Positions 1 through 37,202 of a stretch of 37,202 nt of DNA are shown here, piece by piece. The position numbers and the translations under genes are program-made. This DNA comes from Actinomycetota bacterium (GTDB taxonomy: Bacteria; Actinomycetota; Actinomycetes; Nanopelagicales; Nanopelagicaceae). The stretch spans positions 1 through 37,202 of the forward strand of contig WLHC01000008.1 in the NCBI GenBank assembly GCA_009702925.1, written 5' to 3'. The stretch's first letter is position 1. Each line of letters starts with the position of its first letter. The notes under the pieces are model-generated. The model did no database searches. It worked only from the letters and a program-made list of their open reading frames with translations, and had not been told where the DNA came from.

Positions 1-343
1 AAGACATGACTGTTTGGCCGGCAATTGAGGCAACAGTAAATATCGCAACACCCACGAGTGGCACAGTCTGAGTTTGTATCGCAACAAAAGATCCACCTAG
101 GGCGCCAGCAAAAAGCTTCCACCTAGCGATCTTTTTTTGTTTCACTGCCTCGCGTAAATTTCTTAGCCCTGTCTTTAATTTAGGGTTAAACAAAGTTATG
201 AGCGAGATAATCAGTAATCCTGAACCAAATGAGACTAACGCAGCCTGTAAGCCATTATTTAATTGATGCGACAACTCTCCATTTATACGTGCCTGGATTG
301 AGATCATGGCACCCGATATTGCGGCCAGAAGATCTAGACGCAT
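1..343 (-). CDS. DMT-family transporter, YdcZ (DUF606) type, partial
   Basis: The gene starts with ATG at 343 and runs off the left edge, leaving about 114 visible residues. The protein begins MRLDLLAAISGAMISIQARI and continues with alternating hydrophobic helices (roughly residues 3-17, 33-52, 78-95 and 98-112). The N-terminal pattern GAMISIQARINGELS resembles the YdcZ/DUF606 branch of the drug/metabolite transporter superfamily, which are small inner-membrane proteins of mostly unknown substrate. Its start overlaps the stop of the upstream UPF0114 gene by one base (TAATG), so the two are probably translationally coupled in one minus-strand operon. The C-terminal half is not in the window, so completeness cannot be judged. 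Confidence 0.8.
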   Translation of the reverse strand, partial: MRLDLLAAISGAMISIQARINGELSHQLNNGLQAALVSFGSGLLIISLITLFNPKLKTGLRNLREAVKQKKIARWKLFAGALGGSFVAIQTQTVPLVGVAIFTVASIAGQTVMS

Positions 344-873
344 TATTTACGGGCGCCATCAAACTTTCGTTTATCAGCGATCCAATCCATGAGCGCGAAT
401 AAAACTCCAGAGACAACAAATGTTAAGTGAATTATCACTCTCCAAATTGTGCCTTCGCCAACTTCGGCCTGCCCAGAGAGCTCAATGAAATCCTTGAGAA
501 GTTCAATAACTGAGATAGCAACAAGTGAACCAATTAATTTAATTTTTAGACCACTGAAATCAATTGTCCCCATCCAATATGGACGATCTTCTGAATCAGT
601 TGCAACATCAATTCGAGATACGAAGTTTTCATACCCTGCAAATATGACCATTAATATCAAATTTGCGAGCAACGTTAAATCAAGGAGTGCAAGAAGATCA
701 AGGGTGAACTCTTGTGCGTTCACTTCACCGATATGAATAGCTAAATGATAGAACTCAATTACAAAGCGATAAGCAAGTAGTACTAGCGCTCCAACCAGAC
801 CTAGATATAGGGGTGCAAGTAAGTAGCGAGAACGAAAAAGAGTGGATTCAATTCCATGAGTGATTTTGTTCAT
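343..873 (-). CDS. UPF0114 (YqhA-like) family membrane protein
   Basis: This 176-residue integral membrane protein has hydrophobic segments near residues 17-37, 58-80, 109-127 and 143-163. The N-terminal ESTLFRSRYLLAPLYLGLV, the central YENFVSRI and the following WMGTIDFSGLKIKL are hallmarks of the UPF0114/YqhA family, whose function is unknown. The length fits the family. The ATG at 873 is preceded by TAAAAT (880-885) with a six-base spacer and no Shine-Dalgarno sequence, so the mRNA is probably leaderless. The downstream transporter gene overlaps its stop codon by one base. The family call is firm; the biochemical role is not known. Confidence 0.88.
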   Translation of the reverse strand: MNKITHGIESTLFRSRYLLAPLYLGLVGALVLLAYRFVIEFYHLAIHIGEVNAQEFTLDLLALLDLTLLANLILMVIFAGYENFVSRIDVATDSEDRPYWMGTIDFSGLKIKLIGSLVAISVIELLKDFIELSGQAEVGEGTIWRVIIHLTFVVSGVLFALMDWIADKRKFDGARK

Positions 874-879
874 AAGAAA

Positions 880-885
880 ATTTTA
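880..885 (-). promoter_or_regulatory. -10 element for leaderless UPF0114 mRNA
   Basis: TAAAAT on the minus strand is followed by exactly six bases (TTTCTT) and then the ATG at 873. A start site seven bases past the hexamer would fall on the A of ATG. This is inferred from geometry and is one of nine similar cases in the window. Confidence 0.6.
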
Positions 886-887
886 AC

Positions 888-2657
888 TCAGTTCTCCAAG
901 GAAAGCGTGGTGTGAAGCCACTCCTCCTCAAGTTTTGATTTTTCTGCCCTTAAATCCCTCAATCCTGATTCTATGGTGATCAATTTTTCTGGATCAAATG
1001 CTGCTGCATCTTGCTGAGCTTCTAAATCCTTAATTTGTGACGCACATTTTTCTAGCTGTCTATCTAGCCGAACCAGATCCTTCTTCAACTGTCGCTGCTC
1101 TGCAGCATTAGAACTCTTCTTCTCTTTTTGCAGTAGAGGAATAGAATCTAAAGCTTTAGCTCGTAGTTCTAAGTATTCATCGACTCCACGAGGCAGATCA
1201 CGAACTTTTTTATCTCCTAATAATCCGACAAATCGATCGCATACACGTTCTAGGAAATACCTATCGTGTGAGATAACAATTAGAACTCCTCCATAACTAT
1301 CGAGGAGATCTTCTAGTTCGGTTAGTGTTTCAATATCAAAATCATTTGTTGGTTCATCAAGTAGTAATACATTGGGACTATCCATCAATAACCGAGTCAG
1401 CTGTAAGCGACGTTTTTCGCCACCAGAAAGATCCCCAACTGGTGTCCACTGAGACTCACGGTCAAAACCCAATCGTTCACATAGTTGAGAAGCAGAAAGT
1501 TCTCGTCCGCCACCTAATTCAACTCTGTTGGCGATTTTTTCAACTGCCTCTAGGACTCTCCATGTGGGATCTAACTCATCTAAATGTTGGGTCAAAAACG
1601 CAGCTTTCACTGTTACACCAGTAACTAGCTTTCCTGCTGAAGGAACGATCTCTCCTGTAAGTGTGCGCATTAAAGTCGTCTTGCCGGCTCCATTTACTCC
1701 AACAATTCCTATGCGATCACCTGGCCCTACATTCCAATAGAGATCATCGATTAATTCTTTTTCACCAAGCTTTACCTGCAAATGATGAGCTTCATAAACA
1801 GTATTTCCTAGACGGTTTAGAGCAAACTTGAGTAGTTCGCCTTGGTCTCTAGGATTTGGTTCATCAGCGATTAACACATTTGCTGCATCAACACGAAACT
1901 TTGGTTTTGTAGTTCGTGCTGGTGCGCCCCTGCGCAACCATGCAAGTTCTTTTCTAATGAGGTTATTTCTTCTAGCATCCATCGCAGATGCCTGTCGTAT
2001 ACGTTCTGCTTTTGCCAATACGAATGCACTGTAGCCACCGTCATACTCTTCAACTTTACCTTCAACAACTTCCCACGTTCGATCTGTCACTGCATCTAAA
2101 AACCAACGATCGTGCGTCACAACCACAACAGCTAAGGCCTTCTTTTTATTTAAATACTGTGCTAGCCAAGCTACTCCTTCAACATCAAGATGGTTTGTTG
2201 GTTCATCAAGCAGAATTAAATCAAGTTCATTGATTAACAACTTTGCAAGGCCTACACGGCGTCGTTCACCACCTGAAAGTTGTCCAAATTTTCGATCAAA
2301 TATGTGATCGTCAAAACTACCAAACAATCCCGTAAAAACTTCGCGAATGTTTGGATCGCTAGCCCATTCATGTTTTTTTGAATCGCCAAGTACAACTTCT
2401 CCAACAGTACTTTCTGGGTTTGCTAAATCAACTTGCGATAGAAGTCCAATTTTCGCGGAGTTAGATTTTGTTACTCGCCCTGAATCTGGCGCTTCAAAAT
2501 CAGCCATTATTTTCATAAGAGTGCTTTTACCAGAGCCATTTCGGCCAACTATTCCAATTCGATCACCTTCGGAGACGCCGAGTGAGACAGATATTAAAAG
2601 CTCTTTAATATCAAAAGCTTTTGAGACCTCTTCTAAGTTAACAACATTGCGCGCCAT
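888..2657 (-). CDS. ABC-F family ATP-binding protein (Uup-like)
   Basis: This 589-residue soluble protein has two ABC ATPase domains and no membrane segments. The first domain has Walker A GRNGSGKS at 38-45, signature LSGGERRR, and Walker B LILLDEPTNHLD. The second has GVNGAGKT, LSGGEKRR and LLLDEPTNDFD. The linker carries a basic RRGAPARTTKPKFR stretch, and residues from about 515 to the end form a charged, heptad-like coiled coil typical of Uup-type members. ABC-F proteins bind the ribosomal E site and relieve stalled or misfolded translation complexes. Some confer antibiotic protection, but nothing here points to that. A GGAG lies at the stop of the upstream PGPGW gene, 13 bases before the ATG, which is a long spacing. 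The two genes are separated by 17 bases. Confidence 0.93.
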   Translation of the reverse strand: MARNVVNLEEVSKAFDIKELLISVSLGVSEGDRIGIVGRNGSGKSTLMKIMADFEAPDSGRVTKSNSAKIGLLSQVDLANPESTVGEVVLGDSKKHEWASDPNIREVFTGLFGSFDDHIFDRKFGQLSGGERRRVGLAKLLINELDLILLDEPTNHLDVEGVAWLAQYLNKKKALAVVVVTHDRWFLDAVTDRTWEVVEGKVEEYDGGYSAFVLAKAERIRQASAMDARRNNLIRKELAWLRRGAPARTTKPKFRVDAANVLIADEPNPRDQGELLKFALNRLGNTVYEAHHLQVKLGEKELIDDLYWNVGPGDRIGIVGVNGAGKTTLMRTLTGEIVPSAGKLVTGVTVKAAFLTQHLDELDPTWRVLEAVEKIANRVELGGGRELSASQLCERLGFDRESQWTPVGDLSGGEKRRLQLTRLLMDSPNVLLLDEPTNDFDIETLTELEDLLDSYGGVLIVISHDRYFLERVCDRFVGLLGDKKVRDLPRGVDEYLELRAKALDSIPLLQKEKKSSNAAEQRQLKKDLVRLDRQLEKCASQIKDLEAQQDAAAFDPEKLITIESGLRDLRAEKSKLEEEWLHTTLSLEN

Positions 2658-2674
2658 GGAGAAAGAGAATCTCC

Positions 2675-3001
2675 TTAGTTAGCGTGAATGATGAAAATTG
2701 CAATAATCGAAATTACTGCACCGCCTGAGAGAATAAAGTATTTAACCCAAGGCTTCATGCCTGTGCGCGCAGCGGCGCGATTAGCAATATCTTTTGTATA
2801 CAACATAACGCGTCCAGCCCAAGCAAACTCTGTCGCTAATATTCCAAGCCCTGCTAAAAGAACTAAGATTCCTGGACCTGGACCGATCAGTGCAACTGCT
2901 CCTGCAACTGTAATTGCGCCACCAATAAGCCCAATAACAACGCGCCAGACTATTCGCCCTGCTGGTGTTCGCTTGATGTAATACACAATTGGTAGCTTCA
3001 T
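2675..3001 (-). CDS. PGPGW-domain membrane protein (TIGR02611 family)
   Basis: This 108-residue membrane protein starts with a basic segment (YYIKRTPAGRIVWR). Two hydrophobic helices around residues 18-38 and 41-58 are joined by the IGPGPG turn that defines the PGPGW family. A third helix lies near residues 86-106. The function of this actinobacterial family is unknown. On the minus strand, TAGAAT (3011-3016) lies nine bases before the ATG, so a very short leader is possible. The gene is followed closely by the ABC-F gene in the same direction, suggesting co-transcription. Confidence 0.82.
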   Translation of the reverse strand: MKLPIVYYIKRTPAGRIVWRVVIGLIGGAITVAGAVALIGPGPGILVLLAGLGILATEFAWAGRVMLYTKDIANRAAARTGMKPWVKYFILSGGAVISIIAIFIIHAN

Positions 3002-3035
3002 GGTGTTTCTATTCTACTGTTTTTTACTGGTGTTA

Positions 3036-4487
<1,452 letters not shown>

Positions 4488-4515
4488 TCAGATTGTTGGT
4501 TGTTGGCTCATTTTG

Positions 4516-4577
4516 GGTCAACCGGGTTCTGTTGCGCTTGCCTGTGTTTGCTTGCGCTCAACCTAAGTCAGTTGACC
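4516..4577. promoter_or_regulatory. Inverted repeat upstream of guaB1
   Basis: GGTCAAC (4516-4522) and GTTGACC (4571-4577) form a perfect 7-base inverted repeat with 48 bases between the arms. Inside lie two copies of TTGCGCT. The segment sits in the 119-base gap between the carboxypeptidase stop and the guaB1 start. It could be a split operator or a cruciform-like element. No known motif is recognised. Confidence 0.3.
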
Positions 4578-4591
4578 AGAGTCTAGCCCTG

Positions 4592-5260
4592 TTACTTGAC
4601 TGGTGCAGGTTGTAATTGGCTCGTCAAGGTTGCATCGGCAAGCAGTGGGGGGCACGTGCCACCTGGTGCAATCACAGGTTCAAAGTGCCACCATTCGTTT
4701 TCATAGACCCGACACAAACCAAATTTGGCCCCATTGATCTCCAACCAGCCAGCCCCAATCGGTTCATCTGGGTAGTTAACATCAATTGCTAAGCCCCATG
4801 GGTGATGAGATACGTATGGTGGTGCAACCCATTTCGCAGCTTCTGCCTCTGAGCCATACTTTTTTACTGCCGTTGCAAAAAGATACTTCTGTCTTTCTAA
4901 AGTGCGAAAGCCAGATGCAATATAGATTCTTTGTCCATCTTTTTCTGCGGCAGCTCTAGCTGCTGCGAATCGAACCATTAACTGTGAATTAATTTTTGTT
5001 GGGTAATTGAGTCCATGTTTAATCTCTGTAGCACCAAGAGAGAGTTCTGTCGCAACACAATCCTTTACTGTATTTGTTACACGAACTTCAAAGGTAATTT
5101 TGTTCATACAACTCAAAGGAATAGGGAATTCATCCTCGGAATTATTCGGCAGAGAAACACCCGCACCCTTTAATAAGTAGGTTTTTTGTGAATCCTGAGA
5201 AACGCCAATTAAAAGTGAAAAAAGCAGGAAAAAACCAATCAAAACACCGCCTTTACGCAT
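4592..5260 (-). CDS. Secreted M15-family D-Ala-D-Ala carboxypeptidase (VanY-like)
   Basis: This 222-residue protein has an N-terminal signal peptide or anchor (MRKGGVLIGFFLLFSLLIGV), so it is probably exported. The VanY/M15B fold is recognised from IASGFRTLERQKYLF, the zinc-ligand segment SHHPWGLAIDVNYP (SxHxxGxAxD) and the closing EWWHFEP with its catalytic and metal-binding EWWH. These zinc enzymes trim the terminal D-Ala from peptidoglycan stem peptides. Residues before about 75 show no recognised domain. The ATG at 5260 has TAGACT (5267-5272) exactly six bases upstream and no Shine-Dalgarno, so leaderless translation is likely. There is no vancomycin-resistance context, which suggests ordinary wall remodelling. 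Confidence 0.85.
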   Translation of the reverse strand: MRKGGVLIGFFLLFSLLIGVSQDSQKTYLLKGAGVSLPNNSEDEFPIPLSCMNKITFEVRVTNTVKDCVATELSLGATEIKHGLNYPTKINSQLMVRFAAARAAAEKDGQRIYIASGFRTLERQKYLFATAVKKYGSEAEAAKWVAPPYVSHHPWGLAIDVNYPDEPIGAGWLEINGAKFGLCRVYENEWWHFEPVIAPGGTCPPLLADATLTSQLQPAPVK

Positions 5261-5266
5261 GGTTTA

Positions 5267-5272
5267 AGTCTA
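5267..5272 (-). promoter_or_regulatory. -10 element for leaderless M15 peptidase mRNA
   Basis: TAGACT on the minus strand is followed by six bases (TAAACC) and the ATG at 5260. It has the same geometry as the other leaderless starts in the window. No -35 element is obvious. Confidence 0.6.
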
Positions 5273-5303
5273 GGGGTTGCATTTTAAAATTGGCATGAGA
5301 TGA

Positions 5304-5332
5304 TTGGGGTCAATTACCAAAGACGGTAGTTA
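5304..5332 (+). promoter_or_regulatory. Candidate promoter of the class III aminotransferase
   Basis: TTGGGG (5304-5309), a 17-base spacer and TAGTTA (5327-5332) give sigma-70-like geometry. The predicted start near 5339 implies a leader of about 74 bases. The same TTGGGG with a 17-base spacer appears before tRNA-Arg, which supports the call. Both hexamers deviate from consensus. Confidence 0.45.
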
Positions 5333-5354
5333 ACTGAACTAAAAAACGAACCGG

Positions 5355-5395
5355 GAGAGTACTTCTCAAACGAGTTTCAAAAGCTGAAACCTTTG
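5355..5395 (+). promoter_or_regulatory. Structured 5' leader: two adjacent hairpins
   Basis: The first hairpin pairs GAGA (5355-5358) with TCTC (5364-5367) over a five-base loop. The second pairs GTTTC (5374-5378) with GAAAC (5386-5390) over a seven-base loop, and can be extended by CAAA (5367-5370) with TTTG (5392-5395). They lie between the candidate promoter and the ATG at 5413, and no Shine-Dalgarno is visible before that start. A cis-regulatory RNA is possible. The GGGAGAG resembles part of glycine aptamers, but the rest of that core is absent. Confidence 0.35.
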
Positions 5396-5412
5396 CCGTA
5401 CAAGTTTTACAA

Positions 5413-6810
5413 ATGCTGACACAGACTAATAATCACAGCCAAACTTTTAGATTCATGCCTACAACTTCAGTTCCAGTAGACCCGAAACGAGTCGAAGAGA
5501 TACTCAAGCAAGAATGGCAACTATTCACGAAAGACACAGGTAAGAGTCAGACCGAGAGTGCGCGTTCTCATAAATCGCTGCCACTTGGAGTGACATCAAG
5601 TTTTCAACACTGGGATCCGTATCCGATTTCAATTGTGAGCGCACAGGGCGCCTATATGACAGATGTCGATGGTCGTAAGCTCTTGGATCTCTCGATGGGC
5701 TTTGGGGCAATGCTTGCAGGCCACCTCAATCCAGTTGTGGTCGAGGAGATCCAGAAATCTTTATCTGAAGGAATGCTTTTTGTGACCCCTTCACCGACTT
5801 CAACTGAGGCTGCAGAGATGATCTGTACTCGCTTTGGAATTGATCAGGTTCGCTTCACAAATAGCGGAACAGAATCAACTATGTATGCCGTCCGTGTTGC
5901 GCGAGCAGCAACTGAGAAAATGGGAATTCTTAAAGTAGAGGGTGGCTACCACGGTAGCTATGATCCATTTGTAGTCTCTGCAAAGCCTCCAATTAATCAT
6001 GCAGGAGACGCTGAAGAACCAACACCATACATTGAGTCGAATTTAGTTCCTGGTGATATCTATGTTGTTCCATTTAATAACATTCCTGCACTAGAGCGCA
6101 TGTTTGAAAAAAATGCTAACAACATTGCTTGCTTTATTGTTGAACCGGTTCTAGAAAATATTGCGATCGTCCTGCCTGATGCAGGCTATCTGGAGCGCGT
6201 GCGAGAGCTTTGCGATCAATACAAAGTTGTACTAATTTTTGATGAAGTTAAGACAGGGCTTACTGCAGGAGCACATGGTGCTTCAACTCGTTTAGGAGTT
6301 AAGCCAGATCTGATTACTCTTGCTAAATCCATTGGTGGCGGAGTGACAGTTGCCGCTTTTGGTGGAAAAAAGCAGTTCATGGATTTTGTCACTAATGGCA
6401 AAATGGCTCACTTTGGTACGTTTAACGGTAACCCTCTTGCAATGGCAGGTGTTCGCGCAGTTGACCGCATTTGTTCAGATGGCGCACTTGAAGCTGCTGA
6501 AGCATTAAATCAACAAGCACTCGATCGCATTGGTGCAATTATTGAAGAGTATCAACTGCCGGCTCACACTGTAGGTTTTGGCGTAAAGGGATGCGTTACT
6601 TGGTCAACAACGCCAGTTCGCAACTATCGTGATTACAAAGCAACAGACTTTTCCATTGCAGAAGCACATTGGTTATTTGCAATTAACCGCGGAATCATTA
6701 CGCCACCGGGACTTGATGAGCAGTGGTTAATTTCTTTGGCACATGGCCAAGAGGAGATTGACCTGTTGGTTGAAGACTTCCGTGAGTTCGCAAAGGCTCT
6801 ACGCGCCTAA
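5413..6810 (+). CDS. Class III aminotransferase, glutamate-1-semialdehyde-aminomutase-like
   Basis: This 465-residue PLP enzyme of fold type I carries DVDGRKLLDLSMGFGAMLAGH, the phosphate-binding SGTESTMYAVRVARAAT, YHGSYDPF, IFDEVKTG (cofactor Asp) and the Schiff-base lysine in LITLAKSIGGG, at about residue 305. The overall pattern is closest to glutamate-1-semialdehyde 2,1-aminomutases and related omega-aminotransferases. No haem-biosynthesis genes lie nearby, so the substrate is left open. The start is uncertain: ATG 5413 is used, but ATG 5455 (MPTTSVPVD) would also preserve the domain, and neither has a clear ribosome-binding site. The last 12 codons and about 16 downstream bases are duplicated at 9228-9284. 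Confidence 0.85.
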   Translation: MLTQTNNHSQTFRFMPTTSVPVDPKRVEEILKQEWQLFTKDTGKSQTESARSHKSLPLGVTSSFQHWDPYPISIVSAQGAYMTDVDGRKLLDLSMGFGAMLAGHLNPVVVEEIQKSLSEGMLFVTPSPTSTEAAEMICTRFGIDQVRFTNSGTESTMYAVRVARAATEKMGILKVEGGYHGSYDPFVVSAKPPINHAGDAEEPTPYIESNLVPGDIYVVPFNNIPALERMFEKNANNIACFIVEPVLENIAIVLPDAGYLERVRELCDQYKVVLIFDEVKTGLTAGAHGASTRLGVKPDLITLAKSIGGGVTVAAFGGKKQFMDFVTNGKMAHFGTFNGNPLAMAGVRAVDRICSDGALEAAEALNQQALDRIGAIIEEYQLPAHTVGFGVKGCVTWSTTPVRNYRDYKATDFSIAEAHWLFAINRGIITPPGLDEQWLISLAHGQEEIDLLVEDFREFAKALRA

Positions 6811-6826
6811 TATAAAGAAGAAAAGC
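6770..6826 (+). repeat. 57-bp direct repeat, copy 1 (aminotransferase 3' end)
   Basis: Positions 6770-6826 match 9228-9284 at an offset of 2458 bases with only three differences that I can see, at 6805, 6813 and 6826. The copy covers the last codons of the aminotransferase (EDFREFAKALRA), its stop and the following purine-rich stretch. The two copies bracket the two secreted-protein genes. Confidence 0.9.
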
Positions 6827-7006
6827 TCTGCCTCCATGGGACTGGCGTGCCCTCGCGCACTTAGTAAAAAGCTTTATCAGTGGTCCTATAATTAACAATC
6901 GGCGCTATTTCTGAGCCTGCGGGGTTGTGTACTCCCTATAAACATGTATTTCCCAAACAAACAGCGATATTCTCTACTAAACGCGGCATCCACAAAGGAA
7001 AATGAA

Positions 7007-7828
7007 TTGAGAGTTATCAAAGCATCTGCGGTTGTGCTCTTAGCAAGCATTTTCTTATCCTTACTCTCACCGCATTCAAGTTCTGCCGCCTATTCTGCTG
7101 AAGATCTAGTTCGTGAGATTCCAGAATTTGAAGAAACATTAGCTATTTTGATTTCAAAATTACCGATAGAAGAGAAACGGTTAATTGAAATTAAGATTTC
7201 GGCTAGAAATCAATGGGGTAGTGATGACCCAGCAGAGATTTATCAACTTTTGTCAAATGATGCCACCCCAGGAGTCCCAAAGGGTTACATTAACTATAGA
7301 GATAATCTGGTAAAGGTAAATAGTTCTATTCTTTGGCTTAAGAACCAGATAGCTATTTACCAAATAGAAATTCCAAAAATGAAAGCAGAGTTAGAAAGGT
7401 TGAAAGCAGCAGAGGCAACGGCAACGCCCACACCTTCGGCAACGCCCACACCTTCGGCAACGCCCACACCTTCGGCAACGCCCACACCTTCGGCAACGCC
7501 CACACCTTCGGCGCAATTTCAAATTAATTATGTAGAGTCTCATCAGAATTTAAAGACTGAAATTTCAATATTGATAAAGAAATATCCAAGTCAAAAGAAG
7601 ATTCTGACTGTTTATCTAAAAAAGCTAGAAGTTATTAATCCTTTAGATCTAAACAACTCTACTTACATTGAAAAGAATTTACAAGATATTCGATCAAAAA
7701 TTGAAGTTACCGAAACAATTGTTAATCAGAATGCTAGGACGATAACTTGTGTAAAGGCCAAGAAAATCCTCAAAGTAAGAGATTTGAATCCCAAATGCCC
7801 TACGGGTTATAAGAAGGTTGAGAAGTGA
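7007..7828 (+). CDS. Secreted Pro/Thr-linker protein with C-terminal Cys/Lys motif
   Basis: I do not recognise a family. The chosen start is TTG at 7007, because AAAGGA lies eight bases upstream and it places a clean signal peptide at the N-terminus (RVIKASAVVLLASIFLSLLS, cleavage near SSAAYS). The open frame extends back to an ATG at 6944. The mature part has a charged helical region (about residues 30-135), a linker of five perfect ATPTPS repeats, a second charged helical region, and a C-terminal motif beginning ITC and ending NPKCPTGYKK. The downstream solute-binding protein ends with a related motif. The genes overlap by four bases (GTGA), implying coupling. The pair lies between 57-bp direct repeats and is probably an insertion. 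The protein is probably exported; no enzymatic motif is seen. Confidence 0.75.
   Translation: MRVIKASAVVLLASIFLSLLSPHSSSAAYSAEDLVREIPEFEETLAILISKLPIEEKRLIEIKISARNQWGSDDPAEIYQLLSNDATPGVPKGYINYRDNLVKVNSSILWLKNQIAIYQIEIPKMKAELERLKAAEATATPTPSATPTPSATPTPSATPTPSATPTPSAQFQINYVESHQNLKTEISILIKKYPSQKKILTVYLKKLEVINPLDLNNSTYIEKNLQDIRSKIEVTETIVNQNARTITCVKAKKILKVRDLNPKCPTGYKKVEK
7421..7510 (+). repeat. Five perfect 18-bp tandem repeats (ATPTPS codons)
   Basis: The unit GCAACGCCCACACCTTCG occurs five times in a row without a mismatch. It encodes an Ala-Thr-Pro-Thr-Pro-Ser linker and keeps the reading frame whatever the copy number. The perfect identity suggests recent expansion by slippage. Confidence 0.97.
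7742..7816 (+). other. C-terminal Cys/Lys motif, copy A
   Basis: These 25 codons start ITC-x-K-x-K and end NPKCP-x-GYKK, with a valine conserved between. Fifteen of 25 residues match the motif at 9139-9213. There are two cysteines and an excess of lysine, close to the C-terminus of a secreted protein. Confidence 0.8.
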
Positions 7829-9219
7829 AGCGAATTTTTTTCAGCTTAGTTCTAATTTTTTGTCTAATATCTCCAGTAATTTCTCCAGCCAACGCAAAAA
7901 ATGAAGTGGGAATCTCAAAAACAGAGATTCTCTTGGGCGCAACCAATCGACAAAATACGGCGACAACGTCTTACCCTCAAGATTTTTTCACCGGTGCACA
8001 AGCATATTTTGATTATTTGAACAGCAAGGGAGGAATTCAAGGTAGAAAAATCCGCTTGATTTTGAGGGATGATAAAGGTTTGACTCAGTACGCCGTTAAT
8101 GAGGCCAATAACTTATTGTCACGAGACAAAGTATTTGCACTGTTTAACTCAGCATCATTTACTTCTGGCCACTTGGCGATGGCCAGCTACTTGAAATTAA
8201 ATGATCGAAATATTCCAAATCTGGCTGTCACTGAGACTTTCTCTCAATTTTCTGATCCAGGCAAGTATAAAACTACTTTTCAGGCTGCACCGAATAATAG
8301 ACAGGAGTTTGCGGTCCTTCTTCATTTCTTGGAAAAATCTTTCAGTACAACACCATTCAATGCCTCATTACCAGGTGATGACACAAAAACTGATTTTAAG
8401 GCAATTCATCAGGCTTCAACGAAGAATTTAGGGACAGTACCATTTAGCTTTCCCAACTCCTTAGGGTGTCCGGGTATTCCATACTTTCAAAACAATGCTG
8501 GAGTCCTTAGTCTGTGGAGAACTCATTGTGGGGGCCCACTAGCATCTCTGGTTATTTCTGATGCCTATCCATTGCTCATTCGTGGTAATTCCATTTCAAC
8601 ACCATTAGGGGCATGGCAAGTTGCTTCGACTCTTTCTAAGAATTTGTATGCTAATTTCTATATGCCTCTTCACACTGACTTACAAGATCCTTATATAGAA
8701 TTTTTCACCAAGGTGTTTAAGGAATTTATTCCTAACCTTGATTTCTCTCTTGAAATTCAAATTGATTCACCAAAGTCTTCTTTTAATTACGTTTCACAAC
8801 AGATGTATGAGGGTGCTAATTCAGCATATGTCCTGTCTCAAGCTATAGCAGCACTTGGTCCTCAACCTACTCGAGCAGGATTGATTGCTTATCTCAGAGA
8901 TAATTCAAAATCACTATCCAGTGCAACATTCCATCCTGTCGATTATTCTTCAGGAAGCAATATTGGTAATACAATTCAATACATCGCTAAGTATGATGGA
9001 AGTAAATGGGTAAAAGTTTCAGACTACTATCTTATAAACCCAAGTGGCACATCAATACAAGTTGTCTCTCCCCAAAGAAAACCGATATTGCCTGATGGTT
9101 TACCTGTTACAAAGAGGGCAGAGCAATCGGCAAACAGCATAACTTGCATGAAGAAAAAAACGACTAAACAAGTGACCGGAACAAACCCGAAGTGTCCTGC
9201 GGGATATAAGAAAATGTAA
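7825..9219 (+). CDS. Type 1 periplasmic-binding-protein family solute receptor
   Basis: This 464-residue exported protein has a signal peptide (MKRIFFSLVLIFCLISPVIS, cleavage near ANAKNE). The fold resembles Leu/Ile/Val-type receptors (Peripla_BP_6): GISKTEILLGATN at the first strand, FFTGAQAYFDYLNSKGGIQG, RKIRLILRDDKG, and a C-terminal QMYEGANSAYVLSQAIAALG helix. No lipobox cysteine is seen, and no ABC permease or ATPase lies nearby, so it is an orphan receptor here. It ends in a 25-residue motif (ITC...NPKCPAGYKK) shared with the upstream gene. The GTG start overlaps the upstream stop by four bases. It is the second gene of the repeat-bounded insert. The substrate is unknown; branched amino acids, amides or urea are family possibilities. 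Confidence 0.82.
   Translation: MKRIFFSLVLIFCLISPVISPANAKNEVGISKTEILLGATNRQNTATTSYPQDFFTGAQAYFDYLNSKGGIQGRKIRLILRDDKGLTQYAVNEANNLLSRDKVFALFNSASFTSGHLAMASYLKLNDRNIPNLAVTETFSQFSDPGKYKTTFQAAPNNRQEFAVLLHFLEKSFSTTPFNASLPGDDTKTDFKAIHQASTKNLGTVPFSFPNSLGCPGIPYFQNNAGVLSLWRTHCGGPLASLVISDAYPLLIRGNSISTPLGAWQVASTLSKNLYANFYMPLHTDLQDPYIEFFTKVFKEFIPNLDFSLEIQIDSPKSSFNYVSQQMYEGANSAYVLSQAIAALGPQPTRAGLIAYLRDNSKSLSSATFHPVDYSSGSNIGNTIQYIAKYDGSKWVKVSDYYLINPSGTSIQVVSPQRKPILPDGLPVTKRAEQSANSITCMKKKTTKQVTGTNPKCPAGYKKM
9139..9213 (+). other. C-terminal Cys/Lys motif, copy B
   Basis: This is the second copy of the 25-codon C-terminal motif, at the end of the solute-binding protein. The spacing of both cysteines, the GYKK end and the position within two residues of the stop match copy A. 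Confidence 0.8.
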
Positions 9220-9224
9220 TCTAT

Positions 9225-9268
9225 TGCTTGAAGACTTCCGTGAGTTCGCAAAGGCTCTACGCGTCTAA
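9225..9268 (+). pseudogene. Remnant of the aminotransferase 3' end
   Basis: In the frame of the original gene this reads LLEDFREFAKALR followed by Val and a TAA stop, against LVEDFREFAKALRA at 6764-6810. It has no start and no upstream body. It is a displaced duplicate left on the far side of the two-gene insert. Confidence 0.85.
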
Positions 9269-9284
9269 TACAAAGAAGAAAAGC
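9228..9284 (+). repeat. 57-bp direct repeat, copy 2
   Basis: Second copy of the repeat at 6770-6826. It also contributes the T-rich tail of the tRNA-Arg terminator on the other strand, so it probably sits in the original tRNA-side context. Confidence 0.9.
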
Positions 9285-9311
9285 CCCCGGTGTGAAAGGC
9301 ACCGAGAGCTT
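9271..9311 (-). terminator. Rho-independent terminator of tRNA-Arg
   Basis: Read on the minus strand, AAGC and CGGTG arms (9311-9308 and 9304-9300) pair with CACCG and GCTT (9292-9288 and 9284-9281) around a seven-base loop. A T-rich tail (TTTTCTTCTTTG) follows. It lies just downstream of tRNA-Arg. It could also slow plus-strand transcription, but there is no T-run on that side. Confidence 0.7.
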
Positions 9312-9317
9312 AACTTG

Positions 9318-9390
9318 TGCGCGCGAAGGGATTCGAACCCCTAACCTTCTGATCCGTAGTCAGATGCTCTATCCGTTGAGCTACGCACGC
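9318..9390 (-). tRNA. tRNA-Arg (anticodon ACG)
   Basis: This is a 73-base cloverleaf. The acceptor GCGTGCG pairs with CGCGCGC (one G-T pair), the anticodon arm is CTGACTACGGATCAG with anticodon ACG, the T-loop is TTCGAAT, and the discriminator is A. CCA is not encoded. The A34 would be converted to inosine to read CGN codons. The copy is intact and is not split by the nearby repeat. Confidence 0.95.
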
Positions 9391-9410
9391 TTATTTAATT
9401 GTGAATCTTA

Positions 9411-9439
9411 ATACTACCCGCTTTTTTTACTTGCCCCAA
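9411..9439 (-). promoter_or_regulatory. Candidate tRNA-Arg promoter
   Basis: On the minus strand, TTGGGG (9439-9434), a 17-base spacer and TAGTAT (9416-9411) place a start near 9404, about 14 bases before the mature tRNA 5' end. The -35 hexamer is identical to that of the aminotransferase promoter. The rest of 9440-9568 shows no gene. Confidence 0.5.
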
Positions 9440-9568
9440 ACGCCACTTGATGGGCCATATTTGTGGTTTTCCCTGATTGAACGAGTGGTTTTTAGTTCAG
9501 ATTAGTTCTAAATCGAATCGATGCTCGCGGGAGAAAAACAAAGAGGGTCAGTCCTTGATCTCTTGAGT

Positions 9569-11095
9569 TTAACCTCGACGGAAAATTTCTCTGGAAATAA
9601 GACTTAAAAGTGTCTTTAGGAAAATCAATAGTTGTCGCGGTGAATTTATCTTTCTGCCTTCTCGCTTTAAAAAACTGAAAAAGTGTCTAATGAGAGTGTT
9701 TTTACCACGTTGAACCTTCGCAAATTGATCATCATTTAACCATTCGGTTCCCCATAAGTTAGAAATGTTTTGATGTAATGTTCCATCAAATTTTGCAGCA
9801 CGAGCTAAGGCTGGGGCAAAAACTGCTAATGCTCTTTGATCTTTCTTATCAACAACACCTACTAACCCTTGTTCGCTGGAAAGTAAATATTCTGTTAGCT
9901 CCTTCAGATTTACTGATGTCTTTGCATCTGCAAAAACATAATAAGGAGTAGACCCGGATTCAAACTCTTCTAGAACCCATTCGATTGTTATCAGTTGATC
10001 TGTAGGAATTGTTTTAAACGTGAACTGTGGATCCTGAGAGAGCCAGTTCCTGATCTCACGAAGATCGGTATACAAATCACCCACTGGTGTGTATCGGCGG
10101 TTCAAAAGTGTCCAAGGTGCAAGAAGAGTAAAACTTGCTGTAGATCCTGGGATCGCAAGTAGTTTTTCTCGCAGATTTAAAATCTGTTCAAGCGTTGTAT
10201 CACGCGCGTCAACTATGACTTGGTATGTAGGGACTAACCAGTTAAATTTACTTTTTTCTCGAATTCGATACATCTGTGGAATGTATTGTGCAAAGGTTGG
10301 GTCGTTATGTCTTTGAATCTGATTTTTATGTACTTCCACTGTGCTGTATCCAAGATGCCATGAAAGAGCTTGGCGATCGACCACTGTTCTCAAACCGTTA
10401 ACAAAAACTCGCCACCCCAGCTCTGTATCTTCACCTGTTATGAGATTACGGTTGTAACCACCTAAAGCTTTCCACTGTTTATTTTTCATAGAAAAAGTTG
10501 CACCAACAAAAGCACGATAACCATCAATTCCTGGCTTCTCTAGATCGTTAGTTAGAGAAACTCGCGCCTCCCACAGTTCTTTGCCCCAACTTTCTTTATG
10601 CAGGTTTTCAAATCCATCTGTGGTTAGAGCTTGAACCAATTCTTGCGGTGTGTAGTGCCAATCCTTAACAAAACGCTTCCAACCAAGCACAACATAGTCA
10701 TCGGCATCATGATGCCATTTCATGTGGTGGGCAAGGTGATCTGGTTCAAAAACCATATCTGCGTCAATAAACCACAAGACATCTGTTTTTATCTGCGAAA
10801 CCATGTCAGAGGTTGCAGCAGTCTTGCCCCACTTACCTTCGCTATTTCTATAGGTAACCAACTTAGTATTTTTAGGACGAATCTTTGGAAGCATAAGTGG
10901 CTTCGCACTTCCATCGTCAATGATGTAAACATTAGTTAATTTTGCGGGATAGCTCTGGGCTGAAAGTGAAGCCAGTACTAAATCCAACTTTTCCTGACCA
11001 TCTCTGCAGGCAATAACAATGCCAACACTAAGCCTTGGTTTTGGTGCGATTACCAAACCATGCGGCCTGGTAAAGCGGAAGGTTCCTAACTTCAT
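9569..11095 (-). CDS. Glycosyltransferase family 2 protein
   Basis: This protein has a GT-A fold domain at roughly residues 23-270: LSVGIVIACRDGQEKLDLVL, NVYIIDDGS (nucleotide binding), VLWFIDADMVFEPDH (DxD-type metal site) and ITGEDTELGWRVF (ED and W acceptor-site motif). The C-terminal half (about 275-508) has no recognised domain. No signal peptide or clear membrane span is seen, so it probably acts at the cytoplasmic membrane face. The ATG at 11095 is preferred over the longer frame from 11125 because it makes a standard ATGA overlap with the upstream glycosyltransferase stop, giving 508 residues. It probably helps build the glycan that the divergent sulfation operon modifies. Confidence 0.85.
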   Translation of the reverse strand: MKLGTFRFTRPHGLVIAPKPRLSVGIVIACRDGQEKLDLVLASLSAQSYPAKLTNVYIIDDGSAKPLMLPKIRPKNTKLVTYRNSEGKWGKTAATSDMVSQIKTDVLWFIDADMVFEPDHLAHHMKWHHDADDYVVLGWKRFVKDWHYTPQELVQALTTDGFENLHKESWGKELWEARVSLTNDLEKPGIDGYRAFVGATFSMKNKQWKALGGYNRNLITGEDTELGWRVFVNGLRTVVDRQALSWHLGYSTVEVHKNQIQRHNDPTFAQYIPQMYRIREKSKFNWLVPTYQVIVDARDTTLEQILNLREKLLAIPGSTASFTLLAPWTLLNRRYTPVGDLYTDLREIRNWLSQDPQFTFKTIPTDQLITIEWVLEEFESGSTPYYVFADAKTSVNLKELTEYLLSSEQGLVGVVDKKDQRALAVFAPALARAAKFDGTLHQNISNLWGTEWLNDDQFAKVQRGKNTLIRHFFSFLKREGRKINSPRQLLIFLKTLLSLISREIFRRG

Positions 11096-11910
11096 TTCTG
11101 AACTCCAAAGATTTGATGAGACCAAAGCCCAACAGTTTTTTCATTTATGTTATTTAAATATTTTGAGTAGTTTGTTACATATGTATGGGGTGTAAAACCA
11201 CGACGGTAGATATACCCAGCCCCAAATGTTCGCCAGATCTTTCCGCCATTACTTGTTACACCGTTTAGAAGAAAATGATCTACTGCAGAACTCCCACTGC
11301 CAAACCAACCAGCAGTTTGAGCCGTGGTGCGCTTGGCCAGAATTGTTCCTCCACAGATCCAGTCACTGTAGTGCTCGACTGTTTGCATGCTTCCTCGAGA
11401 GAATTTTCGCACAGTTATGTTCAAGGGTTCCAAATAAATATAGTTCATTGCCCGTCCAACAACTTCAGCTCCCGTGTCTAAGGCGGCATCTAGTAAATCT
11501 CTCAGGTGCTCTGGGCCGTAATAGTCGTCATCATCCATCTTTGCAATAAAATCACAACTACTTTCCTGTGCCAGTGAAGATAGAATTGTTCCTAAAGTGT
11601 TGTCAGCGTCGAATTTTTGAACAAATACTTTTACTTTCCGACGATTAAGAGCAGAGATCTGTTTTTTATGAAGCCCTGTTAACTCAACTGCATGTAGCCC
11701 TAATCTCAGTTCAAATGTTGCAAGAGATTGCTGCAACAACTGAGAAAGCAAAGAAGTTAAATCATCCGGGCGGATAGTTGCTACTAAAACAGAAACAGAG
11801 GGGTACTTTTTAATTCTTGATCGTCGTTCTTTGCGCAAGCCCTCTATAAAGGCAATTTCCTGCGAAAATGTAGTGAACCGATTCAGAGTATTTGGCTGAT
11901 TCGATGACAT
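11092..11910 (-). CDS. Glycosyltransferase family 2 protein
   Basis: This 272-residue GT-A type glycosyltransferase carries YPSVSVLVATIRPDDLTSLL, a helix and strand leading to the acidic metal site DFIAKMDDDDYYGPEHL (about residues 117-133), and a later GSSAVDHFLLNGV acceptor-side segment. It is shorter than its partner and consists of the catalytic domain only. It is the first gene of a minus-strand pair coupled by an ATGA overlap. TAGTCT lies six bases before the ATG, so the mRNA is probably leaderless. The sugar donor and acceptor cannot be read from the sequence. The divergent neighbour is a sulfotransferase, which suggests a shared glycan pathway. Confidence 0.83.
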   Translation of the reverse strand: MSSNQPNTLNRFTTFSQEIAFIEGLRKERRSRIKKYPSVSVLVATIRPDDLTSLLSQLLQQSLATFELRLGLHAVELTGLHKKQISALNRRKVKVFVQKFDADNTLGTILSSLAQESSCDFIAKMDDDDYYGPEHLRDLLDAALDTGAEVVGRAMNYIYLEPLNITVRKFSRGSMQTVEHYSDWICGGTILAKRTTAQTAGWFGSGSSAVDHFLLNGVTSNGGKIWRTFGAGYIYRRGFTPHTYVTNYSKYLNNINEKTVGLWSHQIFGVQK

Positions 11911-11916
11911 GGGCTA

Positions 11917-11922
11917 AGACTA
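11917..11922 (-). promoter_or_regulatory. -10 element for leaderless glycosyltransferase mRNA
   Basis: TAGTCT on the minus strand, six bases (TAGCCC), then the ATG at 11910. It mirrors the element for the divergent sulfotransferase 24 bases away. Confidence 0.6.
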
Positions 11923-11945
11923 CCAATAAATAAATGAGCCACTGA

Positions 11946-11951
11946 TAGGAT
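11946..11951 (+). promoter_or_regulatory. -10 element for leaderless sulfotransferase mRNA
   Basis: TAGGAT, six bases (TTAGAA), then the ATG at 11958. With the minus-strand partner it forms a compact divergent promoter inside a 47-base intergenic gap. Confidence 0.6.
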
Positions 11952-11957
11952 TTAGAA

Positions 11958-12860
11958 ATGTCTGATCAGCAAAAGATGAGGAAAAGACTTAGTAAATTAA
12001 CGCTGATCTTCGCTATCAAGAGGGTGATTTTAGACGTTATAGATCTATCTAAGTACATCTACTACCGGTTTTTTAATCGGCGCTCAGATAAAAAGTCGAA
12101 AATAGTTTTTGTTGTCTCTTTCCCGCGTTCTGGAACACATGCTTTAGGTAGCTTGCTTGCAAACGAAGATGTTGGTTTTCACTACTATGGAGAATTTTTT
12201 ATATTCAACGCATGGAATTCTCAAGTTGGAAAAATAAATCGTTACTATCCATTTTTTGCATTACGATTTTTCACCGAGTTTCGTGCCCAACGAAAAAAAT
12301 GGCAGTACCTGCGTTTTGAAAAGACTTCACTAGATGCTGCTCGTACTTTAAGAGCAATCAGTAAGCTTCCGGGAGTTCATGTAATCAAGATATTCCCCCA
12401 GCATTTTTCGGATCCTCTCCTTCACTCTTTGATCGCTGAGTTCAAACCACATATTATTTTCTTGCGTCGTAATCACCTTGATAGGTTTGTCTCGCATAAG
12501 AAAGCCAATGCGACAGGTAATTGGCATACTTCCGCGACTTCTGCTGTAGAAATAGATCTGAATCCAACTGAGTTTGACCGATTTATTAAGAATTATTCAA
12601 AATTTTATGAAGATACCCTTCGTTTTGCAGTGGCTCAAGGGTGTTCGATTCTGGATCTTGAGTTTAAGGATCTTCACAACCCAGAAAAAGTTCGACAAAT
12701 GCAACAATTTGCTCAGTTTGATGGATTTAAGGACTGGGAAGAGTTAATTGTGGCTCCAACTACCCGCAAGCAAGATAGTTCTAGTAAAGTCCAAGATGAC
12801 TTCCTTGCTACCACCGGTAAAAGTTATGCGGACTTTGAATTCAAAAGGATTGAGCCATGA
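11958..12860 (+). CDS. PAPS-dependent sulfotransferase family protein
   Basis: This 300-residue protein has the 5'-phosphosulfate loop [15 protein letters not shown] at residues 53-67 and a 3'-phosphate-binding strand-helix [19 protein letters not shown] near residue 165-185, both diagnostic of the sulfotransferase fold. The N-terminal 40 residues are basic and amphipathic and could sit at the membrane. It would transfer sulfate from PAPS to a carbohydrate or lipid hydroxyl. It is the first gene of a four-gene operon that also makes PAPS: its stop overlaps the cysD start by four bases (ATGA). The acceptor is unknown; the divergent glycosyltransferases suggest a glycan. Confidence 0.83.
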
Positions 12861-13762
12861 ATAAAATAGCAGCGATTCTTAAGGAACTCGAAGCAGAATC
12901 TATTGAGATTTTTCGCGAAACAGCAGCAAGCTTTCGAAAGCCTGTAATTATGTACTCGATCGGCAAAGACTCTACCGTGATGCTTCATATTGCGAGAAAA
13001 GCTTTTTACCCTGCACCTATTCCTTTCCCTCTTTTGCATATCGATACAACGTGGCAGTTTAAAGAAATGATTACCTTTAGAGATGAAATTGTTAAGGAAA
13101 CTAAATCACAGTTGATTGCTCATATAAATGAAGCTGGTGTGCGAGATAACATCAATCCATTTGATGCAGGAATTTCTGAGTACACCCGAGTAATGAATAC
13201 CGTGGCTCTTCGTGAAGCCTTAGATTTGCACGGCTTTGATGCTGCCCTTGGTGGATCCCGGCGTGATGAAGAAAAAAGCCGCGCAAAAGAGCGCATTTTT
13301 AGTGTGCGAGATCCTGGTCATCGCTGGAATCCAAGAGAACAGCGCCCGGAACTTTGGCGCACCTATAACACTCGTTTGGCTCCTGAACAAACAATGCGAG
13401 TCTTTCCTATTAATGACTGGACCGAGGCTGACATCTGGCATTACATATTGCAAGAGAACATAAAGGTAAGTTCTTTGTATCTTGCCAAAGATCGCCCAGT
13501 GGTTAAACGCGGAGATCAATTGATTATGGTTGATGATGACAGGTATCCATTGTTAGATGGTGAGAAGCCAACTATGCAACGTGTTCGCTTTCGAACACTG
13601 GGTTGTTATCCATTAACTGCTGCCGTTGAATCTAATGCTTCGACTATCGAAGAGGTGGTTGAAGAAGTATTAAATGTGAAGCTTAGTGAGAGAGCTACAC
13701 GTCTTATAGATGGAGAAAATGAAGACTCCATGGAAAAGAAAAAGACGGAAGGTTACTTCTAA
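12857..13762 (+). CDS. cysD: Sulfate adenylyltransferase subunit 2
   Basis: This 301-residue PP-loop ATP pyrophosphatase subunit carries [20 protein letters not shown] with the loop SIGKDS at 34-39, followed by [31 protein letters not shown] and the C-terminal [12 protein letters not shown]. These are conserved CysD features. With CysN it forms ATP sulfurylase, making APS from ATP and sulfate at the cost of GTP hydrolysis. The length matches the family. It overlaps the sulfotransferase stop (ATGA) and its TAA overlaps the cysNC ATG (TAATG), so the stoichiometry is probably set by coupled translation. Confidence 0.96.
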
Positions 13763-15585
13763 TGTCTGGAGCAATTGTTCGACTTCTAACTTGTGGCAGC
13801 GTTGACGACGGGAAAAGCACGCTTATCGGTCGTTTATTGGTGGAAACGGACAGCGTCCCACATGACACCATAGGCGCAGCAAAAAAAGTTAGGCGAAGTG
13901 GATCAACTATCGCTGCAGGTGAGATTGACTTTAGTCTGCTCACTGATGGTCTTGAGGCAGAACGCGAGCAGGGAATCACAATCGATGTGGCCTACCGTTC
14001 TATGAAACTATTAGATGGAAAGCGATTGATCATTAGTGATGCACCAGGTCATGAGCAGTACACAAGAAACATGGTAGTTGCTGCATCCCGTGCTGATATC
14101 GGCTTAGTTTTAGTTGATGCAATGAAAGGGGTTAGAACACAAACCCTTAGACACTTAACGATCTGTTCCCTCATGGGTGTTTCTCGCATAATTATTGCGA
14201 TTAATAAGTTGGATGCCGTCGATTATAAGCAAGAAGTCTTTGATTCTATTTCTAAAGAAGTAAGCCGCGCAGTTGAACGTCTTGATGTTAAAGATATACA
14301 CATTATTCCAATGAGCGCTCTAGCCGGCGACAATGTTGTTTACAAAAGCAAAAATATGCCTTGGTACTCATCACAAAGTCTGCTCGAAGCTATTCAAGGT
14401 TGGGAAAAACCAATCGATAAAACAGCAAGTGGAATGATGCGAATTCAGATGATTGCTCGTGCAGAAAATTTTCGCGGAGTATCAGGAACTGTTAGACGGG
14501 GTTCATTTTCTCAAGGTGACGAGATAACAATTTTTCCAAGTAACAAAAAAGCCACAATTTCTTCGATTGTAGTTTTTGAAAATGAGATAAAGCTCGCCAA
14601 AACTGAGGAGGCAGTCACTTTGGTTTTAGAGCCAGAGGTTGATGCAACTCGCGGCGATGTTATTGCTCAAAATGCTGATGATTTAGTAGGCGCCGATCGT
14701 TTTGCAGCTCATGTTGTCTGGCTCAATGAAGAGGAGTTAATACATTCGCGCTCTTATCTAATGATGAGCGGGCCAACGACAACGCCGGCCATGATCACAA
14801 AGATACGACATAAAATCGATGTTAATACAGGCGAGCACCTTTCAACAGAGACTCTCAAAATGAATGAGATTGGTGATGTTGAGGTTGCATCTGATATCCC
14901 AATTGTAATGCGACCTTACTTGGATGATCGTGAGTTTGGTAATTTTATTCTTGTAGACCGGCTAACTTTAAAAACTGTTGGTGCTGGAATGATTAAGCAC
15001 GCACTGCGACGCTCTTCTAACGTTACTCACCAAGATTATGAAGTTAACAAGTTACAGCGAAGTGCGCAGAAAAATCAGAAAGCTAAAGTTGTTTGGCTAA
15101 CCGGTTTATCTGGTTCTGGAAAATCAACAATTGCTAACGCCCTTGAGAAGCGTCTTTTTGCACAAGGGGTACATTCTTATGTATTAGATGGTGACAATTT
15201 GCGCATGGGATTAAATATGGATCTTGGCTTTACATCAACTGATAGAGCAGAAAATGTTAGACGAGTCTCTGAAGTAGCAAAATTGATGGTAGATGCTGGG
15301 TTAGTTGTAATTTCTGCACTGGTAAGTCCGTTTGAAGTTGATCGCCAGCGGGCAAAGAGTATTTTTGAAGATGGTGAGTTCATTGAAGTATTTGTCGATA
15401 CGCCCGTAGAGGTATGTCGATCTCGTGATCCAAAGGGCCTCTATAAGAAATCTGCAGCAGGTGAGATCCCTAACTTCACGGGAGTTGGCCAAGATTACGA
15501 ACCACCAGTATCTCCAACACTAACCGTTGATGGAACAACACCAATCGATGAAATTGTCGAGAAGATCATTAAGGTTCTTCTGTGA
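13762..15585 (+). CDS. cysNC: Fused sulfate adenylyltransferase subunit 1 / APS kinase
   Basis: This 607-residue bifunctional protein has an EF-Tu-like GTPase in residues 1 to about 215, with LTCGSVDDGKSTLIGRLL, DAPGHEQYTRNM and INKLD. Beta-barrel domains follow to about 420. The C-terminal APS kinase (about 440-607) has VVWLTGLSGSGKSTIANAL, LDGDNLRMGLN, and FVDTPVEVCRSRDPKGLYKKSAAG. The CysN part activates sulfate with CysD; the CysC part phosphorylates APS to PAPS. The same fusion occurs in mycobacteria and in rhizobial NodQ. The P-loop of the kinase is intact, so the domain should be active. No PAPS or APS reductase is in the window, so the PAPS here is most likely for the adjoining sulfotransferase. 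Confidence 0.96.
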   Translation: MSGAIVRLLTCGSVDDGKSTLIGRLLVETDSVPHDTIGAAKKVRRSGSTIAAGEIDFSLLTDGLEAEREQGITIDVAYRSMKLLDGKRLIISDAPGHEQYTRNMVVAASRADIGLVLVDAMKGVRTQTLRHLTICSLMGVSRIIIAINKLDAVDYKQEVFDSISKEVSRAVERLDVKDIHIIPMSALAGDNVVYKSKNMPWYSSQSLLEAIQGWEKPIDKTASGMMRIQMIARAENFRGVSGTVRRGSFSQGDEITIFPSNKKATISSIVVFENEIKLAKTEEAVTLVLEPEVDATRGDVIAQNADDLVGADRFAAHVVWLNEEELIHSRSYLMMSGPTTTPAMITKIRHKIDVNTGEHLSTETLKMNEIGDVEVASDIPIVMRPYLDDREFGNFILVDRLTLKTVGAGMIKHALRRSSNVTHQDYEVNKLQRSAQKNQKAKVVWLTGLSGSGKSTIANALEKRLFAQGVHSYVLDGDNLRMGLNMDLGFTSTDRAENVRRVSEVAKLMVDAGLVVISALVSPFEVDRQRAKSIFEDGEFIEVFVDTPVEVCRSRDPKGLYKKSAAGEIPNFTGVGQDYEPPVSPTLTVDGTTPIDEIVEKIIKVLL

Positions 15586-16337
15586 ACTGGATAATTTTTG
15601 CCCTCGTAGGTAGTACAGCTCAACTCATTGATGGATCACTCGGCATGGGCTTTGGTCTCACAAGCTCAACACTTCTTGTGACTCTTGGCGCATCAGCAGC
15701 TGTCGCATCAGCAGCGGTGCACTTTGCAGAAATCGGGACAACTCTTGCATCAGGTGTTTCTCATTGGCACGCGGAAAACATTGATAAAAGAATTTTGGTG
15801 CGGCTGGCAATTCCTGGTGGAATTGGAGCCTTTTTGGGAGCAACCTTTTTATCATTTATTGACCTATCAAGTTCAAAGATATTTATCTCTACACTTCTAC
15901 TTTTCTTAGGATTTCTTCTTCTTTACCGCAATGTGTTTAAATCACAAGGACAGGTAAATATGGTCGAGATTACTAATCCTAATTTTTTAACCTATCTTGG
16001 CTTTACTGGCGGTTTTGTTGATGCATCAGGTGGTGGTGGATGGGGTCCAATCGTGACGCCAACACTAATCACTACGACTGCTACCGAGCCACGTAAAGTT
16101 ATTGGAACTGTGAGTGCGGCCGAATTTGTTGTTGCATTATCTGCATCCCTTGGATTTTTATTGCAGATTTGGCGAATAGATATTGATTGGGCAATTGTGG
16201 GCGGTTTAGCTCTTGGTGGTGTGATCGCAGCGCCAATTGCTGCCCGCTTAGTTGGAAAACTACCAGCGCGACAATTAGGAATTGTTGTTGCCTTAGCGAT
16301 TATTACGCTCAACGCTGTTCAAATTATGCGCGCTTAA
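15582..16337 (+). CDS. TauE/SafE family anion transporter
   Basis: This 251-residue polytopic membrane protein has seven or eight hydrophobic segments. The duplicated TauE/SafE motifs are visible: GLTSSTLLVTLGASAAVASAAVHFAE in the first half and GGFVDASGGGGWGPIVTPTLI in the second. Family members move sulfite, sulfoacetate or related sulfur anions. The GTG start overlaps the cysNC stop by four bases, so it belongs to the PAPS operon. It may supply sulfate or remove sulfite; the direction cannot be told from sequence. Confidence 0.87.
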   Translation: MNWIIFALVGSTAQLIDGSLGMGFGLTSSTLLVTLGASAAVASAAVHFAEIGTTLASGVSHWHAENIDKRILVRLAIPGGIGAFLGATFLSFIDLSSSKIFISTLLLFLGFLLLYRNVFKSQGQVNMVEITNPNFLTYLGFTGGFVDASGGGGWGPIVTPTLITTTATEPRKVIGTVSAAEFVVALSASLGFLLQIWRIDIDWAIVGGLALGGVIAAPIAARLVGKLPARQLGIVVALAIITLNAVQIMRA

Positions 16338-16345
16338 TTTAAAAT

Positions 16346-17623
16346 CTAAAAGAAATAAATTTCAGCGTGTGCCATTAGATCGTCCCAGGTAATTCCTTTT
16401 CGCCTTGGCTTAGATAGTGGCTCTCCCGCTGCAATCTCTGCAGCGTTGATTGCTTCCCAATCCTTTTGTGTAACCACTTTTTTCCCTTTAAGTAAATCTG
16501 AAATATCGTCCTTGTTCTTTGGCTGACTTAAATCTTGATTTAGTAGTTCTATGACCGCCGATGCATCAGATTTGTTCGTACCAATCACCCCTGATGGCCC
16601 ACGCTTGGCCCATCCAACTACATACATATTGCCTTTGACACGACCATCAATATTTACGACTTTGCCCTTTTCAAATGGAATACCTGGAATATCTAATGCG
16701 TTATAGCCAATTGCTGAAACAACAAGCCCACAATCGATTGTAACTTCTCCATTTGCTGTTGAAAAGACAACGTCTTTAACGTCCTTATTTCCCTGTATTT
16801 CTTTTGGTGAATGAGAGAACAAAAACTCTATTGTCCTATCGTGTTCAGTTTTTTGATTTTGAGCAATAGATAACATCGCATCCAAGTTACTCTTCACATC
16901 TTTTTCTGCGGTATCTCCAACTCTGGCAATAGCAGCATTGATTTCATCTTCATTGATAATCACATTTGTATGCTCTAATTTTGGAAGATCACGAAGTTCT
17001 GGAGAGGTAAAGGCTGCGTGCTCTGGCCCACGGCGAATGGCAATATAAACTTTTCTGATTTTGCTATTTCTAAATGCATCAATTGCATGATCTGCTGTAT
17101 CGGTTGGATCTAACTCTTTTGGTTCTAACGCCAACATTCGCGCGACATCCATCGCCACGTTTCCACCACCGATTACTACTGCAGTATCTGATTCCATGGG
17201 TACATCAACGTCTGTAAAGTCAGGGTGGGCGTTATACCAAGGGACAAAACTAGCCGCCGATAGTGAGCCGCGTAAATTCTCACCTGGGATACCCAAACTT
17301 TTACCCAATGAGGATCCTGTCGCAATAATTACCGCGTCGTATCTGTCTTGTAACTGTTCAACAGTTAGATCTTTTCCGATTTCTACATTTGCAAAAAGGC
17401 GAAAATTTCCTCCTGTAGCTATTTTTTCAAATACTTTTGAGACAGTTTTTATCTTTGGATGATCGGGTGCAACACCACTTCGCACTAGTCCCCAAGGTGT
17501 CGGTAGACGTTCAAACATATCAATAGCAAAACTGCGCTCTGATACAGAGATGTTATTGAGTGCTTGTGCTGCAAAATAGCCAGCAGGGCCTGCACCAATA
17601 ATTGCCACTCTATAGAGAGCCAC
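16346..17623 (-). CDS. fprA: FprA-type ferredoxin/flavodoxin-NADP reductase
   Basis: This 425-residue two-dinucleotide-fold flavoprotein has an N-terminal FAD motif VAIIGAGPAGYFAAQAL (G10-G15), then RLPTPWGLVRSGVAPDHPKIK, a central NADPH motif VVIGGGNVAMDVARML, and VVGWAKRGPSGVIGTNK near the C-terminus. This is the adrenodoxin-reductase-like family of mycobacterial FprA, which passes electrons between NADPH and ferredoxin. The length is slightly below mycobacterial FprA. The start is GTG 17623 with AAGGTG about four bases upstream. It diverges from the PEPCK gene and ends eight bases from the convergent TauE gene. Confidence 0.9.
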   Translation of the reverse strand: MALYRVAIIGAGPAGYFAAQALNNISVSERSFAIDMFERLPTPWGLVRSGVAPDHPKIKTVSKVFEKIATGGNFRLFANVEIGKDLTVEQLQDRYDAVIIATGSSLGKSLGIPGENLRGSLSAASFVPWYNAHPDFTDVDVPMESDTAVVIGGGNVAMDVARMLALEPKELDPTDTADHAIDAFRNSKIRKVYIAIRRGPEHAAFTSPELRDLPKLEHTNVIINEDEINAAIARVGDTAEKDVKSNLDAMLSIAQNQKTEHDRTIEFLFSHSPKEIQGNKDVKDVVFSTANGEVTIDCGLVVSAIGYNALDIPGIPFEKGKVVNIDGRVKGNMYVVGWAKRGPSGVIGTNKSDASAVIELLNQDLSQPKNKDDISDLLKGKKVVTQKDWEAINAAEIAAGEPLSKPRRKGITWDDLMAHAEIYFF

Positions 17624-17718
17624 TTTGCACCTTTTTCTACTCGGTAGTAACTCCGTAAGTTTACTTTAGTATGAGAAAGATTACATTGCTTGAATTAACC
17701 CCATGTAATACCTTTGCC

Positions 17719-17748
17719 GAAAGGCTCATACTGCCTTTCTCTTGGAGG
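17719..17748 (+). promoter_or_regulatory. Perfect hairpin next to the PEPCK Shine-Dalgarno
   Basis: GAAAGGC (17719-17725) pairs perfectly with GCCTTTC (17733-17739) around a seven-base loop. The strong Shine-Dalgarno GGAGGA (17744-17749 region) starts five bases later and the GTG start is at 17755. The arrangement could modulate ribosome access or mRNA stability. Confidence 0.5.
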
Positions 17749-17754
17749 ATATTC

Positions 17755-19542
17755 GTGCAATTAGACATTAAGCATCCGGTATTAGCTGCTTGGATTAAAG
17801 AAGTGGCTGACTTAACTCAACCTGATGAGATCTACCTTTGTGACGGCACTCCAGAAGAGTGGGATCGATTAACAAGAGAATTAGAAACTGCTGGAACACT
17901 TGTCCGATTAAAGAAAAAACCAAATTCTTTTTCTGCGGTATCTGATCCAAGTGATGTAGCGCGAGTTGAGGACCGAACTTTTATTTGCTCCGAAAAAGAA
18001 GATGATGCAGGACCCACAAATAATTGGATGGACCCAAAAGAAATGAAAACCATTATGCGTGAGTTGTATAAAGGTTCCATGGTTGGCCGTCGAATGTATG
18101 TGATTCCCTTTTGTATGGGTCCATTGGATGCAGATGAACCTAAGTTTGGTGTTCAAATTACCGACAGCGCCTATGTTGTTGTCTCTATGCACATTATGGC
18201 TCGCATGGGTAAGAGTGTTCTTGAAAAGTTAGGTACTGATAAATTCTTTGTGAAAGCACTCCATTCGGTTGGAGCGCCATTGGCTCCGGGGCAAAAAGAT
18301 GTTAAATGGCCATGTAATCAAATCAAATATGTAACTCATTTCCCAGAGGAAAGAACAATCTGGTCATTTGGATCTGGCTACGGCGGCAACGCTCTCCTTG
18401 GCAAAAAATGTTACTCATTGCGAATTGCATCAGTAATTGCACGCGATGAAGGTTGGCTTGCAGAGCACATGCTTATTCTCAAACTAACTTCACCGAAAGG
18501 TCGAGTGAACTACATTGCGGCGGCATTTCCTTCGGCTTGTGGCAAAACAAATCTTGCCATGTTGGATCCCGTTCTTCCAGGCTGGAAAGCTGAAACTCTT
18601 GGCGATGACATCGCCTGGCTGCGCTTTGGTCAAGACGGACAGCTGTATGCAATGAATCCTGAGTATGGTTTTTTTGGAGTCGCTCCCGGAACTGGATGGG
18701 CAACAAATCCAAATGCAATGAAAACAATAGATGTTGGCAACACTATTTTCACAAACGTTGCACTCACAGATGATGGAGACGTTTGGTGGGAAGGTGCTAC
18801 TGAAACACCACCTTCACATTTAACAGATTGGCACGGCAAAGATTGGAGTACAGAGAGTCAAACTCTTTCCTCACATCCTAATTCTCGTTTTTGCACACCC
18901 GCAGCTCAATGCCCAATCATTGCTCCAGAATGGCAAGACCCTAAGGGTGTTCCTATCTCTGCAATCTTCTTTGGCGGTCGCCGAAAAACAACTATTCCAT
19001 TAATCGTGCAGGCACGTGACTGGGAACATGGAGTATTCATGGGAGCCACGTTGTCATCGGAAACCACAGCTGCTGCCACTGGTGCTGTTGGTGTTGTTCG
19101 CCGCGATCCTTTTGCAATGTTGCCGTTTATCGGTTATCACGTAGGTGACTACATTGCGCACTGGCTAAAAATGGGTCAAGGCTCAAACGCAGACAAAATG
19201 CCAAAGGTTTTTTATGTGAACTGGTTTAGAAGAAGCGCAGATGGTGGATTTTTATGGCCAGGTTTTGGGGAAAACCTTAGAGTTATTAAGTGGGCATTAG
19301 AGCGAATTAATGGTGAAGCAGAAGCAGTTGAGACTCCTCTTGGTTTTGTACCAAGCGTTGCAAGTTTTGACATAGATGAAAATCAAACAAGTGTCGAAGT
19401 TTTCGAAACTGCATTAAAAGTTAACCGTGAAGAATGGAAGCAAGAGATCCCATTAATTGACGAATGGTTTGAGACTATAGGTAAGAAATTACCAGTTGAA
19501 ATGAAGCAACAACTTGAGTTGCTCAAATCCAAAATAGCTTAG
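17755..19542 (+). CDS. pckG: Phosphoenolpyruvate carboxykinase (GTP)
   Basis: This 595-residue enzyme interconverts oxaloacetate plus GTP with PEP, CO2 and GDP, linking the TCA cycle to gluconeogenesis. GTP-class features are the kinase P-loop with its reactive cysteine [13 protein letters not shown] (about 255-267), the metal-binding [23 protein letters not shown], and [12 protein letters not shown]. The frame is open from 17671, but GTG 17755 is chosen because GGAGGA sits a few bases before it and the product then starts [13 protein letters not shown], fitting the family. A hairpin precedes the ribosome site. The gene diverges from fprA. Length and motifs are normal. Confidence 0.95.
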
Positions 19543-19580
19543 GAATATTTGATTCTTTAATCGATGAAGATTGCGGGATT

Positions 19581-19636
19581 AGCCGAGAGCTATCGCCTAA
19601 AATTCTTAGGTAAAGCAACGGCTTAAAGGTCCTAAG
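19581..19636 (+). other. Possible structured element downstream of pckG
   Basis: AGCCG (19581-19585) can pair with CGGCT (19619-19623), enclosing CCTAA-AATTC-TTAGG (19596-19610). The TTAGG arm can instead pair with CCTAAG at 19631-19636. No T-run follows, so it is not a classical terminator. It may be a 3' end structure of pckG or chance. Confidence 0.25.
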
Positions 19637-19646
19637 TGTTCTTGAG

Positions 19647-19735
19647 CGGAGACGAGGAGATTTGAACTCCTGAAGGCTTTAACACCTTACCTCGTTAGCA
19701 GTGAGGCGCACTCGACCGGGCTATGCGACGTCTCC
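19647..19735 (-). tRNA. tRNA-Ser (anticodon GCT)
   Basis: This 89-base class II tRNA has acceptor GGAGACG with CGTCTCC, discriminator G, anticodon stem-loop CTCACTGCTAACGAG giving anticodon GCT, a long variable arm and T-loop TTCAAAT. It reads AGC/AGU. CCA is not encoded. Confidence 0.95.
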
Positions 19736-19755
19736 AAGTACAGGGTTAGTTTATC

Positions 19756-21243
19756 CTAATTATTTTGAGGGAAACCCAAGTTAATTCCGCCGTGGCTTGG
19801 ATCTAACCAACGGCTTGTAACCACTTTCCCTCGTGTAAAGAAGTGGACTCCCTCAGTACCGTGGGCATGAGTGTCACCAAACAAAGAAGACTTCCAACCT
19901 CCAAATGAGTAATAAGCAGTAGGTACAGGGATTGGAACATTGACACCAATCATTCCCACTTGAATTTCATTTTGGAACTTACGTGCTGCGCCGCCGTCAT
20001 TGGTAAATATTGCCGTTCCGTTTCCATAAGGGTGAGCATTAATTAGTGAAATGCCTTCGTTATAGGTTTTAACTCTGACAACACTTAACACTGGACCAAA
20101 GATTTCTTCCTTATAAATGCTCATCTGTGGACTTACTTCATCAAATAAAGTTGGTCCGAGCCAAAAGCCATTAGTTGCCCCATTAACTTTTGGATTACGG
20201 CCATCAACAACCAACTTAGCACCTTCGCTAACCCCTGCATCAACAAAGGATGCGACTTTGTCACGATGAACTCGAGTTACAAGTGGGCCCATATCACTTC
20301 CTTTAGTTCCATCACCTGTATTGAGTTTTAACATTCTCTCTTTAATTTTTTCAATAAGTGCATCAGCAATTGGCTCTACCGCTACTAATACAGAAATAGC
20401 CATGCATCGCTCACCTGCTGAACCAAATCCTGCATTCACCGCAGCATCTGCAGCCAAATTAAGATCGGCATCTGGTAGCACCAGCATGTGATTTTTTGCT
20501 CCACCTAAAGCCTGGATCCGCTTTCCCTGCGCTGTGCCTTTTTCATAAATGTATCGCGCAATAGGTGTTGAACCTACAAAAGATATGGATTTTACATCTG
20601 AGTGCTCAATTAAACGATCTACGGCAACTTTATCTCCGTGTACAACGTTAAATACACCATCTGGCAATCCTGCATCTTTCCACATCTGTGCAATCAGATT
20701 AATTGCCGACGGATCCTTTTCTGATGGTTTGATTATCACGGAATTTCCTGCAGCAATTGCTATTGGGAAAAACCACATCGGAACCATTGCTGGAAAATTA
20801 AATGGGGAGATAATTGCAACTACTCCAAGTGGTTGGCGGATTGAGTAAACATCCACGTCGGTTGATGCACCTTCTGTGTATCCACCTTTAAGAAGATGTG
20901 CAATTCCGCATGCAAACTCTACGACTTCTTGTCCGCGAGTGACTTCACCCAATGCATCCGATAAAACCTTGCCGTGTTCGGCAGTAATTAAAGCGGCCAC
21001 TTCTTCTTTGCGAGCATTTAATATCTCACGAAAGGCAAAAAGAATTTGAGTGCGCTTAGCTATTGATGTTGCACGCCATTCTTCAAATGCTTTTTGGGCA
21101 GATGCAACTACTTCATCGACAACGGCATTAGATGCAAAATCGACATGACCTGTAACTTCACCGGTCGCAGGATTAAATACCTCACCAGTTCTATCTGCTT
21201 TCCCATTCCATGAAGTTCCATTGACAAAGTGTGTGATTCTCAT
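19756..21243 (-). CDS. mmsA: CoA-acylating methylmalonate/malonate-semialdehyde dehydrogenase
   Basis: This 495-residue aldehyde dehydrogenase of the MmsA/IolA branch starts THFVNGTSWNG and has the nucleotide-binding PFNFPAMVPMWFFPIAIAAGNS, KPSEKDP, the ALGGAKNHMLVLPDAD signature and the catalytic cysteine in SAGERCMAISV (about residue 280). The family converts methylmalonate or malonate semialdehyde to propionyl- or acetyl-CoA with NAD+ and CoA. The gene follows an omega-aminotransferase with an ATGA overlap. Together they could degrade beta-alanine (via malonate semialdehyde) or aminoisobutyrate. All catalytic features are present. Confidence 0.93.
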   Translation of the reverse strand: MRITHFVNGTSWNGKADRTGEVFNPATGEVTGHVDFASNAVVDEVVASAQKAFEEWRATSIAKRTQILFAFREILNARKEEVAALITAEHGKVLSDALGEVTRGQEVVEFACGIAHLLKGGYTEGASTDVDVYSIRQPLGVVAIISPFNFPAMVPMWFFPIAIAAGNSVIIKPSEKDPSAINLIAQMWKDAGLPDGVFNVVHGDKVAVDRLIEHSDVKSISFVGSTPIARYIYEKGTAQGKRIQALGGAKNHMLVLPDADLNLAADAAVNAGFGSAGERCMAISVLVAVEPIADALIEKIKERMLKLNTGDGTKGSDMGPLVTRVHRDKVASFVDAGVSEGAKLVVDGRNPKVNGATNGFWLGPTLFDEVSPQMSIYKEEIFGPVLSVVRVKTYNEGISLINAHPYGNGTAIFTNDGGAARKFQNEIQVGMIGVNVPIPVPTAYYSFGGWKSSLFGDTHAHGTEGVHFFTRGKVVTSRWLDPSHGGINLGFPQNN

Positions 21244-22592
21244 GCATCAGCTCCTGTGTAGTGATGTGAAATAGTTGCAAATGCTTGATCCAAAATAGCT
21301 ATCCCTTCAAGTGCCTCTTCTTTAGAAACATTACAAGGGGGAACAACGTGCATACGATTGAAGTTTGTGAATGGGAAAACACCTAGTTTTTTGGTAGCTG
21401 CAACCAATTCATTAATTGCCGGACTACTTGCGCCATAAGGGGCAAGTGGTTCGCGTGTTTTACGATCGCTAACTAAATCCATGGCCCAAAAAACACCTAC
21501 TCCACGAACTTCTCCTATTACCTTATGTTTTTTTGCTAATTCCTCAAGTGCTGGGCCGATAACTTTTTCGCCAATCTCGGCAGCGCCTTCAACTATTTTT
21601 TCATCGGCCATTACCTTAAGGGTTGCGACAGCTGCGGCACATGCAAGTGGATGACCTGAGTATGTAAGGCCACCGGGAAATACTTTTTGATCAAAAGTGG
21701 CAGCAATTGCATCTGAAATAACTACGCCACCTAATGGTACGTAACCTGAGTTAACGCCTTTTGCAAAAACAATTAAATCTGGTGATGCAGTTGAGTGTTG
21801 GTATGCAAACCATTTTCCAGTTCTTCCAAATCCACACATAACTTCATCGGCGATCCAAACAATTCCATATTTATCGCATAGAGCGCGAACCCCTTCGAGA
21901 TAGCCCTTAGGTGGAATTAAAACCCCGGCTGTTCCAACAACTGATTCGATCAGAATTGCGGCAATGGTATTTGGGCCTTCGAGTTCAATTACTTGCTCTA
22001 AGTGTTTGAGTGCGCGAGCGCACTCTTGCTCTTCGCTCTCCGCCCAAAACGCTGTGCGATAAAGGTAGGGTCCGAAGAAATGAACATGTCCGTAGGCAAA
22101 CTCATTTGGCCAACGCCTTGGATCACCAGTTGCTGAAATCGCTGATGTTGTATTTCCATGATACGAACGATAAAAAGATAAAATTTTATGTCGGTGTGTG
22201 TGAATGCGTGCCATACGGATTGCATTTTCAACCCCGTCTGCTCCACCATTTGTGAAGAAAACTTTATTTAAATGTGATTCGGCTCTCTCAGTAATTAACT
22301 TTGCGGCGTTACTACGGGCCTCATTAGCATGTTGCGGGGCCACGGTCGTTAATAGTTCCGCTTGTTCTTGAATAGCTTTGACAACTTTGGGGTGTTGAAA
22401 ACCAATGTTTGTAAACACTAGTTGTGAAGAAAAATCTAAGAACTTGTTCCCATCAAAATCCCAGAAGTATGAGCCTTTACCGGTTTGCACTGGCAGTGGA
22501 GAAATTAGGCCTTGTGCTGACCAGGAGTGAAATACATGGGCGCGGTCTAGCTTTGAAACTTCTTGACCTCGGGCTGGATCTGGTTGGTTCAT
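21240..22592 (-). CDS. Class III omega-amino acid aminotransferase
   Basis: This PLP enzyme of about 450 residues carries FWDFDGNKFLDFSSQLVFTNIG, FFTNGGADGVENAIRMAR, YRSYHGNT, the cofactor Asp in IVWIADEVMCGFGRTGKWFA and the Schiff-base lysine in LIVFAKGVNSGYVPLGG. This is the omega-amino acid:pyruvate type (beta-alanine, taurine or similar donors). Because it is translationally coupled to the semialdehyde dehydrogenase, beta-alanine or 3-aminoisobutyrate is a reasonable donor. The frame opens at a TTG at 22604. I prefer ATG 22592 (MNQPDPARG), since TTGGAT lies exactly six bases upstream, close to the leaderless pattern used elsewhere. Confidence 0.87.
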   Translation of the reverse strand: MNQPDPARGQEVSKLDRAHVFHSWSAQGLISPLPVQTGKGSYFWDFDGNKFLDFSSQLVFTNIGFQHPKVVKAIQEQAELLTTVAPQHANEARSNAAKLITERAESHLNKVFFTNGGADGVENAIRMARIHTHRHKILSFYRSYHGNTTSAISATGDPRRWPNEFAYGHVHFFGPYLYRTAFWAESEEQECARALKHLEQVIELEGPNTIAAILIESVVGTAGVLIPPKGYLEGVRALCDKYGIVWIADEVMCGFGRTGKWFAYQHSTASPDLIVFAKGVNSGYVPLGGVVISDAIAATFDQKVFPGGLTYSGHPLACAAAVATLKVMADEKIVEGAAEIGEKVIGPALEELAKKHKVIGEVRGVGVFWAMDLVSDRKTREPLAPYGASSPAINELVAATKKLGVFPFTNFNRMHVVPPCNVSKEEALEGIAILDQAFATISHHYTGADA

Positions 22593-22654
22593 CCCCCTAT
22601 CCAACCATTTTTTGTGCGGTTAAGTAAGTCGTTGGTAGTTCTCACCGCTGCTTG

Positions 22655-22660
22655 TACTCT
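22655..22660 (+). promoter_or_regulatory. -10 element for leaderless aminopeptidase mRNA
   Basis: TACTCT, six bases (CTGCAT), then GTG at 22667. This geometry is the reason for choosing that GTG over the TTG at 22652. Confidence 0.6.
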
Positions 22661-22666
22661 CTGCAT

Positions 22667-24109
22667 GTGAATGAAAGCGAAATAACTCAAAACATCAATC
22701 CCCAGCGGGCACACGATGTAGCCCCTTCAGAAATCTTTGCTGAGTTTATGAAGTCGGGATGGATACCAACTCCACTTACTGGAATCATTCAAGATGAAGT
22801 TGTTGAGTATTGCCGCATGAGGCGTGCTGAATTATCGGCAGCTTTTACAAGAACGAGATTGGTGATTCCAAGCGGATCTGCCAAACAACGCAGTAACGAT
22901 ACTGATTATCTCTATAGACCCCATTCTGCTTTTGCTTACTACACAGGTGTTCAAGGAGCTGAAGCTCAACCTGACTCTGTCCTTGTTATGGAACCAGATG
23001 AAAATGGTCATAAACCAATTTTGTTTATTAATCCTCTCTCAACAAGAGAGAGTGAAGCTTTTTATCAGGATGCAAAAAATGGTGAGCTCTGGGTTGGTCG
23101 TCGGTTTACAACTGATGAGGCTTCAGAAAGATATGGGATAGAAGTTCGTGAAGTTAAGGATTTACCTAAATTGTTAAAGGGTAAACCAGCAGCGGCTTTA
23201 CATGGTTATGACGCATTGGTCGACTCTGTAGTTAGAGAGCATGCACGATCTGAAGAGTTAATAAATTTTGTATCGGCTGCCCGTCTTATTAAAGATGAGT
23301 ATGAAATAGCACAAATGCAAATGGCTGTTGATGCAACTTATCGAGGCTTCAACGATGTAATTAGAGTATTACCAGCAGCCATCAATACTCTTAGGGGTGA
23401 ACGAGTTATTGAATCAGCATTTCATGGGCGAGCTAGAATTGAAGGAAATGATTGTGGTTACAACACAATTGCTGCATCAGGATCACATGCATGTATTTTG
23501 CATTGGAATAGAAATGATGGAGAGATTAACCCCGGTGAATTATTACTACTTGATGCAGGTATAGAGCTTGACTCGTACTACACAGCAGACATCACAAGAA
23601 CTTTGCCAATTACTGGGAAATTTACCCCCGCGCAAAGATCTCTTTACATGCTGGTTTATGAAGCTCAAAAAGCAGGAATTGCTGCTGTTAAAGCGGGTGT
23701 TCCATTCTTGGCAATTAATCAGGCAAGCCATGCTGTTTTGGCACAAGGATTAATTGACTTAGGAATAATAAAATTGAGTCTTGAGGAAGTTATGGATTCT
23801 AAATTTGGATTACATAAACGCTGGACGCTGCATGGAGTCAGCCATATGTTAGGAATGGATGTTCATGACTGTGCCCAAGCTAGAGATGATCAATACAAAG
23901 ACACTCTTTTGCAGGTGGGAATGTGTCTAACCGTGGAACCCGGTCTTTATATCCAGCCCGATGACGAACTGTTTCCACCTGAATACAGAGGGATTGGAAT
24001 ACGAATAGAAGACGATGTGGTTGTAACAGAAGATGGGTGCATCAATTTAAGCCAAGATATTCCCCACCATCCTGATGAAATCGAAGCATGGATGGCTTCT
24101 CTTCGGTAG
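22667..24109 (+). CDS. pepP: Xaa-Pro aminopeptidase (M24B family)
   Basis: This 480-residue cytosolic metallopeptidase has an N-terminal AMP_N domain (TRLVIPSG, DYLYRPHSAFAYYTGVQGAEA) and a C-terminal pita-bread catalytic domain. The five dinuclear metal ligands are visible: Asp in LLLDAGIELDSYYTADITRTLP (two Asp), His in LHGVSHMLGMDVHD, Glu in CLTVEPGLYI and Glu in GIGIRIEDDVVVT. It removes N-terminal residues ahead of proline, releasing amino acids from peptides. The family length is about 430-500, so the protein is complete. GTG 22667 is chosen from the TAnnnT-N6-GTG arrangement; the open frame begins at TTG 22652. It diverges from the aminotransferase. Confidence 0.93.
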   Translation: MNESEITQNINPQRAHDVAPSEIFAEFMKSGWIPTPLTGIIQDEVVEYCRMRRAELSAAFTRTRLVIPSGSAKQRSNDTDYLYRPHSAFAYYTGVQGAEAQPDSVLVMEPDENGHKPILFINPLSTRESEAFYQDAKNGELWVGRRFTTDEASERYGIEVREVKDLPKLLKGKPAAALHGYDALVDSVVREHARSEELINFVSAARLIKDEYEIAQMQMAVDATYRGFNDVIRVLPAAINTLRGERVIESAFHGRARIEGNDCGYNTIAASGSHACILHWNRNDGEINPGELLLLDAGIELDSYYTADITRTLPITGKFTPAQRSLYMLVYEAQKAGIAAVKAGVPFLAINQASHAVLAQGLIDLGIIKLSLEEVMDSKFGLHKRWTLHGVSHMLGMDVHDCAQARDDQYKDTLLQVGMCLTVEPGLYIQPDDELFPPEYRGIGIRIEDDVVVTEDGCINLSQDIPHHPDEIEAWMASLR

Positions 24110-24129
24110 GGCCAAAAGCTGACAAAAAA

Positions 24130-24465
24130 TTAAGCTAGTTCAAGACCTAACCACGCAGCAAGTATTCCAAATCCAAGAGAAATAATGAGATTTGTTGCAG
24201 CTTCTTTGTAGCGCTTTAACTCGTATGCCAAATAAATATCTAACATAAATGTAGACCATGTTGTAAAGGCTCCAGCAAAACCGATGGCTAGTAAATCTTG
24301 AACTTTTTCACTACTACTAAAAGTTAGTCCGAGCAAAAATGACCCAAGAATGTTAACGAGGAATATTCCATACGGTTTGGTTGTGTACTTTCGAATGTAC
24401 TGATCAATCATAAACCGTGCAGGTGCACCAACTGCAGCACCAAGAATTATTAGCGTTATCGTCAT
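24130..24465 (-). CDS. crcB: FluC/CrcB fluoride channel, subunit B
   Basis: This 111-residue four-helix membrane protein has the family signatures LGAAVGAPARFMIDQYI (GxxxGAxxR near the N-terminus), VNILGSFLLGL (Asn of the pore) and GFAGAFTTWSTFMLD with the TTWSTF break helix. FluC proteins work as antiparallel dimers that let fluoride leave the cytoplasm. The start overlaps the preceding crcB by four bases (ATGA), and the two are only distantly similar, so a heterodimer is expected. Confidence 0.93.
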   Translation of the reverse strand: MTITLIILGAAVGAPARFMIDQYIRKYTTKPYGIFLVNILGSFLLGLTFSSSEKVQDLLAIGFAGAFTTWSTFMLDIYLAYELKRYKEAATNLIISLGFGILAAWLGLELA

Positions 24466-24815
24466 TTACGTCCTGGAATCACTTTACGTGCAAAAGGTAG
24501 AATTAAAATGACTATAAAGAGTGAAAAGAAAATATTTTGTAATAAAAACTCTATGCCGCCTTCACGGGGTTCTAATGATTGCGCCGTTACCGCTGAAAAA
24601 GTGGTTAGTCCTGCACAAAAACCTGGAAGCAAAAGAAGACGCAACTGTGTAATCCCGCGACGCTCCATCCAAACAAGTAAGACTGCAGCTAACCCAACTC
24701 CAAAAACATTTGCAACAAGCGTGCCTGTGCGATCATTAGGAAAGATTTCACCAACTGCAAACCGAGTTAAGGTTCCTGCTACGCCACCAATTGATACAAG
24801 GGCTAAAGAATTCAT
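24462..24815 (-). CDS. crcB: FluC/CrcB fluoride channel, subunit A
   Basis: This 117-residue protein has four hydrophobic helices. The fluoride-channel motifs are SIGGVAGTLTRFAVGE, VANVFGVGLAAVLL (pore Asn) and GFCAGLTTFSAVTAQS (TTFS break). It is the first gene of the crcB pair and lies 20 bases after the holin-like gene in the same direction. The 20-base gap is too short for a fluoride riboswitch, and none is seen before the holin-like gene either. Confidence 0.93.
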   Translation of the reverse strand: MNSLALVSIGGVAGTLTRFAVGEIFPNDRTGTLVANVFGVGLAAVLLVWMERRGITQLRLLLLPGFCAGLTTFSAVTAQSLEPREGGIEFLLQNIFFSLFIVILILPFARKVIPGRK

Positions 24816-24835
24816 GGTGTTTTGCTGACTGCAAA

Positions 24836-25198
24836 CTAACTATTTAAACGCTTTATTGGAGACTTACCAATTTGTGAAAGCACGCTCGTTACAACACTAA
24901 TGATGATGCTAGCAAAGATGGCAGACCAGAAACCATTTACTTCAAACTTCTCACTCCACTGTGATACAAGCATGAGAATAGCTGAATTTACAATGATGAG
25001 AAATAAACCCAAAGTTAGAATCACCGCAGGAAGTGTGAGTAGTTTAAGTAAAGATCCTAGAGTTGCATTGAGTAATCCAAAAAGAAGTGCAACCCACAGA
25101 TAGGTTCCAGGACCACCAGTGACATCAATTCCTGGAACTAACGCAGTTGCAACCCAAAACGAAATAGCTAATGCAGCCCAGCGAATTAACAACCTCAT
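24836..25198 (-). CDS. Phage_holin_4_2 (PF04020-like) family membrane protein
   Basis: This 120-residue protein has four membrane helices. The pattern LIRWAALAISFWVATALVPGI, LLFGLLNATLGSLLKLLTLPAVILTLGLFLIIVNSAIL matches the widespread family of small chromosomal membrane proteins distantly related to holins. Function is unknown, and it is not phage-derived by context. The ATG at 25198 has TATAAT exactly six bases upstream, the most canonical -10 in the window, and that box overlaps the sdhB stop codon. The fluoride-channel genes follow it, so the three may be one operon. Confidence 0.85.
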   Translation of the reverse strand: MRLLIRWAALAISFWVATALVPGIDVTGGPGTYLWVALLFGLLNATLGSLLKLLTLPAVILTLGLFLIIVNSAILMLVSQWSEKFEVNGFWSAIFASIIISVVTSVLSQIGKSPIKRLNS

Positions 25199-25204
25199 AT
25201 AGAG

Positions 25205-25210
25205 ATTATA
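25205..25210 (-). promoter_or_regulatory. -10 element (TATAAT) for leaderless holin-like gene
   Basis: A perfect TATAAT on the minus strand is followed by CTCTAT and the ATG at 25198. The hexamer overlaps the sdhB stop codon, so this promoter is nested in the end of the upstream gene. Confidence 0.7.
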
Positions 25211-25964
25211 GGCCCTCGCGCTTTCGAATTTTGGTGCCTAACCAACGAACTGGATCGTACTTGATGTCAGCAACCCGCTCTTTCATAGGAATGATTGCAT
25301 TGTCTGTAATTTTGATGTGTTCTGGACATACTTCTGTACAACATTTGGTGATGTTACACATTCCAAGACCGTGTTCTTCTTGTGCAGTCTTTTTGCGATT
25401 CTTTAACATATCTAGAGGGTGCATGTCTAACTCTGCAATTCGAATGAAGAATCGAGGTCCAGCAAATGACTTCTTGTTCTCTTCATGATCTCTAACGACG
25501 TGACAAACATCTTGGCAAAGGAAGCACTCAATACATTTACGGAACTCTTGAGATCTCTCAACGTCAATTTGTTCCATGCGAGCTTCACCAGGGGCAAGGT
25601 TTTTTGGATGTTCGTATGCAGGAACTTCCATTGCCTTTTTGTAGTTAAATGAAACATCGGTCACTAAATCTTTAATGACTGGAAATGCGCGAAGTGGTGT
25701 GATGGTGATCGTTTCATCGTCACCAAATGAAGCAACCTGTGTCATACAGGCTAATCGTGGCTTTCCATTAATTTCCATAGAACATGATCCGCACTTACCG
25801 GCTTTACAGTTCCAACGAACAGCTAAGTCGCCCATCTGTGTTGCTTGAACCCGGTGAATTACATCCAGGACTACTTCGCCTTCGTTGGCCTCAACTGTTA
25901 CATCTTTGAGACCCCCGTCTTTTGAGTCTCCACGCCAGATTCGAAGCTTCACATTACGTGCCAT
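25206..25964 (-). CDS. sdhB: Succinate dehydrogenase/fumarate reductase iron-sulfur subunit
   Basis: This 252-residue subunit has cysteines for three clusters. The [2Fe-2S] set is C53, C58, C61 and C73 (WNCKAGKCGSCSMEING, PRLACM). The [4Fe-4S] and [3Fe-4S] sets are in CIECFLCQDVC and CNITKCCTEVCPEHI. It carries electrons between the flavin of SdhA and the membrane quinone site. The ATG overlaps the sdhA stop by one base (TAATG). The gene order C-A-B and the sizes match the actinobacterial Sdh1 type (Rv0247c-Rv0249c). Confidence 0.95.
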   Translation of the reverse strand: MARNVKLRIWRGDSKDGGLKDVTVEANEGEVVLDVIHRVQATQMGDLAVRWNCKAGKCGSCSMEINGKPRLACMTQVASFGDDETITITPLRAFPVIKDLVTDVSFNYKKAMEVPAYEHPKNLAPGEARMEQIDVERSQEFRKCIECFLCQDVCHVVRDHEENKKSFAGPRFFIRIAELDMHPLDMLKNRKKTAQEEHGLGMCNITKCCTEVCPEHIKITDNAIIPMKERVADIKYDPVRWLGTKIRKREGL

Positions 25965-27844
25965 TACTTGGTCCCGCCTTTCGAAGTTTCTTCTGGTGTC
26001 ATGTATTTCTCCAACTCATGAATATCAAAGAGGTCAAAAAGTTCTTTTGGATATGTTGGTAAAGCTTGTTCGCGGATGTTTACTTTTTCTCCATCAAAAG
26101 ATGAGATCAAATTGACTTGTCGCCACTTTGTATCCATATCCGGGAAGTCATCACGAGTGTGACCACCACGAGACTCTTCTCTAGTGATCGCAGATTTTGC
26201 TGTTGCCTCTGCAACTAACAACATATTGTCTAAATCAAATGCAAGGTGGAAGCCAGGATTAAATAATCGACCGCCAGCTACAGCAACATTTGCGCTGCGC
26301 TTTCTGATCTCTGCAATTTTAACAATTGCATCTTTGAGTTCAGATCCTGTTCGAATAATTCCCACAAGGTTGTGAGTGACTTCTTGTAGTTCTGCATGTA
26401 ATGAATAACTGTTTTCGCCACCTTGGCGATCAAATGGTGCTTGAATTTTTGCTTTTGCTTTTGCAATCGCTGCATCACTGACTGGATTTGCGCCGTTGTT
26501 CTTTAGATACTCGATTGCACCCATTCCAGCACGGCGGCCAAAAACCAAAAGATCTGAAAGTGAGTTTCCACCTAGGCGATTTGATCCATGCATTCCACCT
26601 GCAACTTCACCTGCTGCAAATAATCCAGGAACACCAACGGCTGCAGCGTTTTCTGGCTCTACTTCCACTCCACCCATGATGTAGTGACAAGTTGGGCCAA
26701 CTTCCATTGCTTCTTTAGTGATATCAACGCCAGCAAGCTCATAGAACTGATGCCACATTGAAGGAAGACGCTTTTTAATTACCTCTGCTGGAATTCGTTT
26801 GGATACGTCCAAGAAGACTCCACCATGCTCAGTTCCGCGACCAGATTTAACTTCGGCGTTAATTGCGCGAGCAACTTCATCACGAGGTAATAGCTCCGGT
26901 GGACGACGGTTATTGTCTTGATCTTCATACCAACGATCAGCTTCTGCTTCATTGTCTGCATACTTATCCTTGAAAACTTCTGGAATATATTTGAACATAA
27001 AGCGCTCACCAAGGTTATTGGTAAGTACTCCACCTTCACCACGAACTGACTCTGTAACAAGAATTCCGCGAACAGATGGTGGCCAAACCATTCCTGTTGG
27101 ATGGAACTGCAAGAACTCCATGTCAACTAAGTTTGCGCCAGCTTTAAGGGCTAATGCATGACCGTCTCCGGTTCCTTCCCAGCTGTTTGAAGTAATTTTA
27201 AAAGTTTTTCCAACACCACCGGTTGCAATAACAACTGCAGGTGCTTCAAATAATACCTCTCCACCACTTTCGCGCCAGTAACCATATGCGCCAGCAATCT
27301 TTCCATTCTCTTTTAATACGTCAGTGATAGTTAACTCTGCAAATACTTTTATTCCACTTTCCATATCGCCAGTGTCGCGTCCATCTTTTTGCTGAAGTGC
27401 AACTATTTTTTGCTGCATGGTGCGAATAAGTTCTAGGCCAGTGCGGTCTCCAACATGTGCAAGTCGTGGATATTCATGTCCACCAAAGTTTCGCTGTGAG
27501 ATCTTTCCTTCTTTTGTGCGATCAAAAAGCGCGCCCCAGGTTTCTAGCTCCCAAATGCGATCTGGTGATTCTTTAGCGTGAAGTTCGGCCATACGGTAAT
27601 GGCTAAGGAATTTTCCGCCTCGCATGGTGTCTCGAAAGTGCACTTTCCAACTGTCTTTATCGTTGACGTTACCCATTGATGCTGCGGCTCCACCTTCGGC
27701 CATAACGGTGTGGGCTTTACCAAATAAAGACTTACAAATGATTGCTACTCGCAAACCAGCTTCGCGTGCTTCTACCGCTGCCCGTAAACCTGCACCACCG
27801 GCACCGATTACAAGGACATCGTATTTATGGCGTTCTAGAGTCAT
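25964..27844 (-). CDS. sdhA: Succinate dehydrogenase/fumarate reductase flavoprotein
   Basis: This 626-residue flavoprotein has DVLVIGAGGAGLRAAVEARE (FAD fold, G14 onward), the histidine likely to bind FAD covalently in KAHTVMAEGG (H45), the substrate-site LQFHPTGMVWPPS, and VTESVRGEGG with the catalytic arginine region. It oxidises succinate to fumarate, or the reverse, on the cytoplasmic face of the membrane. The start lies 14 bases after the sdhC stop with AAAGGG upstream. Size and gene order favour the Rv0248c-like succinate dehydrogenase. The physiological direction cannot be deduced. Confidence 0.95.
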   Translation of the reverse strand: MTLERHKYDVLVIGAGGAGLRAAVEAREAGLRVAIICKSLFGKAHTVMAEGGAAASMGNVNDKDSWKVHFRDTMRGGKFLSHYRMAELHAKESPDRIWELETWGALFDRTKEGKISQRNFGGHEYPRLAHVGDRTGLELIRTMQQKIVALQQKDGRDTGDMESGIKVFAELTITDVLKENGKIAGAYGYWRESGGEVLFEAPAVVIATGGVGKTFKITSNSWEGTGDGHALALKAGANLVDMEFLQFHPTGMVWPPSVRGILVTESVRGEGGVLTNNLGERFMFKYIPEVFKDKYADNEAEADRWYEDQDNNRRPPELLPRDEVARAINAEVKSGRGTEHGGVFLDVSKRIPAEVIKKRLPSMWHQFYELAGVDITKEAMEVGPTCHYIMGGVEVEPENAAAVGVPGLFAAGEVAGGMHGSNRLGGNSLSDLLVFGRRAGMGAIEYLKNNGANPVSDAAIAKAKAKIQAPFDRQGGENSYSLHAELQEVTHNLVGIIRTGSELKDAIVKIAEIRKRSANVAVAGGRLFNPGFHLAFDLDNMLLVAEATAKSAITREESRGGHTRDDFPDMDTKWRQVNLISSFDGEKVNIREQALPTYPKELFDLFDIHELEKYMTPEETSKGGTK

Positions 27845-27858
27845 AGTCGATTTTCCCT

Positions 27859-28665
27859 TTAGAAGAAGTAGAAGTTAGTCCATGCGCCAGTTGCAACTTG
27901 GCGAACATAGATATCGGCGAATGCAACGGCTGCTAATGAATACCATGCAAAGTTTTGATGCTTTGCATTCAGTACTGAAATTTTTGTCCATAGTTTGTAG
28001 CGCACTGGGTGTTTTGAGAAGTGCTTGAGGCGTCCACCAATTGTGTGACGGCATGTATGGCAAGAAAGAGAGTAGAGCCACAACATCGTTGCGCTTAATG
28101 TTAAAACAATTGAGCCAACACTCATGTGGCCCCAATCTCCTTCTGCATTTCTAAAGGAGATCACTGCGTCGTACGTAAGAATGATGTTTAAAACTAACCC
28201 TGCATAGAAGAACCAGCGGTGAGCGTTCTGAAAAATTAATGGGAAGCGGGTTTCACCGGTGTACTTCTCATGAGGCTCTGCAACTCCGCAAGCTGGAGGT
28301 GATAACCAAAATGAGCGGTAGTAGGCCTTACGGTAGTAATAACAGGTCATTCTAAAACCTAATGGGAAGATCAAAATGATAAGTGCTGGCGAAAGTGCAA
28401 AGTTGAAAATCTGGGCACTCACTGGGGTAAAGCCAAGAATTGTTGCACCTGGTTCGCACGCTTCAGACAAACATGGTGAATAAAAAGGTGAGATTAGATG
28501 TGAGTCTTTTACAAAGTAATTGTCATTTTCAAAGGCACGGAAGGTTGCATAAATTACAAAAGAGATCAGTACAGAAAATGTTAGAAGCGGTTCTAACCAC
28601 CATTTATCTGTGCGCAGCGTGCGCTTATCAATCTTGGCGCGCGTTGGCGAAAAAACACCTGACAT
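27859..28665 (-). CDS. sdhC: Succinate dehydrogenase membrane anchor subunit
   Basis: This 268-residue protein has five predicted membrane helices. Recognisable segments are the N-terminal WWLEPLLTFSVLISFVIYATFRAF, the periplasmic loop with SPCLSEACEPGA, RMTCYYYRKAYYRSFWLSPPAC, HRWFFYAGLVLNIILTYD and SCHTCRHTIGGRLKHF. Several histidines could ligate haem b. This single large anchor is characteristic of the actinobacterial Rv0249c type. The frame opens at TTG 28671, but ATG 28665 is preferred because AAGGGAG lies six bases upstream of it. It is the first gene of sdhCAB. Confidence 0.87.
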   Translation of the reverse strand: MSGVFSPTRAKIDKRTLRTDKWWLEPLLTFSVLISFVIYATFRAFENDNYFVKDSHLISPFYSPCLSEACEPGATILGFTPVSAQIFNFALSPALIILIFPLGFRMTCYYYRKAYYRSFWLSPPACGVAEPHEKYTGETRFPLIFQNAHRWFFYAGLVLNIILTYDAVISFRNAEGDWGHMSVGSIVLTLSATMLWLYSLSCHTCRHTIGGRLKHFSKHPVRYKLWTKISVLNAKHQNFAWYSLAAVAFADIYVRQVATGAWTNFYFF

Positions 28666-28760
28666 CTGCAACTCCCTTGGTACTGCCTATGGATTTAGTC
28701 CTTAAATCACCTTGGGTAATTGTGCGCTTGCTGGGAAAATTTCGCTAGGTGTACTTGTGC

Positions 28761-28803
28761 GTGGGACCTATGAACTAACCCACATAACCAGTGATTGGCC
28801 AAT
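28761..28803. promoter_or_regulatory. Hairpin and palindrome upstream of sdhCAB
   Basis: GTGGG (28761-28765) pairs with CCCAC (28779-28783), and a perfect 10-base palindrome ATTGGCCAAT covers 28794-28803. Both lie in the 171-base gap between sdhC and tRNA-Ser. They could be operator or leader elements for sdhCAB. No consensus promoter was recognised there. The rest of 28666-29022 apart from the tRNA shows nothing I can name. Confidence 0.3.
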
Positions 28804-28836
28804 TAGTAGCCCTTAACCACAGGTGAAAGAGAAAAA

Positions 28837-28922
28837 TGGCGGAGGGCGTGGGATTTGAACCCACGATACTTTCGTATGCCGGTTTTCAAGACCGGTGCAC
28901 TCGGCCGCTATGCGAGCCCTCC
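28837..28922 (-). tRNA. tRNA-Ser (anticodon TGA), CCA encoded
   Basis: This class II tRNA has acceptor GGAGGGC with GCCCTCC, discriminator G, anticodon arm CCGGTCTTGAAAACCGG giving anticodon TGA, a long variable arm and T-loop TTCAAAT. The 3' CCA is present at 28837-28839, unlike the other complete tRNAs here. It reads UCN codons ending mainly in A or G. Confidence 0.95.
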
Positions 28923-29022
28923 GTGGGAAAGATTACCTGACTTTGGGGCTAGCGAAAAATCCAAGCGTTGTTTAACCCGAAGGCGGCAGCAGGTTTGTTT
29001 GTTCTTTAACTTCTACGGATTT

Positions 29023-29835
29023 TTAGGCGGGTAGATCTAGCAATGCTTCAATTATTTTTGCCACACCATCTTGTTCACAAGGTTCAGCTACGTCTTTTGC
29101 ATGAAGAGGGGCCTGTGGATGACCATCACTAATTGCATAAGAACGTGATGTCCATTGCAACATTGAAAAATCATTTGGATTATCGCCGAAGCTAACGCAG
29201 TCATCTGCTGTTAATCCAAGGCGTTTGGCCATCATCTCTAATGTTGCACCTTTCGAAACATTGAGCGCAGAGATTTCAATCAAAGAATCATTTGCAGCAG
29301 AGTGTGTAACGGTTGCTAAATCTCCAAGGGTTTTATGAGCGATTGCTACCATTTCATCAGATGTATATTCAAGATTGCTACAACGTCCAAGTAGCTTTAA
29401 GGCTGGGACCCTAACTCCATCTTCGATTCGCTCTATCCCTACATTATCTAAACCAATGTCCCACTTTGGTATGTAACCAATTTCTCTCTGGTAGTGATCG
29501 TTAGATTCAACAGCAAATGAGATTTCAGGCATCGCAGTTCGCATGCGTTGCACAATCTCTGTTTGATCATCGATAGAAATCATCCACTCTTCTAGAATCA
29601 CATCGTTGATTAAGTCATACAACATCGCGCCGTTACAGCAGATTGCTGCACCAAAACCAAAAGCATCCCGGATCTCACCCATCCATCTAGGAGGACGGCC
29701 AGTCACGAAAAAAACATGAATTCCTAATTCTTTGGCGCGGGTAAATGCATCAATTGTTCTTTGGCTTATTACACCCTCGTGCGAAACGATTGTTCCATCA
29801 AGATCTGTTGCAATTAACTTAGGTCTTTTGCTCAC
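29023..29835 (-). CDS. Cof-type HAD-superfamily phosphatase
   Basis: This 270-residue hydrolase has motif [11 protein letters not shown] with the nucleophile and acid Asp pair (about residues 10-16), motif [11 protein letters not shown], the C2-cap insertion, motif III lysine in [16 protein letters not shown] and motif [14 protein letters not shown]. This is the Cof/YidA type, usually acting on sugar phosphates or other small phosphoesters. The GTG start overlaps the serS stop by four bases (GTGA), giving a pheA-serS-HAD operon. The specific substrate is not evident. Confidence 0.9.
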
Positions 29836-31091
29836 ACCAGCTCAAATCGTTTTGTACCTAAAAATGGCTGCAAGGCAGCTGGAATATTTACTGTTCCGTC
29901 AGCATTTTGGTGATTTTCTAAAATTGCAACAATCATTCGTGGAATCGCCACTAGCGTGCCGTTTAATGTCGCAACTGTTTTTGTCGCGTCATTTTCTTTA
30001 AATCGTATATTCAATCGACGTGCTTGAAACTCTGTGCAGTTTGAGGTGCTGGTTACTTCTCTATATGAATCTTGGGTTGGTATCCAGGCTTCGATATCAA
30101 ACTTACGATTTGCACTTGATCCAAGATCACCAGATGCAACATCTATCACGCGATAAGGAATCTCCATTGCATTAAGGAAATCCTTCTCCCATTGCAGTAA
30201 ACGTAGGTGCTCTTCTTTTGCTTGATCTGGATGACAAAAAGAAAACATTTCAACTTTATCAAACTGGTGGACGCGAATTATTCCCCGGGTATCTTTGCCA
30301 TATGTTCCAGCTTCTCTGCGAAAACAAGTTGAGTAGCCGGCATAACGCAATGGAAGTTTCTCTGAAGAAAGTATTTCATCCATATGCATCGCAGCTAATG
30401 GGACCTCTGATGTGCCAACTAGATAAACATCATCTTTTTCAAGGTGATAAACATTTTCTGCCGCTTGCCCTAAAAATCCCGTGCCTTCCATTGCTGCTGG
30501 ATTAACAAGAACTGGTGGTATTACTGGAGTGAAGCCTGCTTTATTGGCTAAAGTGATTGCATAGTTAACTAATGCAAATTCAAGCATCGCTCCAACACCT
30601 GTTAAATAGTATGAACGAGATCCTGCCACTTTGGCACCTCGCTCTGTATCGATTGCGCCTAGCAATTTTCCAAGCTCGACATGATCTTTGGGTTCAAAAT
30701 CAAAAACTCTTGGCTTGCCAACATTTTCAATGACAACAAAATCTTCCTCTTTACCAACTGGTGCTTGAGGATCAATTACGTTTGAGATCTGTGTGATGAG
30801 TGTTTTGGCTTCAACTTCAAATTGGGTGCGCTTTACATCGGCATCTTTAACTTTGGCTGCTAGCGCTTTTGCGCTTTCCAGTAGGGCTGCTTTCTCTTCC
30901 CCTTTTGCTGCTGCAACCGACTTTGACAAAAGATTTTGTTCTGCTCTTAGAGTTTCAAATTGATCGAGTGCTGATTTACGAACTTCATCTGCCGCTAATG
31001 CTTTTTCAATAATCGAAACATCTTCACCGCGCGCTTTTTGAGATGCACGAACTACATCTGGATTTTCGCGTAGAAACTTGATGTCGATCAT
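29832..31091 (-). CDS. serS: Seryl-tRNA synthetase
   Basis: This 419-residue class II synthetase starts [17 protein letters not shown] and has an N-terminal helical hairpin (about residues 25-100) that grips the long variable arm of tRNA-Ser. The catalytic domain shows [33 protein letters not shown], motif 2 [25 protein letters not shown], and motif 3 [18 protein letters not shown]. The gene begins immediately after the pheA stop with no gap, and AAAAGG in the pheA end can serve as a ribosome-binding site. Two tRNA-Ser genes lie in the same window. Length and motifs are normal. Confidence 0.97.
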
Positions 31092-31919
31092 TTACTTAAC
31101 CTTTTCTCGTGGATACGAACCTAGGAATCGGATCTCTTCGCAGATGGCCCGTAGGCTTTCTATTGCCTCCTTTACGGGGGCATCAGCAATGTGACCTTCG
31201 GCGTCAATAATGAAATGGTAATGGCCAAGTTCTAAACCAGTTGGACGTGACTGAATAAATGTTAGGTTGATATCGCGCTTGGCAAACTCTGTCAATATAT
31301 CTAGCAATGCTCCTGCGTGATCCATGCCGATAAAGGCTGCAATTGATGTTCTATCCCAACCGGTATTTTTTGGAACCGTTCCTGGCTTTGAAACCACAAT
31401 GAAACGAGTAATGGCACCTGCGTTATCAGCAATATTGTCTGCAATCACTCGAAGTCCATAATGGGCTGCCGCCACTGGTGCTGCAATAGCCGCGTCAAAC
31501 TCACCTCGTGAAATTGCCTCTGCAGCTGCGGCTGTTGATGATGTTGAGATTAATTCTGCATCTGGGTAATTAGTTGCGACCCATATACGACACTGCGCTT
31601 CGGCATGCGGGTGTGTTGCGATACGACGAATGTCAGTTGTGTCTTGCTTAATCATTAGCGCAAAAGAAACGGGCAACGTAACTTCGCCGACAATTACTAA
31701 AGGTTCACCGGTTGCTAACTCATCTAGTGTGCGTGCAACCACGCCTTCGATTGAGTTTTCAATTGGGACAAGTGCAAAATGTGCCTTACCAAGTCGAACA
31801 GCATCTAAGGCCGAAGTGACATTGGCGTATGGAATAAGTGAATCATTAGAGGAAGTGATCTTTTTTAAAGCCGCCTCAGTAAAAGTCCCTTTAGGACCGA
31901 GATAGGCATATGTACTCAC
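31092..31919 (-). CDS. pheA: Prephenate dehydratase with ACT domain
   Basis: This 275-residue protein begins TYAYLGPKGTFTEAAL. The two-lobed catalytic domain (to about residue 180) contains VPIENSIEGVV and the key threonine in NAGAITRFIVVS. The ACT domain (about 195-272) contains the phenylalanine-binding ESRPTGLELGHYHFII. It converts prephenate to phenylpyruvate and is expected to be feedback-controlled by Phe. There is no chorismate mutase domain. Start GTG 31919 has TATCAT exactly six bases upstream, inside the end of the preceding phosphodiesterase gene, so leaderless transcription is probable. serS follows directly. Confidence 0.95.
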   Translation of the reverse strand: MSTYAYLGPKGTFTEAALKKITSSNDSLIPYANVTSALDAVRLGKAHFALVPIENSIEGVVARTLDELATGEPLVIVGEVTLPVSFALMIKQDTTDIRRIATHPHAEAQCRIWVATNYPDAELISTSSTAAAAEAISRGEFDAAIAAPVAAAHYGLRVIADNIADNAGAITRFIVVSKPGTVPKNTGWDRTSIAAFIGMDHAGALLDILTEFAKRDINLTFIQSRPTGLELGHYHFIIDAEGHIADAPVKEAIESLRAICEEIRFLGSYPREKVK

Positions 31920-31922
31920 TTG

Positions 31923-32600
31923 CTAATGATACCCGAGTACTGACCTCGCATTTGACGGGTTGTTTGTGATCAATACATCCACGCCATTGTCAGCGCAAAA
32001 GAGCACATCCTTAGCATCATCAACGCTCCAAACAAACAATTGCCGTAGATCCTTCTTTAAAGATGCATTCTTGGTAAAGGCAGAGATGCTGGGGCCAATA
32101 GCTGTAGCTGACGTAAACCTGCGCATTGGCAGTGAGTAATTATCATTAAGTAACGCCACTGTTTTTTGTTCTGGATTTATCTTTCTTATCTTCTCGATTG
32201 CTAACCAAGAAAATGACATGATGTAAATCTGCGCTAAAGCTTTTTCTTGTGAGAGCAACTGCATAACCGCTTTTTCCACAGCATTTGCAGTCGGCACAGG
32301 ATGTTTGGTTTCTATTGCCATTTCTTTCTTAAAATCTCTCGCCAAAATCAGAAGCTCGTCCAATCTGATTACTCCTGGATGTTCTCGTTTAATCTCACTA
32401 AATGTTGAATCTGCAATTCTGGCTTTGTTTCCGGTTAAGCGTTTGAGATCTGGGTCATGCCATAGAACTAGTTGATTATCTTTAGTTAATCGAACATCAC
32501 ATTCAAAGCCATCTGCGCCCTCTTCGATGGCTGCCTTATATGCCACCAAACTCATCTCAGGAAATTTAAGGGAAGATCCACGGTGCGCGTAAATCTTCAC
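31923..32600 (-). CDS. Glycerophosphodiester phosphodiesterase
   Basis: This 225-residue TIM-barrel enzyme of the GDPD family has the catalytic pair in YAHRGSSLKFPEMSLVAY and LVLWHDPDLKRLTG, and the metal ligands in GADGFECDVRLTKD. The C-terminal strand FVWSVDDAKDVLFCADNGVDVLITN closes the barrel. It hydrolyses glycerophosphodiesters from phospholipids to glycerol-3-phosphate and an alcohol. No signal peptide is seen, so it is cytoplasmic. GTG 32600 has TAACCT six bases upstream. It diverges from pstP with 32 bases between starts and may read through into pheA-serS. Confidence 0.92.
   Translation of the reverse strand: MKIYAHRGSSLKFPEMSLVAYKAAIEEGADGFECDVRLTKDNQLVLWHDPDLKRLTGNKARIADSTFSEIKREHPGVIRLDELLILARDFKKEMAIETKHPVPTANAVEKAVMQLLSQEKALAQIYIMSFSWLAIEKIRKINPEQKTVALLNDNYSLPMRRFTSATAIGPSISAFTKNASLKKDLRQLFVWSVDDAKDVLFCADNGVDVLITNNPSNARSVLGYH
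31926..31931 (-). promoter_or_regulatory. -10 element for leaderless pheA mRNA
   Basis: TATCAT on the minus strand, six bases (TAGCAA), then GTG at 31919. It lies inside the last codons of the phosphodiesterase gene. Confidence 0.6.
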
Positions 32601-32606
32601 CTTTGA

Positions 32607-32612
32607 AGGTTA
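32607..32612 (-). promoter_or_regulatory. -10 element for leaderless phosphodiesterase mRNA
   Basis: TAACCT on the minus strand, six bases (TCAAAG), then GTG at 32600. The divergent pstP has TAGGCT (32619-32624) eight bases before its ATG. Confidence 0.55.
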
Positions 32613-32632
32613 CACCGTTAGGCTTATGTTCT

Positions 32633-33412
32633 ATGAGCGCCAATTATTTTCAATCATCAGCGCGCTCAGCCCTTGGTTTAGTTCGCCAGGGTAATGAAGA
32701 TTCTGCATTTCTTTCTCCACAGTTAATCGCTGTGGCCGACGGCATGGGTGGTCATGCTGCGGGAGAAGTAGCATCAAAAATCGCAGTCAAAGTTTTGCAT
32801 TCTTTGGTGCCGACTCTTACTGCGCACGAAATTGATGAAGACTCAGTTGAAGATTTACTGATGCACTCCTTGCACAGCATTGATTATGAAATTGCTGCAA
32901 TAACTGAAGAAGATATTGATAAACGTGGAATGGGTACAACATTGACTGCGTTACTTATCAGAGATGAAAAGATTGCTTTATTACATGTTGGAGATTCACG
33001 TTGTTATCGTTTACGTTCAAATGCAATTGAACAATTAAGTGTCGACCATAGTGTCGTTCAAGAACTATTGGATCAAGGTGCAATCACACCAAAAGAGGCG
33101 ATTGATCATCCCCAAAGATCCATGCTCACTCAGGCACTTCGTGGCGACGGTACAACTACTCCTGTGCTACAGATTTACGATGTTAAAAAAGGTGATCGCT
33201 ATCTTCTGTGTTCTGATGGCTTGTCTGGCGTTTTGACTGAAAAGGAAATCAAAATCGGTTTGAGTAAATCCGACAAGAATGAGGCTGTGAAATTTTTAGT
33301 TGATGCAACTTTAGAAAATGGTGCCCCCGATAACGTCAGTGTTGTTATCGCAGATATCGCTGATATTACTGATGGAAAAACTGAGTTTTTTGGGGCCGCT
33401 AATGATAAATAA
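32633..33412 (+). CDS. pstP: PP2C-family Ser/Thr protein phosphatase
   Basis: This 259-residue cytosolic PPM phosphatase has RSALGLVRQGNEDSAF, VADGMGGHAAGEVASK (metal-binding DGMGGH), GTTLTALLI, LLHVGDSRCYRLR, LLCSDGLSG and GAPDNVSVVIADI. It lacks the membrane segment and extracellular tail of mycobacterial PstP. It removes phosphate from targets of the partner kinase PknB, whose gene starts inside its last codons. ATG 32633 (MSANYFQSS) is chosen; the open frame extends to 32603. In related actinobacteria rodA, pbpA and pknA lie between these two genes; here they do not. Confidence 0.93.
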   Translation: MSANYFQSSARSALGLVRQGNEDSAFLSPQLIAVADGMGGHAAGEVASKIAVKVLHSLVPTLTAHEIDEDSVEDLLMHSLHSIDYEIAAITEEDIDKRGMGTTLTALLIRDEKIALLHVGDSRCYRLRSNAIEQLSVDHSVVQELLDQGAITPKEAIDHPQRSMLTQALRGDGTTTPVLQIYDVKKGDRYLLCSDGLSGVLTEKEIKIGLSKSDKNEAVKFLVDATLENGAPDNVSVVIADIADITDGKTEFFGAANDK

Positions 33413-34955
33413 GTTAATTGGTGAGCGATACAAAATTGGTGAAATGATCGGTACTGGCGGAATGGCTGATGTTTACATTGCCGATGATGTTCGGCTTTCT
33501 CGAAAAGTCGCCGTGAAGGTGTTGCGTAGTGATTTAGCGCGTGATCCAGCTTTTGTTGGTCGGTTTAGAAAAGAAGCATTCGCTGCTGCAAAGTTAAACC
33601 ATCCAGGAATTGTTGCTGTCTACGACTCTGGTGAAGAACCTGCTCCATATATCGTTATGGAGCTAATTACTGGACACACATTGCGCGAACTGATTCATAA
33701 AGGTGAACGTGTTCCTTTAAAGCGCGCTATTGAAATTGGCGAGGGAATTTTGGCTGCACTTGAATACTCTCACCAAAGTGGAATTGTTCACCGTGATATT
33801 AAGCCTGCAAATATCATGATTACAGATCACGGTGATGTGAAGGTGATGGATTTTGGAATTGCTCGAGCCCTTGCTGACCTTGGAGCAACATTAACAAGTA
33901 CATGGAATGTTGTTGGAACTGCGCAATATCTTTCACCAGAGCAGGCACTTGGTGAAGTTGCAGACCTGCGAAGTGATATTTATTCAACGGGTTGTTTGTT
34001 ATATGAAGTATTAACGGGCCAACCACCATTTACTGGCGAAACCCCTGTTGCCATTGCATATCAACATGTTTCTGGAGTTTTAATAGCTCCAAGTAAAATT
34101 ATTCCTGATTTACCTGCAGGTGTGGATACTTTGTTAGCTGTTGCTTTGGCTAAGAATCCAGATGAGCGTTATCAATCGGCAGGTTTGATGCTAGATGATC
34201 TTTATAAAATAAAATCAGGATCAGTTGTAACTACAAAAATTGCAAAGCCAGCAATTTCCCGCCGAAAGCTACTGATTCGAGTTGTTGGCGCAGTAGCTGC
34301 AATAGCTGTTCTCTCTGCTGGGTTTTTATTAGCCCGCCCGGCTTCTGATCCGTCGGGATTGCCTCAACTTCCAAACGTAGTTGGCTTGTCCCAACTTGAA
34401 GCTGAAACATTGTTAAAAGATTATGTATTAACAATTACTCGTGCACCTGATGGCAGAATTCCAAAAGATCGAGTTGCAAGCCAATTCCCTCTTGCAACAA
34501 CTAGGGTTCAAAAAGGTTCTGGTGTTGTGTTAACAATTTCAAATGGTCCCGGAGATTCCATTGTTCCGATTGATCTAGTTGGTATGTCACTCATCGATGC
34601 GCGTACAGCCTTAACTTCTGTTGGCTTATTAGTAACAGCCACAGAGGCTGTTCCATCTGACGAACCACAAGGAACAGTATTAAAAGTGACTCCAGAGCCA
34701 GGTTCGACCATCACTGCCGGCACGGGTGTTGTCTTACAAATTGCAAGTGGTCAGGTTATTGTTCCCTCTTTAATTGGAATCGATGCCTCGCAAGCAAGAA
34801 CTCTTTTAGTCCAAGCCGGTTTTTTAGTAAATGAAGTTGAAGGCTACGATGCTAATCAGTCTTTAGGTACTGTGATTCGTCAAGCACCAGATGCAGGTGT
34901 GACTCAAACTATTGGTAAATCTGTCACGATAGCAATTAACACAGCTCCAAAGTAA
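33402..34955 (+). CDS. pknB: PASTA-domain Ser/Thr protein kinase PknB
   Basis: This 517-residue membrane kinase has a Hanks-type domain at residues 1 to about 270: glycine loop GTGGMADV (17-24), ATP lysine K39, catalytic IVHRDIKPANIM and metal-binding VMDFGIARA. A membrane helix lies near 292-313, followed by three extracellular PASTA repeats (about 320-517), starting LPQLPNVVGLS, IVPIDLVGMS and VIVPSLIGID. PASTA domains sense muropeptides or lipid II and tie kinase activity to growth and division. Mycobacterial PknB has four repeats, so this one is shorter. ATG 33402 overlaps the phosphatase end by 11 bases and is preferred to the longer frame from 33318. Confidence 0.95.
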   Translation: MINKLIGERYKIGEMIGTGGMADVYIADDVRLSRKVAVKVLRSDLARDPAFVGRFRKEAFAAAKLNHPGIVAVYDSGEEPAPYIVMELITGHTLRELIHKGERVPLKRAIEIGEGILAALEYSHQSGIVHRDIKPANIMITDHGDVKVMDFGIARALADLGATLTSTWNVVGTAQYLSPEQALGEVADLRSDIYSTGCLLYEVLTGQPPFTGETPVAIAYQHVSGVLIAPSKIIPDLPAGVDTLLAVALAKNPDERYQSAGLMLDDLYKIKSGSVVTTKIAKPAISRRKLLIRVVGAVAAIAVLSAGFLLARPASDPSGLPQLPNVVGLSQLEAETLLKDYVLTITRAPDGRIPKDRVASQFPLATTRVQKGSGVVLTISNGPGDSIVPIDLVGMSLIDARTALTSVGLLVTATEAVPSDEPQGTVLKVTPEPGSTITAGTGVVLQIASGQVIVPSLIGIDASQARTLLVQAGFLVNEVEGYDANQSLGTVIRQAPDAGVTQTIGKSVTIAINTAPK

Positions 34956-34987
34956 ATAAATATTGAATTTAGATACTGTCTAAAAAA

Positions 34988-35674
34988 TTAGCTCCTTGGT
35001 TTACTAGAACTAATTACTGGAGATAATCCCACTGCCTTCTTTTGTGCATTTTTATCCCCGCACATCTCTAACCAGTTAGCCAGCATGTGGTGACCATGTT
35101 CTGTTAAAACCGATTCTGGATGGAACTGCACTCCTTGAATTGGAAGTGATTTGTGTTGTAACGACATAATTAATCCAGACTCTGTCGATCCAGTTATTTC
35201 TAAATCTGTTGGGATTGAATCTTTTTCAACACACAGAGAGTGGTAGCGCGTAGCTGTAAATGGTGAGGGTAAATCGTTTAAAACACCTTGCTGTTTGTGA
35301 AAAACCGATGAAGTTTTTCCATGTAGTAACTCAGGTGCTCGCGAAACGGTTGCTCCAAAGGCAACTGCGATAGCTTGATGACCTAAACAAACTCCAAACA
35401 ACGGAATAGATTTTTCGGCGCAGTATTTGATCATTTCAATCGAGATGCCTGCTCGCTCTGGCGTGCCCGGGCCAGGAGAGACTAAAACTCCATCGTAATT
35501 ATCGGCTTCTTCTACTTCTATGGCATCGTTTCGAACAACCGTACAATCGGCCCCAAGTTGTTGCAGATACTGAACCAAGTTAAATACAAATGAGTCATAG
35601 TTATCGATGACCAGAATCTTTGTAGCGGTAGAGATACTTTCCTTAGATGTGGCCATGGGAACATTCTCGCGCAT
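34988..35674 (-). CDS. pabA: Anthranilate/aminodeoxychorismate synthase glutamine amidotransferase
   Basis: This glutamine amidotransferase has VIDNYDSFVFNLVQYL at its start, VSPGPGTPERAG, the nucleophile elbow LFGVCLGHQAIAVAFG (Cys near residue 96) and the catalytic His and Glu in GVQFHPESVLTEHG. It supplies ammonia from glutamine to a chorismate-using synthase for folate or tryptophan. In this conserved neighbourhood next to crgA it is normally named PabA or TrpG. The frame extends to 35740 across the crgA start. ATG 35674 (MRENVPMATSK) with a weak GAAAGA upstream, or ATG 35656, are the likely starts. The partner PabB/TrpE is not in the window. Confidence 0.92.
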   Translation of the reverse strand: MRENVPMATSKESISTATKILVIDNYDSFVFNLVQYLQQLGADCTVVRNDAIEVEEADNYDGVLVSPGPGTPERAGISIEMIKYCAEKSIPLFGVCLGHQAIAVAFGATVSRAPELLHGKTSSVFHKQQGVLNDLPSPFTATRYHSLCVEKDSIPTDLEITGSTESGLIMSLQHKSLPIQGVQFHPESVLTEHGHHMLANWLEMCGDKNAQKKAVGLSPVISSSKPRS

Positions 35675-35678
35675 GGTG

Positions 35679-35684
35679 TATCTT
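35679..35684 (+). promoter_or_regulatory. -10 element for leaderless crgA mRNA
   Basis: TATCTT, six bases (TCGTGT), then the ATG at 35691. It lies in the 16-base gap before the divergent pabA start. Confidence 0.6.
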
Positions 35685-35690
35685 TCGTGT

Positions 35691-35957
35691 ATGCCAAAAT
35701 CAAGACTTCGTAAAAAAGTTGAAGAGCGCCGCGCCCACACACAGGATGTTGCCGTTCATACTCCAACAGGACCTTTAGAGAGCCCAAAGTGGTTGGCCCC
35801 AACAATGGTTAGTTTTTTTCTAGTTGGATTAGCCTGGATCGTTACTTTCTATGTGACAGAGACTCGTTACCCAGTCCCAGGTGTTGGTGCATGGAACATG
35901 ATCTTTGGATTTGCCTTCATTGGTGTTGGCTTTTCACTAGCCACTCGTTGGCGCTAA
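35691..35957 (+). CDS. crgA: Cell division protein CrgA
   Basis: This 88-residue protein has a basic N-terminus (MPKSRLRKKVEERR) and two membrane helices, LAPTMVSFFLVGLAWIVTFYV and WNMIFGFAFIGVGFSLA, separated by a short TRYPVPG turn. These are the features of actinobacterial CrgA, which scaffolds FtsZ, FtsQ and penicillin-binding proteins at the septum. The longer frame from 35607 is rejected: ATG 35691 gives the family N-terminus and has TATCTT exactly six bases upstream. The neighbours pabA and pknB are its usual partners. Confidence 0.92.
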   Translation: MPKSRLRKKVEERRAHTQDVAVHTPTGPLESPKWLAPTMVSFFLVGLAWIVTFYVTETRYPVPGVGAWNMIFGFAFIGVGFSLATRWR

Positions 35958-35984
35958 CCTCACACTAATTACACGGTTGTAATT

Positions 35985-36016
35985 CGATCCACATTGTGGG
36001 TAAACCCTGTGGATAA
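35985..36016. other. Cluster of three DnaA-box-like 9-mers
   Basis: TGTGGATAA (36008-36016) is a perfect TTATCCACA box on the minus strand. TGTGGGTAA (35995-36003) matches at eight of nine bases, and CGATCCACA (35985-35993) matches at seven of nine in the opposite orientation. All lie in the 60-base gap between the convergent crgA and rhomboid genes, followed by an AT-rich stretch (36015-36034). Confidence 0.6.
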
Positions 36017-36017
36017 G

Positions 36018-36560
36018 TTATCTCTTATTTAAAACTATCTGCGACGTTATATAGCCGCCGATGAGGCCACCTAGGTGAGCTCGCCAATCGACTCCGCCTA
36101 GTGCAAATCCAAAAACAAAGTTCAAGCCGATGATTACAACTATTGATCGTATGTCTGCTCCGATTCGTTTTCCAACAACAATCATCGCTCCGAAAAGTCC
36201 AAACACCGCACCTGATGCGCCAACTGACGCGCTATAAATCGATGCGAAATAAGACGAAGTCAGAGAACCAGAAAGTAGTGATGCGAAAAAAATTATAAGA
36301 AACTTATTTTTTCCAAATGCCTCTTCTATGGGATTTCCAAGAACCAGAAGTGCATACATATTAAAGCCAAGATGTAAGAGTCCACCGTGTGTCAAGGCAA
36401 CAGTAAACAACCGATACCACTGGTTGGTTGCACTGAGATAATCAATACTTGGCAAAAAAAGTTGTTGTTGAATTGAGGGAACTAAAAGCTGAACCAGATA
36501 AGCACCGCAAATAATTGCGATTAGTGAGTAAGTGGCAGAGCGTTTAAGCGATGGAAACAC
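36018..36560 (-). CDS. Rhomboid-family intramembrane serine protease
   Basis: This protein of about 180 residues has six membrane helices. The catalytic serine is in [18 protein letters not shown] (GxSG) and the catalytic histidine in [34 protein letters not shown] holds the helix-2 HxxxN. Rhomboids cleave membrane proteins within or near their transmembrane segment. The frame is open to 36623 and would overlap ppiA by 80 bases. GTG 36560, 17 bases inside the ppiA end, gives the usual short N-terminus ([16 protein letters not shown]). A position next to ppiA and crgA is typical of actinobacterial genomes. Confidence 0.9.
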
Positions 36561-37071
36561 TATTAATTGTGATGTCTTGAGCTGGTTTATCTTGTGCCCC
36601 AGTCTTTGCTGTGGCGATTGCATCTACCACTGCCTGGCTTGCTGAATCCTTGACTTCACCAAAGATGCTGTGTTTACGATTTAACCAAGTTGTTGGTGCA
36701 ACAGTAATAAAGAACTGTGAACCGTTTGTTCCTGGGCCACTGTTAGCCATTGCAAGAATGTAAGGGCGATCAAAAACTAATTCGCCGTGAAACTCATCAT
36801 CAAAACGATAACCAGGTCCGCCTGTTCCGCGACCAAGAGGATCTCCGCCTTGAATCATAAAACCGTCGATGACTCGATGAAAAATAGTTCCGTCGTATAG
36901 CTTTGCAGTTGTCTTCTTGCCATCGCGTGGATCGGTCCATTCTTTTGCACCAGTTGCGAGTTCAACAAAGTTAGCAACAGTCTTTGGTGCATGGTTTGGA
37001 AATAATTCAATGACAATGTCACCGAGAGATGTGTGAAGGGTTGCTGTCTTTACATTTTTTAGATCTGTCAT
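36544..37071 (-). CDS. ppiA: Cyclophilin-type peptidyl-prolyl isomerase
   Basis: This 175-residue cytosolic cyclophilin carries [20 protein letters not shown], the active-site arginine in [30 protein letters not shown] and [11 protein letters not shown]. It speeds cis-trans isomerisation of proline peptide bonds in folding proteins. The ATG at 37071 begins one base after the 3' end of tRNA-Ala, with no room for a Shine-Dalgarno outside the tRNA. Transcription probably starts upstream of the tRNAs, with processing creating the mRNA 5' end. Length and motifs are normal. Confidence 0.96.
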
Positions 37072-37072
37072 G

Positions 37073-37145
37073 TGGAGACCAGGGGAATCGAACCCCTAAC
37101 CTCTGCCTTGCAAAGGCAGCGCTCTACCAATTGAGCTAGGTCCCC
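37073..37145 (-). tRNA. tRNA-Ala (anticodon TGC)
   Basis: This 73-base cloverleaf has acceptor GGGGACC with GGTCTCC including the G3-T70 pair that is the alanine identity element, anticodon arm CTGCCTTTGCAAGGCAG giving TGC, T-loop TTCGATT and discriminator A. CCA is not encoded. ppiA starts one base downstream. Confidence 0.97.
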
Positions 37146-37158
37146 GTATTAGAACGGG

Positions 37159-37202
37159 TGGGCCCAGGTGGACTTGAACCACCGACCTCTTCCTTATCAG
37201 GG
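37159..37202 (-). tRNA. tRNA-Ile (anticodon GAT), partial
   Basis: The 3' portion of a tRNA is visible: anticodon loop CTGATAAG with anticodon GAT, a short variable loop, T-arm GGTGG-TTCAAGT-CCACC, acceptor TGGGCCC and discriminator A. The 5' half lies outside the window. The Ile-Ala order ahead of ppiA matches the gyrA-side actinobacterial arrangement. Confidence 0.93.

Follow-up and report, generated by a model that had tools for sequence, protein, structure and literature searches.

Tycheposons are tRNA-associated cargo elements with a tyrosine recombinase, known from Prochlorococcus and also from freshwater Methylophilaceae (PMC10872708). In Ca. Methylopumilus, the additive flexible genomic island fGI-2 is bounded by repeats of a tRNA 3' end (PMC10872708), and integrase-less, helper-dependent mobilisable units have been termed 'hitchers' (PMC11389934). 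The insert described here belongs to a known kind, represented by islands with tRNA boundaries, by tycheposons and by elements that depend on a helper (PMC10872708, PMC11389934); it is a small member with unusual boundaries.

The insert lies in a window of 37,202 nucleotides (GenBank assembly GCA_009702925.1, contig WLHC01000008.1, positions 1 to 37,202), which is the whole stretch of DNA that was analysed. The host, a tiny freshwater bacterium, belongs to the genus Candidatus Planktophila (Nanopelagicaceae), which includes Ca. P. versatilis, and is represented by a draft genome. This group is among the most abundant and most streamlined freshwater bacteria. The resident gene encodes a class-III aminotransferase (5413..6810, plus strand; PF00202, E 4e-59) with orthologues in 118 of the 135 genus genomes. 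An intact tRNA-Arg(ACG) is located at 9317..9390 on the minus strand, and its intrinsic terminator (9281..9311, minus strand) is conserved in relatives. In an Rfam search the only match was the tRNA itself, plus one sub-threshold match over the same tRNA.

The 3' end of the aminotransferase gene was found twice, as a direct repeat on the plus strand (6763..6826 and 9221..9284) with 94% identity and mismatches at 6765, 6769, 6806 and 6813. The repeat measures 64 bp and is thus slightly longer than the 57 bp (6770..6826 and 9228..9284) claimed in an earlier note on this DNA; this inner part contains two mismatches (96.5% identity). The longest exact run between the copies is 36 bp, and the match is far above chance (blastn E 1e-23). 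The repeat comprises the last 15 aminotransferase codons, the stop codon and 16 bases beyond, and it extends as far as the base of the stem in the tRNA-Arg terminator. Copy 1 is the gene end itself with the following 16 bp, while copy 2 is non-coding and joined to the tRNA terminator. An alignment with four sister species (G016, G086, G154 and G073) revealed three bases that are common to both copies and absent from all four sisters, which indicates that the duplication was made after the window lineage had split from G154, the nearest sequenced sister (92.5% nucleotide identity in the aminotransferase gene). At three of the four sites that differ between the copies the changed base is in copy 2, the fourth site being ambiguous, so copy 1 is taken as the native gene end and copy 2 as a drifting duplicate. 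Judged from this alignment, the resident gene end was the template of the repeat, which arose within the window's lineage.

The insert amounts to 2.46 kb, consisting of about 2.4 kb of new DNA and the second copy of the 57-64-bp host sequence, and its GC content is 39.3% compared with 42.8% for the window. Only two coupled genes, c1 and c2, lie between the repeat copies, and both encode proteins with an N-terminal signal peptide, as read by eye. Gene c1 (6944..7828, plus strand) probably starts at TTG 7006, preceded by the Shine-Dalgarno-like sequence AAAGGAAAA, and stops at 7828. Its product has a coiled N-terminal part, a (TPSA)n linker and a 29-residue C-terminal tail; the Pro/Thr/Ser/Ala linker is encoded by an 18-bp tandem repeat (7419..7512, plus strand), and Pfam gave no family above its cut-off. 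Gene c2 (7825..9219, plus strand) starts at GTG 7825, overlaps c1 by 4 bp and encodes an exported Peripla_BP_6-type binding protein (PF13458, E 9e-19) that has no lipobox and ends with a 29-residue tail as in c1. No relative of c2 with more than 35% identity was detected in 296 genomes of the order, and no donor of the c1-c2 pair was found in these genomes or in IMG/VR. The IMG/VR scans gave no relative of c2, a match of c1 by the shared tail only, and none for the left-end sequence. As DNA, the left end of the insert, which includes the c1 leader (6827..7005, plus strand), gave only chance-level matches of 17-25 bp genus-wide besides the repeat. No integrase or transposase reading frame occurs between the copies, PF00589 was absent from c1 and c2 in the Pfam search, and the window's own contig contains no helper integrase.

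The corresponding site is empty in two of the sisters. In G016 a distance of 52 bp separates the stop of the aminotransferase gene from tRNA-Arg, and one repeat copy, the terminator and the tRNA follow each other with no insert; the same order was found in G086. In G154 and G073 the aminotransferase end directly joins the terminator, again with no insert at that place, and other cargo is present inside tRNA-Arg. Here the tRNA-Arg 3' half (44 nt, to the anticodon loop) lies on the aminotransferase side, followed by the cargo and then by a complete tRNA-Arg. The cargo of G154 consists of a trypsin-like protein (a weak match, below the Pfam cut-off) and a DUF4436 protein, and that of G073 of HSP20 and a small exported protein. 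Since c1 and c2 are missing from the spacer in all four sisters, they represent a gain in the window lineage. On this comparison the insert was acquired after the split from the nearest sequenced relative, in the spacer of about 50 bp between the aminotransferase gene and tRNA-Arg(ACG). The locus is a polarised case of gene gain, with four sister species lacking the genes and one carrying them. The cargo codes for cell-surface or secreted protein, with which the cell faces phages and nutrients; the locus therefore permits a direct test of surface-function exchange between species.

Several claims of the earlier note agreed with these results: the origin of the segment by insertion, the duplicated aminotransferase end, the two genes for exported proteins as the only ones between the copies, the lack of an integrase, and an ancestral aminotransferase end adjoining the tRNA-Arg terminator. 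The note had also suggested looking for an empty site with a single repeat copy, and such sites were found in G016 and G086. Different cargo, which the note had also proposed to look for, was found at the locus in sisters: G154 and G073 carry other cargo, flanked by tRNA-Arg halves and lying inside the tRNA. The aminotransferase end did not prove to be the usual docking site. Judged by the flanking duplications, relatives use the tRNA-Arg gene itself, and no repeats comparable to those of the window were present at the other loci examined, except for a degenerate, element-borne remnant in G087.

Thirty-two of the examined loci, including the window, reached tRNA-Arg. The distance from the aminotransferase stop to the tRNA ranged from 44 bp to 9.3 kb in these loci, with many different genes in between. 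A short gap is not always ancestral, as the 77 bp of G150 seem to retain the end of a gene that is present there in G117. The 3' half of tRNA-Arg (43-44 nt) serves elements of related genomes as their attachment core, and it occurs in duplicate in G018, G154, G073, G087 and G143; in G143 the fragment is present and the contig stops short of the tRNA. Direct repeats of the tRNA 3' end were found at both boundaries in G154, G073, G087, G018, G109 and G102. The 5.6-kb element of G018 encodes a tyrosine integrase (PF00589) whose start is about 0.1 kb from the tRNA. Close relatives of this integrase occupy the same place in G109 (6.3-kb element, 52-bp tRNA-Arg repeat) and G102 (5.2 kb, 43-bp repeat). 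The right arm of the integrase-less unit of G154 matches that of the G018 integrase element at 95.5% over 67 bp, and its left arm matches that of the G073 unit at 97.7% over 130 bp, the cargo being different; cargo units thus share ends with autonomous elements. In Ca. Planktophila tRNA-Arg(ACG) is therefore an integration hotspot, both for small tyrosine-integrase elements and for integrase-less cargo units, and the window insert was gained recently at a place where genes turn over rapidly. One tRNA gene is thereby indicated as an entry door, and a likely helper integrase has been identified.

A further close relative of the G018 integrase, with 70% identity, was encoded in G014 by a 4.2-kb element (L326, 4275-8481) with a 49-bp flanking repeat that resembles the 3' end of another tRNA, and the family may accordingly have several tRNA targets. 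Ca. P. versatilis MMS-IA-79 (G087; L139, 1683-4749) carries an integrase-less insert in tRNA-Arg with a GMC-type oxidoreductase gene and a second gene. This insert is flanked by the 44-nt tRNA repeat and contains, at the tRNA side, a degenerate aminotransferase end with terminator (85% over 120 bp), which differs in type from the host's own and is of another lineage's type. The site is empty, with 44 bp, in G157, a relative of G087. Together with the repeat of the window, this remnant indicates that transport or copying of pieces of the aminotransferase end took place here on at least two occasions.

A further feature is shared with the integrase elements. Near its left end the insert contains the sequence GCTTTATCAGTGGTCC (6871-6886), at a distance of 44 bp from repeat copy 1. 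In the elements of G018, G102 and G109, GCTTTATCAGTAGGTCC lies immediately upstream of the integrase gene, in G018 at 57 bp from the attachment core. The pattern GGACC(N)ACTGATAAAGC occurred in four of the 135 genus genomes with one copy each, namely in these three elements and in the window insert, and it has the same position and orientation relative to the core-side end, and the same orientation toward the first gene, in all of them. Compared with shuffled sequence the similarity gave p values of about 0.001-0.015, for a motif of 16 bases that was noticed before it was tested. The motif is suggestive of a tie between the insert and the tRNA-Arg integrase elements, and it may be a promoter or operator instead of an attachment-arm site. 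Apart from these 16 bases, no significant sequence was shared between the insert ends and other elements. Just before the motif, CGCGCAC-TTAGT was considered as a possible inverted remnant of the tRNA 3' end, which together with the motif aligns in order to the element arm; on its own it added little significance.

In comparison with the described systems, the window resembles tycheposons in having variable cargo beside one tRNA, and both a tyrosine recombinase and repeats of the tRNA 3' end occur at related loci of the genus. Occupied and empty sites with variable cargo are also found among the relatives. The insert differs in having neither a recombinase nor a tRNA repeat, no tRNA-Arg fragment being detectable inside it at the blastn level, and in its size of 2.4 kb compared with 4-200 kb for tycheposons (PMC10872708). 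Like 'hitchers', the insert carries nothing but cargo and occupies a site that autonomous relatives use, and the G154 unit has one arm in common with an integrase element; unlike in hitchers, the repeats of the insert are not the core of the helper, and movement in trans is putative here. As in fGI-2, cargo was added next to a tRNA in a streamlined freshwater bacterium, whereas the bounding repeat is the end of a protein gene and not of a tRNA. Two other kinds of mobile unit were considered and rejected. For an integron gene cassette, a simple pattern test of the insert detected RYYYAAC once and GTTRRRY nowhere, and hence no attC-like pair. For an insertion sequence or transposon there was no transposase reading frame, and the inverted repeats were short, imperfect and internal.

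The insert may be best explained as an integrase-less relative of the tRNA-Arg elements that bears two exported surface proteins. It would have entered through the short aminotransferase-end/terminator sequence, which produced the direct repeat, and a recombinase acting in trans was probably involved. If the two copies then recombined with each other, the cargo would be lost and the site would be empty, as in the sisters. We give this explanation, whose mechanism is inferred, about an even chance of being correct. The missing integrase and the tRNA core, which is not duplicated, are points against it, and so are the shortness and after-the-fact discovery of the motif, the lack of other similarity between the insert ends and the elements, the position of the nearest integrase of the same genome away from tRNA-Arg, and the negative search for a donor. 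A broader and doubtful proposal is that Ca. Planktophila has a set of minimal integrase-less cargo units of 2-3 kb, which would be moved in trans by the tRNA-Arg-targeting tyrosine integrase family; some of the units code for exported proteins that end in the same tail. The neighbouring gene end and terminator would offer the integrase a secondary site, and the window would be an example of its use.

A somewhat less probable but serious alternative involves no mobile element. Imported DNA could have been attached on one side through homology in the conserved aminotransferase/tRNA region and on the other by an illegitimate junction. A switch of template in the course of repair is a second route, and in each case a duplicated host segment would be left around the new DNA. 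Homology-facilitated illegitimate recombination, the first of these routes, is reported for naturally competent bacteria and for conjugation in E. coli (PMC3240628). The two repeat copies belong to the lineage of the window itself, which fits an origin of copy 2 from resident or conspecific DNA, and the absence of an integrase, of a duplicated tRNA core and of shared element ends agrees with this explanation. The degenerate aminotransferase end at the tRNA side of the G087 insert likewise shows fragments of the host gene end being carried or copied here. Recombination of this type leaves unexplained, however, why the leader motif is shared only with tRNA-Arg integrase elements and why the event took place at an element hotspot.

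It is improbable that the insert is a self-standing element with the aminotransferase 3' end as its attachment site, restoring the gene on integration as the earlier note had proposed. The direct repeats do span the gene 3' end and terminator with the reading frame intact in copy 1, and the 44 bp from motif to repeat are near the 57 bp from motif to tRNA core in the G018 element. Copy 1, however, has native bases at both ends, three of the four differences are changes in copy 2, and the lineage-specific bases are common to both copies; moreover, no use of such a site is seen in any other genome, and there is no integrase. An assembly artefact is very unlikely even in a metagenome-assembled genome of 57 contigs and 77% completeness, because four sites distinguish the copies, the 36-bp exact run between them is below the usual k-mer length of assemblers, and the flanks are colinear with the sisters on both sides.

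The nearest integrase in the window's own genome (G000:C47) is a relative with 46% identity. It is not beside tRNA-Arg, and its locus showed no similarity to the repeat or to the insert ends. This integrase gene and one neighbouring gene (L319) are flanked by a terminator-like 28-bp direct repeat (1-28 and 1862-1889, 93% identity) that touches the contig end. Further integrase relatives were observed singly or paired between surface-protein-like genes at L323 (G028:C104), L322 (G086:C7) and L321 (G073:C2). The 5' ends of these genes are inverted repeats of 149 nt (100%), 121 nt (94%) and 137 nt (93%), an arrangement that resembles an inversion switch for surface proteins, driven by a recombinase.

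The C-terminal tail of c1 and c2 (encoded by 7733-7819 and 9130-9216; further loci L289-L318) has the form ITCxKGKxTKKVTxxNPKCPxGYKKK with two cysteines, and it also ends the trypsin-like cargo protein of G154. In c1 and c2 it is not part of any Pfam or NCBIfam family. A profile search detected the tail in 206 of the 296 genomes of the order and in 15 of 17 genera, the number in a single genome reaching 23; in a class-wide sample of 246 genomes there was no match outside the family. Each of the 31 copies that were checked ends 3-5 residues before the stop, although a few proteins hold several in a row. Four IMG/VR contigs (L281-L284) encode an exported trypsin-like protein bearing the same tail, which looks like an undescribed surface-retention or sorting tail that is also used by viruses of these bacteria.
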